In this document: one piece after another, positions 1 through 64,000 of the stretch | Layout: the number at the start of each line of letters is the position of its first letter | How positions within the stretch are numbered: the stretch's first letter is position 1 | NCBI RefSeq assembly: GCF_030651835.1 | Contig: NZ_JAUSBX010000083.1 | Location: forward strand, 1-64,000 | Direction of reading: 5' to 3' | Source of the DNA: Methylicorpusculum sp. | GTDB taxonomy: Bacteria; Pseudomonadota; Gammaproteobacteria; Methylococcales; Methylomonadaceae | DNA length: 64,000 bases | Translations under genes and position numbers: made by a program | The notes under the pieces: model-generated | What the model was told of the DNA's origin: nothing | The model's database searches: none | What the model saw: only the letters and a program-made list of their open reading frames with translations

Positions 1-143
1 GTGGTTTTAGCCACTGACAAGCCTATTTTAGGCGGATAAGTGGTAAAATCGGTGCCAGCACGATAGATCTTGGTGCTTCGTATTAATTATAACATATTGT
101 ATTATATGGCATATTTTGATTTTCTTTCAGGCACTAAATAGCC

Positions 144-1802
144 ATGAATGACGACAAAACCGTTTTTAAACCCACCTTATCGGGCAACGCAGTGGTTGAC
201 GAAGATCGTACCGTGATATTTAAACCGGACGCGCTAAACGTAAGCTTGGTGGGATCTCAGGGTGAAATCATTGCGGCCTATTCATTTTCCGACCGATTTA
301 CGGCAGGTCGCTCTTTGGATAATTCTATCGTTATCAAAAACGATGTGGTCAGCCGTCATCATCTTGAAGTTAAATGGGAAAACGGCGGATGGTGGATTGC
401 TAATCTGCAAAGTGCGAACGGTCTTTATATCAATGGCAGACTGATTCAACAAAAAGAAAAACTAAACCTGCCCTGCTCTGTTGCCTTAGGCCTTTCAGGT
501 ATTCAGCTAAAAATCCAATTAGCAAAACACGCTGAGAATGACGATCAGACGCAAGTTAAAGTCCTACTTGCCGAACCTTTGCCTGTTGATAAAAGTCATG
601 CGGCACGGAATTTATCTCAAGAACACATCAAATCCCGATTACTCGCCGAAGAAGCGGCAGACGATATGGGTGACTACACATTGATGGTTCGAAAACTGAT
701 CCATGAAGACCGTGTTGTTCGAAAAAAAGGTTATAAAAAAATTATTTGGGCCTTGGGAAGTTTATTTTTATTGTCACTCGGATTGGCCGCCTATCAGCAG
801 ATTGCGTTGAATAATGCCCGTAAACTGGCGATTGACATGTTCTATGACATCAAAATGCTGGAAGTTGGTTTATCTCAGGCCGATATTAAGTTGGAAGAAA
901 GTGCGGAAACACTGGATAAAACCATGCGGGCCATCAGTACTGAAAAATTGAGGATCGAACAGGAACAACTGAAATTGGAACAGGAAAAAATAGCCGCAGA
1001 AAGAAAGCGCATGCTTCAGGACCGGGAAAGATTGGCGAATATGAAAGCCAAATACCGACAGTATGTTGAAGAAGCCAATTCATTACGTTTAAGGTTTCCA
1101 ACAAAAGCCCAATACGAGGAAGAATTGATTGCAAAGGTCGCCAGGGAGCTGGGGGAAAGCGAATTGGAACTCCCAGAAGACTTTGTGGTTGAGGTGAGAA
1201 AATATATTCAATACTGGCAAGGTTCTTCAAGAATCCAGCGTGCGATAGAAACACTGGAAAAAAACAGTTTACTGCCCATTGTGATAGACACACTAAAAAA
1301 GCACGGGATGCCGCTCTATTTTATTTATTTGCCTCTTCAGGAAAGTAATTACGATACCCAAGCCATAGGCCCTGAAACTAAATACGGTGTCGCTAAAGGC
1401 GCCTGGCAACTGCTGGCAAGTACGGCCCAGCAATACGGTGTTGAACCGGGGCCTTTGGCAAACGTGCCTGAGTATGATGAGCTCGACGGCCGTTTTGATT
1501 TCAACCAAGCCACGCAAGCCGGCATAAAGTATTTGAGGCATATCTACAGCACAGAGGCTCAAGCGTCGGGATTGCTGGTGATGGCCAGTTACAACTACGG
1601 TGACAATCGGGTGAAGGGAATGATTAATAAAATGCCGGATAACCCGCGTGATAAAAATTTCTGGAAATTTCTTCAGCAATATGAACTTCCGAAAGAAACC
1701 AAAGATTATGTCTTTTATATTTTTTCCGCAGCGGTCATTGGCGAAGATCCGCAGCATTTCGGATTTAAATTCAATCCCCCATTGTTTAACGCAAGCCAAT
1801 AA
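144..1802 (+). CDS. FHA-domain / lytic transglycosylase (SLT) fusion membrane protein
   Basis: The 552-residue protein has an N-terminal FHA domain (about residues 38-125; GRS at 55-57, SRHH at 70-73, NG turn at 97-98), a single membrane segment (about 200-222), a charged coiled coil (about 238-318) and a C-terminal SLT/MltD-like transglycosylase domain (about 388-540). The probable catalytic Glu is E400 in LPLQESNY. FHA domains bind phosphothreonine; SLT domains cleave peptidoglycan glycan strands. The topology implied is cytoplasmic FHA and periplasmic enzyme, so a cytoplasmic phospho-signal could be passed to wall remodelling (inference). The N-terminus carries two similar Thr-containing stretches, KTVFKP and RTVIFKP, which could be phosphorylation targets. 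The stop codon lies inside the 9-bp duplication made by the downstream mobile element. No Ser/Thr kinase gene is visible nearby. Confidence 0.85.
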   Translation: MNDDKTVFKPTLSGNAVVDEDRTVIFKPDALNVSLVGSQGEIIAAYSFSDRFTAGRSLDNSIVIKNDVVSRHHLEVKWENGGWWIANLQSANGLYINGRLIQQKEKLNLPCSVALGLSGIQLKIQLAKHAENDDQTQVKVLLAEPLPVDKSHAARNLSQEHIKSRLLAEEAADDMGDYTLMVRKLIHEDRVVRKKGYKKIIWALGSLFLLSLGLAAYQQIALNNARKLAIDMFYDIKMLEVGLSQADIKLEESAETLDKTMRAISTEKLRIEQEQLKLEQEKIAAERKRMLQDRERLANMKAKYRQYVEEANSLRLRFPTKAQYEEELIAKVARELGESELELPEDFVVEVRKYIQYWQGSSRIQRAIETLEKNSLLPIVIDTLKKHGMPLYFIYLPLQESNYDTQAIGPETKYGVAKGAWQLLASTAQQYGVEPGPLANVPEYDELDGRFDFNQATQAGIKYLRHIYSTEAQASGLLVMASYNYGDNRVKGMINKMPDNPRDKNFWKFLQQYELPKETKDYVFYIFSAAVIGEDPQHFGFKFNPPLFNASQ

Positions 1803-2030
1803 TTAGCCCAGCAATTCTCAGTTTGATCCTTCGGCGTCATTTTGGGCTGGGAAAAGCCTTTTGAGAAACGCCGTAAACCCTTCCATGGGGGCTTGACAGC
1901 AGCATCTGACCGCCAAGGAGGTTGGAAATGCAGATTTTGTCTGGAATAAAAATCTGCCCTGCTGCCGACATCCTCAAAAAGCTTCCCTCAGCTCTTTTTC
2001 CCTTCAAATTGAGAATTGCTGTAATTAGCC
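1800..2030 (-). mobile_element. MITE-like element, family A copy 1 (with 9-bp target duplication)
   Basis: A 213-nt element (1809-2021) has inverted ends CAGCAATTCTCA... and ...GAGAATTGCTG and is flanked on both sides by the exact 9-bp repeat TAATTAGCC (1800-1808 and 2022-2030). It is the reverse-oriented relative of the elements at 40368-40529 and 63695-63853. Most of its length is quasi-palindromic. Compared with the others it has about 50 extra bases in the centre (about 1907-1957), which themselves hold a hairpin (CAGATTTT...AAAATCTG, 1931-1956). It encodes no protein, so it must have been mobilised in trans. It lies between the FHA gene and convergent msrP and may act as a terminator. 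Confidence 0.85.
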
Positions 2031-2065
2031 TCTGTTAAACTATCCGCCCGGTAACTCTGGCTTAC

Positions 2066-3013
2066 TCAGAAATTGTTCTTCAAATCCATACCCGCGTAAA
2101 GCGAAGCCACTTCCGAACCGTAACCGTTAAAAAGTTCAGTCGCTCTTTTCGGCGTAAAAACACCGGCACCCAGCACCCGCTCACGGCTCTGGCTCCAGCG
2201 GGGATGAGGGACGCTGGGATTGACATTGGCATAAAACCCATATTCATGAGACGCGCTTTTGTTCCATGCGGTTTGAGGCATGTTTTCCTGAAATTTGATT
2301 TTTACAATGGCCTTAATGCTTTTGAAGCCATATTTCCAGGGCACAATCAATCTAAGTGGCGCACCGTTTTGTTTCGGTAATTCATCGTCATACATTCCGG
2401 TTGCCATTAAAGTCAGAGGGTGCATCGCCTCATCAATTCTCAAGCCTTCTATATAAGGCCATTCCAGCACTTTACTTTTCTGCCCGACCATAACGAAGGG
2501 GTTATAAAGCGTTGTAAATTCGACAAATCGGGCTTTTGAAGTGGGATTAAATTGTTTTAAAAGACCGGCTAGCGGAAAGCCTATCCAGGGCACAACCATC
2601 GACCAGGCTTCAACACAGCGGAACCGATAAATACGCTGCTCCAGCGGATTATTTTTTAAAATATCATCCAGATCAAATATGCCCGGTTTTTCACATTCGC
2701 CTTCCACCGTAATCGTCCATGGACGCGTCGTCAGCTTTTGGGCAAGGACACTGGAATCTGTTTTATTGGTCGAAAATTCGTAGTAATTGGTGTAACCGGC
2801 AACATCTTCAAAATCATTGGGCTTAAGATCAGCTGAATAAGGCCCTAAAGGTACATTGGCATATTTTTTGGCTTCCGCCAATGATTCACCCGGCAGAAAC
2901 GAGAGCGCTGCCGCTCCGGCAGCGGCTTTAATAATCGCCCTGCGAGCCGTAAAAATACGTTGATCGGTAATTTCTCGCTCAGGAATTGTGGCTTTCGTTT
3001 TGATTATCATCAT
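2066..3013 (-). CDS. msrP: Protein-methionine-sulfoxide reductase catalytic subunit MsrP (YedY family)
   Basis: This 315-aa periplasmic molybdoenzyme repairs oxidised methionine in envelope proteins. The N-terminus has a twin-arginine signal (TARRAIIKAAAG, about residues 22-33), as expected for a cofactor-loaded Tat substrate. The oxidoreductase molybdopterin domain follows, with the molybdenum-ligating Cys in YRFRCVEAWSMVVPW (C133). The start at 3013 overlaps the stop of the upstream DoxX gene by 4 bases, so the two are translationally coupled. In most gammaproteobacteria the partner is the haem membrane protein MsrQ; no msrQ is adjacent here. Family assignment is strong; the electron donor is open. 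Confidence 0.92.
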   Translation of the reverse strand: MMIIKTKATIPEREITDQRIFTARRAIIKAAAGAAALSFLPGESLAEAKKYANVPLGPYSADLKPNDFEDVAGYTNYYEFSTNKTDSSVLAQKLTTRPWTITVEGECEKPGIFDLDDILKNNPLEQRIYRFRCVEAWSMVVPWIGFPLAGLLKQFNPTSKARFVEFTTLYNPFVMVGQKSKVLEWPYIEGLRIDEAMHPLTLMATGMYDDELPKQNGAPLRLIVPWKYGFKSIKAIVKIKFQENMPQTAWNKSASHEYGFYANVNPSVPHPRWSQSRERVLGAGVFTPKRATELFNGYGSEVASLYAGMDLKNNF

Positions 3014-3651
3014 TCATCCTGTGTATAACGCTTTGACAGCCAATAATCGATAGAAACATAACGGCCGCCACCGTAAAAAAACAAAACCAATAACATAATA
3101 AAATAAGTTGCCGCAAACTCCATTCCGTTATTTAAGACGACGAAGCTTCCATTTTCGGTCAATACGTCATAGTTACTGAATTGCTGCAAAATTGATTTTG
3201 CCTGTTCCAGACTTTCAATGGCTGCGCGCGTTCTGTCTGTTGCAAAAAGTCCTGAGCCGGTCGCGATAGCCAACCAGCCATTTTTAAGATGCACCATAAC
3301 ACCTGCAATAATCATGATGACCATCAGCGGAATTGATATAACGCGGACACTAAAGCCGATCAGCAGGAAAATAGCCCCCAACACTTCTATCAATGCGACC
3401 AGGAATACCATCAAATAAGGTAAAGGCAAGCCTAATCCCCCGTCACTGTTGCCAAACCACTCCGCGGTCTCGGTAAAATTCATAAACTTTTCTGATCCTG
3501 CCATCCACAGAACAGGGACAAGATAAAGACGTAATGCCAACAAAACAATAAAATCCGCATAACGCGATTTATCCAACCAGTTATTAAAAAGATGTGTACC
3601 CTGCAGGCCTCTTTCAAATAGATGCTTATAGTCAATCTCTTTCAAATTCAT
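3010..3651 (-). CDS. DoxX-family inner-membrane protein coupled to msrP
   Basis: The 213-residue protein has about four hydrophobic segments. It matches the DoxX family in the pattern RLYLVPVLWMAGSEKF near residue 41, a central IEVLGAIFLLIGF helix and a final membrane helix around 180-195. DoxX proteins are poorly understood; some are subunits of quinol-linked oxidoreductases. Its gene immediately precedes msrP with a 4-base overlap. By position it may supply electrons from the quinone pool to MsrP in place of MsrQ, or anchor the complex (inference). The insertion between the third and fourth helices (about 125-175) contains no obvious haem ligands. Confidence 0.75.
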   Translation of the reverse strand: MNLKEIDYKHLFERGLQGTHLFNNWLDKSRYADFIVLLALRLYLVPVLWMAGSEKFMNFTETAEWFGNSDGGLGLPLPYLMVFLVALIEVLGAIFLLIGFSVRVISIPLMVIMIIAGVMVHLKNGWLAIATGSGLFATDRTRAAIESLEQAKSILQQFSNYDVLTENGSFVVLNNGMEFAATYFIMLLVLFFYGGGRYVSIDYWLSKRYTQDE

Positions 3652-3789
3652 CGCTTATCCCCTAAATATTTAGTTCTATGGACCGTCTGACTAACATTAT
3701 CGTATATTATTTTAAAATACTGACTTCATGTTACCCAGTTAAACCCCAAGTGATTGCTGTGTCAATCGGCTTATTTCCAGGAAATCAAT

Positions 3790-4113
3790 ATGACCAATAT
3801 TTTTGCCAACATACCTTCAGACATACCTGGAGAAATTATCGAAAATCTGGTCAATAACGACATTATCAGAATTGAACGCATCATCTCAAAAGGCCATATT
3901 ACTCCTTATGAACAGTGGTACGACCAAAGCCATGACGAATGGATATTGATACTGCAGGGTCAAGCGTTGCTGGGTTATAAAGAGCCTGATCAAGCGATAA
4001 AGCTGGTTCAGGGCGACCATCTGCTGATCCCTGCCCATCAAAAGCACCGGGTTGAGTGGACAAAGCCGGACGAACTGACTATTTGGCTGGCTATTCACTG
4101 GCAAGCTCACTAA
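3790..4113 (+). CDS. Cupin-domain protein
   Basis: A small (107-aa) single-domain cupin. A longer reading begins at 3754, but ATG 3790 is better placed after the AGGAAAT ribosome-binding stretch. Motif 1 contains HDEWILILQGQALL and motif 2 GDHLLIPAHQKHRVEW, the usual double-stranded beta-barrel strands with candidate metal-binding His/Glu residues. The substrate cannot be deduced. It is a single gene between divergent doxX-msrP and the convergent membrane protein at 4251. Confidence 0.75.
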   Translation: MTNIFANIPSDIPGEIIENLVNNDIIRIERIISKGHITPYEQWYDQSHDEWILILQGQALLGYKEPDQAIKLVQGDHLLIPAHQKHRVEWTKPDELTIWLAIHWQAH

Positions 4114-4138
4114 ATAAATCGGCATCCATCCGGACCTC

Positions 4139-4212
4139 ATGCCTGAGCAGCATCCCTGCTGCGGACTTTCCGCAAAGCTTCTTTTTCTCATCAAATCAGG
4201 GATTGTTATAGC
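4139..4212. repeat. Possible degenerate half-copy of repeat family A
   Basis: The stretch containing CCCTGCTGC, AAAGCTTC, TTTTTC and ATCAAAT follows the order of blocks in one half of the family A element (compare 1957-2021), with deletions and substitutions. No target duplication was seen. It may be an old copy or chance similarity. Confidence 0.35.
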
Positions 4213-4250
4213 CAATTGAAACCGGTTCAGCAACTGTGCTTCCGCCTGTA

Positions 4251-4979
4251 TTATTCATTTTCATAACTATAAACGGACTGGTTTTTTGGTTGAGCTTCAA
4301 AATACTTTTTGAATACAGGCATAAAACTAGCTGTAATAGGAATTGAGTAAAAACAATAAATCGCCGCAGCCTCTCCCGTTGAAACACCGAGTAACCATTG
4401 AGGCATAAACAGGGTCATGATGGCCATCGCCAAATGGTAGGAGGAAATTTTCCAGTTATTTTCCCAAAGAAATCCGCTGAATGCCAATGCAAACAAGGAG
4501 CCATGGGTTACGAGCATGCCAAAGGCGCTTGAGATGGCATAACCGATGTGATACTGGCCCATGAACAAACATGAAAACATCTGACCAATAAAATTGGGCG
4601 CAATACCAAATAACTGCCAATCATTGGGCAATTGCGTGAAAATCAAAAAGCAAATACTCATTGAAGTGCCTATCATTGCCGCTTTTTTAAGCGCATCTCT
4701 ATCGGTTGAATAAGTTGCTAATGCAGGCATGATGGCAAATGCCTGTAAACCGATGTGATAAGCCGATAATTCACTTAACAATAAATTGGTCCCATAACCA
4801 CATTGATCGGCAACCGGATAAGCAAAGTATTGAATAAATTCCATTAAAGAAAAATGAAAAATCGCATAAGCTCTAGCGAGTCGAACCCAAAAAACTTCTT
4901 CCTTGTCTGTAAATGTTAGACTTGAAGCAACCAGACCCGCAATACCGAGTCCCAAAGACATATTTGCACTAAAACACAT
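4251..4979 (-). CDS. Multipass membrane protein of the 'MCFSA' type, unknown function
   Basis: The protein has about six to seven hydrophobic segments. It opens with MCFSANMSLGLG when read from ATG 4979; an alternative upstream ATG at 4991 adds MRFF. I prefer 4979 because uncharacterised membrane proteins of this kind typically begin MCFSA. Features are an early aromatic helix with SLMEFIQYF, several His residues facing membrane segments (for example SAYHIGLQ and YHIGYAIS) and a charged C-terminal tail. No catalytic motif or transporter signature was identified, and its function is unknown. Confidence 0.7.
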   Translation of the reverse strand: MCFSANMSLGLGIAGLVASSLTFTDKEEVFWVRLARAYAIFHFSLMEFIQYFAYPVADQCGYGTNLLLSELSAYHIGLQAFAIMPALATYSTDRDALKKAAMIGTSMSICFLIFTQLPNDWQLFGIAPNFIGQMFSCLFMGQYHIGYAISSAFGMLVTHGSLFALAFSGFLWENNWKISSYHLAMAIMTLFMPQWLLGVSTGEAAAIYCFYSIPITASFMPVFKKYFEAQPKNQSVYSYENE

Positions 4980-4991
4980 AAAAAATCTCAT

Positions 4992-5562
4992 CAGTCAGTT
5001 AAAAAAATCAGCTCACCTTCATCTGCTTGATGCCGGCTTTTGGGTTAATTTGCGCATATTCAACTATTTTGATTTGTTTTGAATAGTTCAAGTAATTACC
5101 ACTAACAGGGAATTATACCTTGTTGATGAGCGAGCGCCCTCTCTCATCGATTTCTTTAGCAATCTCCAGTTTTATGATAGGAAAGGGAAATTAGCCAGAA
5201 TTTATCAGCCATTTTATCTAAAAAACAAAACCTTACCGGCAACAAATATTCATTCGGGAATGCCTGGAACAACTTGCGGCAATTCCTATAAAAAATATTA
5301 ATGGTATACTTTCAGCCGTAACATAACGATCTGCTTATTTACCGCCAAAATTATAACTATACTTGGCAGATTGACAGCTCTCCTTAATTCTCAGGAATTA
5401 TCCCAAAACTGATATAGCTGATCTAAGCTTTTGCAAATGCCAAAAGTTACTGTTTGACTCCAATGACAGGAGCACAAACCCTGATGCTTAAATTTATCCA
5501 TTCCCCTTGATTAAAGCTATCTTTCAATCATAACTGACTTTTTAATCTCCTGGAGCAACCGT
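4992..5562. other. Intergenic region upstream of the Pat-like gene
   Basis: An AT-rich 570-base gap without a convincing gene. An extended -10-like TGGTATACT lies at 5302-5310 without a good -35 at normal spacing. A ribosome-binding stretch (CCTGGAGC) precedes the ATG at 5563. Nothing else stands out. Confidence 0.5.
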
Positions 5563-8244
5563 ATGGGTCCCCATTACCTGAGTCCATTTTTCACCCCTAG
5601 AAGCGTCGCTGTCATAGGGGCTACAGAGCGGCCTGAAAGCGTGGGCCACCGTATTATGATCAACATGCAAGAGGCTGGTTTTAGCGGCGGACTTTATCCC
5701 GTTAATCCCAACCGCGAAATGATCTGCGGTTTAAAAGCCTATCCTGACTTGGCAGCAATTCCTGAAAAAATTGAATTGGCCGTTATTGCGACACCGGCAC
5801 ACACAGTGCCCGGAATTATTCGTCAATGCGGAGAAAAATCGATTGGCTCAGTCATCATCATCTCTGCCGGTTTTGGTGAACAGGACTCTGCCGGCAAACA
5901 TTTGCAGCAAGAAGTTCTCGATATTGCACATCGCTACAGCATTAGAATTATCGGGCCAAATTGCCTGGGCATCATTCGTCCGAACGGGCATCTGAATGCC
6001 ACTTTTGGCGATGGCGTCATTAAAGACGGAAATCTGGCGCTACTTTCACAATCTGGCGCAGTATGTACTGCCATTCTGGACTGGGCTCAATCCATGGATA
6101 TCGGCTTTTCAACGGTCGTCTCCATGGGAGGCGCTGCAGATATCGATTTTGGTGAAGTGCTCGATTACCTTGCCTTAGACAGTAAAACCACCGGAATCTT
6201 GATGTATGTCGAGGGTATCAGAGATGCCAGACGTTTTTTGAGCGGATTGAAAGCGGCAGCCCGGCTTAAACCGGTTATCTTGATCAAATCAGGGCGCCAT
6301 GAAAGTGGCTGTAAAGCGGCTATGTCACACACCGGCGCCATGATAGGCGGTGATGACGTTTTTGATGCTGCGATTGAAAGAGCCGGCGTGGTAAGAGCTT
6401 ACAGTATCGCCCAGCTGTTTTCTGCTGCACGGGTGCTGGCCAACAACTATACGGTTAAACAAAACCGTCTGGCCATCATCACGAACGCAGGGGGGCCCGG
6501 TGTCATGAGCACCGACCGCGCAGAAGAAGTCGGCGTGAAAATGGCTGAACTGAGCGAAGCGAGTCTGGAAGCCCTCAATAAGGTCTTACCGCCTCACTGG
6601 TCTCATGCGAATCCGGTTGATATTCTGGGTGACGCTACGCCTGAACGTTATAAAAATGCGCTGGAAATCTGCCTCAAGGACAAAAATATTGACGGTGCAC
6701 TGATTATTTTGACGCCGCAAGCGATGACCGATTCGAAACAGGTTGCCGAGTTGATTATCACCGCGTCCAAGACCACACAAAAGCCGGTTCTGGCATCCTG
6801 GACTGGCGGCAACCGGGTACAGGAAGGACGACGTCTGTTTGACAACAGCCGGGTCGCCCATTTCAGCACCCCGGAAGTTGCGGTAGATGCCTTCTCTTTC
6901 CTGGCTCGATATACACAAAATCAAATTCTGTTAAAGCAAATACCTTCAGCCCAAAACGAACAGGTTACCCATGATGTCGAGGGCTCACGGCTGATTATTG
7001 AACGCGTTCTGGCTGAAGGACGCCAGGTCATGACCGCGCAGGAATCGAAAGCTATCCTGGCGGCATTTAAAATTCCGGTCAACCATACCGTCAAGGTTGA
7101 TAACGCCAAGGAAGCCATTATCGCCGCTGAAACCTTGGGCTTTCCTGTGGCGCTGAAAGTGAATATGTCCCAGTTCTCGCATAAATCGGATATCGGGGGG
7201 GTGCGGCTTAATATCAACAGCGCCAAAGATGTATCCATGCACTATACGGAGATGGAAAACTTAATTAAGCAAAAATACCCGGATGTCAATGAAGTCACAA
7301 TGACCATCGAGCCGATGCATCGGTCTTACAGCGGGAGAGAACTGATGATAGGCGTCATCAGAGACCCTGTTTTCGGACCGGCAATATCGGTGGGCCTGGG
7401 TGGAACGATGGTAGAAATTCTCAATGATAAGGCAGTGGCATTACCGCCTTTGAATGAGTATATGGTTGAGCAAATGATTGCCAAAACCAAAGCAGCTAAA
7501 TATCTCAAACCCTTCCGGCAATTACCTGCGGCAAATATTAAAGCCTTGGTTAATACTTTGCTCAGCGTATCCAGCATGGTCAGTGAGTTACCCGAAATTT
7601 TGGAACTGGATATTAATCCGCTCATCGTAGACGACCGGGGGGTCATGGCGGTCGACGCCCGGATTAAAGTACAGATATCGCATCAACTGACGCCGTACAG
7701 CCATATGACGATTCACCCTTATCCGCATGAATTAATCCAGTATTATCAGTTACCCACCGGTGCCAACATTTGTATCAGACCGGTTCGGCCAGAAGATGCC
7801 GATATGGAGAAGGACTTTGTCCATCGTCTGTCCGAGCGCACCAAATATTTCCGTTTTATGCAGGCATTGCAAGAATTAACGCCCGAAATGGTCGTGCGCT
7901 TTACCCAAATCGATTATGACCGCGAAATCGCCTTTATCGCAGTCACCGAAGAAAACGGCAAACCCAAAGAACTTGGTGTCGGCCGTTACATGACTAATCC
8001 GGATGGGCATTCGGTCGAGTTCGCTTTAGTCGTATCGGATGATTGTCACGGTATGGGTATCGGAACCCGTCTGATGAAAACATTAATGCAGACGGCTAAA
8101 TACAAAGGCTTATCCTTTTTCGAGGGCGAAGTCTTGGCAATCAATAAGCCCATGTTATCTTTAGTAAAAAAACTGGGATTCACGATTGAGCCGGTTCCCG
8201 GCGATAAAGAAGTGGTTCGTGTGGTAAAAGACCTCAGAATGTAG
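5563..8244 (+). CDS. Acyl-CoA synthetase (NDP-forming)-like / GNAT acetyltransferase, Pat (PatZ/YfiQ) type
   Basis: The 893-aa protein has CoA-binding (about residues 10-105), succinyl-CoA-ligase-like (about 150-445), ATP-grasp (about 480-705) and C-terminal GNAT (about 735-890) domains. The GNAT acetyl-CoA loop reads CHGMGIGTRLM. This architecture is that of Pat/PatZ protein lysine acetyltransferases, which acetylate enzymes such as acetyl-CoA synthetase. The phosphohistidine-equivalent position is a His (H256 in MSHTGAMIG). As I recall, the enterobacterial YfiQ equivalent lacks it, so NDP-forming acyl-CoA synthetase activity may survive here (inference). The CTGGAGC ribosome-binding site supports the start. 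It is monocistronic, with a strong hairpin 90 bases past the stop. Confidence 0.85.
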   Translation: MGPHYLSPFFTPRSVAVIGATERPESVGHRIMINMQEAGFSGGLYPVNPNREMICGLKAYPDLAAIPEKIELAVIATPAHTVPGIIRQCGEKSIGSVIIISAGFGEQDSAGKHLQQEVLDIAHRYSIRIIGPNCLGIIRPNGHLNATFGDGVIKDGNLALLSQSGAVCTAILDWAQSMDIGFSTVVSMGGAADIDFGEVLDYLALDSKTTGILMYVEGIRDARRFLSGLKAAARLKPVILIKSGRHESGCKAAMSHTGAMIGGDDVFDAAIERAGVVRAYSIAQLFSAARVLANNYTVKQNRLAIITNAGGPGVMSTDRAEEVGVKMAELSEASLEALNKVLPPHWSHANPVDILGDATPERYKNALEICLKDKNIDGALIILTPQAMTDSKQVAELIITASKTTQKPVLASWTGGNRVQEGRRLFDNSRVAHFSTPEVAVDAFSFLARYTQNQILLKQIPSAQNEQVTHDVEGSRLIIERVLAEGRQVMTAQESKAILAAFKIPVNHTVKVDNAKEAIIAAETLGFPVALKVNMSQFSHKSDIGGVRLNINSAKDVSMHYTEMENLIKQKYPDVNEVTMTIEPMHRSYSGRELMIGVIRDPVFGPAISVGLGGTMVEILNDKAVALPPLNEYMVEQMIAKTKAAKYLKPFRQLPAANIKALVNTLLSVSSMVSELPEILELDINPLIVDDRGVMAVDARIKVQISHQLTPYSHMTIHPYPHELIQYYQLPTGANICIRPVRPEDADMEKDFVHRLSERTKYFRFMQALQELTPEMVVRFTQIDYDREIAFIAVTEENGKPKELGVGRYMTNPDGHSVEFALVVSDDCHGMGIGTRLMKTLMQTAKYKGLSFFEGEVLAINKPMLSLVKKLGFTIEPVPGDKEVVRVVKDLRM

Positions 8245-8334
8245 TGCTCCGATTTTATCAGTTAACAGGACAAGCTCGGTGCCGCTTGATTTTAAGGCAT
8301 GAAGAGTAAGATACAGACAATTTTTCGCATCACT

Positions 8335-8370
8335 CTACGGCAAACACGTGCTGTTTGCCGTAGCTTTTCC
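8335..8370 (+). terminator. Perfect 12-bp hairpin with short T-run
   Basis: CTACGGCAAACA (8335-8346), a 5-nt loop, then the exact complement TGTTTGCCGTAG (8352-8363), followed by CTTTTCC. It fits a Rho-independent terminator for the Pat-like gene, although it ends only 22 bases before the gcvT start, so it could also act in the gcvT leader. No glycine-riboswitch consensus was recognised around it. Confidence 0.7.
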
Positions 8371-8392
8371 TCATCATTTATCTTTGTGGTTA

Positions 8393-9493
8393 ATGCCTAC
8401 AGTGACAAGTTTAAAGAAAACCTCCCTCAATGATTTGCATACCCGATCTGGCGCCCGATTCATTGCCTTTGCCGGTTACGAAATGCCCTTGCAGTATGAG
8501 AAGGGCATCATTCAGGAACATCTGCATTGCCGCAATCATGCCGGATTATTTGACATTTCCCACATGGGACAATGCCTGGTTAAAGGCGAGGCCGCCGCCG
8601 GTGAACTTGAAAAGCTTTGTCCTGGAAATATTACCCGCTTGAATAATGGTCAGCAGCAATATACTGTTTTCACCAACGCTGACGGCGGTACGATTGACGA
8701 TATTGTCATCACCAAGTTTGAAAGCCATCTTGCAATCACGGTCAATGCTGCGTGTAAGGAAAAAGACTTTCAGCATTTACAAAAACATTTGTCGGATCGT
8801 GTCCAATTTCAGATTTTAAATGAGCATGCTTTATTGGCATTACAGGGGCCAAAAGCGGCAAACATCCTGTTTAATCTGGTGCCGGAGGCTTGCGAACTTA
8901 GCTTTATGCACGCCTTTTATACTGAAATTGAAGGCATCCGCTGCATGATCAGTCGAAGCGGTTATACCGGTGAAGACGGTTTTGAAATCTCTGTCCCCAA
9001 CAAACATGTCAATCAATTAGCCGAACTGATTTTAAACGAATCCGATGTGGAGCTTATCGGCTTAGGCGCCAGAGATACCTTAAGAATGGAAGCCGGGCTT
9101 TGCTTATACGGGCATGAGCTCAATGAAACCATCACACCGGTTGAAGCCGGTTTAAACTGGATTATTCATGGCAATAATCGCCGCTTTCCGGGTGCGGGCA
9201 CGATTCTTTATCAATTGCAAAACGGCTCTGAACTTTTACGCACTGGACTTATTGTCAATGCCCGAACGCCGGTCCGAGAGAATGCGCTTCTCGTTGATGA
9301 ACAGGGCAGCCCTCTGGGTCATGTAACCAGCGGCGGCTTTTCTCCCAGTCTGGGCAAACCCATTGCCATGGCCTTAATCAATTCGGACGCTGCAATTATT
9401 GGTTCTACGGTTTACGCTCAAGTTCGTAACAGTCCTGTGGAATTAACCGTCTGCGACTTACCTTTTGTTCCTCGCCGTTACTTTAGAGGCTAA
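8393..9493 (+). CDS. gcvT: Glycine cleavage system T protein (aminomethyltransferase)
   Basis: The 366-aa T protein transfers the methylene group from aminomethylated H protein to tetrahydrofolate, giving 5,10-methylene-THF and ammonia. It contains GARFIAFAGYEMPLQY near the N-terminus, the family motif FDISHMGQ and RSGYTGEDGFEI in the folate-binding region, and the C-terminal barrel. A GTG at 8348 would lengthen the protein, but that extension has no family counterpart and overlaps the hairpin, so ATG 8393 (MPTVTSLKKTSL) is preferred. gcvP follows after two bases. gcvH is not in the window. Confidence 0.93.
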   Translation: MPTVTSLKKTSLNDLHTRSGARFIAFAGYEMPLQYEKGIIQEHLHCRNHAGLFDISHMGQCLVKGEAAAGELEKLCPGNITRLNNGQQQYTVFTNADGGTIDDIVITKFESHLAITVNAACKEKDFQHLQKHLSDRVQFQILNEHALLALQGPKAANILFNLVPEACELSFMHAFYTEIEGIRCMISRSGYTGEDGFEISVPNKHVNQLAELILNESDVELIGLGARDTLRMEAGLCLYGHELNETITPVEAGLNWIIHGNNRRFPGAGTILYQLQNGSELLRTGLIVNARTPVRENALLVDEQGSPLGHVTSGGFSPSLGKPIAMALINSDAAIIGSTVYAQVRNSPVELTVCDLPFVPRRYFRG

Positions 9494-9495
9494 CT

Positions 9496-12390
9496 ATGCA
9501 AGGCTCCAAACCACAACTCCAAGACCTTGAAATGCGCGGCAATTATATAAACCGGCATATTGGCTCTAACGAAACACAGCTGAAGGAGCTTTTGGAAACA
9601 CTGGAGCTAACGTGTCTCGAGGATATTGTCGAGCAAGCTTTTCCCTGCAATATAGTCAATCAGGAACCGCTAAAACTGACGGAAATCATCAGCGAAAGCG
9701 CCGTATTCAAGCATTTGGCGAAAATGCGGCAGAACAACAAGGTGTTAACTTCGCTGATTGGAATGGGCTACTACAACACCGATATGCCCGCAGTCATCAA
9801 ACGGAATGTGCTTGAAAACCCGGGCTGGTATACCGCCTATACGCCTTATCAGGCCGAGGTAAGCCAGGGGCGCCTGGAAGCGCTGATCAACTTCCAGCAG
9901 ATGATCATTGACCTCACCGGAATGGAATTGGCCAATTCATCGTTGCTGGACGAAGCTACGGCTGCAGCTGAAGCCATGAGCATGTCCAAGAGACTCTCAG
10001 ATACTGCCGCAACTACTTTCTTTGTCGATCAAGACTGTCATCCCCAAACCATTGCTGTAATAAAAACCCGCGCCCGCTCACTGGGGTATGAAATTATTAC
10101 CGGTCCTGTTGAAAAACTGAATGAACATCAAAACATCTTCGGTATTTTGGTTCAGAATCCAGGCTGCTCGGGAGCAATCAAAGACTTGACAAGCATTGTC
10201 GCAGAAGCCCATAAACAATCGGCTCTAGTAACGGTAGCAAGCGATTTGTTAAGCCTTGTTCTGTTAAAACCACCGGCAGCTTTTGGCGCAGACATCGTCG
10301 TGGGCAACACGCAGCGTTTTGGTGTGCCTATGGGTTATGGTGGTCCTCATGCGGCTTTTTTTGCAACCAAAGAGGCTTACAAACGTTCAGTTCCCGGACG
10401 AATTATCGGTGTATCTAAAGATAATCAAGACCAGCCCGCGTATCGCCTCGCGTTACAGACCCGCGAACAGCATATCCGCCGCGACAAGGCAACCAGCAAC
10501 ATTTGCACGGCGCAAGTCTTATTAGCGGTAATTGCAGGTTTTTACGCGGTTTATCATGGCCCTGAGGGGCTACGAATGATTGCAGGCCGTGTTCACCGCT
10601 ATACACAAATTCTTGCAGCCGGTCTTGAACAACTGGGCTTTCAGCTTAAAACACACTGCTATTTCGACACCGTCGTTGTCTGTACCCCAGGATGTGCCGC
10701 AACCTATCTGGCCACTGCAGAACACGCAGGAATAAACTTACGCTTCATCGACGAAGACCATCTGGGCATGTCGCTGGATGAAACCAGTAATCGGGAAATA
10801 ATTCGCAAACTTTGGCGGATTTTTGCAGCAGACAATGCGCCAACGCCCGATATCAACCTTCTGGATGAAGTTACCCGTGAGTGCATTCCCAACGAGCTGC
10901 TGCGCTCCGATCCGATTCTGCAACATCCTGTCTTTGCCAAATATCATTCGGAAACCGAAATGATGCGTTACATGCGGCGACTCGCGAGACGCGATATTGC
11001 GTTGGACAGAGCCATGATACCGTTAGGCTCATGTACGATGAAGCTCAATGCGGCAACTGCCATGCAAACGATTTCCTACTCCAGCATCAATGGCCTGCAT
11101 CCTTTTGTACCTTTACACCAGGCTGAAGGTTACCGGCAGTTGTTCGATGAACTGGAGGATATGCTGTGCGACCTGACCGGTTTCGATGCTTTTTCATTTC
11201 AACCCAACGCCGGGTCACAAGGCGAATATACCGGCCTGCTGGTCATACGCAAATACCATGAAGTGATGGGGCAGGGGCAACGTGATATCTGTCTGATTCC
11301 TGCGTCCGCACACGGCACCAATCCGGCCAGTGCAAGTTTGGCCGGTCTTAAAGTCGTCGTTCTGGCCTGTGATGATCAAGGCAATGTCAGTCTGGATGAT
11401 TTACGCGATAAAGCCGTCTTATACAAAGACACCCTGGCCGCAATCATGATTACTTACCCTTCTACACATGGCGTGTTCGAAGAGGCATTCTGTGAAATAT
11501 GCACCATAGTTCATGAAAATGGCGGCCAGGTTTATATGGATGGAGCCAACTTTAATGCGTTAGTCGGCATCAGCCGCCCCGGTAAACTGGGTGCCGATGT
11601 GGCGCATTTGAATCTTCACAAAACCTTCAGCATTCCTCACGGCGGCGGCGGCCCCGGCGCCGGACCTATTGGCGTTGGCGCTCATCTGGCGCCTTTTCTA
11701 CCTGATCATCCTGTCGTCAAAGGCGTCAATCGCTTCGCAACAGAACAGGGTACCGTCGGCACTGTTTCGGCAGCACCATGGGGTTCAGCCAGTATATTGA
11801 CCATTTCATGGGCTTACATTGCGATGATGGGGGCTTTCGGTCTTAAAAAAGCTACGCTGGCGGCCATTTTAAATGCCAACTATATTGCCAAACGCCTGGC
11901 GCCTCATTTTCCCATTCTGTACACAGGAAAAAACGGCTGGGTGGCACATGAATGCATCATTGATTGCAGTGAATTTAAAAAAACTGCCGGCGTTTCAGTC
12001 GATGATATCGCTAAAAGGCTGATTGACTATGGCTTTCATGCACCTACTGTTGCCTTCCCGGTTGCCGATACGTTAATGATTGAACCCACGGAAAGCGAAT
12101 CCAAAATTGAGATAGATCGATTTTGCGACGCTTTAATCTCGATTCGTCTGGAAATTGCCGAAATTCAAAACGGCAGCGCTGATCCCAACAATAACCTGCT
12201 TCATAATGCACCCCACACTCACCGGTTATTGCTGGCTGAGTGGCAATTACCCTATTCAAGGCAACAGGCATTTTTTCCTGATAACCATCAGCATGATGAT
12301 AAATACTGGCCTCCGGTTGGCCGTATTGATAATGTTTACGGCGACCGTCACCTGATTTGCAGTTGCCCTCCGCTATCCGATTACGAATAA
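9496..12390 (+). CDS. gcvP: Glycine dehydrogenase (decarboxylating), P protein
   Basis: A full-length single-chain P protein (964 aa) joining the two halves that are separate GcvPA/GcvPB in other bacteria. It decarboxylates glycine with PLP and loads the aminomethyl group onto the H-protein lipoate. The PLP lysine is K709 in NLHKTFSIPHGGGGPG. The N-terminal motif NRHIGSNE is typical. AGAGG six bases upstream supports the start at 9496. Its partner gcvT lies two bases upstream, forming an operon. With GlyA it interconverts glycine, serine and C1-THF, which matters in an organism with serine-cycle genes. Confidence 0.95.
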   Translation: MQGSKPQLQDLEMRGNYINRHIGSNETQLKELLETLELTCLEDIVEQAFPCNIVNQEPLKLTEIISESAVFKHLAKMRQNNKVLTSLIGMGYYNTDMPAVIKRNVLENPGWYTAYTPYQAEVSQGRLEALINFQQMIIDLTGMELANSSLLDEATAAAEAMSMSKRLSDTAATTFFVDQDCHPQTIAVIKTRARSLGYEIITGPVEKLNEHQNIFGILVQNPGCSGAIKDLTSIVAEAHKQSALVTVASDLLSLVLLKPPAAFGADIVVGNTQRFGVPMGYGGPHAAFFATKEAYKRSVPGRIIGVSKDNQDQPAYRLALQTREQHIRRDKATSNICTAQVLLAVIAGFYAVYHGPEGLRMIAGRVHRYTQILAAGLEQLGFQLKTHCYFDTVVVCTPGCAATYLATAEHAGINLRFIDEDHLGMSLDETSNREIIRKLWRIFAADNAPTPDINLLDEVTRECIPNELLRSDPILQHPVFAKYHSETEMMRYMRRLARRDIALDRAMIPLGSCTMKLNAATAMQTISYSSINGLHPFVPLHQAEGYRQLFDELEDMLCDLTGFDAFSFQPNAGSQGEYTGLLVIRKYHEVMGQGQRDICLIPASAHGTNPASASLAGLKVVVLACDDQGNVSLDDLRDKAVLYKDTLAAIMITYPSTHGVFEEAFCEICTIVHENGGQVYMDGANFNALVGISRPGKLGADVAHLNLHKTFSIPHGGGGPGAGPIGVGAHLAPFLPDHPVVKGVNRFATEQGTVGTVSAAPWGSASILTISWAYIAMMGAFGLKKATLAAILNANYIAKRLAPHFPILYTGKNGWVAHECIIDCSEFKKTAGVSVDDIAKRLIDYGFHAPTVAFPVADTLMIEPTESESKIEIDRFCDALISIRLEIAEIQNGSADPNNNLLHNAPHTHRLLLAEWQLPYSRQQAFFPDNHQHDDKYWPPVGRIDNVYGDRHLICSCPPLSDYE

Positions 12391-12537
12391 GCGATAGCTG
12401 TCAATAACCCTTTAGACCTTTAATTTCCTGGCGTTAAAAGAAGCGGAATCATCACTCTCAAAAGACGACAAAAGCAGTATTACCTTCTCTTTAGCCTCGA
12501 ACAGGACCCTTCGATGTAATCAATTCGGGAGAAACAC

Positions 12538-13008
12538 ATGAAGAAAATACTGTCAATTACATTCACCCTGGTTTTGTCCGCTTGCGCTCAGCACGACGAA
12601 CAATCAAATCTGGGAGGAGAAAGCACAACAGGTCAGCCTGCACTGCATTCGATTCATGATAGCCAATTGCGCCTCATGATGGACCGAATGGACACGTTGA
12701 TGCATGAGCGCTTTATGACCGAAACTCAACTTGATAGCGAGCGGCGTAAATATGCGCAACGCATCGCTGACAGTGCGCAGAAACTGTCACAAACCGTCGA
12801 TACCATCATTTCCAAAATGCCGAGTTTGCCATTAACACCCAGCGAACAAACCACGTTTTTAGCGTTGGCAAATAAACTGCATGATCAAACCGGGCAACTA
12901 TATGATCTTGCCAGCCGCAATCGCCTGGAAGATATCAATGTGAGGTTGCACCAAATTAATACAACCTGTATTTCCTGCCATGCGCTTTTTAGAGAAATGG
13001 ATAATTAA
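12538..13008 (+). CDS. Monohaem c-type cytochrome lipoprotein
   Basis: The 156-aa protein has a lipoprotein signal (LVLSAC, lipidated C16) and a single C-terminal haem-binding motif CISCH (residues 144-148). The remainder is predicted helical. A C-terminal CXXCH on a helical domain resembles class II cytochromes (cytochrome c' type), so a periplasm-facing membrane-anchored electron carrier or gas-binding protein is likely (inference). It ends three bases before the porin gene and is probably co-transcribed with it. A good ribosome-binding site (GGGAGAAAC) precedes the ATG. Confidence 0.75.
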   Translation: MKKILSITFTLVLSACAQHDEQSNLGGESTTGQPALHSIHDSQLRLMMDRMDTLMHERFMTETQLDSERRKYAQRIADSAQKLSQTVDTIISKMPSLPLTPSEQTTFLALANKLHDQTGQLYDLASRNRLEDINVRLHQINTTCISCHALFREMDN

Positions 13009-13011
13009 TCT

Positions 13012-14451
13012 ATGAACCTCTTTTATCTTCTCTCGCTGATTTTATTCTTATGTTTATCGGGTAACGCGGCCAGTGCAGACAATGAGGTATTGAGCTTACT
13101 CAGAGAGCTAAAGGCTGAGGTGGGAGAGCTCAAACAGCAATTAGACAGGTCCAATTCGCGAATCGGTGAACTGGAAAAAAAGCTTGGAGAATATCGCGCC
13201 AGCAAGCCGGAAATCGATAAACCAGGTAAGGAAATAACCCAGGCACCAGAAACGGTAGCATCCAGCCCAGCCAAGCAGGATGATAAACCCCTGGTGACCC
13301 TGGGCGATGTCAAAGGCACGTTCAAAATACCCGGCACGAATACATCGGTTGGTATAGGTGGCTATGTCAAAACAGACTTGCTTTTAAACAGCGTCAGTGC
13401 CGGAGCTGATAAGTTGGGCGATCAAAAATTGCTGTTGTCGCAAATACCGGTTGGCGGCGCGTCTGGCGAACATAGTCAGCTGACTTTTCATGCCAAAGAG
13501 AGCCGCTTGTGGTTCAAGTCGTTTACGCCCAGCGCCTGGGGCGATATTAACACCTATATCGAAATGGACTTTTTCGGCAATCCAGGCACTTATAACTACA
13601 CGCCGCGTTTGCGGCATGCCTACGGTTCAATTGGGCATTTTTTGGCAGGCCAGACCTGGCCAACATTTTTGAATGCGGCGGCTATACCGGATATTCTCGA
13701 TAACGGTGGTTCGGCAGGCTCTCTGTTTCTGTTTAGACAAGCCTTGGTACGGTGGAGTCAGCCCTTCGCATTGGCCGGCACTGCAATGGAATGGCAAACC
13801 GCAATTGAGGCGCCCAGATCGCGAATCTGGGATTCGACTTCACCTTCTGCGAACAGTAACGACCCTAATGCCTATTCCTTTTTCAGCAACCCCGATGCGG
13901 ACCGCTACCCTGATCTGGTCACGCGGCTGAATTTCTCACCGGAATGGGGCACGCTATCAATAGCCGCAATGGGCAGACAGATTCGTTACACCGATAGCAA
14001 GTTAGGCCTGAAACAGGAAGCCTGGGGCGGAGCTGTCAGTTTGGCAGGTAAAATCAACGTTTTTAATCTCGATAACATTCGTTTCATGGCGCATTACGGC
14101 AACGGGCACGGCAGATATGTCAGCACGGACAATACCTTCAGCGATGCCTCCCTGGATAATGAAGGCAACTTATACCTAACCACCAGTTACGGCGGTATGT
14201 TGGCTTACCAGCATTGGTGGAACAAACAATGGCGCTCGTCGGTGGTCTATGGGTATGATCAGGCAGAACAGCCGGATTGGGTCAATCAGGTTTTAAATCA
14301 GGAGGTACAGTCACTGCACGCGAATTTATTATGGAGCCCGGTCAATCAGGCGGTGATGGGCTTAGAGTATATTTACGCCAATCGCAAGTTGTTAGACGGG
14401 CGGGAAGGGGATTTGCAAAGGCTGCAGTTTTCGGCACGCTATAATTTTTGA
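13012..14451 (+). CDS. DcaP-like outer-membrane porin
   Basis: The 479-aa protein has a signal peptide (cleavage near NAASA), a periplasmic coiled coil (about residues 25-65, EVLSLLRELKAEVGELKQQL), a low-complexity linker, and then a beta-barrel starting at FKIPGTNTSVGIGGYVKTDL, characteristic of DcaP-family trimeric porins. It ends with an aromatic strand, SARYNF, with terminal Phe as required for BAM insertion. DcaP family members move anionic organic substrates; the substrate here is unknown. It probably shares an operon with the haem lipoprotein 3 bases upstream. Confidence 0.85.
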   Translation: MNLFYLLSLILFLCLSGNAASADNEVLSLLRELKAEVGELKQQLDRSNSRIGELEKKLGEYRASKPEIDKPGKEITQAPETVASSPAKQDDKPLVTLGDVKGTFKIPGTNTSVGIGGYVKTDLLLNSVSAGADKLGDQKLLLSQIPVGGASGEHSQLTFHAKESRLWFKSFTPSAWGDINTYIEMDFFGNPGTYNYTPRLRHAYGSIGHFLAGQTWPTFLNAAAIPDILDNGGSAGSLFLFRQALVRWSQPFALAGTAMEWQTAIEAPRSRIWDSTSPSANSNDPNAYSFFSNPDADRYPDLVTRLNFSPEWGTLSIAAMGRQIRYTDSKLGLKQEAWGGAVSLAGKINVFNLDNIRFMAHYGNGHGRYVSTDNTFSDASLDNEGNLYLTTSYGGMLAYQHWWNKQWRSSVVYGYDQAEQPDWVNQVLNQEVQSLHANLLWSPVNQAVMGLEYIYANRKLLDGREGDLQRLQFSARYNF

Positions 14452-14492
14452 ACTATCCTCTGGTGTGAATCAGCAGATTTAGCTTGAAATAT

Positions 14493-14528
14493 TATCTCGT
14501 TCCCAAGCTCCAGCTTGGGAACGAGATA
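14493..14528. repeat. REP-type perfect palindrome
   Basis: Two exactly complementary 17-nt arms (TATCTCGTTCCCAAGCT and its complement) are separated by only CC. The same core, CGTTCCCAAGCT...AGCTTGGGAA, recurs at 14842 and 15134, making this a REP family member. It lies 41 bases after the porin stop and could stabilise or end that transcript. Confidence 0.85.
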
Positions 14529-14618
14529 TACCAATCACTTTTACAATATTTTCATGGGCTTATGGCTTAAGTAAGTGCCATTCGTACCTGACCCCAGTTA
14601 TTACGATCGAGCGCCTTG

Positions 14619-14745
14619 TTAGATTGCATTGTGTATAGCTTCAAGTACATACTTTACGTCAGTTGCGATGACAATATTGTCACGAGCTCTGTGCTCAATA
14701 GCGACCCCAACGACAGGGAACACTATTGAGTCAACGCGATAAGGT
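14619..14745 (-). other. Possible C-terminal gene remnant, unidentified
   Basis: A short open stretch on the minus strand, without its own start, reads with protein-like composition (for example DSIVFPVVGVAIEHRARDN and VKYVLEAIHNAI before the stop at 14619). I do not recognise the family. Given the repeat-rich surroundings it may be the tail of a deleted gene, or chance. Confidence 0.25.
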
Positions 14746-14841
14746 GCGCAAACAAATATAGGGTGTGCCGACGTAAGGAGGCGCACCGGTCGCGAGCAAT
14801 TCCCATTTTAAAACCTTAGTTTTTTCTAGGTATTTGATTTG

Positions 14842-14893
14842 TCTCGTTCCCAAGCTCAAGCTTGGGAATGCCTACCTTCAAGCTCAGCTTGGT
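14842..14893. repeat. REP doublet, left arm flanking RAYT remnant
   Basis: TCTCGTTCCCAAGCTCAAGCTTGGGAA (a REP palindrome) is followed by CCTACC and TCAAGCTCAGCTTGG, a second smaller palindrome. The same doublet occurs inverted at 15114-15165, so the two bracket about 220 bases containing a transposase remnant. Confidence 0.75.
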
Positions 14894-14896
14894 ATT

Positions 14897-15010
14897 TCAA
14901 TAGAGCAAAACGATAAGCAACCAAGCGTCTTTGCCTGCATAAGCCCGCGCACTTGAATAACGCCAATGTTCTAGCAAGTCCACATAACCACGTTTGACAG
15001 TAGTGCGGTA
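14897..15010 (-). pseudogene. Remnant of a REP-associated tyrosine transposase (RAYT, TnpA_REP), C-terminus only
   Basis: Within an open frame reaching 15337, only the last 35 or so codons resemble a known protein: VKRGYVDLLEHWRYSSARAYAG matches the C-terminal signature of Y1-type REP-associated transposases (usual form NPVKRGYV..P..WRYSSARNY). The catalytic Tyr and HUH His motifs are absent, so the gene is a fragment. It sits directly between inverted REP palindromes of the kind these enzymes process. The upstream part of the frame (15011-15337) looks like shuffled non-coding DNA. Confidence 0.65.
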
Positions 15011-15113
15011 GGTTGCGGTGATGCACGAACCGCATCTGTCGCGATTGATGCGGTCCCGTTTTTCAACGAGTCCTACATCCCATATATCTGATTTGTTCTG
15101 AAACAGATGTTCA

Positions 15114-15165
15114 TAAAGCTGAGCTTGAGGGTAGGCATTCCCAAGCTGGAGCTTGGGAATGAGAT
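15114..15165. repeat. REP doublet, right arm
   Basis: AAGCTGAGCTTGAGGGTAGG followed by the palindrome CATTCCCAAGCT...AGCTTGGGAATG is the reverse complement of the doublet at 14842-14893. Together they form a REPIN-like pair. Confidence 0.75.
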
Positions 15166-15425
15166 ATTTTTGCCCCGTCTCCCTTTGTAAATCAAGAGTT
15201 CCAACTTGAAATAACGCCCCGCTTTGAATTTTCTGTAGGCGCGAATTATTTGCCATTACAGAATGGTGGCTTTTGCAAAAAAAAGAGCTGACCCCATTGT
15301 TTGCGTAGGATTTGGTTTTGACGTTAGCATGAAGCACTTAGTCGGTATCGGCGCAGAGACGCGATTATACGGGTTACGAGTCTTTATCGATGCTCAATTA
15401 ACAAAGCAGTTACTATTTAATTGAA

Positions 15426-16583
15426 TTACTCCGGTTTATCAACGCTGTACACTTTTTCCGCATCTATGCCTAAAAGTTGCTCGCCTTTTAGAAGACCTTC
15501 CAATTCCTGTCCGACCATGCTGTAACGCCAGCCCTGCCTGAGCAAGGAATCCGGGTCATCAAACAACAACAGTTCCAGATCTTTCCGGCTGGCAAGAATC
15601 GCTGGATTTAAGTCATTTTCATCAGCTCGAATGCGGACCAGCGCGGTTAAAATATCAAGAATCGCTTCTTGATGCTGGGACTTTTTTGCCGACCGGCCTT
15701 TGTCATCGAGAGGAACCGGAGGCCTTTGTTTTGCTTCATCAATCAACCGGCAAATGGTTTTGCCGTGTTTCATCGCGATGCGTTCATTAAATCCCCGCAC
15801 GGCAATTAACTCGTCTACACCTGAGGGTTGAAGCTTAGCCAATTCAAACAGCATATCGTCCCGCAACAGCCAGTTTCTTGGCCTGTCTTCGTTCTGTGCG
15901 GTTTTCTCCCGCCATTCGCATAAGGATTGCACAATGGATAACTGTTTGCCGGTCAATTTATTTTTGCCGCGAACTTTAAGCCAGGCATTTCTGGGGGATA
16001 CATCGTATAACTCTGTGTTTTGTAACAGCTCAAAATCGAGTTTCAGCCAATCCAGACGGTTCAATTTTTCCAGCTTTTCCAGCATGAGCTTGTAAATTTG
16101 ACACAAATAAATCACATCATCCGCCGCATACTCCAACTGAGCCTCACTCAAGGGGCGCACCGTCCAATCCGTGCGCGTATGAGCTTTGCTGAGGTTTACG
16201 TTCAATAAACTGGATACCAGCATGGCATAGCCCGGATTTTCCTGAAATCCCAGCAACGGTGCAGCAATTTGAGTATCAAAAACCGGTGAAGGAACCTTAC
16301 CGGTAATTTGGTAAAAGATTTCCAGATCCTGCCTGCAGGAATGAAAGACTTTAATGATATCCGGGTTGTATATGGCCTCAAACAATTCATTCAGATTATC
16401 CAAAGCCAGAGGATCTATGCAGGCAACCCAATCGGGTGTTGCAATTTGAAGCAGACAAAACTTTGGATAATACGTTTTTTCTCTGAGAAATTCGGTATCC
16501 AGGGCCAACCAGGATTCTTTACTGATCTGCCTGCAGAGTTCACTTAATTTGGGTGCGGTGTCTATGTATTGAATAATGGGCAT
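15426..16583 (-). CDS. rnd: Ribonuclease D
   Basis: The 385-aa 3'-5' exoribonuclease acts in tRNA 3'-end maturation. Exo I motif LALDTEFLREKTYYPK (DxE near residues 29-31), a central DEDD fold (FHSCRQDLEIF) and YAADDVIYL in motif III are present, followed by HRDC domains (about 215-290 and a second toward the C-terminus). Length is normal. It is apparently monocistronic, with a 180-base gap to the gene upstream. Confidence 0.93.
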   Translation of the reverse strand: MPIIQYIDTAPKLSELCRQISKESWLALDTEFLREKTYYPKFCLLQIATPDWVACIDPLALDNLNELFEAIYNPDIIKVFHSCRQDLEIFYQITGKVPSPVFDTQIAAPLLGFQENPGYAMLVSSLLNVNLSKAHTRTDWTVRPLSEAQLEYAADDVIYLCQIYKLMLEKLEKLNRLDWLKLDFELLQNTELYDVSPRNAWLKVRGKNKLTGKQLSIVQSLCEWREKTAQNEDRPRNWLLRDDMLFELAKLQPSGVDELIAVRGFNERIAMKHGKTICRLIDEAKQRPPVPLDDKGRSAKKSQHQEAILDILTALVRIRADENDLNPAILASRKDLELLLFDDPDSLLRQGWRYSMVGQELEGLLKGEQLLGIDAEKVYSVDKPE

Positions 16584-16763
16584 AAAAAGTTAAAAAAATG
16601 AATGTTTTCAGCATATCGCCTCAATCAAAAGCGTCTCTTACTATCTGGTAATAAAGGTTAGGACATTTTCAGAAAAACTGTCAGCGAAAATCAATGCCTG
16701 CGAACGTTTAAAAAACGCTGGCGTCTGAACATTCAGAAATCGGAATCTCTCTTTCAATCCGCC

Positions 16764-17321
16764 TCAATCGACGGGACTTTTTTGGGGTTGACCTAAACCT
16801 TGTTTGGATCGCTTAAAATTATGATGTCTTTTTTTTCTGTTACTACTGCCGGTGCGTTTGATATTCAGCCGGTGTTGTTTGAACTCTACACATTTCAAGT
16901 GCTGGAAAATATCTTCAGGCATTCCCTCCGGCAATTCAACCAAAGTAAAAGCCATTCGAATATCCGGATTTCCAATCATTTTTCGTTCAACACCGGATTC
17001 TTCTACTAATAGATCAGTTAACGCTTCTTTTGATAAACCCTGCTTACGTCCGACATCCAGCCGGTAGCGTACCATTTTAGCCGGTGGGTTACCCCTTTGA
17101 ATATTGACTTCCTCATCAACAACAAGGCTGATTTCTGTGTCAGATTCAGGGGGTACTATGGAATTCAACAGATAGAGCAAGGCTGCTGCGCATTCCAACG
17201 CATCACGTTGCAGTTCCTTCGCAAGGTTACCGATGGCTTCTCTTTGAGAAGTTAATGCCTGTGTTTCCAGAATATTTTTTAGTTTCAGAGCTAACTGGTC
17301 ATCCATTTTCATATTAATCAT
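16764..17321 (-). CDS. Stand-alone DbpA/DeaD-type C-terminal RNA-binding domain protein
   Basis: The 185-aa protein lacks any helicase core. An N-terminal helical part (about residues 5-55, with LECAAALLYLL) resembles the dimerisation segment of DeaD/CsdA helicases. The middle (about 80-155) matches the DbpA RNA-binding fold: VRYRLDVGRKQGLSKEALTDLL, then the IGNPDIRMAFTLVELPEG block. A basic tail (KKRHHNFKRSK) follows. It probably binds structured RNA or ribosomal RNA without unwinding it. The upstream 45 bases up to surA contain no helicase remnant, so this is an independent gene. It is co-directional with lptD-surA and may share their transcript. Confidence 0.7.
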   Translation of the reverse strand: MINMKMDDQLALKLKNILETQALTSQREAIGNLAKELQRDALECAAALLYLLNSIVPPESDTEISLVVDEEVNIQRGNPPAKMVRYRLDVGRKQGLSKEALTDLLVEESGVERKMIGNPDIRMAFTLVELPEGMPEDIFQHLKCVEFKQHRLNIKRTGSSNRKKRHHNFKRSKQGLGQPQKSPVD

Positions 17322-17366
17322 CCGTTACTGAAACTATTGTTAATCGACGCCAAGGCAGCAAATTGC

Positions 17367-18656
17367 TTATAGCCTGTCGTGAAAAATTTCAACGTATCCC
17401 TCATCTCTAAGTCTGCGCAACCAAAGCTCTGTCTCTTCTTCAATTTTACGTTTGCGTATCGTCTCCCTGACCTGCTCTTTTTCAAATTCAGAACTGTTAT
17501 CCTGTTGTTTTCTGTCCAAGACCTGGATTAAATGCCAGCCAAATTGCGTTTGTATTGGCTCACTGATTTCATTAATGGCCAATTTATCCATTGTCTGTTC
17601 AAATTCAGCCACTAATGCACCTGGTGTAACCCAGTCAAGACTTCCTCCATTCAATGCTGAACCTTTATCATCCGAGTGGGCTCTGGCCAGACTTTCAAAA
17701 CTATCGCCATCTGTAATCCGCCCCTTCAGGTTTATCAGTCTTTTCTTTGCCTCTTCATCATTAACCAATTCATTGGTTTTTATCAAAATATGTCTGACCT
17801 GGGTTTTAGTGATCATGTGCTGGCCACTCACTCCGCCTTTAGTCTCCAATAATTTGATGACATGGACACCACTTGGACTTCTTATCGGGTCAGAGATATC
17901 ACCTTGTTTCATTTTAACTACTTCTTCAACAAACAAAGTAGGTATCTGGTTCATCGAGCGCCAGCCCAAATCGCCTCCTTTCAAAGCATCTCCGCCTTCC
18001 GATTGTTCCATGGCGACCTGTCCGAAATCCTGACCTTCCCGTAACTGTTTTATTATCCCTTGCACTTTACTGTTAGCTTTCTGGATAGCCGATGCAGAGG
18101 CGCCCTCCGGCAAAGACACCAGAATATGCCCCAACCGGTACTGAACAGCATCACCGCCGAATTTACCCTCGGTATCCAGATAATGCTCAACTTCCCTGTC
18201 GGTTACTTTGACCCGTTCACCGATCTCACGGCCACGCAGTTGATTGATGATAATTTCATTGCGCAGATTATCCAGAAAACTCTGATAGGAGATAGACTGC
18301 TTTTCAAGTTCGTTACGGAATTGCGCCGTAGTCATATTGTTTCTTCGGGCTATATCGTTTGCAGCATTAGCCAATGTTTCTTCATTGATGTTAATGCCTG
18401 ACCGCTCGGCCAATTGCCGCTGCAATTTGTCCATGATGAGTTTATCAAGAACCTGTTTTCGGAGAATGTAGTCAGGCGGCATCATCGTTTTGCTCTCTTT
18501 GATCCGCTGCGAAATAATGGCGACCTCATTTTGTAACTCCCTTTCCAGAATGACATCTTCCTCAACAATCGCGACAATTCTATCCAGCACTTGCGCACTC
18601 ACAGGGGCAATAAAAAAACAACGCAAGAACAGGCAAATCAATAACGCTAATTTCAT
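17367..18656 (-). CDS. surA: Periplasmic chaperone / peptidyl-prolyl isomerase SurA
   Basis: It escorts outer-membrane proteins to the BAM complex. A signal peptide (MKLALLICLF...APVSA) precedes the SurA N-terminal domain (QVLDRIVAIVEEDVILERELQNE) and two parvulin domains (about residues 170-275 and 285-385), then a C-terminal helix. Reading from further upstream (18737 or 18671) would overlap or abut the lptD stop; ATG 18656 gives a standard signal peptide, while ATG 18671 is an acceptable alternative. It lies directly behind lptD as in most gammaproteobacteria, but the usual pdxA-rsmA followers are absent. Confidence 0.92.
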   Translation of the reverse strand: MKLALLICLFLRCFFIAPVSAQVLDRIVAIVEEDVILERELQNEVAIISQRIKESKTMMPPDYILRKQVLDKLIMDKLQRQLAERSGININEETLANAANDIARRNNMTTAQFRNELEKQSISYQSFLDNLRNEIIINQLRGREIGERVKVTDREVEHYLDTEGKFGGDAVQYRLGHILVSLPEGASASAIQKANSKVQGIIKQLREGQDFGQVAMEQSEGGDALKGGDLGWRSMNQIPTLFVEEVVKMKQGDISDPIRSPSGVHVIKLLETKGGVSGQHMITKTQVRHILIKTNELVNDEEAKKRLINLKGRITDGDSFESLARAHSDDKGSALNGGSLDWVTPGALVAEFEQTMDKLAINEISEPIQTQFGWHLIQVLDRKQQDNSSEFEKEQVRETIRKRKIEEETELWLRRLRDEGYVEIFHDRL

Positions 18657-18675
18657 AAAAATGTAATACATCCTC

Positions 18676-21552
18676 TTAATCGGGTTTACGATACCCATAG
18701 ATATTTTTCTCAAAAAACGTATCCAGACTGGTTCCAAAAGATGACAATCCCTTCAGTTCAAGCTGAACAAACACACCCGTTTGACTTTCACCGGTATAAG
18801 CCTGCTCGGCGACTGTCACATCGTTAATCGCGTTAATATAACGACGGCCGATGATACGAAAACGCCAGCAACAGCTTTCTTTTTCAAATCCGGCAAAACT
18901 TTCAACGGTTGAGTTAAACAACATTGAGTATTGCCACCGGCCTACAACATACCAGTTGTCTACAATCGGCCAACGAATAGAAACATCGGTTTGTTCCAGT
19001 AAATTCTGCCGGTAACGATAACCCAGATTAACGATCTGATCAGTTCTGTTGTTATACCTCAAAGCCACTTCACTTCGGGTAATATCATTTTGATAATGAT
19101 CCCATTGTAAAGCCGTAATGAGTTTCAAATGGTCAGTCAACTGAGCATTAAACTCGGTGACCAGATTAGATAGGCTGGTGTCCAAGGGTTGAGGGGCTTG
19201 AACTTGTGCGCCTGCAATGGATTGATTTCTAAGCGCTTCACTCGTTGGAATATCGACACGCCGATCTTGAAAGTAAAATATTTCGCCGACACTTAATTTC
19301 AGCTGTTCCCTGCCCGTTTTGGCATCAATCAATCGTGATGTCAACGCGGTAGTAATCTGGTTTGCATCCTGCACTCTGTCTTCGCCACTGAAGCGGTTTT
19401 CTCTGAACATACTATTGAAGTTAAAATCGTATTCAGCGCTATCAAAAATAGGGATATCATCCTGATCGGTATTGGGTATATACAAATAAAACAGGCGGGG
19501 CTCAAGGGTATGCGTATAAGCCGACTGACCCAGGTTAAGGTCACGCTCCATAATCACACCGCTGTCCAAGGATAATATCGGCAACGTTCGGGAAATACTG
19601 TCCGACTTGCCAATAGCCTGATTGTTCAATGAATACTGAGTATGTTGCAAGGAAAACTTGGGCGTCAGAAAAGTACCCGCTGTCGCCAGAGGCATACTCA
19701 CTGAAGGTTTCACATTAAACCGGGCTCCCTCGACAATCTCATCATGCTGAAAATACACAAACTCGGATCCCATCGCCACATCCAGGGGCATAAAATCAAA
19801 CGAGTGATCCAGGTCCAGCCTGGTTTGCGGCAATCGACGATACGGCTCCTGTTCCGGCAGAATCGTTTTATCAATGGTTTGGTAACTTTCAAGCTGAGAA
19901 AAAAAGGACACCCCCGGTAAATTGTAGCGAACGTCTCCGTGGCTTCTCAAAAAACGGGTATTGTTAAAATTGATCGTATTACCCATGTCATCGATGTAAT
20001 CATCATCCGAAACATAGTTGGCATCAATCGTAGAAACCAGATTGGGCAAAAAGGTTACGTTGTTTCTGAATGCCCCTTGAAATCGCGTCTCATCATCGCG
20101 CAATGCATCAGTCGTTAATACATCCAAACTTAATTCGCTTTGGCTTATGCGGGATAAATACCGGGCATCGCCTCCTATCATCATCCCCCGTTTGGAGATA
20201 TAACGGGGACGGAATGTTGCGTCATAATCCGGGGCTATATTGAAATAATAGGGCGCGGAAACATCATAGCCGTTTCTGTCATTCAGACTTAAATTGGGCG
20301 ACAAAAAACCGGACTTACGGCGATTATCGATTGGAAACGAAATGTAAGGTGTGTAAAGGAAAGGCACCCCCTTAAATTCCAGCCAGGCGTTTTTAGCCGA
20401 GCCTTCACCCGTTTCTTTATTCAGCTTCAAATTGGAAGCATGCATTACCCAGTCCTGATTTCCGGGCGCACAACTGGTGAACGCCACATCGGTGAACCTG
20501 GAAAAATATTTACTGTCCCGGTAAACCGCTTTCGCAGAACCCCGAATGGGAGTAGACGGCGAAATAAACATGGCGTTTCTTAACCTTGCCTCATCCGATC
20601 CGAGTTTTAACATCATGGTTTCACTGTACAGTGATAATTCATCTTCGCTGTAAAAAGAATGCCCCTGAGCATCCATAATCTGGGATACCGTATCGTAGTG
20701 AACCGTATCGGCAGTCAATCGCTGATCAGCGCGGGCCACATCGACATTGCCAAAAAATCCGGTCACTTCGTTATCGAATATTTCGGAATAATCGGCATTC
20801 ACTTCCATAGGCGTCTGTTCTCTTAAATCTTTGCTGGATTTAAAATCAGGCGGCATTCCCAATTTGGTGGTGCACGTCGCCCAAGGATCATAACTGAGCC
20901 TTGACTGAAGAATATCGAAAGTCTGCTCTTGCTCATGATCAAATGTCGGCGTTAACAGCGTGAACCGGGGATCGCTGTCCTCCATCACCCTAGGCTTTCC
21001 TCTTGGGTCTGTGCCACTCAGCTTGCAATTCCAGTTATCATTGCCATCTTTAACATCACAATTCCAGCCTTTTTGATCGTTTGCCGCGACTGTCGGCGGC
21101 GTTGCTTTTGGCTTGGCTCCCGCGTAATTCACGATGACCGGCTTTTCCGGCTTGGCTTTTTCTTCGGCAACGGGCTCGCTCTGCGATACAACCGACTTTT
21201 CATCAGCCAGTTCCTGATCTGGCTGATCAACATCAGTTGAAGCGACGCCTTCAGTCTCTTCACTGAACGATTCAGGGGGTAAAGTTTTTATTTCAGGGGC
21301 TTCGGCTGACTCTATGCCATTGTCTACAGGTTGTTCAGGAAGCTTATCGATGGGGCGTTGCTCAGAAACCGGCGGAACCGGTTTTGCCTGGACGGGAGGC
21401 GGCGTGACCACCCGCGTAGCAGCGGGCTTTTCGGTTACACATTCCCATTCCCCGCTTTCACTGGTTTTTTCACAATCCCAAATTGCATCCTCAGCCAATA
21501 CAGCCTTGGCAGCAGCAAAAAAAAATAAATAGAGAAAAAAACGGAAATGCAT
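18676..21552 (-). CDS. lptD: LPS-assembly protein LptD
   Basis: The 958-aa outer-membrane translocon inserts lipopolysaccharide into the outer leaflet with LptE. It has a signal peptide, an unusually long Pro/Glu/Val-rich N-terminal segment (about residues 30-150), an OstA/jellyroll domain (MEVNADYSEIFDNEVTGFFGNVDV, about 240-360) and the C-terminal barrel (about 400-958). Cys residues expected for disulfides are present (WATCTTKLG, FTSCAPGNQ and a CC pair near 890). The low-complexity N-terminal linker with two WDC/WNC-type repeats is longer than in E. coli. It heads the lptD-surA unit, divergent from amgK. Confidence 0.92.
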   Translation of the reverse strand: MHFRFFLYLFFFAAAKAVLAEDAIWDCEKTSESGEWECVTEKPAATRVVTPPPVQAKPVPPVSEQRPIDKLPEQPVDNGIESAEAPEIKTLPPESFSEETEGVASTDVDQPDQELADEKSVVSQSEPVAEEKAKPEKPVIVNYAGAKPKATPPTVAANDQKGWNCDVKDGNDNWNCKLSGTDPRGKPRVMEDSDPRFTLLTPTFDHEQEQTFDILQSRLSYDPWATCTTKLGMPPDFKSSKDLREQTPMEVNADYSEIFDNEVTGFFGNVDVARADQRLTADTVHYDTVSQIMDAQGHSFYSEDELSLYSETMMLKLGSDEARLRNAMFISPSTPIRGSAKAVYRDSKYFSRFTDVAFTSCAPGNQDWVMHASNLKLNKETGEGSAKNAWLEFKGVPFLYTPYISFPIDNRRKSGFLSPNLSLNDRNGYDVSAPYYFNIAPDYDATFRPRYISKRGMMIGGDARYLSRISQSELSLDVLTTDALRDDETRFQGAFRNNVTFLPNLVSTIDANYVSDDDYIDDMGNTINFNNTRFLRSHGDVRYNLPGVSFFSQLESYQTIDKTILPEQEPYRRLPQTRLDLDHSFDFMPLDVAMGSEFVYFQHDEIVEGARFNVKPSVSMPLATAGTFLTPKFSLQHTQYSLNNQAIGKSDSISRTLPILSLDSGVIMERDLNLGQSAYTHTLEPRLFYLYIPNTDQDDIPIFDSAEYDFNFNSMFRENRFSGEDRVQDANQITTALTSRLIDAKTGREQLKLSVGEIFYFQDRRVDIPTSEALRNQSIAGAQVQAPQPLDTSLSNLVTEFNAQLTDHLKLITALQWDHYQNDITRSEVALRYNNRTDQIVNLGYRYRQNLLEQTDVSIRWPIVDNWYVVGRWQYSMLFNSTVESFAGFEKESCCWRFRIIGRRYINAINDVTVAEQAYTGESQTGVFVQLELKGLSSFGTSLDTFFEKNIYGYRKPD

Positions 21553-21661
21553 AGATAGAGTTTTGTATGATTGGCTGGATCGGTCTGAGCGAATAAAATG
21601 CCGGACACCTATTCTAACCGTTTTTTTACCTGATTTATAAACTTAAGTAACACCCGACTCT

Positions 21662-22657
21662 ATGACGACTGATGACCCCCGTGTAAACCTTATGCTTAAT
21701 TGGCTTGAAAATGATTTATCGCTGACTCTCGATGAATTTGGCCCCGCCTCAAACGATGCCAGTTTTCGCCGGTATTTTCGAATTTCCGCCTCAAAAAAAA
21801 GCTTCATCGTGATGGATGCGCCACCCGATAAAGAAAACACCGCTAACTTTATAAAAATAGCCGGATTAATGCGCAAAGCTTCGATTCATGTCCCTGAGAT
21901 TTTCGAGAATAATCACGCACTGGGTTTTATGCTGCTTGAGGATCTGGGCTCAACCAGTTTTCTCGATATTCTCAGCGAAGAGAATGTTGATGCACTTTAT
22001 GGGCAGGCATTGGACAGCTTGCTGCGTCAACAAGCATATTTTATGAATACAGCCGTGGACATCCCGCATTATGACCAACCGCTTTTGTCTCGTGAACTGG
22101 CTATTTTTGACGAATGGTTTTTGCAGAAGCTATTGAATATTGCTATCCCCGGCAAGATCCGATCGGATAGGGATGAACTGTTAATAGATTCAGCCCTGGC
22201 ACAACCGGTCACCTTTGTTCATCGCGATTACCATTCGCGCAATCTTATGGTGACCGAAGTTAACGGACCGGGGGTTATAGATTTCCAGGATGCCGTGTTG
22301 GGCCCCATCACTTATGATGCCGTATCATTACTCAAAGATTGCTATATCAGCTGGCCCGAAACCGCCGTTGATAGCTGGCTCAAAAACTATTTCCAACAAC
22401 TGAAACAGGTCCATCCTTTCGAGGCCGATTATCCGCAATTTCAACGCTGGTTTAACCTGATGGGTTTACAACGCCACCTAAAAGCCATTGGCATTTTTTG
22501 CCGCTTGCATCTTCGCGATAACAAATCCGGCTATCTGGCCGATATTCCTCGTACGTTGGACCACGTCATATCGGTCTGCCGGCTTTACCCCGAGTTATCC
22601 GGATTTTTGGACTTTCTGACGCAAGCTGTGCTTCCTCTTTATGAGCGTCCAGCATGA
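21662..22657 (+). CDS. amgK: N-acetylmuramate/N-acetylglucosamine kinase AmgK
   Basis: This 331-aa aminoglycoside-phosphotransferase-fold kinase phosphorylates MurNAc (and GlcNAc) at the anomeric position in peptidoglycan recycling. Visible motifs are NDASFRRYFRI near the N-terminus, the catalytic loop FVHRDYHSRNLMV and the metal-binding segment GVIDFQDAVLGPITYD. It overlaps murU by four bases (ATGA), the standard amgK-murU pairing, and lies divergent to lptD as in Pseudomonas. Confidence 0.92.
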   Translation: MTTDDPRVNLMLNWLENDLSLTLDEFGPASNDASFRRYFRISASKKSFIVMDAPPDKENTANFIKIAGLMRKASIHVPEIFENNHALGFMLLEDLGSTSFLDILSEENVDALYGQALDSLLRQQAYFMNTAVDIPHYDQPLLSRELAIFDEWFLQKLLNIAIPGKIRSDRDELLIDSALAQPVTFVHRDYHSRNLMVTEVNGPGVIDFQDAVLGPITYDAVSLLKDCYISWPETAVDSWLKNYFQQLKQVHPFEADYPQFQRWFNLMGLQRHLKAIGIFCRLHLRDNKSGYLADIPRTLDHVISVCRLYPELSGFLDFLTQAVLPLYERPA

Positions 22658-23331
22658 AAGCGATGATACTTGCCGCAGGCCGCGGCGAACGCATGCGTCC
22701 ATTGACCGACCACACGCCGAAACCTCTGCTGCTGGCTGCTGATAAGGCTTTGATTGTCCATACCATTGAACAACTCTGCCAGGCGGGTTTCACAGAAATT
22801 GTTATCAATCTCGCGCATTTGGGCGAACAAATAAAGCATTTTCTGGGTAATGGCCATCGATTCAAAGTAGCCATTGAATATTCAGATGAAGGGGATAGCG
22901 CGCTCGAAACCGCAGGCGGCATTATTAAAGCCTTGCCATTACTGGGATCCTCCCCGTTTCTTGTCGTCAATGGCGACATTGCAACCAATTTTCCGTTTGC
23001 CTCACTCAGAACGCTGGAAATCAATCTCGCCCACCTGATACTGGTAAATAATCCCGTCCACCATCCTGATGGCGATTTTGGTCTTGACCAAACGAACAAT
23101 GTCGTGAATGATGCGCCTGTCAAGTTGACTTTTAGCGGCATCGGCGTTTACAGCCCCGCATTATTCGAAGGCTGTCTACCCGGTAAGCAGAAATTGGCCC
23201 CCCTACTCAGGTCAGCGATCGAACAGCAACGTATTACCGGTCAAAAATTCGAAGGATTTTGGCTGGATATAGGCACACCCGAAAGGTTACTCGAACTGGA
23301 TCACCACTACCGAAGAGGCACACACTCATGA
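22654..23331 (+). CDS. murU: N-acetylmuramate-1-phosphate uridylyltransferase MurU
   Basis: The 225-aa nucleotidyltransferase makes UDP-MurNAc directly from MurNAc-1-P, bypassing MurA/MurB and hence fosfomycin. The signature [20 protein letters not shown] (about residues 7-26) and the metal-binding VVNGDI are intact. It starts inside amgK and stops inside the dodecin start (ATGA again), so the three genes are translationally linked. Confidence 0.92.
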
Positions 23332-23534
23332 GCGATCATATCTATAAAAAAATTGAACTCACCGGCTCATCATCCGTTGGTTTACAGCAAGCCATTGAAA
23401 ATGCGATTGAAAAAGCAAGTCAAACCATTCCCAATATGCGCTGGTTTGAAGTCGTTGAAACGCGGGGTCATATAGAGCAAAACAAAATTGCGCATTGGCA
23501 GGTGACCATAAAAGTAGGCTTTAATTTGGGTTAA
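23328..23534 (+). CDS. Dodecin (flavin-storage protein)
   Basis: The 68-aa protein matches dodecins, which form dodecameric shells holding flavin or CoA. The short beta-alpha-beta-beta pattern is visible: [19 protein letters not shown], the flavin-stacking Trp (W39 in [13 protein letters not shown]) and the final strand [15 protein letters not shown] 23328 overlaps the murU stop, with GAAGAGG upstream. Its presence as third gene of the amgK-murU unit is not functionally obvious. Confidence 0.9.
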
Positions 23535-23544
23535 AAACAGCGCT

Positions 23545-23592
23545 ATCCTGATCCGGAAGCATCGAGAAGCGTGCTTCCGGTGCAGGATTTTC
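23545..23592. terminator. Hairpin terminator between convergent genes
   Basis: ATCCTG-AT-CCGGAAGCA pairs with TGCTTCCGG-TG-CAGGAT across a 10-nt loop, followed by TTTTC. It stands between dodecin (plus) and the diguanylate cyclase (minus). Confidence 0.7.
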
Positions 23593-23634
23593 AAGTTAAG
23601 GAAATTTTGAGAACAGTCAGCAAACTCGAATTTT

Positions 23635-24570
23635 CTATCCGTTATTGTTCATTCCAGCCACAACAATCCGGTTACGGCCCTGCTGCTTTGCTTGATACAG
23701 CGCAATATCGGCACGTTTGAGAATGGCTTCCGGCGTCAGGTCACCGTCTTCAAGCTGAGCGACACCGCCGCTGATTGTAAAATTGATTTGATGATCGTTT
23801 GTAGTGATTTGGGTTCCAGACACTTTTTCACATAATCTACCGGCAATTTGCGCGGCTTCTTCCAGTGTTGTTTCAGGCATCAGGATAGTAAACTCTTCCC
23901 CCCCAAAACGGCTGAAGACATCGTTTTTCCTCAAGACTTCCGAACTGGTTTTAACGACTTCAATGATCACCTGATCACCGACATCGTGACCGAAATTGTC
24001 GTTGATAGCTTTGAAACGATCAATATCGAGCACCATCAGACTCATCGGATGATGGTATCGTCTGGCACGAGACATCTCGTTTTTTAGCATGTCGATAAAA
24101 TATCGGCGATTATGGGCGCCGGTTAAAGGGTCTGTCATGGCAAGCAATGTCAACCGCGTATTGGCTTCCTTTAAGGCCCGGGTCAAGCGCTGAAGCTTCA
24201 ATTGATGCCTGACGCGCGCTTTGACAACCGCCGAGGAAAACGGCTTGGTAATGTAATCAACGGCACCCAATGTCAAGCCTTTTTCCTCGGTATCACTGTC
24301 AGGAATTCCGGTAATAAAAATAACCGGTAAATCGGCGGTCGAAGGCGATTGCTTCAAGTGCATCAAGACCTCGAAACCGTCCAAGCCGGGCATTGAAATA
24401 TCGAGCAAAATAAGATCCGGTATGCTCTGCATCGCTGAAAGCAAGCCCTCTTCACCGTTTTGCGCGAAGATGATATTGCCGTGCGATTTGAGTAAGCGCG
24501 ATAGCACAACGATGTTTTCCTTGGCATCATCGATAATCAAAATGGTCTGTTGATATTCTTTAACCGGCAT
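23635..24570 (-). CDS. Response regulator-diguanylate cyclase (REC-GGDEF)
   Basis: The 311-aa PleD-like protein has a receiver domain (about residues 8-120; phospho-acceptor D57 in LILLDISMPG, K109) joined to a GGDEF domain (about 140-305) with an intact active site GGEEF (223-227) and an inhibitory I-site RKND five residues before it. It should make c-di-GMP on phosphorylation and be product-inhibited. ATG 24570 follows a clear GGGAG site; a longer frame from 24606 would overlap the kinase gene. It lies 22 bases after the hybrid kinase stop, so the kinase is the likely phosphodonor. Confidence 0.9.
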   Translation of the reverse strand: MPVKEYQQTILIIDDAKENIVVLSRLLKSHGNIIFAQNGEEGLLSAMQSIPDLILLDISMPGLDGFEVLMHLKQSPSTADLPVIFITGIPDSDTEEKGLTLGAVDYITKPFSSAVVKARVRHQLKLQRLTRALKEANTRLTLLAMTDPLTGAHNRRYFIDMLKNEMSRARRYHHPMSLMVLDIDRFKAINDNFGHDVGDQVIIEVVKTSSEVLRKNDVFSRFGGEEFTILMPETTLEEAAQIAGRLCEKVSGTQITTNDHQINFTISGGVAQLEDGDLTPEAILKRADIALYQAKQQGRNRIVVAGMNNNG

Positions 24571-24592
24571 ATAAAGCTCCCGTTTATTTCGT

Positions 24593-27500
24593 TCAAATCG
24601 GAGCATGCAAGCGCTCTCTGAGTTTGCGTACGCAATCCGCCGCAGCTTGAAACTCCAGATCCTCCAGATGGTTTTTAATCCGCTTCATTTCATGCCCATA
24701 GACTTCGCCCAAGCGCGCGTTGATATGTTCCAGACAATCCTCCGCATGCCAATTGTTGGTCTCCAGAAAACCGATTAATTTATCGAATAAAATCACTATT
24801 TCATTAAGATCCGTTCCGGTTAACAGGATTTCATCGGTGTCAGCAAGATGAGGGGGTAACGTCGGCTCATTAAAACGCCAATGCGCTATTTCGTTAACAA
24901 ATCCATGGATTGCCGCTGTAAAATTGGCCAATAAATGGCTTATCTCCTTATTTTCATGATTGCGGAACGCGGTTTCCAGCTTTTTGGCCGCATCAAAAAC
25001 AGCGGTAATTTGCAAATTGCCCGCAACCCCTTTGATTTGGTGCACTTTTTCAGCAGCCTTATCCCATGCGTTATCGTGCAACAATATTTTTAATTGCTCC
25101 GGCGTCTCTTTTTGTTCATCGGCAAATTTCAGCAACAAGCGCAGCAGGAGCTTTTCGTCGCCTTGCAAGAGATGCAATGCCGAAAAAACATTGACCGACA
25201 CAAGATTATGTAAAGGATTTGGACTGGCCGTTATGACATCGGACAGGCTGATAGACGGCGTATCTGAAGGATATTGATGACGGCTGGCAGTCCATTTCGC
25301 CAATTTTGAAAAAAGCAGTTCCGGTTCAATCGGCTTGCCGACATGATCTTGCATCCCTGCTGCCAAGCATTTCTGCTTGTCCGATTCTATGGTGTGCGCT
25401 GTCATCGCAATAATCGGTAAATCATCGAAACGTGGATTGCTACGCAAGATTAATGTCGCCTCGTAGCCATCCATTTCCGGCATCTGCAGATCCATCAGCA
25501 CAGCATCGTAATAGCCATCCGCTGCGCTTGTTAAACAATCAACCGCTTCTCGTCCGTTACTGGCAATGTCGATGCTGACCCCTGCCGCCTCTAATGTTTT
25601 TCGCACCACTTCCTGATTGATTTCATTATCCTCCACGACTAAAACGCGAGTACCCCGGACTGATGCTTCATAGAAGGCCAAGTTCTTGGAATCATGTTTG
25701 GCTTGAATGGTTTTTATCAATGCTTCTTTGCCGCTGGCATTCAGAATGGCATCCATCAAACACGAAGGCGTGCTGGGTTTGTTGAGAAAAGAAATATTGC
25801 TGAAACGATCCGATAGTTTTTTGATACTTTCGGATTCAATTGAAGAAATATTGATGATGATCGGCGTTTGGGCGCCAAATCCATCCGATTCCAGCGCATC
25901 AATGATGACCTGTTTTTGATTCACCGGCATGTTCCAATCCAACAGCACCAATTCATGGGGAACGTGTTGGGATTTCTGCTGATTATCCAGGATTTGTTCC
26001 AGCGTCATGGTACGTAAAGAGCAGACAGTCACTTTAAAACGCAAATCATGCAGCATTTTTTCAAAGATGGCGCAGCCAGTTTCGTTTTCCATAATCAATA
26101 AAACATGCCAGCCCTCCAATTCGGTAGGCATGACACTTCCAGGTTGGGCATCAGGAAGCACATTCAGCGGTAAGGTAAAATAAAATTCGCTGCCGACACC
26201 GTCAATACTGTTAACGCCGATTTCGCCGCCCATATGCTCGATCAAATGCTTACTGATCGACAAGCCCAGCCCGGTCCCCCCGTAGTTGCGGGTTGTAGAG
26301 CTATCGGCTTGAGTAAATGACTCAAAAATCCGGCTTATCTGCTGTTCCGACAAGCCGATGCCGGTATCTTTAACGCTGAATCTCAGCGCCTCCTCTCCTT
26401 TGTTTAAAACCGATTCAACAGCAATAATGACTTCGCCTTGCGCGGTAAATTTGATCGCGTTGCTGCACAGATTGGTCAACACCTGAACAATACGCAACGG
26501 ATCACCGATCATGTGCAAAGGCACGCCGATACCCCGGTCAACCAATAACTCCAGACGCTTTTCCGCCGCAATCGGCTCAAGCATGGTACCGATATTTTCC
26601 AATACTTTATCAAGGTTGAATTCGATATGCTCGATCACCAATTTTCCGGATTCAATCTTGGAAAAATCGAGAATGTTATTGATGATGCCCAACAGATTTT
26701 CCGAAGAAAGTTGAACTTTATTCAAATAATCGCGCTGGACTTTAGTCAACTCCGATTTTAGAACCAAGCGATTCAATCCGATTATGGCATTCAGCGGCGT
26801 TCTTATTTCATGGCTCATGTTGGCTAAAAATTCCGCCTTGGCCGAGGCGGAAGCTTCTGCGGCTAATTTGGCTTTGGCGAGTTCCTCTTCCACTTTCTTA
26901 CGCGAGGTGACATCCATCACTAGGCCTTCCCAAATGATATCGCCGTTGTCCTGCAATTGCGGCCTGGAAGCGGCATGAAACCATTTCCATTCACCATTGC
27001 TAATTTTCTGCCGGGCTTCGAAATTCCAGGGATTCAGGTGCATAGCCGAGTCCAGAATGCTCTCTTGAAACATCGGAAAATCGTCAGGGTGAATCGTGTT
27101 TACGATAGGGGTTGCGTCGTTTTTGACACTGGCCGGCTCAACGCCAAAGACTTCTTTACAGCCCCTGCTGGCATAGGGAAAAGAAAATGATCCGTCCGGT
27201 GTCATCCGAAATTTGTAAATGAAACCCGGAACATTGGACGCCAATCGCTCAAAACTGCCATTCTGCTGCTCCAACTCCCTGGCGATTTTAATCTGCTCGG
27301 TGATATCGACAAAACTGACCAAATAGCGCGCAAAGTCCGATTCATTGTCCGATAGCTGCACGACAGTCATTCTGACATGCAATGTTTTTCCAGCCAGATT
27401 TCGAAATTCATACTCGGAATTAGAGCGTTGCTGCTGCAAAACATCCCAAACCCGGGTTAAATGTGACTTGGTCGGAGAAATAATTTCCAGCAAGGGTAAG

Positions 27501-28033
27501 CCAGTCAAATCAGATTCTAAACCGCCTGCCAGCTTACAAAAAGCCGTGTTGGTAAAACGAATGATGCCCAGCGTATCCAACAGACAGACGCTTTCACCAA
27601 GGTTGCGTAAAAAGAACGTCTGATCATGCTTTTGCAATGATTCCGTTGCTTTTAACGGGCAGTGTTTGGGCCATAAATAAAACACTGCAAAATGGAGCCC
27701 CGACACTTCAACCAGAGAAACCGATGCCGTATATTCCAGTGCGATGCCTTTCGCATGACGCCAGGTCAAAGGAAAAACCGGTAGATATCGTTCGGCCTCA
27801 ATAATTTTCCACCATTCCTGTTGCCATTGATTCAGGTCGACGCCGGGCACTAACTGATCCAGCGAAGTGCCTTGCAAGGCATTGGGTCCATAACCCATCG
27901 TTTCAGCAAAACGCTGATTAAAATAACCGACGATGCCGGCCTCATCCACCCATAAACTGGCCACCGGAGCCTGCTCCAAGGCTGCCAGTTTGGCAACCGT
28001 TTTGGGTAATTTTGACCATATCGAGGTGTTCAT
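24593..28033 (-). CDS. Hybrid sensor histidine kinase: 3xPAS-HisKA-HATPase-2xREC-Hpt
   Basis: A 1146-aa soluble phosphorelay kinase. Three PAS-like regions (about residues 15-120, 135-245 and 265-380) precede a HisKA domain with H408 (MSHEIRTPLNAIIG) and an ATPase domain (N box near 521-530, DTGIG 556-560, GGTGLGLSI 585-593). REC1 (about 640-765) is divergent, with its Asp at 699 in VLLDWNMP. REC2 (about 795-910) is canonical (ED at 801-802, D848, K900). A C-terminal Hpt domain holds H998 in KVHQIKGVAGN. No transmembrane segments are visible, so it senses an internal signal, perhaps redox or a ligand in PAS. It is co-transcribed with the REC-GGDEF protein downstream. Confidence 0.9.
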   Translation of the reverse strand: MNTSIWSKLPKTVAKLAALEQAPVASLWVDEAGIVGYFNQRFAETMGYGPNALQGTSLDQLVPGVDLNQWQQEWWKIIEAERYLPVFPLTWRHAKGIALEYTASVSLVEVSGLHFAVFYLWPKHCPLKATESLQKHDQTFFLRNLGESVCLLDTLGIIRFTNTAFCKLAGGLESDLTGLPLLEIISPTKSHLTRVWDVLQQQRSNSEYEFRNLAGKTLHVRMTVVQLSDNESDFARYLVSFVDITEQIKIARELEQQNGSFERLASNVPGFIYKFRMTPDGSFSFPYASRGCKEVFGVEPASVKNDATPIVNTIHPDDFPMFQESILDSAMHLNPWNFEARQKISNGEWKWFHAASRPQLQDNGDIIWEGLVMDVTSRKKVEEELAKAKLAAEASASAKAEFLANMSHEIRTPLNAIIGLNRLVLKSELTKVQRDYLNKVQLSSENLLGIINNILDFSKIESGKLVIEHIEFNLDKVLENIGTMLEPIAAEKRLELLVDRGIGVPLHMIGDPLRIVQVLTNLCSNAIKFTAQGEVIIAVESVLNKGEEALRFSVKDTGIGLSEQQISRIFESFTQADSSTTRNYGGTGLGLSISKHLIEHMGGEIGVNSIDGVGSEFYFTLPLNVLPDAQPGSVMPTELEGWHVLLIMENETGCAIFEKMLHDLRFKVTVCSLRTMTLEQILDNQQKSQHVPHELVLLDWNMPVNQKQVIIDALESDGFGAQTPIIINISSIESESIKKLSDRFSNISFLNKPSTPSCLMDAILNASGKEALIKTIQAKHDSKNLAFYEASVRGTRVLVVEDNEINQEVVRKTLEAAGVSIDIASNGREAVDCLTSAADGYYDAVLMDLQMPEMDGYEATLILRSNPRFDDLPIIAMTAHTIESDKQKCLAAGMQDHVGKPIEPELLFSKLAKWTASRHQYPSDTPSISLSDVITASPNPLHNLVSVNVFSALHLLQGDEKLLLRLLLKFADEQKETPEQLKILLHDNAWDKAAEKVHQIKGVAGNLQITAVFDAAKKLETAFRNHENKEISHLLANFTAAIHGFVNEIAHWRFNEPTLPPHLADTDEILLTGTDLNEIVILFDKLIGFLETNNWHAEDCLEHINARLGEVYGHEMKRIKNHLEDLEFQAAADCVRKLRERLHAPI

Positions 28034-28106
28034 CAGAAAAATCGACTCCGTAATGACGTTGAAAACTCAGGAACGCGCATAAAACAAGTCAAGCAACACG
28101 AAATGC

Positions 28107-29849
28107 TTAATCGCTGGGTTCACCAAGTGCGGGCCGGAGATTAAAAATAGCCGGTAACCGAAAATTCATGATACCTAACGCAATTAGCCAGGACGAAACA
28201 GCGCCAATTAATGCGATTTTTGCAGCGCTCCATCCACCCATCAATGCGGCGGGAATGGCAGCAGCCAACCCGAATAAAGCCAGCGTTAACAAACCGAATG
28301 AACAACCCACTACGAAGAATATTTGTCTGCGCCACCGGGTCAAACGATCCTGATAAGCTTGATCGACTCCCGGCTGACGGACCCAGGTAGACGCATCGAC
28401 CGGCACAAAAAACGGTCTGCGCGAGTAGGCATCACGCCAACTATCAATCAACAATTCACTTACTTCATTTAAACGATGTGCGGTTATCCAGCCTAAGTGT
28501 TTGAAGCGTTTATAAAATCTGGCGCGCAACCACAGACTACAACTAAAAATGCTCCCAGCCAATGTATAAAAAGGTTTACGCCAAAAAGCCCGGGTTTCCT
28601 TGATTAAGGTATTGTCCAGCAAGAATGAAGCATTCATCATACCTATCTGACTGATGATCATGGCTGCCGACAAGCGATGCGCAAAACCCGGAACATCCGG
28701 CAAGTAATCGCCTAAAAAGCCGATCAGGGCCGAAGTCAATATGGCGCCTTCTTCCGATGCAGCGGCTTGTCTACTGTGAATCACATCAAAAAGTGCTTCT
28801 GCATCCTGCCAATTATCCGTCAATAATTCCGGTCGGATACCCATGATATAACCCGTCACTTTCCATAAATGCAAAAAAGCTTCTTTTTGTTCCAGATTAA
28901 GCGGTAAGCCCCATTTTTCCAAGCCTCGGGGAATGACCAGACCAAAGGTCAACAAGGTATAAGCCAGGTCCTCCTGATTAACGGGAACACCCAGCTTTTC
29001 TGAATCCCAAGGCGTTTGCACCTGACTTAACTGTTCTGCGAAGGTCTGCGGCTGCTCTTTGCTGCCCCAGGGTTTGAAACTGTCCGGTTGGGTGAGCATA
29101 AATCGCATTGAGGCATGCAGAAAGCGCACTTTTTTAGCGGTGATATAGCCTTTCCCCCAGAGATAGCGTTTCGGCTTACCACGCAACAACTCAATCTGCT
29201 CGGCTATTTTTTCGGAGTTGGCCGGAGTACCGGTTTCACCTGCCGTGCGAATCAGGCGATGGCCTTGTTGCTGCCATTGTCCCTCGGCATCCAGCATATT
29301 AAGCGCTTGCAAAAGTAAAGCATCGTCCTGAACAGCCGCATCTTCAGCAACTTTGATTCCACCGTTATCCATGCAGGCCGCCAGCATCAAGCCGGTTTCA
29401 TAAATACGTTGAAAAATGTATTGGTGATCACGCAGTTTTTCGGTTTTGTACAATGCCGGAATGCCGTTTTTCATCAAATAACAGGCTGGCAAACTGCCTG
29501 CATACAAAATAAGCAGTATTATCAACGAGTTCTGTTGCCATAATTTAGAACCTTGCTCCAGCTTTACGGTATCGACCCAATCCGGCGCTTCCATTGGATC
29601 AAAATAATCAACAATTTCCTCCGGCATGTTTTTTAGCCATTTCGCGAGCCGTGAATTATTGACCAAGGCCAACTCAGGGTCTTGAATCAGTTTATCGGCC
29701 ATCAGCAGCATCGAGTTATAACCCAGGCGCCCGATGGACTCGCTGCCTTTTTTAGTCAGCAGGGCAGCCACTAATTCATCCACTTTCGGATCGGCCAATT
29801 GCCGAAAAGCATCAAAGTCGATATGTCCCCAAACTGACTGGCTACCCAT
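28107..29849 (-). CDS. MpaB-family (DUF2236) oxygenase-like protein with C-terminal membrane helices
   Basis: The 580-aa protein resembles the oxygenase MpaB/latex-clearing-protein family. Supporting segments are GSLPACYLMKNGIPALY and QRIYETGLMLAACMDNGG in the N-terminal half, then KKVRFLHASMRFML, which contains the conserved His expected to ligand haem b, and a later EDLAYTLLTFGLVIPRGL block. Two to three hydrophobic helices near residues 510-565 suggest membrane attachment, an addition to the usual fold. Substrate is unknown. A good GAGGGG ribosome-binding site precedes the ATG. It lies 73 bases upstream of the hybrid kinase. Confidence 0.75.
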   Translation of the reverse strand: MGSQSVWGHIDFDAFRQLADPKVDELVAALLTKKGSESIGRLGYNSMLLMADKLIQDPELALVNNSRLAKWLKNMPEEIVDYFDPMEAPDWVDTVKLEQGSKLWQQNSLIILLILYAGSLPACYLMKNGIPALYKTEKLRDHQYIFQRIYETGLMLAACMDNGGIKVAEDAAVQDDALLLQALNMLDAEGQWQQQGHRLIRTAGETGTPANSEKIAEQIELLRGKPKRYLWGKGYITAKKVRFLHASMRFMLTQPDSFKPWGSKEQPQTFAEQLSQVQTPWDSEKLGVPVNQEDLAYTLLTFGLVIPRGLEKWGLPLNLEQKEAFLHLWKVTGYIMGIRPELLTDNWQDAEALFDVIHSRQAAASEEGAILTSALIGFLGDYLPDVPGFAHRLSAAMIISQIGMMNASFLLDNTLIKETRAFWRKPFYTLAGSIFSCSLWLRARFYKRFKHLGWITAHRLNEVSELLIDSWRDAYSRRPFFVPVDASTWVRQPGVDQAYQDRLTRWRRQIFFVVGCSFGLLTLALFGLAAAIPAALMGGWSAAKIALIGAVSSWLIALGIMNFRLPAIFNLRPALGEPSD

Positions 29850-30210
29850 GGATTTCCCCTCTCTGAAGTAATGACACTTGTATGGCTAAAGTTTCATAGA
29901 TAAAGCACTAAACCGATCTGGGAATTTAATCAGATATTTCTGATGCCCTTCCGGAATTAGGCTGATTTATTATCCATGAGAATCAGCGTCTCAAGCGGGT
30001 AATCATAGTCAATCAGTGCAAACATGCCAGAAAACAGGTATTGACTTCTTTTATTGGGTGTAGATACTTGATTTAAGGAGCCTTTTCAACCCTCTCTATT
30101 CCACTAGCGGGCGAGTAGTTACCGTCCCAATTTGAAGGAAAAAAAGAGGGTGAAGGAGGAATCAACGAAGCGCTGATCAAGGCGCTTCCTGTTCAAAGTG
30201 GGTTGCTAAT
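29850..30210. other. Gene-free gap with repeat remnants
   Basis: A 361-base gap without a plausible gene. It holds a shortened family B repeat (30050-30122). Immediately after comes a stretch beginning CCCAATTTGAAGG (30127) and ending TTCAAAGTGGGTTGCT (about 30193-30208) that loosely resembles the two ends of a family A element. Confidence 0.5.
30050..30122 (+). repeat. Repeat family B, internally deleted copy
   Basis: It starts TTTATTGGGTGTAG and ends GGCGAGTAGTTAC like the copy at 52412-52536, but is 73 instead of about 125 bases because the middle is missing. Confidence 0.7.
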
Positions 30211-31257
30211 CTAGCGGGTAAAGCGAATATATTGACGATAAGGCGAATCGTTTTTCCATGTGAATGCTTCCGTGTAGTAATGCAAGAGCCCCAGATAACC
30301 GATCAAACCCAGCGTAACGGCTTTACGAATTTCAAAACCAAACAGGTATTCACTCAGCACACTGACAACCCAATCACCGTATTGCTGCAGGAAAAAAGTA
30401 ATCAGTACCGACAATAACGGCAACACCACAAATACAGGGATATTCCAGCGCTTAGCCCAGCGGTAAATTGAATTCTTAGGCTCAAGGTTATGGCGATTGT
30501 AATCGTGCGTCACATAAAACAGATAGGCCGTCATGTCATGGACCAGACGCGGCACTAAAATGGCTAACAGAAAATATTGATGAACGAAGAGATAGAAACT
30601 GCTGACAACCAGCAAAGTATTGGCCCATAAAAAAAGCCAGCCGAAGCGGGTCTGAACATAGCGCTGGCAAATGGCCGTTACTAATATCAACCCGGCGCAG
30701 AGTGCGCCGGATGTGTATTGCAGCCATTCAGACTGTTGCCCGGTAAGGCTGTTTTTCAAAAAAATGCCTATATAAATTAAAACACCGGCAGCAACACTCA
30801 ACCCCAATAAAGCATGAAAAGCCCAAGAGGGCAGCTTGCAAATGCCTCTTGCTACTCCATGCTGCTGTTTTAACACATGAAAAACCGTCCAGGCCGCTAC
30901 CATGACATAAAGGGCTTTATAAGGTAAATACAAACTGCCCAAGCCGAAAAATACCGCAACACAGGCTGTCATCCAAAGGACTTTGTGTTTATAAAATCCA
31001 AAATATTCACGGTTAGTGGTTAGCAACAGCGCACTGGCAATAATATGCGGGGTCCCAAAAAATAGAGAAAACAAAATAAAATGCGTGGGACTGCTAGGCA
31101 GACTATCCCGCAAATAATGACCCCAAAACAATGCGTCCGAAAATTGCAGAAAAAGGCATAAAGGAATGATCAGGTATAAACCTAACAGAAGACGGAATGA
31201 CACCGCCAAGTTTTCTTCAACGGCAATCGCGTTTTCGTAAAGACCTTGAGCCGACAT
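30211..31257 (-). CDS. Polytopic membrane protein with His clusters, unknown function
   Basis: The 348-aa protein has roughly nine hydrophobic segments and no recognised family. His residues fall at membrane edges: FGTPH71, FH127VLKQQH133G, H226, VH240D, a THDYNRH motif (H251, H256) and H326. Such spaced His pairs occur in integral-membrane metal enzymes such as desaturases and carotenoid-cleaving Brp/Blh proteins, so a membrane oxygenase or desaturase-like role is conceivable (inference). It is co-directional with the MpaB-like gene 361 bases downstream. Confidence 0.65.
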   Translation of the reverse strand: MSAQGLYENAIAVEENLAVSFRLLLGLYLIIPLCLFLQFSDALFWGHYLRDSLPSSPTHFILFSLFFGTPHIIASALLLTTNREYFGFYKHKVLWMTACVAVFFGLGSLYLPYKALYVMVAAWTVFHVLKQQHGVARGICKLPSWAFHALLGLSVAAGVLIYIGIFLKNSLTGQQSEWLQYTSGALCAGLILVTAICQRYVQTRFGWLFLWANTLLVVSSFYLFVHQYFLLAILVPRLVHDMTAYLFYVTHDYNRHNLEPKNSIYRWAKRWNIPVFVVLPLLSVLITFFLQQYGDWVVSVLSEYLFGFEIRKAVTLGLIGYLGLLHYYTEAFTWKNDSPYRQYIRFTR

Positions 31258-31385
31258 GATGTTTAACCTGATTCTAATGATTGAAGAAAAGCAATCGATG
31301 ATGAATTCCTTACAGAATTTTGACGCGATTGATTAGAATGAGGCTTAAACTTACACTGATTTCCCGGACTCTTACAAGTTTAAAA

Positions 31386-31799
31386 ATGAATTTTGAATTA
31401 CACCCGCAACTGAATCGCGACTGTTTTTTTATTGGTCGTCTTGACCTATGCCAGCTTTTATTGATGAATGACAGTCAATATCCCTGGTTTATTCTGGTAC
31501 CCGAAAGTGCCGGTATACAGGAAATCTATCAACTCAATCATGCGCAAAGAATGCTATTGCAAAATGAATCATGCCGAGTTGCACAATATCTGGCCGATCT
31601 TTTTAAAGCGGACAAAATGAATATCGCAGCAATTGGAAATGTAGTACCGCAACTGCATATCCACCATATCGTCAGATACCGGACCGATCAGGCTTGGCCC
31701 TCTCCGGTATGGGGAAAATATGATGCAGTGCCTTATCATCCGGAGAGAAAAGTGGAATTAATAACGCGGGTACGGCAAGGACTGGACTTGTCTATTTAA
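31386..31799 (+). CDS. HIT-domain protein
   Basis: The 137-aa histidine-triad protein is probably a nucleotide hydrolase or transferase. The triad occurs as PQLHIHHIVR near residue 100, a variant of HxHxHxx. The N-terminal LHPQLNRDCFFIG and PWFILVPE strands are typical. The frame is open from 31320, but ATG 31386 (MNFELHPQL) matches the family start. No strong ribosome-binding site is seen. Confidence 0.85.
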   Translation: MNFELHPQLNRDCFFIGRLDLCQLLLMNDSQYPWFILVPESAGIQEIYQLNHAQRMLLQNESCRVAQYLADLFKADKMNIAAIGNVVPQLHIHHIVRYRTDQAWPSPVWGKYDAVPYHPERKVELITRVRQGLDLSI

Positions 31800-31901
31800 A
31801 GGCATTTCAATGTGTGGCTTATTCAGGTTTTGTAGTGGCAGTCACCCGCCACTATAGATTTCGTCAGCCTGATTGACGATGAGTATCGAAAGCGTCCCAA
31901 T

Positions 31902-32294
31902 CTAGTTGAGTAAAAATTCGGTGAAAAACAAATCCCGAAAACCGTCACTGTTTTCGTATTTATCCAACGCTGCCCTGATCGCTTCAAGCGTTTCCTTTCT
32001 TAACGCTTCGCGCTGTTCCATGCTGGCAAGATCTGTTTCATTTCTGCCGCTAAACAACATAATCAGCTCATGCCTCAGAGCAGGCATATGTTTTTTTATT
32101 TTCTCAACGTTTTCTTTGCCTTCGACCAGTAGCTGAACATTGATCATCAAATATTTTTTTTGTCCGGCCAAATTCACGGTAAACTTGGGCGTCATTTCCA
32201 AATATTCCAGAACAGGCCCTACTTTTTCTTCATCTCCGGCAACTGCAAAACCGGGCACGATTAAAAAACAAAACAGTAACAAAAAAATGTGCAC
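31902..32294 (-). CDS. Orphan FliL-like periplasmic protein
   Basis: The 130-aa protein resembles the FliL periplasmic domain: LEMTPKFTVNLAGQKKYLMINVQL, then RHELIMLFSGRNETDL and a C-terminal FRDLFFTEFLL. A cleavable signal peptide (ending AVAG) replaces the usual membrane anchor and cytoplasmic part of FliL. FliL normally supports flagellar stators within a fli operon; here no flagellar gene is nearby. It could be a soluble FliL paralogue with another role. Confidence 0.75.
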   Translation of the reverse strand: MHIFLLLFCFLIVPGFAVAGDEEKVGPVLEYLEMTPKFTVNLAGQKKYLMINVQLLVEGKENVEKIKKHMPALRHELIMLFSGRNETDLASMEQREALRKETLEAIRAALDKYENSDGFRDLFFTEFLLN

Positions 32295-32373
32295 AACGAA
32301 CTCCTAAACATATTAATTCAATGGCCTAAGTATAGGCTAACTCTATCCAACTGACGATTTCATCACAAAGCAC

Positions 32374-33393
32374 ATGAAAAATCCCATTCCCATCGGCCCA
32401 ATCATGATTGATGTCGAAGGCATCACTTTAACGGCTTACGATAGAGAAAAACTGAGCCACCCGAATACGGGCGCCCTGATTCTTTTTTCAAGAAATTACG
32501 AACACCCAAAACAAATTGCGGATCTGATTAACCATATCCGTTCCGCGCGTAAAGGTCCTCTGCTGATTGCGGTGGACCAGGAGGGAGGCAGGGTACAGCG
32601 GTTCAAAGAGGGATTTACCCGGTTACCGCCAGCTTGCCGCTATCAAGATCATCCGGATCTGGCTGAACAGGCTGGATGGCTGATGGCAGCCGAATTGCTG
32701 GCGGTTGGTGTCGACTTGAGTTTTGCACCGGTACTTGATATTGACTGCGGTATCAGCGAAGTCATCGGCGATCGTTCTTTTTCCGAAGACTCAACACTCG
32801 CCACACAACTGGCCGGCGCATTCCGATCCGGCATGAACAGGGCCGGCATGGCGGCTGTCGGCAAACATTTTCCTGGGCATGGAGCGGTCGCAGCCGACTC
32901 ACACCTTGCCTTGCCGATAGACGAACGCGATTTTTCCGAAATTTGGGAAAAAGATATTCAGCCCTTCAAAAAGCTCATTGCGAATGGACTAGAGGGCATT
33001 ATGCCCGCCCATGTGGTTTATCCGGCTGTGGACGATAAACCAGCCGGTTTCTCAGTTAAATGGATTCAGCAAATATTACGACAGGAATTACAGTTTAACG
33101 GCACTGTTTTCAGCGACGACCTGAGCATGGAAGGCGCTGCTTTTGCAGGTGGATTTTCAGATCGCGCGTTTCTGGCTCAAGAAGCCGGTTGCGATATGAT
33201 ATTGGTCTGCAATAATCCCAAAGCAGCAGAGGAAGTGCTGGATGCGCTGCCGATTAAAACAGACCCGCTTCGTGAACACCGTTTGAAAGCCATGCTCGGC
33301 AAACCGCAAATGAATGCTGAAACCTTAAAAGCCGACACTCAATGGCAAACTATTTCGCAACAAATCAATCAAATGACCCATGAACCTGCTTGA
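32374..33393 (+). CDS. nagZ: Beta-N-acetylhexosaminidase NagZ
   Basis: The 339-aa cytoplasmic family-3 glycosidase removes GlcNAc from anhydro-muropeptides during wall recycling. The catalytic/substrate motif KHFPGHGAVAADSHLALP and the nucleophile segment VFSDDLSMEGA are present. Length and start (MKNPIPIGPIMIDVEG) are normal. It overlaps hpt by 14 bases. With amgK and murU elsewhere in the window it completes part of a recycling route. Confidence 0.93.
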   Translation: MKNPIPIGPIMIDVEGITLTAYDREKLSHPNTGALILFSRNYEHPKQIADLINHIRSARKGPLLIAVDQEGGRVQRFKEGFTRLPPACRYQDHPDLAEQAGWLMAAELLAVGVDLSFAPVLDIDCGISEVIGDRSFSEDSTLATQLAGAFRSGMNRAGMAAVGKHFPGHGAVAADSHLALPIDERDFSEIWEKDIQPFKKLIANGLEGIMPAHVVYPAVDDKPAGFSVKWIQQILRQELQFNGTVFSDDLSMEGAAFAGGFSDRAFLAQEAGCDMILVCNNPKAAEEVLDALPIKTDPLREHRLKAMLGKPQMNAETLKADTQWQTISQQINQMTHEPA

Positions 33394-33922
33394 AGAAATC
33401 GAACACGTAAAGGCGACTGCCGAGTTATTGCATGATCAGCATGAGGTGGATGCCGCTATCGACACTATGGCGGAAAAAATCAACCTGCTGCTGGCTGACC
33501 GGAATCCGGTCTTTTTATGTGTCATGAATGGCGGCATGGTCATTGGCGGCAAACTGTTGACGCGCCTAACGATGCCATTGACTTTAGATGCCATTAACGC
33601 CAGCCGTTATCAGAACAAGACGGTGGGTAATACCATCGAGTGGCTTTTAAAACCCAAGACACCTTTGCAAGGCAGAACGGTACTGATAGTTGACGACATT
33701 TTGGACGAAGGACTGACGCTGGCGGCTATCGGCCAATATTGCAAGGAAGAGGGCGCAACGTCAGTTTATAGCGCAGTTCTGGTTGATAAAATGCTTGGCC
33801 AGACAAAACCCATACAAGCCGATTTTGTGGGACTTGAAGTAGAAAACCGTTATTTATTCGGCAACGGCATGGATTACAAAGGTTATCTGCGTAATGCTCC
33901 CGGCATTTATGCCTGCCGATAA
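33380..33922 (+). CDS. Hypoxanthine-guanine phosphoribosyltransferase
   Basis: The 180-aa purine salvage enzyme joins hypoxanthine or guanine to PRPP. The PRPP loop VLIVDDILDEGLT (residues 101-113) and the early VMNGGMVIGG loop are intact. The start is inside nagZ. It is followed 32 bases later by methylthioinosine phosphorylase, whose hypoxanthine product is this enzyme's substrate, so the pairing is metabolically coherent. Confidence 0.9.
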   Translation: MNLLEEIEHVKATAELLHDQHEVDAAIDTMAEKINLLLADRNPVFLCVMNGGMVIGGKLLTRLTMPLTLDAINASRYQNKTVGNTIEWLLKPKTPLQGRTVLIVDDILDEGLTLAAIGQYCKEEGATSVYSAVLVDKMLGQTKPIQADFVGLEVENRYLFGNGMDYKGYLRNAPGIYACR

Positions 33923-33954
33923 ATGCCCATGCCTCACCTTCCGGGATACAAAAC

Positions 33955-34695
33955 ATGACACAACTTGCAATCATTGGCGGCACAGGCCTCACACAGCTGA
34001 GTGAACTCAACATAGTTCATCGAGAACAGCTGACCACTCCTTATGGAAACCCTTCTGCTGAATTCATAACCGGTGAGCTTTACGGAAAAAAAATTATCTT
34101 CCTCGCTCGCCACGGCAATCCGCATACCCTCCCACCCCACCGGATCAATTACCGAGCCAACTTATGGGCGCTGCACCAACTGGGAGTCGTGCAAATTCTG
34201 GCGGTTGCTGCAGTTGGCGGCATTACACCGCCTATGGAACCCGCACATATCGCGATTCCCGATCAGATCATTGACTACACCTACGACCGCAAGCACACTT
34301 TTTTCGAGGACGATCTAACCGAAGTCACTCATATCGATTTTACCCACCCTTACTGCCGGGAACTTCGAACTCGACTGATTAAAGCAGCTGATCACGCCAA
34401 TATTGCCATTACCGCAACGGGCACTTACGGTTGCACTCAGGGACCTAGACTGGAAACACCTGCCGAAATCCGGCGCATGGAACAAGACGGCTGTGATTTA
34501 GTCGGCATGACGGGTATGCCTGAAGCCGCGTTGGCAAAAGAGTTGGGAATGAGTTATGCCGCAATTTCTGTGGTTGCCAATTGGGCGGCGGGAAAATCAG
34601 AAGGGGAAATCTCTATGGCGGAAATTGAGCAGCATTTGCACCACGGTATGGCGAAAACCGTGAAATTATTGAAGGCGTTTGTAGAATTGTCTTAG
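33955..34695 (+). CDS. S-methyl-5'-thioinosine phosphorylase (MTIP)
   Basis: The 246-aa purine-phosphorylase-family enzyme (MTAP/PNP class) shows IIGGTGLTQL at the N-terminus, the phosphate-binding FLARHGNPHTLPPHRINYRAN segment and GCTQGPRLETPAEIRRMEQDGCDLVGMTGMPEA. The nagZ-hpt neighbourhood is that of Pseudomonas MTIP, which cleaves methylthioinosine to hypoxanthine and methylthioribose-1-P. The alternative is MTA phosphorylase; the MTIP call rests on context. Confidence 0.85.
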   Translation: MTQLAIIGGTGLTQLSELNIVHREQLTTPYGNPSAEFITGELYGKKIIFLARHGNPHTLPPHRINYRANLWALHQLGVVQILAVAAVGGITPPMEPAHIAIPDQIIDYTYDRKHTFFEDDLTEVTHIDFTHPYCRELRTRLIKAADHANIAITATGTYGCTQGPRLETPAEIRRMEQDGCDLVGMTGMPEAALAKELGMSYAAISVVANWAAGKSEGEISMAEIEQHLHHGMAKTVKLLKAFVELS

Positions 34696-34700
34696 TTGAA

Positions 34701-34734
34701 ATCAGTAGCACTGAATTTAATCAGTGCTACTGAT
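34701..34734. terminator. Bidirectional hairpin between MTIP and mdh
   Basis: ATCAGTAGCACTGA and its exact complement are separated by ATTTAA. It sits in the 51-base gap between convergent MTIP and mdh. The flanking A/T is short. Confidence 0.75.
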
Positions 34735-34746
34735 ATTTAAAACTGA

Positions 34747-35736
34747 CTACCCTTCGCTGCCAAACAAGTGCCGGACCGCGTTGCGCTCTTCTCTTAGTTC
34801 CGCTTCATTACTTCTCAAACGTTGCAAACTAAAGTCGTTTATCGGCAAGCCTTTGACGATGGTGGCCTTACCGTCCTCAATAGTCACTGGGAAAGAAAAA
34901 ACCAAACCTTCCTCGATGCCGTAACTGCCATCGGAAGCAATGGCCATGCTGATCCAGTCATTTTCATCGGTACCGAATATCCAGTTACGCATGAGATCCA
35001 ATGCCGCACTGGCTGCCGACGCGGCACTGGACTTACCTCTCGCCTGAATTACCGCCGCACCGCGTTGCTGAACAACAGGAATAAACTCATTCACAAACCA
35101 GGATTCATCCACCAAAGACAATGCTTCCTGTCCTTTTACCCGGGCATGATGAATGTCAGGATACTGGCCCGCAGAATGATTACCCCAAACGATGACATTT
35201 TTAACATCCGAACATAAAACCCCGCATTTTTCAGCCAGCTGATTTTTGGCGCGGTTATGGTCCAGCATGGTCATGGCTGAAAAATTATCAGGACTTAAAT
35301 CCGGTGCATTTTTCAATGCAATCAACGCATTGGTATTGGCTGGATTTCCGGTTACCAAGACTTTTACATCCCGGCTTGCCACTTTGTTTAACGCTTTTCC
35401 TTGCGTTGAAAATATTTCTGCATTAGCTGTCAATAGATCACTACGCTCCATTCCCGGTCCACGGGGCGTCGCACCAACCAGAAAAACATAATCGGCCTGC
35501 TTAAAAGCAACTTCAGGATTATCCGATACCTCCACTTTGTGCAGAAGTGGAAATGCGCAATCATTTAACTCCATGACCACACCCTTCAAAAAAGGAATCG
35601 CTACCGGAATTTCCAGGAGATGAAGAGAGATTGGCTGATCCTGCCCTAATAAATCTCCTGCCGCCAACCGGAATAACAGAGAATAACTGATCTGTCCTGC
35701 CGCTCCGGTAACAGCAATATTGACTGGCGCTTTCAT
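34747..35736 (-). CDS. mdh: Malate dehydrogenase
   Basis: The 329-aa NAD-type malate dehydrogenase shows the Rossmann motif [17 protein letters not shown], substrate Arg in [11 protein letters not shown] and the catalytic His in [12 protein letters not shown]. It interconverts malate and oxaloacetate in the TCA and serine cycles. It is transcribed divergently from mtdA across a 667-base regulatory region, suggesting shared control with C1 assimilation. Confidence 0.95.
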
Positions 35737-36403
35737 AGGTTCCCCTTGGTTAAATTTTCGGTTTGGCCATTGGCTTTGTTTTCATGCGAGCCCCCAACGA
35801 TTTTGCCATAGGGGCATCATGTATCCATGAATAAACAAAAGACATAGCAAGGAATGATAGCCATATCGGCTGAGTCCTGCAAGCTTGTCAAAAAGCGCCG
35901 AGGGTATTAATGCTCGCTCGTCATCAGTATCAAAAGGTCTTAACAAGTTAATCAGGTTATATTCACTTACCAGCAGGTTGGTTACCAATGCCGTTAAGTT
36001 AAGCGTATTTTAAAGGTCGAATGTGGTTCAATCGCGGGCATGGTCCGCTCCTGCGATACAGCCGATCGATTGATTGCGATGGCCTCAATTTAATGACATT
36101 GGTAAGAATACCAATAGCTTAATTTGAAGACCGATTTTCTTAGCATTTATATACATAAATTCCGGCTTTCGGCTAAACGAAAAAAACCATTTGTTTAATA
36201 CTCACTCCGCTTTTTATGCCTTGCAGCAATGAGACAGGGCGTAGATTAATACGGTATAATTTTCAGCTGAATCAAGCCCCAAAAGAGCCCTGCAAGGATG
36301 TTAAAAAATTAGCTTGTCGTGCGGGGTACCCATTCTATGACATCGAGTCTGGCTGTATTCTGCTTTTACATTTTTACACTAACCCCGCATCGCGAATAAT
36401 TGA
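35737..36403. promoter_or_regulatory. Divergent control region between mdh and mtdA
   Basis: 667 bases without a convincing gene. It contains TTGGTTACCAA (35978-35988), a perfect odd palindrome, and ATTGGTAAGAATACCAAT (36098-36115), two 7-nt arms around AGAA. Both share the half site TTGGT/ACCAA. In Methylorubrum the LysR-type regulator QscR controls serine-cycle promoters; whether a homologue binds here is inference. Confidence 0.4.
36231..36260 (+). promoter_or_regulatory. Candidate sigma-70 promoter of mtdA
   Basis: A perfect -10 TATAAT (36255-36260) is preceded at 18 bases by GAGACA (36231-36236, four of six matches to TTGACA). The implied leader to the mtdA ATG is about 137 bases. Confidence 0.55.
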
Positions 36404-37261
36404 ATGAAAAAACTGTTGTTCCAATTTGACACCGATACCCACCCTTCCGTTTTTGATACGGTCGTTGCATATGATGGCGGCGCGGATCATGTTATCGGTT
36501 ATGGCGGAGTAAAGCCCGATAATGTCAAAGCCTTGGTAGAAGGCACGATATTTACCCGCGCGCCCAAAGATAAAAAAAACACGGCCATTTTTATTGGCGG
36601 CAGCGATATGGTGGCCGGTCAACGTTTATTCACGGCAGTACAAAATCATTTTTTTCAAAATTTTCGTGTGTCTATCATGCTGGACAGTAACGGTAGTAAC
36701 ACTACGGCCGCCGCCGGTGTTGCCAAATTGGCAGGGAGCGGTGTTTTACAAGGAAAAAATGCGGTTGTTTTGGCCGGCACCGGCCCTGTGGGCCAGCGCG
36801 TCGCTGTCATGCTGGCTCAAGAAGGCTGTCACGTCAGCATCACTTCACGTCAATTTGCCAGAGCGCAATACGCTTGCGAAGACATGAAAAACCGTTTTGG
36901 CGTTAACCTGACACCTTTGGAAGCAGTGGATAACGAAGCCCGAGGCAAAGCCATTGAAAACGCGCACATTGTTTTCGCAACGGGTGCAGCCGGCGTCAAT
37001 CTGCTTGATTTACACCACTGGCAAAACAATATGACCCTGGAACTGATCGCTGACGCGAATGCGACGCCACCGCTGGGCATAGGCGGGTCAGACATGATGG
37101 ATAAAGGCACAGAGCGTTTCGGCAAAATCATCTGGGGTGCGATAGGTTTCGGCACACTGAAACTGGCATTACACCGCGCCTGTATTGCAAGACTGTTTGA
37201 AAGCAACGATCAAGTGCTTGATGCCGAGACTATTTTAAGTCTCGCCAAAGAAATGGCCTGA
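36404..37261 (+). CDS. mtdA: NADP-dependent methylene-H4MPT/methylene-THF dehydrogenase MtdA
   Basis: The 285-aa protein aligns by eye along its whole length with Methylorubrum extorquens MtdA: LLFQFDTDTHPSVFDTVVAYDGGADH, CMLDSNGSNTTAAAGV-like LDSNGSNTTAAAG, the nucleotide loop VLAGTGPVGQRVAVMLA and the ending FESND..LDAETILSLAKEMA. It oxidises methylene-tetrahydromethanopterin and methylene-THF with NADP, linking formaldehyde oxidation to the serine cycle. First gene of mtdA-gck-glyA. Confidence 0.95.
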   Translation: MKKLLFQFDTDTHPSVFDTVVAYDGGADHVIGYGGVKPDNVKALVEGTIFTRAPKDKKNTAIFIGGSDMVAGQRLFTAVQNHFFQNFRVSIMLDSNGSNTTAAAGVAKLAGSGVLQGKNAVVLAGTGPVGQRVAVMLAQEGCHVSITSRQFARAQYACEDMKNRFGVNLTPLEAVDNEARGKAIENAHIVFATGAAGVNLLDLHHWQNNMTLELIADANATPPLGIGGSDMMDKGTERFGKIIWGAIGFGTLKLALHRACIARLFESNDQVLDAETILSLAKEMA

Positions 37262-37295
37262 TCCTCGCTTTGATCGTTCATATCAGAATCTCCAG

Positions 37296-38678
37296 ATGCT
37301 GAATCCTATTGATTACTCCATAGCCGGTCTGAGACGCAGCGCTACCAGGATATTCCGGGCAGGAGTAGCTGCGGCCGACCCTTATCATGCGGTAAAGCGT
37401 TGTTTATCAGTCAATGGTCGTAATCTAACGATTAATCTGGATTTAACTGATCCGGCATTAATCCGGTCAAAGCCATGGCCAGCCGTCCATGTCATTGCTT
37501 TCGGAAAAGGGGCCTGCGCCATGGCTCAGGCGGCACAGGAAACCATTCCTTACAGCCTGTGGGCAGGTCCGGGTATTGCGGTGACCAACGAAGAGAATGC
37601 TCGACCGGTCGATCACTTTAAGGTCCTGGCCGCCTCGCATCCTCTGCCCGGCCAAGCGGGTCTTGAAGCCGCGCAATTGATTGCTGATCGTATCCGGCAG
37701 GCCAAAGAAGACGAATTAGTCCTTATTTTGGTCAGTGGCGGCGGTTCGGCTTTGCTGCCTTTGCCCATCGCCCCTATTACCCTGGATGACAAAATTGCCA
37801 CGACACAGTTGTTGCTGGCCTCTGGTGCGACGATCAATCAGGTCAATTGTGTCCGTAAGCATCTGTCGCTGATTAAAGGCGGAGGAATAGCAAGGCTTGC
37901 TGCACCCGCAGATCTGCATGCGATGATTCTTTCCGATGTCCTGGGCGATGATTTAAGCGCAATTGCCAGTGGACCCACCGTACCGGATGACAGTACTTTT
38001 TCCGATGCCGTCCATATTTTGAAAGCCAAAGGCATTTGGGAACGAGTACCTCAACCGGTACAAGATATTTTGATCCTTGGTCTGCATGGTTCAATCCCGG
38101 AAACACCCAAAACCGGCGCTCCGATTTTTGTTAATACTTCGCATACCTTGGTAGGCAGTAACAGTATCAGTGTTGCGGCAATCACTCAGGCGTCCCGTGA
38201 ACAAGGCTTTGAAACTATTTTGTACAGCGACCATCTTACGGGTGAGGCAAAGGATCAAGCCGATTCGCTGGTCCTGTTTGCCAAACAACAGTTGAGCCTC
38301 AATCATGCTCGCCCCATCGCTATACTGGGTGGCGGTGAAACCACTGTGACACTGACGGGCACAGGCAAGGGCGGCCGTAATCAGGAGATGGCACTGGCTT
38401 TTGCTTTAGCCGCTAAACATCATGACTTGCAAGGCTGCTGGGTTTTTCTGAGCGGTGGAACTGATGGGCGGGATGGCCCTACAGATGCCGCCGGCGGCCT
38501 GGTTGATAACACCACATTGGATCGCCAGCACAAAGCAGGTATTGATCCACTGGCACGGCTAAGCGACAATGACGCTTACCATGCCTTACAAGGCTCGCAG
38601 GATTTACTTATTACGGGCGCTACCGGTACTAATGTCGCCGATTTGCAAGTATTGCTGATCACACCCCATCAAAGATAA
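37296..38678 (+). CDS. gck: Glycerate 2-kinase (GckA/MOFRL family)
   Basis: The 460-aa protein has the N-terminal DUF4147 domain ([44 protein letters not shown]) and a C-terminal MOFRL domain ([34 protein letters not shown]). It phosphorylates glycerate to 2-phosphoglycerate, the serine-cycle step after hydroxypyruvate reduction. It lies 34 bases after mtdA and 28 before glyA. Confidence 0.92.
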
Positions 38679-38706
38679 AACTATAACGCCTCATTTGGAG
38701 ATAGCT

Positions 38707-39963
38707 ATGTTCAACAAATCACAAACAATTGCCGGTTTCGACGATGAACTTTTCAACGCTTTGGAAGAAGAGCGTCAGCGCCAGGAAGATCACATCGAAC
38801 TGATTGCTTCCGAAAATTATTGCAGCCCGCGGGTCATGGAAGCACAAGGCACCGTATTGACCAACAAATATGCGGAAGGCTATCCTGGCAAACGATATTA
38901 CGGCGGTTGTGAATTTGTTGATAAAGCCGAACAACTGGCCATAGATCGCGCCAAAGAATTATTCGGCGCAGATTACGCCAATGTCCAACCGCACTCCGGC
39001 TCTCAAGCCAATATGGCGGTGTTCATGGCTCTGATCCAGCCCGGCGATACGATTTTGGGCTTAAGCCTGGCTGATGGCGGTCACCTGACGCACGGCGCCA
39101 AACCCAATTTCTCCGGTAAAATCTACAATGCGATTCAGTACGGATTGCATCCTGATACCGGTTTGATCGATTATGATCAGGTCGAACGCCTTGCAATCGA
39201 ACACAAGCCTAAAGTCTTGGTTGCCGGATTTTCCGCCTATTCCCGCATCTGGGACTGGCAACGTTTTCGCGAAATTGCCGATAAGGTCGGCGCTTATTTG
39301 TTTGTCGACATGGCTCACGTTGCCGGACTGGTTGCCGCCGGTTTATATCCGAATCCCGTGCCCATTGCCGATGTTGTGACCAGCACAACTCATAAATCCT
39401 TGCGCGGCCCCAGAGGCGGACTGATTTTATGCAAGAGCAACCCTGAACTTCAGAAAAAATTTGATTCAAACATTTTCCCCGGCATTCAAGGCGGCCCATT
39501 AATGCATGTAATTGCGGCCAAAGCCGTTGCTTTTAAAGAAGCCATGCAACCTGAATTTCGCGCCTATCAGGAACAAGTCATCAAAAATGCCAAGGCCATG
39601 GCCGAAGTATTTGTTAATCGCGGCTTTGATGTCGTTTCCGGCGGAACGGACAACCATCTGATGCTGGTTTCGTTAATTCCTAAAGGCATTACCGGTAAAG
39701 CGGCCGATGCCGCGCTGGGCAGGGCACATATCACAGTCAATAAAAATGCCGTGCCTAATGACCCTGAATCGCCTTTTGTCACCAGCGGCATTCGCGTCGG
39801 AACCCCCGCTCCCACTACGCGCGGTTTCAAGGAAGAGCAAATGCGAGAAATCGCCGGGTTAATGTGCGATGTCATGGAGAATATGGAAGATGAGACATTG
39901 ATTTCAGCCGTGCGCGATAAAGTCAGTATCTTGTGCTCCCGCTTTCCGGTTTATGCCAATTAA
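38707..39963 (+). CDS. glyA: Serine hydroxymethyltransferase
   Basis: The 418-aa PLP enzyme condenses glycine with methylene-THF to serine, the C1-entry step of the serine cycle. Motifs are [33 protein letters not shown], and the PLP lysine K230 in [17 protein letters not shown] 38707 follows TTGGAG at proper spacing; an in-frame TTG at 38695 is ignored. It is the last gene before a strong terminator at 40174. Confidence 0.96.
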
Positions 39964-40358
39964 TCGAACAATGCTATAAACCGGCGGCCTTATATCGCTA
40001 CAAGTGAAACTGCCCCGTAAATGCCTTAAAGCAAGCGGTCAGTTTCAATTCTTGAAAAACGGTCGTAGAAATCAATTTCAGTAAACATTTTTGCAGCCGG
40101 TTTATTGTTGTGCATAAACACGAGTCGCTGATTTAAACTGTCCGGTTTACCGAAGATGAAAATTGAGTGTCATGCTTGAAGAGGTAAAACATACAGTTCT
40201 CTTCAAGCCTTTTTTTGAAAAAGCATTGCGATTGCCCCTAAACCATTGAAAAAGTTTACAAGCCACATAAGTCATAGAAGACATTAAATAACGGTATGAC
40301 TTTTTCCAAATTTACTTATGTAATTGTGATGGCAAATGAATGTTGCCGCCTTTGAGCA
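39964..40358. other. Spacer between glyA and the mobile element
   Basis: No gene recognised. It holds the terminator at 40174-40217; the remaining sequence up to the family A element is AT-rich and featureless. Confidence 0.5.
40174..40217 (+). terminator. Rho-independent terminator after glyA
   Basis: GCTTGAAGAG pairs perfectly with CTCTTCAAGC around a 15-nt loop and is followed by CTTTTTTTG. It lies 210 bases after glyA and separates mtdA-gck-glyA from ftfL. Confidence 0.85.
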
Positions 40359-40538
40359 GGCCTAACCCAGCAATTCTCAATTTGAAAGAAAAAGGGGTTG
40401 GGAGAAGCTTTTCGAGGATGTCGACAGCAGAGATGCTGTCGTCAAGCCCCCAAGGAGGGGTTACGGCGTTCCTCAAAAGGCTTTTCCCAGCCCAAATTGA
40501 CGCTGAAAATTTCAAACTGGGAATTGCTGGGCCTAACC
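40359..40538 (+). mobile_element. MITE-like element, family A copy 2 (9-bp target duplication)
   Basis: A 162-nt element (40368-40529) begins CAGCAATTCTCAATTTGA and ends CAAACTGGGAATTGCTG, bracketed by exact 9-bp GGCCTAACC repeats (40359-40367, 40530-40538). The halves are quasi-complementary along most of their length. At the centre is GACAGCA-GAGA-TGCTGTC. It ends 34 bases before the ftfL start codon, so it occupies the ftfL promoter or leader. Confidence 0.9.
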
Positions 40539-40563
40539 ACTCTTTTTCAATCAGGAACCCTTT

Positions 40564-42237
40564 ATGTCAGATATAGAAATCGCCCAACAAGCGAAGATGC
40601 AACCGATCATTGGTCTCGCCGAAGAAAAGTTCGGCATCCCAGCAGAACATTTAGATCCTTATGGCCACTACAAAGCCAAATTATCGCTGGAATATGTCAA
40701 CAGTTTGGCCGATAAACAAGACGGCAAGCTGATTCTCGTCACCGCTATCAGCCCGACACCGGCCGGTGAAGGCAAAACGACGACGACTGTTGGCTTGGGT
40801 GATGCCATAAACCGCTTGGGCAAAAAAGCCATCATGTGTTTACGTGAACCGTCGCTGGGCCCCTGTTTCGGAGTCAAAGGCGGTGCAGCTGGCGGCGGCT
40901 ACTCTCAAGTCGTGCCCATGGAAGATATTAATCTGCATTTTACTGGCGACTTTCATGCCATCGGTGTCGCGCATAACTTACTTTCTGCATTGATAGACAA
41001 CCATATCAATCACGGCAATGCCCTGGATATTGATTCCCGCCGCATCCAATGGAAACGCGTTGTCGACATGAATGACCGCGCATTACGTAAAATCACGGTG
41101 GGAATGGGAGGGCCGGCTAATGGCTATTTACGCGAGGATGGCTATGACATTGTTGTGGCATCCGAAATCATGGCCATCTTGTGTCTAGCGACCAGCCGTA
41201 AAGACCTGAAAGAACGCTTGGGTCGTATCGTCATCGCCTATAAAACCGACAAAGTAACCCCGGTTTACGCCAGCGACCTGAACGCCCAAGGCGCAATGGC
41301 GGCATTATTGAAAGATGCGATCAAACCGAATCTGGTTCAAACGCTGGAAAATAATATCGCCATCATCCACGGCGGCCCTTTTGCCAATATTGCCCATGGC
41401 TGTAACACCGTAACGGCAACAAAAACAGCGTTAAAACTGGCCGATTACGTCATTACCGAAGCCGGTTTCGGCGCTGACCTGGGTGCTGAAAAATTTATTG
41501 ACATCAAATGCCGGATGTCCGGTTTAAAACCCTCCGCTGTCGTGCTGGTTGCAACGGTGCGCGCGCTTAAATTCCACGGCGGCGTTGCCAAAGACGAACT
41601 AAATACCGAAAATCTGGAGGCCTTACAAAAAGGCTTTGCGAACATTGAGCGTCATATTTTTAATATAACCCAGCATTACGGGTTACCTTGCATCGTTTGT
41701 ATCAACCATTTCACGTTCGATACCGATGCCGAAATTGCCTTACTTAAAGCGAAATGCGAAGCGCTGGGCTCAAAATGCGTTGTATCGAAACATTGGGCAC
41801 AAGGCGGGGCGGGTGCAGAGGAACTGGCAAAAGAGGTGCTCGAAATTGCCGACAACCGTGAACCCGGCTTCAGCTATGTTTATGAAGCTGAAACCCCGCT
41901 TTGGGAAAAAATTGAAACCATCGCTACAAAGCTTTATGGTGCAGCAGGCATTACAGCCAGTCCCAAGGTAAAAGCGGAAATCAAAGCTTTACAAGCCAGC
42001 TACGGTCACTTTCCGGTTTGCATCGCTAAAACGCAGATGTCATTTTCAACCAATCCCAACACTAAAGGCGCACCATCCGGACATACCGTTGAAATCAGCG
42101 AAGTGCGCCTGGCAAACGGAGCGGGATTTGTTGTTGCCATCGCGGGCGATATGATGACAATGCCCGGTTTACCAAAAATTCCCGCAGCCGAGCGTATCGA
42201 CATAACCGATGAGGGTGTAATAACTGGTTTGTTTTGA
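40564..42237 (+). CDS. ftfL: Formate-tetrahydrofolate ligase
   Basis: The 557-aa enzyme activates formate to 10-formyl-THF with ATP, the entry of formate into the assimilatory folate pathway. The nucleotide loop [18 protein letters not shown] (about residues 63-80) and the family segments [24 protein letters not shown] and [14 protein letters not shown] are present. Full length. It has its own transcription start by position, being separated from glyA by a terminator and a mobile element. Confidence 0.96.
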
Positions 42238-42429
42238 TTGCCAGTTCAGCTGCTTTCTGTCAACAAACTGCTACAGGATCTTTTTTTGCTGCAGTTATGA
42301 GGAGGAAAGAGTCATATAAGGCCAATGAGGCAGGCTTTAGCAATGAAGCGAAATTTGGACTTCAGCGATTAAAGCCTCTTCATGGCGGTTGAGGATAATG
42401 GGCTTTTCTTAAATGCCTGGCAGCGTCAG

Positions 42430-43485
42430 TTAACGTTCTTTTTGTTCCGGTTGGCTTACAGAGTTAGAGGCGCTGCTGTATCGATTCTTCTTCATTCTTC
42501 TAGACTTTAGCCTCAAGTAGCCGCCACCTGCTGCTATTAATGCCAATGACGCAAACACCGTTAATCCAGTATAGAATGCATCACCAAACGTTAACTTTTC
42601 TGGGTCATCCCGATGAGCTGGCTCTAAAACCACCACTTTAACAGGTGTAATACTTGCGACTACTTCATCTTCTTCTTCGGGAGGATCCCATTTATCAATA
42701 AAATTTTGCTTTTCGTTTTCACTCAAAGATTCCAGGCCTTTTTGAAAGATAGTAACCAACTCCGGCCAATCTTTGCGAATTGCAATGCTCTGTCTCATGC
42801 TTTCATGATCGTAAACAGAAGCAATTTTCAAATTGCTAAAACTCGCATCACTTAACAAGAAGTAACGTGCCCCGGAAAATAGCACTGCAGCATCGGCTTT
42901 ACCCGTTTGCACCGCTTTTAATCCATTTTTAAGTGATGAAACAAAAACAGGTTTAATTTTTGGATAATCTTCCCGAACCTGATAGCTGTATTGATAATTA
43001 GCAATTAATGCTATTTTTTTACCTTTGATTGATTCACGATCACTAAACCGGTCATCATCCCCTCTTGAAACAATGACGAGTGACTGAGTTAAATAAGGCT
43101 CGGTAAAATTAAACCACAGCAAGCGCTCCGGCCGTTTAACCATGGTAGCGATGACATCCACGTTACCCATCACGGCCGCTTTAAACAGGGTTTTCCAATC
43201 GGTGCTAGGATAGGTTACAAACTTAATGCCCAGCCGCTGACTAAGCAACTTCATAATTTCTACTGCAGAACCTCTTAAAGCCCCTTTTCGGCCGACAAAA
43301 CTATAAGGATGCAGGTCGCCATCGTAGGCAATCCGTATAGTTTTATGCCGTTTCAACCAGTTTATCTCAGCTTTGGTAAATTGAATGCCGGCCATGGATT
43401 CATCGTTTACTTCTGCGAATGAAGGATTCGCAGAAATCATTATCAAAAGCAAAAAAACCAGTCTGACTGACTGCAATAATTTCAT
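42430..43485 (-). CDS. Receptor-like extracellular solute-binding (SBP_bac_3) protein with C-terminal membrane helix
   Basis: The 351-aa protein has a signal peptide, then a periplasmic binding domain opening with NWLKRHKTIRIAYDGDLHPYSFV and GSAVEIMKLLSQRLGIKF, the form usually found as the sensor of BvgS-like kinases or GGDEF proteins rather than ABC transporters. After residue 270 come an acidic linker, one membrane helix (about 306-327) and a short basic tail of about 25 residues, with no signalling domain. It may be a truncated receptor, or signal through a partner. Neighbours give no clue. Confidence 0.75.
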   Translation of the reverse strand: MKLLQSVRLVFLLLIMISANPSFAEVNDESMAGIQFTKAEINWLKRHKTIRIAYDGDLHPYSFVGRKGALRGSAVEIMKLLSQRLGIKFVTYPSTDWKTLFKAAVMGNVDVIATMVKRPERLLWFNFTEPYLTQSLVIVSRGDDDRFSDRESIKGKKIALIANYQYSYQVREDYPKIKPVFVSSLKNGLKAVQTGKADAAVLFSGARYFLLSDASFSNLKIASVYDHESMRQSIAIRKDWPELVTIFQKGLESLSENEKQNFIDKWDPPEEEDEVVASITPVKVVVLEPAHRDDPEKLTFGDAFYTGLTVFASLALIAAGGGYLRLKSRRMKKNRYSSASNSVSQPEQKER

Positions 43486-43947
43486 AGGTCTGAATATAAG
43501 TTCTTAATATTGTATCAAAGCATAGGATAATCCCGGATTAAAACTATCAATCATGCTTTCAAAATCATTGAACCGGTTTAAAAAAGCAATAGCAAAAACA
43601 TTCGACCTTGTTCAAGGCCCAGAATGTGCCTGTCGAAGACCGCCGTGAACGCCTTTATGGCAGCATCCATCCCGCCGACATCTCGCCCCCGCACTTTTTG
43701 AAAATAGACGTTTTTTCAATTCAGTAGGAGTAAGTTATCTGTAAGTCACAAGCAAACAATCAAAACTGATCGTCATTTTTAAACGATGTAACTATTTCAC
43801 ACCGCTGCTGTGAAATCGTCCTCAAAAATCCCTGGCAGAGTTGAGTATGATTCAGTTCAGATTAATCGCTCTGCTATTTAATGATGGCGCTCAAACATAA
43901 TCCCGTTTTCCAATTTTACTTAAACCCACTACTAGAGTTAAGCGAGC
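43486..43947. other. Intergenic region, possible repeat fragment
   Basis: 462 bases without a gene. The block at about 43645-43685 (GGCAGCATCCAT...GCCGACATC) resembles the centre of family A in reverse orientation (GCAGCATCCATGCTGCCGACATC), perhaps a decayed fragment. Nothing else was recognised. Confidence 0.3.
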
Positions 43948-44931
43948 ATGTACACACAGTTTTTCGGTTTAACAAAAGCTCCTTTTTCACTGACTCCTGA
44001 TCAGGATTTTTTGTATCTGAGCGAGCAGCATAAAGCGGCTTTAAGTTCGCTCAAATACGGCATTCTTCAGCCATCGGGTTTTACCGTTCTTACGGGTGAA
44101 ATTGGCTGTGGGAAAAGCACTTTGCTACGAAATCTGATTAATGACATTGATTCAACGTGCGAAGTAGGCGTTATCACTAATACACACGCCTCTTTTGGTA
44201 ATTTACTTGAATGGGTATTAAGCGCATTCAATTTGAAAAATGAAACGGGTAACGAAGCCGAACGATATCAGCTGTTTTGCGGGTTTATTGCCAAACAAAA
44301 GCTTAAAAAACGGCGGGCAGTGTTGGTCATCGATGAAGCCCAAAATATGGTTATCTCTTCATTAGAAGAACTTCGCTTGCTTTCCAATCTTAATGACGGC
44401 CAAGATACGACCTTGCAGATCATTTTATGCGGTCAAGCTGAACTGCTGGAAAAACTGAACGATCCGGGATTAACTCAATTCGCTCAGCGGATTGCAATCG
44501 AATATCACCTAAAGCCTTTAAACCATGAAGAAACAGCGCACTATATAGCGCATAGGTTGAAAGTGGCTGGCGCTCAATCTGCTATTTTTAGCCCGCAAGC
44601 CTTACTTGCAATCTTTCAACACAGCGGAGGCATTCCCAGAATCATTAATAATATCGCTGATATGGCGCTGGTATTTGCTTTTGCGAATAACTCGAAAGTG
44701 GAATACGAAACAGTTATCGAAGTTATCAACCAAAGAAAAACGGGCGGTATCAAACGACCCAGTTCATTAAGCGAATCAAACGTAGAATCAATCAGCAAAA
44801 ACCAGGGCCCACTGCTGACCAGTCAAGCTCTGGTCAAAAGACCCAAAACCGAGCTGGTCAGCTTATCCTTGATTACATCTTATGCCGGCGTTCAATCCAT
44901 TTCACGCATAGCAGCCAACGCGGACTCGTAG
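43948..44931 (+). CDS. ExeA/GspA-type AAA ATPase
   Basis: The 327-aa protein starts MYTQFFGLTKAPFSLTPD, the hallmark of ExeA-like ATPases. Walker A is GEIGCGKST (residues 50-58) and Walker B LVIDEAQN (about 126-133), followed by the LRLLSNL and GQAELL sensor regions and a lid domain with GGIPRIINNIADMAL. Relatives act in type II secretion (with GspB) or exopolysaccharide loci. The usual C-terminal membrane helix and peptidoglycan-binding domain are absent; the tail after residue 270 is Ser/Lys-rich. No partner gene is adjacent. The 3' end overlaps convergent tpx by 40 bases. Confidence 0.85.
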   Translation: MYTQFFGLTKAPFSLTPDQDFLYLSEQHKAALSSLKYGILQPSGFTVLTGEIGCGKSTLLRNLINDIDSTCEVGVITNTHASFGNLLEWVLSAFNLKNETGNEAERYQLFCGFIAKQKLKKRRAVLVIDEAQNMVISSLEELRLLSNLNDGQDTTLQIILCGQAELLEKLNDPGLTQFAQRIAIEYHLKPLNHEETAHYIAHRLKVAGAQSAIFSPQALLAIFQHSGGIPRIINNIADMALVFAFANNSKVEYETVIEVINQRKTGGIKRPSSLSESNVESISKNQGPLLTSQALVKRPKTELVSLSLITSYAGVQSISRIAANADS

Positions 44932-45398
44932 TCAGGCTCATCCGTCAGTTCATCGACCAGTTCGCTGTAAACGATTCGGTCTTTCTCATCAATGACAATA
45001 ATGGCCCGGGCAGTAAGACCGGACAACACACTGTCAACCAGTTCTAAGCCATAATCACGCGCAAATGACGAGCGAAAAGTCGACAACGGCACTACGTCCC
45101 TTATCCCTTCAACCTGGCAGAAACGGGATTGCGCAAAAGGCAAATCGGCAGATATGACCAATACGACGCCATTTTCAAGACTGGCCGCTTTTTGATTGAA
45201 TTTACGCGCCGATGCTGCACAAGTGGGCGTATCCAGACTGGGTACAATATTAAGACATTTCTTTTTTCCTGCGTAAGTACTCAAAGAAACCTGACCCAGC
45301 TTGCCGTCGGTTAATGAAAAATCCGGGGCGTGAGAACCGATTGCAGGAAGTTCGCCACAGGTATTGACAGATTTGCCTTGAAAATTAATGCTGGCCAT
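44892..45398 (-). CDS. tpx: Thiol peroxidase (atypical 2-Cys peroxiredoxin)
   Basis: The 168-aa periplasmic-type/cytosolic Tpx removes organic hydroperoxides with thioredoxin. Peroxidatic C60 in SLDTPTCAAS and resolving C94 in SRFCQVEGI are both present at the normal 34-residue spacing. Length is normal. The C-terminal codons overlap the convergent ATPase gene. Confidence 0.94.
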   Translation of the reverse strand: MASINFQGKSVNTCGELPAIGSHAPDFSLTDGKLGQVSLSTYAGKKKCLNIVPSLDTPTCAASARKFNQKAASLENGVVLVISADLPFAQSRFCQVEGIRDVVPLSTFRSSFARDYGLELVDSVLSGLTARAIIVIDEKDRIVYSELVDELTDEPDYESALAAMREMD

Positions 45399-45429
45399 GC
45401 GTGCCTCTCATTTCTTGATTAAAGTTTAT

Positions 45430-46848
45430 CTACCGAGCATCCTTGGAGGATTTCTTATCCTTTTTGTGGTGCCGCATCAAACGTTTTCGTTTTTCAATTT
45501 GCCGGTCCGAAAGTTTGTTTTTGATGCCCTGGAAAGGATTGGGCGGCGATTTGAATTCCAGACGAATCGGCGTGCCTTTTAACTTTAGCTGTTCACGGAA
45601 ATAGTTCATTAAAAAGCGCTTGTAAGATCCCGGCAATGAATCTGTCTGCGTTCCGTGAATGATGATGATGGGAGGATTTCTTCCGCCTTGATGCGCATAT
45701 TTAAGTTTTATGCGTCTACCGCTCACTAATGGCGGTTGATGTGTCGTTACTGCATCAATTAAAATCCGGCTCAACGTGGGCGTCGACATATCGATCATTG
45801 CCGCTTCGTAAAGCTCATGAACGACATCAAATAGTTTACCGACACCACTTCCGTGCAAAGCCGAAATAGGATGTTTCTGGGCAAAGTCAAGAAAAGACAG
45901 CTTGATATCCAGTTGCCGTCTGACCGTTACCTTTTGTTCTGACGTCAATCCGTCCCATTTATTCAAACCGATAATCAGTGCTCGACCCGCCTCTAAAATC
46001 AACCCCAAAAGATGCGCATCCTGATCAGTCACGCCTTCGCTGGCATCGATCAGGTAAATAACCACATTTGCTTTTTCTATGGCCTGCAATGACTTGATGA
46101 CACTGAATTTCTCGACCGTCTCCGAGACTTTGGCCCTGCGCCGCATGCCTGCAGTATCTATCAGGGTGAACTCGCGGCCGTTGCGTTCAAACGGTATATA
46201 GATGCTGTCCCGCGTAGTACCCGGCTCATCAAATACCACCACGCGTTCTTCGCCCAGAATTCGGTTGACCAGTGTCGATTTCCCTACATTAGGACGGCCA
46301 ACAATCGCGATACCTATGCCTCCGGCACTGACACCCTCGCCTTCCAAAGGCTCAGTCTCCGGTAATAATTCATCGACTTTTTCCAGCAATTCACTGACAC
46401 CGCGTCCATGTGCTGCGGCGATTTTGAAAGGCTCGCCCAAAGCCAAGGCATGAAAATCGGAAATGGCGTTATCGGCATGAATTCCGTCGACTTTATTGGC
46501 AACCAGAATGATCGGTTTATCCAATTTACGAAGCGAATCGGCTATCACTCGATCCGTGGCGCTAAGTCCTTCTCTGGCATCGACAATAAAGAACACCACA
46601 TCGGCTTCATTCAAAGCCACATCAACCTGTTTTTTGGCAAGACTCTCTATGCCTTCAGCCTCATCCGGAATACCTCCAGTATCGACCACCAGGCAATCGC
46701 GCTCTCCACGCTTGACCCGGCCATACTGTCTATCGCGGGTAAGGCCCGGATAATCGGCAACCAGCGCTTCACGGCTGCGAGTCAGATAATTAAATAATGT
46801 AGATTTCCCAACATTGGGGCGCCCGACCAGGGCAATTACAGGTAACAT
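45430..46848 (-). CDS. der: Ribosome-associated GTPase Der (EngA)
   Basis: The 472-aa double GTPase is essential for 50S subunit maturation. Two G domains are visible, each with GRPNVGKST (about residues 8-16 and 183-191) and G3/G4 motifs (DTGGI, NKVDG; DTAGM, NKWDG). A KH-like C-terminal domain and a basic tail follow. Two bases after bamB, in the conserved yfgM-bamB-der order. Confidence 0.95.
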
Positions 46849-46850
46849 GA

Positions 46851-48032
46851 TTATAAAGTTTTCGCCTTGAGTGCGGCCAGAGTGCCGTCTTTTGCATACA
46901 CATAAATGACATCATCAACCACAATCGGCTGCGCATCAATCGGTTCGTCAGTGATTCTGATTCTTGCCAGCTGCCTGCCATCGGTTTTAGAAAGCCAATG
47001 AACATAGCCTTCAAAATCACCTACCACGACATAATTTTCCAGGACAGCAGGTGCGGTTAATTTGCGCTGATGTAGATCGCTTTGCTTCCACAACGAAGCC
47101 CCGTTTCGCTGATCAAGCTGCCAAATATCACTGTTGACATCGGTTACATAAAGATAACGCCAGTCAGATCCCATTCCCCGGTAAGAGGAAATATCGGGAT
47201 TTCGCCAAATAACTTCACCTTGTTGCTCAATCACTGCGCTGGTTCCCCCTTTGTAGCTTGCCACGTAAATGGTGCCGTCAATAACCAGGGGATCGGCGGA
47301 TAAATCGACCAATCGCTCAATTTCCGAACGCCCGCCCGGTATCGCAATACTGGCATCCCAGACATGCTTGCCATCGTTTAGACGCAAGGAAACCAGCTTG
47401 CCATTCGCAAAACCGCAAATGACATTATTATTCACTACAACCGGATTCCCTGTGCCTCGAATGCTGAGCGCCGGCATAATCAGTTCGTAATCCCACAAAA
47501 GTCGTCCGGTAGACTCATCCAGCGCTATGACTTTTCCATCCGTCGTTCTGATTATCACAACGCCTTGTGCAATAACGGGCACCGCCGCCACTTCACTGGA
47601 TACGGGAAAGTTCCATAGTTCTTCACCATTCCAGGCATTCAAAGCCAACACCCTGGCATCACTGGTGCCAAACACCACAGTTCCAGTGCTTACCCCCGGA
47701 CCGCTTGAAAAAGGCATTTCAAGATCGGCATCCCAAACAGAATCGCCGCTGAGCAATTCAAACGCTTCCACTTCGCCTTCCATATCACCGGCAAAGATCC
47801 TGCCATCTTTAATGGCCGGCGCCAGCTTGAGAAAGTAATCTTTTGAGCCAACGCCAACACGCTCTTTCCAAAGCACTTCAATCTCGATTTCGGCGTTATA
47901 GTCCTGCAATTCATGAGGCGGATCCGTGTTATCCTCACCGCCTGTAAAATAATCGGTGATTCCGCTCAACGAATCCAGCGCAGTACATCCGTTTAGAGTC
48001 AGAGCGATCAGAACAATTAGAAAATGCTTCAT
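46851..48032 (-). CDS. bamB: Outer-membrane assembly lipoprotein BamB
   Basis: The 393-aa lipoprotein (lipobox LNGC) has an eight-bladed PQQ-like beta-propeller, seen as repeated W-x-x-x and GxxxALD segments such as [16 protein letters not shown] and LKAKTL at the end. It scaffolds BamA in outer-membrane protein insertion, working with SurA. Its ATG shares one base with the yfgM stop. Confidence 0.93.
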
Positions 48033-48679
48033 TAAGGCTGGCTGGTTACGATGGCGGCTTCAGTTAAATCATCCAGTTTAAATCCCAATAGCGGCGATTT
48101 ATGTCCACTTCTTAGCGACGATTGATAAGCTGACCTCGCTTCATCCAATCGATCCAAAGCCACATACAAATCGCCTTTCAACTCGTCATAACTTCCGGAA
48201 AAGCTGCTCATTGATTTGGGCGTCACATCGGCAATCACTTGCAAGCCTTGTTCATATTCGCCTTTAGCCAGCATGACGCGAACCAGATTCAGTCTGGCTA
48301 CATGTGCTAGTTGCTCATCGGCTGAACTGACTACAGCTTGCAATACAGACTTTGCCTCATCCAGTTGACCTTGTTCGACTTTGATTTTGGCAAGCGTTAA
48401 GCCTGAGAAAGTTGCGTAGGGCGTTCCTTTGAACTGATCTCTGATTAATTGAGCAATTTTTTCAGCCGATTCGGTTTTTTCTTCCTTGATGGCCACCAGC
48501 AGTGATTCATATTGGACTGAAGCCTGCAAAGCCTGATCCTGCTTGTAATTTTGCCAGAAATTCCAGCCGAGTATCAAGGCAATGCCAATCACAATACCTG
48601 TTATGGTTGATTGGCCGTTTTCTGTCCACCAGCGCTTTGCAGCTGCGAGGCGTTCTTCTTCTGTTTCGTAGATTTCCAT
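48032..48679 (-). CDS. yfgM: YfgM-family ancillary SecYEG translocon subunit (TPR)
   Basis: The 215-aa protein has a cytoplasmic N-terminus (YETEEERLAAAKRWW), one membrane helix (about 22-42, ITGIVIGIALILGWNFWQ) and a periplasmic TPR region. YfgM joins PpiD at the Sec translocon to hand substrates to periplasmic chaperones. Position directly upstream of bamB is conserved. Confidence 0.9.
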   Translation of the reverse strand: MEIYETEEERLAAAKRWWTENGQSTITGIVIGIALILGWNFWQNYKQDQALQASVQYESLLVAIKEEKTESAEKIAQLIRDQFKGTPYATFSGLTLAKIKVEQGQLDEAKSVLQAVVSSADEQLAHVARLNLVRVMLAKGEYEQGLQVIADVTPKSMSSFSGSYDELKGDLYVALDRLDEARSAYQSSLRSGHKSPLLGFKLDDLTEAAIVTSQP

Positions 48680-48791
48680 GATGAGTCTTTATGGGTTAGG
48701 TTTTAAAGATACTTAATGGGTAAGGTGATTTTTTTATTGAAAGGTCTATAACTGTCTAGAGATCCAGTGTGCACTTTAAGGACGCTCTAAT

Positions 48792-50072
48792 CTAAGCCTT
48801 TTCCAGCTTAGTTTTGAAAAATTTGACTGCCTCGGCTAAAGACAGACTTTGCTGTTCGCCATCCTCTCTCAGAGACTTGATAGCCACCACGCCGCTTTCG
48901 GCTTCTACATCGCCAAAAATCAACGCAAATGCGGCTCCGGATTTATCCGCTTTTTTAAATTGGCTTTTAAAACTGCCGCCACCGCAATTGACCTGCAACC
49001 TGAGGTGGGGCATCTCATTTCTGATCTGTTCGGCAAATTGCATACCCACCGCTTCAGCCTTATCTCCGACCCGAATCATGTAAGCATCCAATGACGGCAA
49101 AACAGGAGGCTGAGGCAATGTTTCAAGCAGTGCTAGCAGGCGTTCCATTCCCATCGCAAAACCCACAGCATAATTGGCTTTACCGCCTAACTGCTCAATC
49201 AGGCTATCGTAACGGCCACCGGCGCAAATGGTTCCCTGGGCGCCAAGTTCATCCGTGACCCATTCAAAAACAGTTTTGCTGTAATAATCCAGTCCGCGTA
49301 CCAATCGTGTATTCAGTACATAGGGAATATCCAGGCTATCTAACAGACCGGTGAAACCCTTGAAATGTGCCTTGCTGTCCTCGCCCAAGTAATCCATCAA
49401 TTCAGGCGCTTTTGCTACTAAACTGCGCATGTCAGGATTTTTGGTATCCAGAATTCTAAGCGGATTGGTATTAAGTCTGCGATGACTGTCCTCATCCAGC
49501 TTATCCAGATGCTGACTGAAATAGTCCACCAGCGCAGCCCGATATACGGTGCGCTCATCAATAGTGCCTAACGAATTAATTTCGAGCTGAACTTTAGCGG
49601 TAATACCTAATTTTTGCCATAAGCGATAGGTCAGCAGGATCAATTCTGCATCAATATCCGGACCCGCCATACCATAGGCTTCAATGCCAAGCTGGTAAAA
49701 CTGCCGGTAGCGGCCTTTTTGAGGACGCTCATGCCTGAACATCGGGCCGTAATACCATAAGCGGTGAATCTGATTATGCAATAAACCGTGTTCCAGTGCC
49801 GCACGCAAACAGCCGGCGGTGCCTTCAGGGCGTAAAGTCAATGAATCGCCATTGCGATCATCAAAGGTATACATTTCCTTTTCGACGATATCGGTCACTT
49901 CGCCGATGGATCGCTTAAATAAATCGGTCTTTTCAACTATCGGCAATCTGATTTCATCATAACCATAAGCCGCCATCACCTCTCTGATGAGGTTTTCCGC
50001 ATAATGCCATAGGGGCGATTGATCCGGCAGAATGTCATGCATCCCGCGGATGGCTTGAATTTTATTTACCAT
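48792..50072 (-). CDS. hisS: Histidyl-tRNA synthetase
   Basis: The 426-aa class II synthetase shows the family segments [28 protein letters not shown] (motif 2 region), [16 protein letters not shown] and [16 protein letters not shown]. The anticodon-binding domain lies at about 325-420. It lies seven bases after pilW; the rodZ-ispG pair that usually intervenes is absent. Confidence 0.96.
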
Positions 50073-50079
50073 GTCTTAA

Positions 50080-50847
50080 TTAGTGTGCTGTTTGGTCAGT
50101 GATGAGTTTTTTGGCTTCATCTGACAAGGGAAATTTATCGAATAATAGTTTTTTTAAATCATTTGCCGCAGCCACATTACCTAATGCTCTTTCGGTTTGG
50201 TAGGCATACCATAATGATTCCGATGAATGCTGGCTGGTCGCTAGATAGCGTTCCATGAAACCTTTAGCCGCCCAGTAATCACCTTTGTTGTAACTCAGCT
50301 TTTGCATTTCAAGTAAAACCGGTGCGTAATTGGACTGATACTGCATCGCTTGCCTGAAATAGGCTTCTGCCTCAAATAAATTACCTTTCTCACTCTCGCA
50401 GCGCCCGGCATTGGTTAATGCCAGCCACAGCCTGTCGTTGAGTGGATTGGCGAGCGCGTCTTTAAGATAAGACATACCCTTGTCATACTTTCCCCGCTCG
50501 CAAAGAAAACGACCGTAGTTGTTAAGTGCGCTCAAATCACCGGAATCAATGTCCAGCGCGTCTTCGTAATGCTCTTCCGCTTCATCGTATTGTTTGAGAC
50601 GCTCTGACAATACAGCCAGCGCATTATGAGCCTCGGCGTTATGAGAATCGAGCTTCAAGGCTTTTTTCAGGTTTAATTTTGCTTCGCTCAAGCGACCCAG
50701 ATTCAGATAACGCAAACCCAATTGCAGATGAATGGCTGATGCTTCTTCCTTGCTACGTTCAGGCCCGGACGTACTGCAGGCACTTAACGTGAGCATCAAA
50801 AGCCAGCCAGCCGCATATAAAGCGTGCCCGTTCAACCTATGCCGCAC
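50080..50847 (-). CDS. pilW: Type IV pilus biogenesis/stability lipoprotein PilW (PilF)
   Basis: The 255-aa TPR lipoprotein (lipobox LSAC) has about five TPR units starting near residue 35 ([51 protein letters not shown]). It is the pilotin for the PilQ secretin. The start overlaps the rlmN end by 11 bases, matching the conserved ndk-rlmN-pilW order. Confidence 0.92.
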
Positions 50848-51949
50848 GTTCTGAACCTTTCATGGCCAGCTTTAAATGTCTTCGCGTTTTATCCGCTACC
50901 CGGCCAACCAACTGGCCGCAAGCCGCATCAATATCTTCACCACGCGTTCTTCTTATGGTGGTCACCATGCCTGCGTTATGCAACACGGCACGAAACCGGT
51001 CTATCACTTCAGCACTGGAACATTCATAACGTGAATTCGGAAACGGGTTAAAAGGGATCAGATTAATCTTGGAAGGCACGGTCTTGAGTAATTTGATCAT
51101 CGCCCGTGCATCTTCAACCGAATCGTTAATCCCTGCCAGCATCACATATTCGAACGTGATCCGCCGCCGCGGCGCCAGCTTGACATTATCGCGGCATGCT
51201 TCCAGCAGTTCTTTGAGCGGGTATTTTTTATTGATCGGTACCAGCTCATCCCTCAATTGATCGTTCACCGCGTGAAGAGATACCGCGACACTGACATCAC
51301 ATTCCTGGGTCAGACGATACATCGCCGGCACGATTCCCGAAGTGCTGATCGTCACACGCCGCTTGGACAAGCCATAGGCAAAATCATCCATCATCAAGCG
51401 CATGGCCCGGACGACATTGTCGAAGTTGAGCAAGGGTTCGCCCATACCCATCATCACCACATTGGTAATTCTGTTCTCCAGGCCCAAACGTTTTTGCGCA
51501 AAATACAATTGCCCGACAATTTCCGAGGTACTCAGATTCCGGTTAAATCCCTGCTGAGCGGTTGAGCAAAACGTGCAGGCCAATGCGCAGCCAATTTGCG
51601 ATGACACACACAGAGTGCCGCGACTTTCCTCGGGAATAAACACCGTTTCAATGCGGTTGCCGCAAGCCGTCTGCAGCGCCCATTTACAGGTACCGTCAGT
51701 TGCAACTTGCTCGACGACGCACTCAGGAGGTGACAGGGTGCAATTTTCTTTCAAGTAAGTGCGTAATGACTTACTGAAATTGGTCATTTCATCAAAATCA
51801 TCAACACCTTCCTGATAAATCCATTTCATCAACTGGGTAGCCCGGAAGGCTTTTTCTCCGATTTCGACAAAAAAAGCCTCCAGGCTCTTTCTGTCAAAAT
51901 CGAGCAGATTGATGCTTTTAGGCTTATCGGGTGCGATTACAGAGTTCAT
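50837..51949 (-). CDS. rlmN: Dual-specificity 23S rRNA/tRNA adenine C2-methyltransferase RlmN
   Basis: A 370-aa radical-SAM enzyme methylating A2503 of 23S rRNA and A37 of some tRNAs. The cluster motif is in [12 protein letters not shown]; the methyl-carrying Cys lies in [11 protein letters not shown] near the end. ATG 51949 is chosen over the open frame to 52066, which would run far into ndk; even so, rlmN starts 26 bases inside ndk. Confidence 0.94.
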
Positions 51950-52355
51950 CAGCAGAGAAAAAGAAAGCAATTTCTTCTTTGGCAGTTTCAGGCGCATCCG
52001 AACCGTGTACCGCATTTTCATCGATACTATCCGCAAAATCAGCGCGAATAGTGCCAGGCGCTGCATCTTTAGGGTTGGTTGCCCCCATCAGATCACGGTT
52101 TTTAAGAACCGCGTTTTCGCCTTCCAATACTTGGACCACAACCGGACCTGAAATCATAAATGAAACCAGATCGTTAAAAAATGGACGCTCTTTGTGAACG
52201 GCATAAAAGCCTTCGGCCTGCTCACGCGTTAAATGCAACATCTTTGAACCGACGATTCTCAGACCGTTTTTTTCAAAGCGGCTGACTATTTCTCCGATTA
52301 CATTTTTTGCAACTGCATCAGGCTTAATGATTGAAAAAGTACGCTCGACTGCCAT
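51924..52355 (-). CDS. ndk: Nucleoside diphosphate kinase
   Basis: The 143-aa enzyme equilibrates nucleoside di- and triphosphates. The catalytic His lies in the [12 protein letters not shown] signature near residue 117; [12 protein letters not shown] opens the protein. Its 3' end overlaps rlmN by 26 bases. First gene of the ndk-rlmN-pilW-hisS series. Confidence 0.95.
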
Positions 52356-52411
52356 TCTGTATAAACTCCCGTTTAGTTAGTGTGTTAAATTGTATTTGCT
52401 CACCCCTTCAT

Positions 52412-52536
52412 TTATTGGGTGTAGGTGGTTGATTAAGGCTTCTGAAACAGGGATGTTACGATAGCTACGGGACATATTGATGCGTCCTTTTAAATCAAGC
52501 ACCTACGCCCACAATTCAAAGGAGGCGAGTAGTTAC
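52412..52536 (+). repeat. Repeat family B, full copy
   Basis: It runs from TTTATTGGGTGTAGGTGGTT to GGCGAGTAGTTAC, with internal inverted segments (GTAGGTGGTTGATT versus AAATCAAGCACCTAC). Nearly the same sequence lies inverted at 62656-62785. It sits in the leader region upstream of ndk. Confidence 0.75.
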
Positions 52537-52639
52537 GTTAAATTTTAGTATTTAATTTTTCGATTATATATGAGCAGACGGTTTCATAAGAATTAATCTG
52601 CTCGTGCACGATTTATAAAAAAGCCTCAACAGTTAGTTA

Positions 52640-53566
52640 TCAAGGCATATTATCGATATCAACGCCCTCTTTAACCGGCTCCATCAAATCTTCCTGAGTC
52701 ACACCCATCGATAAAACAATCGCACTGGCTATGAATATGGACGAATAAGTTCCGACCGTAATCCCCACCAACAGGGTAAGCGCAAAATTATGTATGGTTT
52801 GACCACCCAAAACGGCTAAGGCGACGACGACAATAATGGTCGTGAATGAAGTCATCAAGGTTCGGCTTAATGTTTCATTGATTGAAGTGTTAATTATGGT
52901 TATCGATTCTTCCTTTCTGAGCATTTTGAAATTGTCTCGAATACGATCAAATACCACAATCGTATCGTTGATCGAATAACCAACCACGGCCAAAACCGCT
53001 GCAAGGACCGTCAAATCAAATTCCAAGCCGAGTAATGAAAAGAAACCCATGGTTATGATGACATCATGAATCAATGCCACAACCGAACCCACAGAAAACT
53101 TGTACTCAAATCGCCAGGCCACATAAATCAGAATACCGAACATGGCGTAAAGCAGCGCAAGTCCGCCATCTTCTGCCAATTCGTCACCCACTTGTGGACC
53201 GACAAATTCAACTCGGCGCAATTCAGCCCGCTCTGAGGTTTTTTTATTGATTACTTCTAAAACTTTATTGCTAAGCTCGGAACTGCTGAGGCTTTCCTGT
53301 GGTTTTAAACGGATCAATACATCTTTGGTACTACCAAAATGTTGCACCAACGCATCACTGAAACCGCCTTCACCTAAGGCATTTCTAATGACGGACAAAT
53401 CGGCGGATTCCTTGTAGCCGACTTCAACGAGCGTACCGCCTGTAAAATCAATACCCATTTGCAGCCCTTGAGTTGCAAGCGAAATGATTGAAATCAGCAC
53501 TAACAGTCCTGAGACTATATAAGCCAGCTTACGCTTTCCTAAAAAATCGATATCTTTTATTAACAT
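52640..53566 (-). CDS. secF: Protein-export membrane protein SecF
   Basis: The 308-aa, six-helix subunit uses the proton gradient with SecD to complete Sec translocation. The N-terminal membrane helix is followed by MGIDFTGGTLVEVGY and, in TM4-TM5, the AAVLAVVGYSINDTIVVFDRIRDN motif. It lies 21 bases after secD. Confidence 0.95.
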   Translation of the reverse strand: MLIKDIDFLGKRKLAYIVSGLLVLISIISLATQGLQMGIDFTGGTLVEVGYKESADLSVIRNALGEGGFSDALVQHFGSTKDVLIRLKPQESLSSSELSNKVLEVINKKTSERAELRRVEFVGPQVGDELAEDGGLALLYAMFGILIYVAWRFEYKFSVGSVVALIHDVIITMGFFSLLGLEFDLTVLAAVLAVVGYSINDTIVVFDRIRDNFKMLRKEESITIINTSINETLSRTLMTSFTTIIVVVALAVLGGQTIHNFALTLLVGITVGTYSSIFIASAIVLSMGVTQEDLMEPVKEGVDIDNMP

Positions 53567-53587
53567 GAACTATTCCTCGTTCCCAGC

Positions 53588-55432
53588 CTAAATAGACAAT
53601 TTTTCGACGCGACGATTACCGTATATCCAGTTGATGAGCATGCGCGATCCCAATATGGCGGTAAACATGGACGATAAAATCCCGATAGACAGCGTGACAG
53701 CAAACCCTTTTACCGGCCCGGTACCAAAACCAAATAAAACCAGCGCCACTAGTAATGTAGTGATGTTCGAATCGAAAATGGTACCGAACGCTTTTTCGTA
53801 TCCTGCGAAAATACTGGCTTGAGGCGTGTTGCCATTATTGATTTCCTCTCGGATCCGCTCATTAATCAGTACGTTGGCATCCACCGCCATACCGATGGTT
53901 AACACGATACCGGCAATACCCGGCAAGGTCAGCGTTGCCTGTAACAGCGAGAGCAAGGAAATGATCAATACCAGATTGAACGTCAGTGCAAAATTGGCAA
54001 CCAAACCGAATATCTTGTAGTAAAACGCCATAAAGATCATTACGATCACAAAGCCGACGATAACGGAATTCATGCCTTGATCGATATTGTCCTGACCCAA
54101 ACTTGGCCCGATGGTCCGCTCTTCAATGATATCCACCGGGGCTGCCAGAGCGCCGGCGCGTAATAACAAGGCCAGGTTTCTGGCTTCCTGAGGATTATCC
54201 AGGCCGGTTGTCTGGAACCGTTTACTGAACGCGTCCCGAATGGTGGCAACACTGATCACCTTTTCGACTTTTTCTTTGGTACGCAGTTTTTCGCCGTTAA
54301 CTTCCCGTGTTTTTATTTTGTATTCAATAAATACAACGGCCATGGGCTTGCCGATACTCTCTTGAGTAACTTTGCCCATTTTCTTGGCGCCCACACCATT
54401 GAGGGTGATGAAAACGGCCGGAGAATTATTTTGATCAAGTCCTGATGAAGCGTCGACAATCTGGTCTCCGGTCACGATGACCCGGCTATCCAGCAAGATG
54501 GGATTGCCATTTTTCTCATAATATAAACGGCTGCCGATAGGCACGCGCCCCTGAACCGCCTTTTGAACATCGTGCTCGACATCCACCAACCGGTATTCCA
54601 GCGTTGCCGTAGTACCCAAGATATCTTTGGCACGTGCGGTATCTTGAACACCCGGCAATTGCACCACGATACGGTTGTCACCCTGTTGTTGAATAACCGG
54701 TTCGGCAACACCCAGTTCATTAACCCGGTTACGTAATGTTGTGATGTTTTGAGTCAGCGCAAACTTTTTAATTTCCCTTTGTTCGACTTCAGGAATAGTT
54801 AAAATCAGTTCATTTAAATTTTCTACCGATTCAAACTTCAAGCTGGACAGGTCTTTGTCAATTGCCTGAGTTGCAGCTTCCACTTCTTCGGCCGACTTGA
54901 GCTGAACCTTGATTCTGTCTTTATCTCTGCCAACAGACACATAATGCACTTTAGCCGTTCTTAAGGCCGTGCGCACATCATCGGTATAGCGTTCCTGAGC
55001 TTGTTTGATTGCAGCTTCCATATCCACTTCAAGCAAAAAATGAACGCCGCCTCGTAAATCCAGACCCAGATACATGGGTTTGGCACCGAAGGCATTTAAC
55101 CAGGCAGGCGTAGCTGGCGCCAAATTTAACGCAACCGTTACATTGTTACCCAGCTTATCGCGCAGAATATCAGCCGCTTTTAATTGGTCATTGGTATTTT
55201 CGAACCGCACCAGAGCCTGGCCGTTTTTATACTCGACCGATTTGCTATTTAAACCCGCTTGCTTCACATGGTCTTCTATTTGCTTGACTTGAGACTGCTC
55301 CAATGGGGTAGAACTCGATGAGACTTGAACCGAAGGATCGTCACCGTATAAATTGGGTAAAGCGTAGATTGAAGCAACGACGAGTATGATCAGGATCAGC
55401 CCGTTTTTCCATAATGGGAAATGATTTTGCAT
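53588..55432 (-). CDS. secD: Protein-export membrane protein SecD
   Basis: The 614-aa partner of SecF has a first helix (LILIILVVASIYALPNLYG), a large periplasmic domain starting with MYLGLDLRGGVHFLLEVD, and five further helices ending near residue 600. ATG 55432 (MQNHFPLWKNG) is preferred over the open frame from 55486. The gene order tgt-yajC-secD-secF is the standard one. Confidence 0.95.
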   Translation of the reverse strand: MQNHFPLWKNGLILIILVVASIYALPNLYGDDPSVQVSSSSTPLEQSQVKQIEDHVKQAGLNSKSVEYKNGQALVRFENTNDQLKAADILRDKLGNNVTVALNLAPATPAWLNAFGAKPMYLGLDLRGGVHFLLEVDMEAAIKQAQERYTDDVRTALRTAKVHYVSVGRDKDRIKVQLKSAEEVEAATQAIDKDLSSLKFESVENLNELILTIPEVEQREIKKFALTQNITTLRNRVNELGVAEPVIQQQGDNRIVVQLPGVQDTARAKDILGTTATLEYRLVDVEHDVQKAVQGRVPIGSRLYYEKNGNPILLDSRVIVTGDQIVDASSGLDQNNSPAVFITLNGVGAKKMGKVTQESIGKPMAVVFIEYKIKTREVNGEKLRTKEKVEKVISVATIRDAFSKRFQTTGLDNPQEARNLALLLRAGALAAPVDIIEERTIGPSLGQDNIDQGMNSVIVGFVIVMIFMAFYYKIFGLVANFALTFNLVLIISLLSLLQATLTLPGIAGIVLTIGMAVDANVLINERIREEINNGNTPQASIFAGYEKAFGTIFDSNITTLLVALVLFGFGTGPVKGFAVTLSIGILSSMFTAILGSRMLINWIYGNRRVEKLSI

Positions 55433-55510
55433 TTTATTATTCCAACGTAAACCGCGAACTAATGAGAGGCATAAACCCGCCTTCAATCACGCGTTAAAAC
55501 AGGATTGAGC

Positions 55511-55858
55511 TCAGATTTTAGGTTTTTTTGCGACGGCTTTGTAAGTGCCTTTTGGCATCAAATTAGCTATAGCATGGCGCTGAACTTGTATAAACGTATC
55601 GTCACCCACTTCCAGTTTGACAAAATTGTCGTCCATGTCGGCAACTTTGCCTAAAATTCCACCATTAGTGACCACTTCAACGCCTTTGCTCAGCGACGCG
55701 ATCATCTCTTTATGCTCTTTTGTGCGTTTGGACTGCGGACGCAGAAACAAAAAGTAAAAAAATACCAGAACGCCTAGCGGGAATATCAACCCTTCCAGAC
55801 CGGGCTGCTGAGATGCCGGTGCAGCCTGAGCTAATGCGTCAGAAATAAAAAAACTCAT
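55511..55858 (-). CDS. yajC: Sec translocon accessory protein YajC
   Basis: The 115-aa single-pass protein has its membrane helix at about 25-42 (LIFPLGVLVFFYFLFLRPQSKR) and a small cytoplasmic domain (GVEVVTNGGILGKVADMDDNFVKLEV). It associates with SecDF. Confidence 0.94.
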   Translation of the reverse strand: MSFFISDALAQAAPASQQPGLEGLIFPLGVLVFFYFLFLRPQSKRTKEHKEMIASLSKGVEVVTNGGILGKVADMDDNFVKLEVGDDTFIQVQRHAIANLMPKGTYKAVAKKPKI

Positions 55859-55902
55859 GGTTAACCTCTGTCGTAGTTATTGTTATTTAAAAAATTTCGC
55901 CA

Positions 55903-57075
<1,173 letters not shown>

Positions 57076-57197
57076 TTACCTTACTATACGCCCTTGAATC
57101 ACCCAATGACCTCGGCTATAGTTTTTGATCGCGATAAATGCTTGTTATCAGAGCAAGCCAGTCGGTTGGATTATTCTGCGTATCGACCTAAAAAGGC

Positions 57198-58175
57198 TCA
57201 GACTAGTTTGAATTTGTTCGCATGCTGCACGTAGATTCTCGATGGAATGTTCTCGGAGCTTTCGCCCTTTAGTACTGCCACAATATCTTTAGCGACTTTA
57301 TTGTCATCCACGTGATAAGAATGTTCGCTAATCCCTTTAACCACACCGCTCACATCCACAAGAACGACTTTGGCTGGCACCTGATGCGGCTTATTCGGCC
57401 CGTCATGTCCCAAGCGATCGGGATTACCCTTGGTGTGATCGCTGGTTTTAAGCGCCAAATCACCGCTGTTGAAATAAACGGTTATCCGCTGAGCCAGATC
57501 GGGCAAGCGCGCTAATTTGTGGTCAAATTCAAAGGTATCATTATCTTCATCAGCGGCTGTCAGCACGATGTTATCGAAGATACGCGACAAGGATTCGCCA
57601 TTGGCGATTTTCTTTGCCTGTTGTAACGCATGCCGCAACACATAATTACCCATGCTGTGCGCGATCAGATTGATTTTTTGCTGGCATGCTTCTTTTTTTG
57701 GTGCGCCGTGTAAAAAGCTGGATAGTTTCATCAATCCACGGGCAAAGGCATAACCGGAAGCTTCGGCATCATGGCGATCATTAAAATATCGGGTTATTTT
57801 TCCATCCGAAGGCCAGGAAAATACGAAAATATTGGGTTGATAAGTATTGCCGGAAATTTTTAAGTAACGTTCGCCCATTTTGGCGGCGGATTCGACTGCC
57901 GCCTTAAATGAAACATTGAAGCCATGGATAAAAATCAGAGAATCGACAGAATCGGCTTTCATGCTTTGACGTAATTCATCGAATAAAGCCTCTGATCCCT
58001 GACTGGCATTATCCGGCAATATTTGAATCGATTTTGAATCCAGCTTGCCTTTTTTAACGTCAGCCTGTCCAAAACGAAGATCCCCTAATCCGGTATCAGA
58101 AAAACCCTTGCCAAAATCAGTCGGCGTTTGAGCATGGTTAGGGTTACGATTGGTTGCAAAATAGACGGTCGCCAT
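57198..58175 (-). CDS. Alpha/beta hydrolase (DUF900 family)
   Basis: The 325-aa protein begins MATVYFATNRNP, typical of DUF900 hydrolases. An oxyanion strand IFIHGFNVSF is followed by the nucleophile elbow IAHSMGNYVLRHAL (S174), then probable acid in ADEDNDTF and His in the GISEHSYH segment near the C-terminus. Natural substrates are unknown. ATG 58175 has GGAGG seven bases upstream. No signal peptide is evident. Confidence 0.85.
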   Translation of the reverse strand: MATVYFATNRNPNHAQTPTDFGKGFSDTGLGDLRFGQADVKKGKLDSKSIQILPDNASQGSEALFDELRQSMKADSVDSLIFIHGFNVSFKAAVESAAKMGERYLKISGNTYQPNIFVFSWPSDGKITRYFNDRHDAEASGYAFARGLMKLSSFLHGAPKKEACQQKINLIAHSMGNYVLRHALQQAKKIANGESLSRIFDNIVLTAADEDNDTFEFDHKLARLPDLAQRITVYFNSGDLALKTSDHTKGNPDRLGHDGPNKPHQVPAKVVLVDVSGVVKGISEHSYHVDDNKVAKDIVAVLKGESSENIPSRIYVQHANKFKLV

Positions 58176-58350
58176 AAAAGCCTCCACGGAAATTAATAGA
58201 TAGAAACAGTGACAATAGTCAGCGTGTTGCCGCTTAACAATAACGTTATTTTAAAAAATCCGCCAGCCCTGCTGATCTAAACAAGCCTATCAACCTTAGG
58301 CGGCATACTTGAGTTTAAGTAATTGATTAAAAGATGGTTGTCCTTATTTC

Positions 58351-60063
58351 TCATTCCGAGCAAACCCGGTTTCGGCCTTGCTCTTTGGCCTTGTACATAT
58401 ATCGGTCGGCATCAGAAATCAAACTATCCAGGGTTTCATGATGGGTTCTCTGAACAACGCCGAAACTGGCGGTAAAGCTTAACTCGCCGCCTTCCGATGA
58501 CACGCGAATATCGGCAATGATTTTGCGCAGGCGTTCCGCCAATGCCGTTGCTGCCTCAATATGCGTTTCAGGAAGCAACAGTAAAAACTCTTCGCCACCC
58601 CACCGGGCCAGAATATCCCCCTGCCTCGCCGACTTGGCAAGAATTTTTCCTGTTTCTACAAGAACATCATCACCTTTGCTATGGCCATACTGATCGTTAA
58701 TCGATTTGAAATGATCGAGGTCAAAAATAATCAACGATATATTTCTATTGTTACGTAGCGCCGAACTCCAAATGGGCTGGTATTTTTCCAGTAATGCACG
58801 GCGATTATTAAGTCCGGTTAATGGATCACTGCCTGCGAGTTGTTCCGCCAGTATTCGCCTTACTTGATTCGCACGGAATTGATGCGCCAGCGCCAAGGCA
58901 AGCAAGGTCGCATCGGCAATCATACCGATCTCAACAGCCCGAAAAGTCCACTCATTAAAAGGGATGTAACCCAACACAGATAGCGACGTTACTGCCGTAC
59001 CCATCATGGACGCGAGGGAGGCCATCAAAAAATAGCGGGCCAGAAGATAACCGGAATAGAGCGAAAGGACGCCCAGCGCCAGCATGACAATAGAAAAAAT
59101 ATTGATAAAAAAGAAGGCTAACAAAATGGCAAAATGCTGGCTGCCACTCAAAATAAAGGCCGCCATTAAACTAATGACGATTGCGCAGACCAGGTTGATA
59201 ACTTGATGTGTCCTCGGAAAAAAGGACCGTGTCTCCAGAAAATTCAACGCAAATGCCAGGCCGCTTGCGCCAAAAAGCACCATAAAAACCGGAATGACCC
59301 ATCGCTGCAACGTCACCTGTTCCGGCCATAACCAAACAAAACCATGACCTGTATAGGCGAGATTCATCAAAATAAACATCGTCAGGAAGGCTGCGTAATT
59401 CAGATAACGAACATTTCGCAGTCCGGCATATAGAAAAGTGTTGTAGGCCAATAAAGCCAGCAGATAACCATAGACCAATCCATAGCTGTAAGCCTGAACC
59501 AGATTCCTTTGTGAGGCCTCGGCGGGACTGAGCAGAAAAATTGGCATCACGATAGGATCGGCAGTTTCCACCCGCAAATAAATATCCGTAATACCTGTCT
59601 GAAAGTCATGATCAAACATGAAAAACCGCCCCGGTACAGGGCGCGCCGAATAAGGCTGGCTATCGCCCACGTGATAACTGATAAACTCATGTTCTCTGCT
59701 TAAAAAATAGACGTCGAGTTTATCCAGCCAGGAATTTTCAATTAAAAGCCGTCTCATCATTACCGAATTGGCTGAATTAGTCACCGGGAGATGAATCCAT
59801 ACCGGTTGGGTACCGATGCCAAAACTGATAACCGGACTACCGTTTACCGAAAATTCACCGGCCGTCCTGGCAATATCGGCTTCGCTAATCGTGAGCGGCA
59901 CCCCTGTTTCTTTCATGAACGAGGCATACTCGCCAAGCGCTTGTTTAGGGTTATTTTCAGGCAGTGAAATCGGCGCGGCAATAACAAACACCGGCCAAAA
60001 CAGCAGAAATATCACCGCCAGCTTAGCCGGTAACCGACGTCCCCGCCTGAGGCCAGCATTCAT
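58351..60063 (-). CDS. 7TMR-DISM diguanylate cyclase (membrane GGDEF)
   Basis: The 570-aa protein has a signal/anchor, a periplasmic 7TMR-DISMED2-like domain (about residues 35-180), seven membrane helices (about 190-395) and a GGDEF domain (about 410-565) with intact ARWGGEEFLLLLPE and an I-site RQGD five residues before it. It should make c-di-GMP in response to a periplasmic ligand. Its ATG overlaps the copB stop by one base (TGATG) with GAGGG upstream, so it is the third gene of a copA-copB unit. Confidence 0.9.
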   Translation of the reverse strand: MNAGLRRGRRLPAKLAVIFLLFWPVFVIAAPISLPENNPKQALGEYASFMKETGVPLTISEADIARTAGEFSVNGSPVISFGIGTQPVWIHLPVTNSANSVMMRRLLIENSWLDKLDVYFLSREHEFISYHVGDSQPYSARPVPGRFFMFDHDFQTGITDIYLRVETADPIVMPIFLLSPAEASQRNLVQAYSYGLVYGYLLALLAYNTFLYAGLRNVRYLNYAAFLTMFILMNLAYTGHGFVWLWPEQVTLQRWVIPVFMVLFGASGLAFALNFLETRSFFPRTHQVINLVCAIVISLMAAFILSGSQHFAILLAFFFINIFSIVMLALGVLSLYSGYLLARYFLMASLASMMGTAVTSLSVLGYIPFNEWTFRAVEIGMIADATLLALALAHQFRANQVRRILAEQLAGSDPLTGLNNRRALLEKYQPIWSSALRNNRNISLIIFDLDHFKSINDQYGHSKGDDVLVETGKILAKSARQGDILARWGGEEFLLLLPETHIEAATALAERLRKIIADIRVSSEGGELSFTASFGVVQRTHHETLDSLISDADRYMYKAKEQGRNRVCSE

Positions 60064-60776
60064 CAATACCAAACCCTCAAACCCAATACAAAACGCAGTG
60101 AATGCTGGTGCTCTAATAGTGACTCCTCTTCGACATAATCAAAACCCAGGTAGGGTGCAAATTCCCGCACAATTTCGTAGCGTAACCGGACACCGGTTTC
60201 AAATTCGGTAATACCGGATTGAACACCTCGGTTTTTAATGTCATCAGCAGCAATATTCACCCCCATCCTGGGTTGCAAAATCAAACGCTGAGTAAGCAGA
60301 AAGTCTTTTGCAAGACTCAATCGACCCAGCACATTTCCTTTTTCATTGATAAACATGGCACTGTCAACTTCGATAAAAAAAGGTGCCAGCCCCTGAAATC
60401 CGATGACCGCATCAAAGGTACGTTCGGGTTCAAATGCGCGCCTTGCCCCGATTTGGAAGTCCCAGAAAGTGGAAATGTTGCGGCTATAGAGCACTTGTAA
60501 ATCAGCACGGCCAAAAATACCCTGGTCTCCCGAATAATCGCCTTCTGTTTTTATCCATAATTTATGCTCGTCATTGCCCACTCTATGCTGAATATCCCAC
60601 TTGAACAATTGCAGCTTGCCATTGCTCTCATATTCCAGCCGTTCGGCTTTAAAGTGGTTAATCAACAGAGCTTCTTCCTCAGCCATAGCGATACTGATAC
60701 CCAAAACAGCTGTCAGCACCCCAATAATAAAAATTCTGGCGGCAAAATTTGATGTGCTTGTCTGCATTACCGTCAT
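60063..60776 (-). CDS. copB: Copper resistance outer-membrane protein CopB
   Basis: The 237-aa protein has a signal peptide (ending AMAEE) and a beta-barrel CopB domain: KAERLEYESNGKLQLFKWDIQHRVG, LQVLYSRNISTFWDFQIGARRAF, and a closing LRFVLGLRVWY strand. The Met/His-rich N-terminal copper-binding segment common in CopB is missing, so the mature protein is little more than the barrel. It starts inside copA (ATGA, 60773-60776) and its stop overlaps the next gene. Confidence 0.9.
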   Translation of the reverse strand: MTVMQTSTSNFAARIFIIGVLTAVLGISIAMAEEEALLINHFKAERLEYESNGKLQLFKWDIQHRVGNDEHKLWIKTEGDYSGDQGIFGRADLQVLYSRNISTFWDFQIGARRAFEPERTFDAVIGFQGLAPFFIEVDSAMFINEKGNVLGRLSLAKDFLLTQRLILQPRMGVNIAADDIKNRGVQSGITEFETGVRLRYEIVREFAPYLGFDYVEEESLLEHQHSLRFVLGLRVWY

Positions 60777-62599
60777 GGCACCTGGGCCTCCGCGTGTTCC
60801 ACCGTCAACTTACGAAACATGCCTGTGTCCATGTGATAGAGCAAATGACAGTGAAACGCCCAATCGCCCAGCGCGTCGGCAATGACGTCTACTTCAACGG
60901 TTTCGCCGGGCTTGACATTGATCACATGTTTTTTGGGAGTGTAATTGCCCTGTCCGTTAACCAGATATTGCCACAGTCCATGAATATGAATGGGGTGATT
61001 CATCATCGTCTCGTTAACATATTTAAAGCGGATCCGCTCGCCGAAGAGCACTTTGATCGGTTCCGCATCCTTGTACGCAATATCATCGAATGACCAGATG
61101 TACCGGAACATATTGCCGGTCAGACGCAGGGTAATTTCCCGGTCAGGCTCGCCCCACTCGGGATGAGGTGATACGGCTTTCAGATGTTCATACTTGAGTA
61201 CATCTGTCGAAACAATCAACTCTGGCTGCTGGTGATTCATAGGCTGAAGATGCCCATTCATTGCATGACCGGCATGTTCATCAACTTTTTCAGAAATAGG
61301 CGTTTCGGTTTTATGCAGGTCATGGTTTTCTTCAGATGCATCGGCTTTAACCGGCATTTGATGATCGCCATGTTGGGTTGGTTCTCGCTGCATACTCCCC
61401 ATATCGTGACCGGCATGTTCATCGATTTTTTCAGAGACAGGAGTTTCTGCTTGATGCAGGTCGTGTCTTTGTGAACGCTCAGCCCCATCTGCAGGCTGTT
61501 GATGATCGTTATGCCTGGCATGTTCGCCTCCCATATCAGCCAGCGTAAGCAAGGTCATGGGTCGTAACGCGGGGACTTCCGCTTGCAAAGCTTTATGCGG
61601 CGTCAGTGTCGCTCGCGCATAGCCGCTTCTGTCCATGGCTTCGGCAAATAGGGTATAGGCTTGATCAGGCTGAGGTTCTACCAGAACATTATAGGTTTCG
61701 GCCACAGCAATACGAAATTCATCTACATCGACCGGCGCCACTGCCTGACCATCGGCTTCGATCACGCGCATTTTTAAATGCGGAATGCGCACATCAAAAT
61801 AAGTCATCGCCGACGCATTGATAAAGCGCAGCCGGATTTTCTCGCCCGGTTTGAATAAAGCGGTCCAGTTAGCTTCAGGTGTTTGACCGTTAATCAAAAA
61901 CCGGTAAGTTGAGCCGTTTACATCGGCCAGATCGGTAGGATCCATACGCATCCACCCCCAGTCCCAGCGATCCGAGAGCGTTGCGCTCAGCCCTTTATTC
62001 TGGATGTCCCCAAAGAAAGTGGGCACAGTTCGTTTTTGGAAATTGTAATAATCACTCTGCTTTTTCAGCCTCGCCATCGTCCGATGCGGATCAGCTTGCG
62101 GCCAATCGGACAAAATGATCACGATATCGCGGTCAACCGGATGCAACTCTTTTGCAGGATCGACGATTAACGCTCCGTACAAGCCCATTTGTTCCTGCAT
62201 GCCCGAGTGACCGTGATACCAGTAGGTGCCGCTTTGATTGACCGGGAACCGGTAGGTAAAAGTTTCGCCGGGTTTAATACCGGAAAAACTGATACCCGGC
62301 ACGCCGTCCATTTGATAAGGAAGAATGATGCCGTGCCAATGCAGAGAGGTGGTTTCCTTCAAGCGGTTGGTTACATTTAATGTAATTGACTCGCCTTCTT
62401 GCCAATGCAAGGTCGGGGCAGGGAGTGAATCATCTGCCAAATAGGCCTTTTGGGTTTGACCTATGACATTGATGGCTTTTTCATCAATGACAAGGTTGTA
62501 TTCACCGGCGAAAAGTACTCCGGGCTTAAATCCAATACCCGCAATGAACAGCAAACACAGTGTTTTGAATAGATAATGGCGCAGGATGACGTTAAGCAT
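60773..62599 (-). CDS. copA: Copper resistance multicopper oxidase CopA
   Basis: The 608-aa periplasmic oxidase detoxifies or sequesters copper. A Sec-type signal (not twin-arginine) precedes three cupredoxin domains. Copper ligands are visible as TSLHWHGI, TYWYHGHSGMQEQMG, NHPIHIHGLW and WAFHCHLLYHMDTGM. Between domains 2 and 3 lies a His/Met-rich insert of about 100 residues made of two imperfect tandem units (around ETPVSEKIDEHAGHDM and ETPISEKVDEHAGHAM). A GTG at 62620 would add seven residues; ATG 62599 follows AGGAA. First gene of copA-copB-GGDEF. Confidence 0.93.
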   Translation of the reverse strand: MLNVILRHYLFKTLCLLFIAGIGFKPGVLFAGEYNLVIDEKAINVIGQTQKAYLADDSLPAPTLHWQEGESITLNVTNRLKETTSLHWHGIILPYQMDGVPGISFSGIKPGETFTYRFPVNQSGTYWYHGHSGMQEQMGLYGALIVDPAKELHPVDRDIVIILSDWPQADPHRTMARLKKQSDYYNFQKRTVPTFFGDIQNKGLSATLSDRWDWGWMRMDPTDLADVNGSTYRFLINGQTPEANWTALFKPGEKIRLRFINASAMTYFDVRIPHLKMRVIEADGQAVAPVDVDEFRIAVAETYNVLVEPQPDQAYTLFAEAMDRSGYARATLTPHKALQAEVPALRPMTLLTLADMGGEHARHNDHQQPADGAERSQRHDLHQAETPVSEKIDEHAGHDMGSMQREPTQHGDHQMPVKADASEENHDLHKTETPISEKVDEHAGHAMNGHLQPMNHQQPELIVSTDVLKYEHLKAVSPHPEWGEPDREITLRLTGNMFRYIWSFDDIAYKDAEPIKVLFGERIRFKYVNETMMNHPIHIHGLWQYLVNGQGNYTPKKHVINVKPGETVEVDVIADALGDWAFHCHLLYHMDTGMFRKLTVEHAEAQVP

Positions 62600-62655
62600 A
62601 GAGTTCCTGAATGGCAGCACATTGCTCGCGGGCGGCAGAAAATAAACGATGATAA

Positions 62656-62785
62656 GTAACTACACGCCCGCTTAAATTGCGGTCGTAGGTGCTGGATTTC
62701 AAAGGATGCATCAATACGCCCCTGTAGCTCTCTGCAACATCCTTGTTACCGAAGCCTTTTCAATCAACCACCTACACCCAATAAA
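62656..62785 (-). repeat. Repeat family B, full copy (inverted)
   Basis: It runs GTAACTACACGCCCGC to CACCTACACCCAATAAA, the reverse complement of the copy at 52412-52536 with scattered changes. It lies about 55 bases upstream of the copA start. Confidence 0.75.
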
Positions 62786-62833
62786 AAATGGGAGAGAGGC
62801 TGGGGGACAGTTTTTAATAAATCCCCCCTCGAT

Positions 62834-62853
62834 CCCCCTTTTTTAAAAGGGGG
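62834..62853. terminator. G/C-clamp hairpin CCCCCTTTT-TT-AAAAGGGGG
   Basis: A perfect 9-bp inverted repeat with a two-base loop, preceded by a second C-run (CCCCCC at 62823-62828). Terminator-like or repeat-derived. The rest of 62786-63232 holds no recognised gene. Confidence 0.45.
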
Positions 62854-63232
62854 AAGCTTTTTGTAGCGATATCCTTAACTTAAACTTCATGAGCATTCTT
62901 AACAGTGGATGCGCAAACCCATCGATTTCTTAAAATATTCTGTGAATTAACACGAAATAAAACCGGCGGATTACATAGTTTAATTATGCGGTTCATGTTT
63001 CAAAAAAGGCGCCAAAAATTCTGACTATAAATTCCACCACGCGCCTGAAATACTTTTTTACTCCACTTCTATCCGGCTACGATTAAACATCGTTAAATCA
63101 AGTGCCTATATCGATCAATAAGACCGACATCACGTTATGAATCAGATTTAACCGTGAACTTTATAACCCTAATTAAATTGCTGGAATAAGTATTGCTAAG
63201 GTACTCGTCTTATTCAAAGACATCAAGCACCA

Positions 63233-63470
63233 ATGAAAGCAACAGAAACTGGATTTTTACATACGCTTTTTCTTAACTATGCCTAGGAAGTTGGGACCTA
63301 TATCAGTTTACGCTGACCTCGTGAGGATGATGTATGCGACATAGTCCAGGAATCATTTTTGCGCTTATCGCTATCGCCACAACTACAAAGTATTACTAAT
63401 CCTCGTGCATTTTTGTTTTGCTCATAGCCTTAATCAGTGGCGCTATTTAGAGTTGCCCGACGTATTTCAT
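63233..63470 (+). pseudogene. Decayed FecI-type ECF sigma factor
   Basis: From ATG 63233 the frame reads MKATETGFLHTLFLNYA, a stop at 63284, EVGTYISLR, a stop at 63314, and then PREDDVCDIVQESFLRLSLS and ITNPRAFLF. This matches the sigma-70 region 2 pattern of FecI-type factors (LF..YA...YI.....D..D..QE.FLRL......NPRAFLF). The next part, AHSLNQWRYLE, resembles continuing sigma sequence in the +1 frame, implying a frameshift in the T-rich tract near 63415. The gene is dead and runs into the PepSY remnant. Confidence 0.6.
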
Positions 63471-63937
63471 TGGACAAGGCCGAAGCCATCGCTCAAACCC
63501 AATTCCCGAATGCAGAGCTTCGCTGGATTGAAACCCCCAATTCGCCCGAAGATACTTATAAAATATTTCTCTACCAAGACGGTGAGCCCAGCAAACGATT
63601 TCCTAAAACCATTGTTTGGATGGATCAATATGCCGGGGAATCCTTTATCAAATGGCTACACCCTTTACACAACGGCGAAATTGCAGGACTTACCCAGCAA
63701 TTCTCAATTTGAAGGAGAAATGGGCTGGGGAAAGCTTTTTGAGGATGTCGGCAGCATGGATGCTGCTGCCAAGCCCCCATGGAACGGTTTACGGCGTTCC
63801 TCGAAAGGCTTTTCCCAGCCCAAAATGACGCTGAAAATATCAAACTGGGAATTACCGGTCGCATTATCATTTTTGTAAGCGACTTTATTCCTTTGGTATT
63901 GCATATGACAGGTAATCCGCTGGTTACAAAAACGTAA
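63437..63937 (+). pseudogene. PepSY-TM (iron-regulated membrane) protein remnant, split by a MITE
   Basis: The frame contains SLDKAEAIAQTQFPNAELRWIE, DTYKIFLYQDGEPSKRFPKTIVW and SFIKWLHPLHNGEIAGL, a PepSY-associated membrane protein (PiuB type) missing its N-terminal half. The family A element enters after codon GGACTTACC. Beyond it the same frame resumes at GGTCGC with GRIIIFVSDFIPLVLHMTGNPL and a stop at 63935, the expected C-terminal membrane helix. Such proteins accompany TonB-dependent siderophore receptors and FecI/FecR regulators. Confidence 0.7.
63692..63856 (+). mobile_element. MITE-like element, family A copy 3
   Basis: About 159 bases (63695-63853) start CAGCAATTCTCAATTTGA and end ATCAAACTGGGAATT; the final GCTG seen in other copies is missing. 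ACC flanks both sides. If the target duplication was 9 bp (GGACTTACC) as elsewhere, a 10-base loss at the right edge explains the present junction (inference). It carries in-frame stops that end the PepSY reading at 63712. Confidence 0.8.
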
Positions 63938-64000
63938 AGCCAAGTTATCCCGACCTATTCGAATAGGCCCATCCTAACGATCTAGAAGATGCTCCCATCT

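Follow-up and report, generated by a model that had tools for sequence, protein, structure and literature searches.

A MITE family with 9-bp target duplications and a TwoAYGGAY-like two-hairpin core in a methane-oxidising gammaproteobacterium

Many bacterial MITEs are palindromic and parentless. Families without a known parent, such as Correia/NEMIS and the Coxiella MITEs (PMC5896051), are short, end in terminal inverted repeats, duplicate their target, occur in many copies and contain no ORF, and the same holds for the repeat family described here from a Methylicorpusculum sp. contig, of which a stretch of 64,000 nucleotides (the window) was analysed. The present family differs from them in its 9-bp duplication and CAGCAATTCYCA ends, and in a structured module with covarying arms that recurs across bacterial families. 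The MITE is a further case of a known kind, and its combination with a conserved structured module is the new part. The module resembles the Rfam motif TwoAYGGAY (RF01731), with which it shares two adjacent hairpins with AYGGAY-type loops, a variable outer stem, and AAG before and CGG after hairpin 2; in the RF01731 model, hairpin 2 is longer than in the core studied here, and this core sits inside a transposon. We consider it very likely that the family is a MITE moved in trans that carries a captured TwoAYGGAY-type module.

Three copies of the family lie in the window, with the following features.

1800-1808, no strand: left target-site duplication of copy 1, TAATTAGCC, including the TAA stop of the ORF at 144-1802
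1809-2021, minus strand (sense strand of the core): copy 1, long form, 213 bp, with ~51 nt of extra hairpin sequence inserted in loop 1
1856-1982, minus strand: two-hairpin core of copy 1; 73.4 bits with model R1; loop 1 interrupted, loop 2 AUGGAA
2022-2030, no strand: right target-site duplication of copy 1, TAATTAGCC, exact over 9 bp
40359-40367, no strand: left target-site duplication of copy 2, GGCCTAACC
40368-40529, plus strand: copy 2, short form, 162 bp
40407-40481, plus strand: two-hairpin core of copy 2; 76.2 bits; loop 1 AGAGAU (GGA lost), loop 2 AAGGAG
40530-40538, no strand: right target-site duplication of copy 2, GGCCTAACC, exact over 9 bp
63686-63694, no strand: left duplication of copy 3, GGACTTACC; the right side keeps only ACC (63854-63856)
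63695-63853, plus strand: copy 3, right end truncated; the insertion interrupts an ORF
63734-63809, plus strand: two-hairpin core of copy 3; 80.5 bits; both ANGGAN loops intact (AUGGAU, AUGGAA)

Copies 1 and 2 had been described, in a reading of the sequence alone, as each bracketed by a different perfect 9-bp duplication, and TAATTAGCC and GGCCTAACC were both confirmed. Copy 2 has a serine hydroxymethyltransferase gene (38695-39963) on one side and a formate-THF ligase gene (40564-42237) on the other, and its sense strand runs in the direction of both genes. The left end of copy 3 is intact at 63695, and its right end reads ...GGGAATT followed directly by ACCGGTCGC; this side has lost the terminal GCTG along with six bases (GGACTT) from the start of the duplication. 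The missing full duplication of copy 3 is best explained by a later deletion of ~10 bp, which covered the four end bases and the six duplication bases. When the flanks of copy 3 were joined, they gave an open frame (...NGEIAGL-TGRIIIFVSDF...), so that between the left flank and the sequence after the remaining ACC the frame reads through the site as NGEIAGL-TGRIIIFVSDFIPLVLHMTG. Because joining the flanks reopens the frame, copy 3 is read as an old insertion into a gene. Among the three window copies, both loops were kept in copy 3 only, and loop 1 is damaged in copies 1 and 2.

The CAGCAATT sequence by itself was mildly enriched in the window (14 seen versus 5 expected). In the host's own genome, a 4.6-Mb draft, the 18-bp pattern of the ends, allowing two mismatches at most, gave a search total of 352 matches (175 + 177), compared with 1 (1 + 0) for the reversed control. 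The three related quasi-palindromes with shared ends noticed in the sequence-only reading are thus real, but they are more than quasi-palindromes, since their centre is structured and strand-specific. A DNA search with copy 2 gave 41 matches in the same genome, copy 2 itself counted. Among the 93 end pairs at the loci listed from the window, the own genome and relatives, 40 showed 9/9 duplications and 13 more showed 8/9; for the 48 pairs listed from the window and own genome, the numbers were 20 and 7, respectively. The chance expectation of an exact 9-bp duplication is 4^-9 per pair. When widths of 5 to 11 were tested, the own-genome copies had exact duplications at width 9 only, and the target sites showed no fixed motif, with a preference for G or C towards the edges and for A or T in the centre. 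Five end matches in the own genome had no exact partner; these were degenerate copies of the MITE located next to ordinary ORFs. The terminal inverted repeats had fixed boundaries in many copies and the target duplication had a constant length of 9 bp, as expected of a MITE; the copies lacked transposase coding capacity and were mostly within 130-300 bp, with typical lengths of ~160-215 bp and a maximum of 296 bp where inserts are nested. In several copies (G083 loci L092, L104 and L348), the loop region holds a small palindromic insert (CCCAGCACCTAAATTA...AATTTAGGTGCTGGGT), apparently a nested insertion. The MITE ends were also found, again with exact duplications, in 13 of the 121 genomes sampled from the host's family, Methylomonadaceae, representing 5 of 29 genera, and in a comparison with outside loci, both-ended copies were confined to loci of the host's family. 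These results support genome-wide the 9-bp staggered cut that the sequence-only reading had drawn from two copies. That account held up when genome copies were checked for missing 9-bp repeats, as exact duplications recurred, and when the family was checked for extension far beyond its ends.

Next, we searched for a parent element. The copies had been described as lacking a transposase, with no autonomous parent in the window, and both points were supported. A full insertion sequence with the same terminal inverted repeats was also looked for in the own genome and relatives; no element combining these ends with a transposase was found with PF01609 (own genome and ten relatives), with PF13808 (own genome) or with end patterns run with and without the conserved 14th base. 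A further scan, in which inverted ends with 9-bp duplications were sought near transposases, turned up other insertion sequences that had perfect 9-bp duplications and unrelated ends. One different insertion sequence, at G000:C97 (L064), has CATAAGTATCTACA ends and an exact 9-bp duplication, CTTGCTGCG. An affinity with IS10, IS50 or IS903 had been hinted at, and these elements have the 9-bp target duplication in common with the MITE, but their terminal sequences are unrelated. The relatives' IS10-like (CTGAGGTATCCCC) and IS903-like (GGCTTTGTTGCATAAATC) elements carry 9-bp duplications, but their terminal repeats do not match CAGCAATTCYCA, so that an origin from IS10 or IS903 is not supported; the ends of IS50 are presumably also unlike those of the MITE. 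The mobilising transposase is presumably of the DDE type, a class read from the 9-bp footprint alone, and we infer that it is absent or diverged in this genome. In the mechanism that we propose, non-autonomous DNA transposons with CAGCAATTCYCARTTTGA-type terminal inverted repeats, whose ends and duplications were observed directly, would be moved by this trans-acting enzyme through cuts with a 9-bp stagger. One TwoAYGGAY-type module lies between the MITE ends, joined to them by covarying stem arms, and in the simplest history a transposon of this lineage would have captured the module and then amplified it.

The account given by the sequence-only reading was right for what it covers; what it did not notice is the conserved interior. 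From sequence and covariation, the core consists of two hairpins on the same strand with ANGGAN loops, followed by UUYACGGCGU. In an alignment of ~45 copies, the ends and the centre were conserved and the linking arms differed between subfamilies. Over 50 MITE copies, all of which had passed a loose core match, conservation was 93-94% in the ends, mostly >=90% in the core loops and tail, 80% in the arms and 72-78% in the spacers, with the ends and the core at a similar level of ~94%, and GGA was kept in 46 of the 50 copies in loop 1 and in 41 in loop 2. In a cross-family alignment of 19 sequences, 93% of the cells were paired and 20 of the 27 pairs had changed on both sides; 0 of 500 shuffles reached the observed values, and slid controls gave 34-46%. 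The stems of the Marinobacter copies likewise varied from copy to copy, each still pairing with itself. A strand preference at the RNA level should appear as an excess of G.U over A.C, and among independent copies this excess was weak (47 versus 27, p = 0.03). Low-scoring Rfam hits to Ysr224 and DUF3800-IV were set aside as non-specific hairpin matches. An intrinsic terminator is not favoured, because the U-tract after the stem was absent in the copies read by eye.

The core was also found outside the MITE. A pattern made from the centre matched 14 of 369 genomes of the class, with unrelated outer stems, and a covariance model found the core in 35 of 398 sampled genomes of the phylum, with Gammaproteobacteria throughout among the matches listed; the named hosts include Stenotrophomonas, Marinobacter, Rheinheimera, Microbulbifer and Methylotuvimicrobium. 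The CAGCAATT ends were absent from the cores outside the host's family. Although every search pattern left loop 1 unconstrained, GGA was present in loop 1 of ~92 of the 94 copies outside the family, as read from the loop list, together with 77 different outer 12-mers. The module occurs without these ends across Gammaproteobacteria and thus probably predates the MITE. Searches of plasmid and phage collections gave no match to the core. These data also bear on whether the core is a passive by-product, that is, a snap-back MITE with function in its ends only, whose core looks conserved as the copies are young. The close relationship of copies within one genome and the general commonness of palindromic, parentless MITEs in bacteria would suit such an origin, but in other gammaproteobacterial families this core lacks these ends and has unrelated stems, divergence within the MITE copies is greater in the arms and spacers than in the core, and the cross-family covariation contradicts such an origin. 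We therefore regard this explanation as highly improbable.

Related cores were also detected in a second, unrelated repeat family in the window.

62694-62766, minus strand: related core in the repeat family with ATTGGGTGTAGGTGGTTGATT ends, 30.1 bits
52430-52497, plus strand: weak core match in a second copy of the ATTGGGTGTAGGTGGTTGATT family, 15.8 bits

This ATTGGGTGTAGGTGGTTGATT...AATCAAGCACCTACGCCCA family, which encloses a weaker two-hairpin core, occupies 52385-52545 and 62650-62815, with a remnant near 30045. A further weak core match (20.8 bits) lies on the minus strand at 43628-43692 in a degenerate GC-rich stretch, and at 14488-15171 a CTCGTTCCCAAGCTCCAGCTTGGGAA-type palindrome occurs three times in ~700 bp.

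Outside the host's family, 24 of the 28 close core clusters were divergent, 3 were convergent and 1 was tandem, with divergent doublets ~55-325 bp apart at loci L200-L274 (Stenotrophomonas, Marinobacter, Microbulbifer, Saccharospirillum and others). Such clustering, in cores that lack the MITE ends, resembles a repeat unit more than a gene leader. No consistent orientation of the copies to flanking genes was found, and a cis-regulatory role is therefore not favoured; a 3'-UTR or promoter role lost weight on the same ground. Divergent doublets and many copies per genome are also features of REP/REPIN elements, but the module has no GTAG/GGAG foot noticeable by eye, and it is the loop side that is conserved, with the stems free to change. 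As an addition to the captured-module explanation, the core may act at the DNA level, as a hairpin or cruciform that signals to a mobilising or replication enzyme and serves its own dispersal in the manner of REP/REPIN. The divergent clusters, which occur whatever the direction of the flanking genes, the stems that differ per copy and yet self-pair, and the lack of a gene-orientation preference are consistent with such a signal. The doublets were not seen in the MITEs, and the wobble asymmetry, though weak, points to RNA. We judge this DNA-level role to be somewhat unlikely, but it is a live rival to an RNA function of the module, which is plausible.

In the window and the own genome, no RF01731 hit reached the curated gathering threshold of 43 bits. 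Relatives of the core elsewhere did pass it (L138 with 44 bits, and others with 44.7 and 43.3 bits), and the hits of model R1 and RF01731 coincided in G843, G609 and G393. Family-wide, the core shows an outer stem enclosing two hairpins whose loops are AYGGAY-like, with the loop 1 damage of window copies 1 and 2 as noted above. Because the window cores score below the threshold, they are described here as TwoAYGGAY-like and are not filed as members. Counted against the captured-module explanation as a whole are the lack of an autonomous parent, these low scores, the two damaged window loops, the absence of an orientation bias and the weakness of the G.U excess.

RsmE, a homologue of CsrA, binds hexaloops of the ANGGAN form, and a single CsrA dimer can span two sites separated by 10-63 nt (PMC7652899); CsrA binding was proposed earlier for TwoAYGGAY (PMC4333381). 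The core has in common with CsrA/RsmA binding hairpins the ANGGAN hexaloop and two sites about 23 nt apart, but it has extra invariant bases around hairpin 2. Given the agreement of its loops with the CsrA/RsmA site, the core is a plausible candidate CsrA ligand, and any copies that are transcribed would be predicted to bind CsrA. Also as an addition to the captured-module explanation, we tentatively suggest as a possibility that the core is a CsrA/RsmA ligand and that transposition scatters its sites as decoys or puts genes, for example the formate-THF ligase gene, under CsrA. Both loops are of the ANGGAN form, the two GGA of the core are 23 nt apart, a spacing that suits one dimer, and one csrA gene was present in each of the seven genomes tested (7/7). 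Hairpin 2 of a second own-genome variant, CUACACGGAUGUA, is near the SELEX consensus RUACARGGAUGU, and the earlier proposal for TwoAYGGAY points the same way. Against CsrA binding are the lack of strand bias relative to genes, the damage to loop 1 in 2 of the 3 window copies, and the conserved bases beyond the loops (AGCC, UUYACGGCG), which CsrA leaves unaccounted for. In the literature searched, neither the core sequence nor a description of MITEs with CsrA sites was found.

Altogether, these results link an orphan Rfam motif without an assigned function both with a mobile element and with a high copy number per genome, and they give a TwoAYGGAY-type motif a covariation-backed structure across Gammaproteobacteria. 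In a broader scenario, which we consider unlikely, a transposon family would have captured a CsrA-binding RNA module, and its transposition in methane-oxidising gammaproteobacteria would spread pairs of CsrA sites over hundreds of loci, where they would act both as decoys and as ready-made elements of post-transcriptional control; TwoAYGGAY would then be a mobile repeat-borne RNA and not a fixed cis-regulator. Such a link between transposition and the Csr/Rsm system would be testable in methanotrophs that are genetically tractable, for example Methylotuvimicrobium buryatense.

Follow-up and report, generated by a model that had tools for sequence, protein, structure and literature searches.

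We describe a small gene of Methylicorpusculum sp. in which the C-terminal region of a DeaD-type RNA helicase is encoded as a protein of its own. In the 64,000-nucleotide stretch of DNA that was analyzed (the window; positions 1 to 64,000 of contig NZ_JAUSBX010000083.1), the gene occupies 16764..17321 on the minus strand and encodes 185 amino acids. That it is intact and joins a DeaD-type dimerization domain to a DbpA-type RNA-binding domain and a basic tail, with no helicase core, had been proposed in an initial annotation and is confirmed here by Pfam, by the open reading frame and by a count of charges. The stand-alone protein is confined to one family of methanotrophs in the sweeps of this phylum made here. 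We put forward, as a proposition that we hold to be evenly balanced, that it may be a small RNA-binding, chaperone-like protein that works independently of ATP and with changed recognition.

Gene structure and protein architecture

The frame begins with ATG, ends with TGA and contains no internal stop when translated. The N-terminal residues 8-52 (17166..17300, minus strand) match the DeaD dimerization family PF25399 barely over its cut-off (E 4e-5, 24.0 bits, cut-off 23), and residues 85-155 (16857..17069, minus strand) belong to the RRM-like DbpA family PF03880 (E 3.9e-16, 59.3 bits, cut-off 25.6); a search of the genome with PF03880 returns exactly bases 16857..17069 for this gene. The C-terminal tail, residues 158-185 (16767..16850, minus strand), has a net charge of +7. 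Pfam finds no helicase domain in the protein, which thus lacks the two RecA-like domains of a DEAD-box helicase, and an NCBIfam helicase model aligns only through its tail (484-568 of 628), with 32.7 bits against a cut-off of 989. A DMRT-like Pfam match below threshold (E 0.07) was disregarded.

Searching with phmmer gave a single solved relative of the 185-aa protein, the RNA-binding domain of DeaD (5b88, E 2.2e-7), and a family profile aligns the N-terminal part to helices 168-218 of DeaD chain 5gi4, if weakly (E 0.053). The same architecture is found in an alignment of 27 stand-alone members (A1), with PF03880 in 27/27 and PF25399 in 26/27 (E ≤ 0.01). The best conserved piece of their N-terminal domain is a CAAALL core, and the tail is positively charged in every member (net charge +2 to +12).

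No frameshifted helicase core, a finding that the initial annotation had held to speak against its reading, lies beside the gene, because the neighbors on both sides are full-length: surA, directly upstream across a gap of 45 bp, with SurA_N and PpiC domains (17367..18737, minus strand), and rnd, encoding ribonuclease D, downstream (15426..16583, minus strand; TIGR01388, E 9.7e-107). Two further PF03880 matches lie on other contigs of the same genome, one in DeaD (a 613-aa frame, a full helicase) and one in DbpA (a 478-aa frame). The full-length flanking genes surA and rnd, together with the long frames of deaD and dbpA elsewhere in the genome, rule out a broken helicase.

Genomic context

The place beside surA, which had been remarked on in the window, is shared by nearly all loci that were read. 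Upstream and on the same strand, surA is the neighbor at 23/23 loci of one set (L005-L027) and at 28/29 of another that overlaps it (L069-L097), and likewise at 8/8 (L131-L138) and 9/10 (L142-L151) further loci. At one of the two exceptions (L150) the contig ends just before the gene, the match beginning 135 bases from the contig end. The other (L089, genome G516, gene at 1474-2088) has no surA within the flanks examined and is the only copy of that kind among the 29 loci L069-L097; a nearby reading frame resembles an IS transposase. Adjacency to rnd is not general in the family, as it was seen within the examined flanks at part of the loci.

Outside the family, the gene behind surA reads as pdxA at 8/8 loci (L104-L106, L108-L112), and ksgA comes next at seven of these, six judged from translations and the seventh (G027) by Pfam. 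Pfam also places PdxA right behind surA in all four outside-family genomes searched (G027, G030, G031, and G041). In the family, all eight genomes searched, including G009, which does not carry the stand-alone gene, possess PdxA and KsgA, neither of which adjoins surA; the two adjoin each other in 7/8, and in G012 they are about 2 kb apart. Thus, an old order surA-pdxA-ksgA has been broken in the family, and the stand-alone gene stands in the slot.

This arrangement bears on the possibility that the protein acts locally, regulating the lptD-surA message or envelope genes post-transcriptionally from within the operon under its control. Such a role would agree with the position immediately downstream of surA, in the same orientation, at nearly all loci read, and a simple scan found no terminator-like site on the minus strand in the gap between surA and the stand-alone gene (promoter-like and terminator-like sites were no commoner than in shuffled sequence). 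However, the window has no Rfam match and hence offers no regulatory RNA element, the break-up of surA-pdxA-ksgA can explain the position, and the G516 copy is found without surA in the examined flanks. We regard local regulation as highly improbable.

Two other features of the window were noted. A 146-aa frame at 14897..15337 (minus strand), the end of which (YVDLLEHWRYSSARAY) resembles REP-associated tyrosine transposases, appears to be a remnant fused to sequence of other origin. At 21662..23331 (plus strand), divergent from lptD, two genes encode a kinase-like protein and a nucleotidyltransferase, presumably AmgK and MurU of cell-wall recycling.

Distribution

The family of the window (code f1), with its 201 genomes, is what we take to be the Methylomonadaceae of GTDB. 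Counting as stand-alone a match with E < 1e-40, a level far above any DeaD, we found the gene in 191 of the 201 genomes among the matches listed. Short proteins of this kind near surA in relatives, for which the initial annotation had proposed a search, are therefore present, and the lack of conservation that would have refuted its reading did not occur: conservation is family-wide and far beyond chance. The other ten genomes comprise three true absences, one gene cut by a contig end (G558) and six that are not assessable, either because surA is cut (G496) or because there is no surA match (G444, G456, G462, G481, and G485). The true absences (G009, G438, and G457), in which surA is present and the stand-alone gene absent, all belong to genus g8; the sequence behind surA differs among all three of the g8 loci without the gene (L100, L102, and L103). 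Since three of the six g8 genomes lack it, the gene is not essential everywhere. These losses may be independent events.

When the order was swept as a whole, the gene was present in 77/77 genomes of the family and in 0/74 of other families among the matches listed, and the best match in those 74 (E 1.1e-32) lies in a long frame. A comparison of 41 relatives, in which we counted short frames that match the RNA-binding part or the greater part of the protein, gave such frames in 24/25 family genomes and in 0/16 from other families of the order; the matches in these 16 fall in frames of at least 549 aa. In a sweep of 369 genomes, two of them of the family, the outside-family frames among the matches listed are long except in G230 (264 aa) and G356 (354 aa), which are both near a contig start and are probably cut DeaD genes. 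Across 398 genomes of the phylum, the PF03880 matches listed include two frames shorter than 300 aa, one in G787 (103 aa, contig position 93) and one in G814 (261 aa, contig position 558). Among the named carriers are Methylotuvimicrobium buryatense 5G, a member of the order Methylococcales, and Methylomicrobium records.

In a phage collection, the sole match at E ≤ 1e-3 was the DeaD gene of a Salmonella record. A plasmid search matched 16 records, all with less than 80% coverage of the query; eight are listed, with five matches under annotated DEAD/DEAH helicases and three under no annotated gene. A mobile or phage origin was rejected, as no mobile relative was seen in the phage and plasmid collections.

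Origin and selection

We placed 76 C-terminal segments (23 stand-alone, 53 DeaD) in an unrooted tree. All stand-alone sequences group together (support 100/100), and the branch that separates them from every DeaD row is long and has full support. The 23 stand-alone rows were drawn from more than 50 loci; close copies were omitted, as were L021, L023 and the greater part of L069-L097. The AU test does not reject a topology in which the stand-alone group joins the DeaD of the same family (p 0.208).

Within the genus, the stand-alone gene has a dN/dS of 0.25-0.33, and is therefore under purifying selection; the values for surA and rnd are 0.04-0.11. Constraint is strongest in the RNA-binding domain, where the window protein is 95% identical to both relatives (dN 0.023), and loosest in the linker, with 52-56% identity to the window in the two relatives.

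A partial paralogue that evolves faster than its neighbors might be thought a decaying, functionless fragment of a duplicated deaD. Against this, the open frame and the position are kept across the family in one clade, dN in the RNA-binding domain is well under dS, and the proteins have a conserved residue set of their own; we give decay next to no credence. A non-functional remnant is ruled out by the family-wide conservation together with the dN/dS.

Predicted fold and the RNA-contact helix

Structure prediction from six sequences yielded a low-confidence model of the full-length protein (mean pLDDT 57); a model of the RNA-binding domain alone is of middling confidence (pLDDT 66). With the latter, the nine best Foldseek matches are chains of CsdA, DbpA and YxiN, led by 5b88 (E 7.3e-4), the only one of 944 matches with E ≤ 0.001; the other eight have E values from 3.6e-3 to 2.5e-2, and unrelated folds come next. 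The RNA-binding domain of Hera (5mao) is a weak match at rank 25 (E 0.22). The model thus supports the RRM-like fold of a DbpA-type domain, in agreement with the sequence, and not its details.

The residues through which such domains contact RNA are changed. As reported in PMC3695512, residues G423, T424 and K427 of YxiN touch RNA. Through ungapped alignments of the family with CsdA and of DbpA with YxiN, these correspond to positions 103, 104 and 107 of the stand-alone protein, within a stretch of helix alpha1 (residues 102-107; 17001..17018, minus strand) that replaces the DeaD motif VGAIAN. The counts cover 57 stand-alone and 53 DeaD segments, all different, and call for some caution in that the profile to which the DeaD rows were aligned was derived from stand-alone sequences; duplicates and L003, L004, L034, L039, and L040 were dropped, the loci L142-L151 of a genus coded g15 lie outside the 57, and one of the 57 rows, probably L023, which holds masked letters, is gapped at positions 103-107. 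G103, A104 and N107 each occur in 53/53 DeaD rows, and in 0/57, 1/57 and 1/57 stand-alone rows, so that the residues invariant in DeaD at the YxiN contact positions are not kept. In their place, the stand-alone proteins have mainly K (27), Q (10) or D (10) at position 103, V at 104 in 41/57, and E or D at 107 in 50/57. Position 146 is E in 49/57 stand-alone rows versus R or W in 48/53 DeaD rows, and K82, R85, D137, I138, F139, H141 and E146 are more constant in the stand-alone proteins than in DeaD.

A second contact of YxiN, also reported in PMC3695512, is a loop in which the main-chain amides of I436, G437 and I439 hold a guanine. The equivalent positions are 116, 117 and 119. I116 is kept in 55/57 stand-alone proteins, and at 119 the window protein and its two congeners carry a proline, whose main-chain nitrogen has no hydrogen that it could donate.

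We read the stand-alone RRM-like domain as a changed binding surface under selection. Loss of the helix alpha1 residues that are invariant in DeaD at these positions makes it unlikely that the same RNA is bound in the same way, and the rewritten helix argues for RNA targets differing from those of DeaD. The C-terminal region of DeaD/CsdA (5b88, 5gi4) remains the best match of the stand-alone protein in both sequence and fold, as it likewise consists of dimerization helices, a linker, an RRM-like domain of DbpA type and a basic tail. In contrast to it, the stand-alone protein has no helicase core, has lost VGAIAN, mostly carries E rather than R or W at 146 and is encoded by its own gene. The RNA-binding domains of DbpA and YxiN (7pli, 7pmq, 2g0c, and 3moj) share PF03880 and the fold; these two are helicases, unlike the stand-alone family, which has other residues at positions 103, 104 and 107. 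For YxiN, PMC3695512 states that the hairpin 92 loop in 23S rRNA is what it recognizes.

The acidic position 107 and E146 could also mean that the RRM-like face binds no RNA at all. The chief rival of the RNA-chaperone-like reading is that the RRM-like domain has turned protein-binding and that the protein is an adaptor, docking on a ribosome-assembly factor, an RNase or a helicase to which the tail brings RNA. Such an adaptor would fit the replacement of the RNA-contact residues by a different, strongly conserved and partly acidic set on a fold that is itself conserved, with E107-E108, D137-I-F-Q-H141 and E146 as its candidate surface. However, the basic tail and the parent family favor RNA, the models available for placing the conserved residues reach a pLDDT of only 57 and 66, and the partner is hypothetical. 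We judge an adaptor to be unlikely, if worth keeping in mind.

Loss of the dimerization domain in most of one genus

The dimerization domain is missing in 19 of the 20 genomes coded g15, in which the RNA-binding domain and the basic tail are kept. At the 19 loci (L021, L131-L138, L142-L151), a profile of the N-terminal domain found no matching frame anywhere in the locus, even at E 10; the same profile recovered 8/8 control loci with the domain at E 2e-15 or better. In the nine g15 loci whose frames were read, the place of the domain, between surA and the RNA-binding domain, is taken by an N-terminus that is short (about 20-80 aa) and variable. The twentieth genome, G581 (L069), has the full-length form, in an assembly of 570 contigs that is 89% complete with 4% contamination. 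All 20 genomes contain a long DeaD-type frame of at least 600 aa.

The initial annotation had suggested that the protein could compete with, or guide, a DEAD-box helicase. Such a modulator of DeaD could form mixed dimers through the dimerization helices or compete for the RNA sites of DeaD, and so act as a dominant-negative or recruiting subunit. The match of the N-terminal domain to the DeaD dimerization family in all but one member of A1, with the CAAALL core as its best conserved piece, is what mixed dimers would call for, as is the presence of the partner in family genomes, where 18 of the 19 DeaD genes examined have frames of at least 590 aa and the other (L130) is truncated at a contig end, with 417 aa; even within g15, G581 has the dimerization domain. 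Yet the other g15 genomes lack the domain and have a long DeaD-type frame. Since the domain was lost and the rest kept, a mixed dimer with DeaD is unlikely as a general mechanism, and loss of the canonical RNA-contact helix speaks against competition for the same RNA. The suggestion is weakened by both losses, and modulation of DeaD now seems to us quite improbable.

Proposed function and implications

The chaperone-like reading builds on what is observed, that is, the architecture, the intactness, the restriction to one clade, the conservation, the position, the loss of contact residues and the lack of the dimer domain in nearly all of g15. From these we infer RNA binding, dimerization, chaperone activity and the RNAs concerned. 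The flexible basic tail would grip structured RNA via the backbone, without ATP, and the RRM-like core, if it binds RNA, would do so with a recognition unlike that of DeaD and DbpA owing to its rewritten contact helix. In most genera the N-terminal helices might bring about a dimer, which would have two arms with which to chaperone or bridge RNA; in g15, where these helices are missing, the protein would act as a monomer. Against the chaperone-like reading stand the PF25399 match in the window, so close to its cut-off, the confidence of the two models (pLDDT 57 and 66) and the absences in g8. Overall, the interpretation given in the initial annotation is partly supported, and an RNA chaperone, which it had named as one possibility, is the class of function that we tentatively favor.

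Biochemical precedent comes from Hera of Thermus thermophilus. In PMC3695512, its fragment 370-510, composed of the dimerization and RNA-binding domains without the core, binds RNA about like the RNA-binding domain alone, to which the dimerization domain adds little; GST-RBD has a Kd of 0.45 uM, and deletion of the arginine-rich tail lowers affinity about 25-fold, the contacts of the tail being most likely unspecific and electrostatic. By analogy, the stand-alone architecture is biochemically plausible as that of a free RNA binder. It has the same parts as the Hera fragment, but is a natural gene and not a laboratory construct, and phmmer and family-profile searches gave no sequence match to the Hera tail. 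Treponema pallidum TPANIC_1029 is likewise annotated after the DbpA domain, as a 'DbpA RNA binding domain protein', and a table in PMC8525777 gives it an entry separate from that of the DEAD/DEAH helicase TPANIC_0770; the comparison with the stand-alone protein concerns this annotation. The DbpA domain family is already well known; of a natural helicase-free DeaD tail in methanotrophs, no account was found in the open-access library searched.

As to how such a protein arose, we consider, at somewhat less than an even chance, a copy of the DeaD C-terminus that lost its motor, had its RNA-contact helix rewritten under selection, became a near-universal, family-specific factor and later discarded the dimer module in most of one genus. 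If a DeaD tail has indeed been neofunctionalized in this way, it would define a new class of small bacterial proteins that associate with RNA or the ribosome, and its target would be one that neither DeaD nor DbpA shares.

The findings suggest that a DEAD-box helicase can give rise, from one of its accessory parts, to a gene that is independent and long-lived. The family also offers a natural dissection: some genomes have the full version, others a version lacking the dimer domain, and three have no such gene, which makes the role of each part testable. If the protein does not bind RNA, an RRM-like domain would have been turned to another use; if it does, nearly all members of an environmentally important family of methanotrophs would possess a small RNA-binding protein of this kind.
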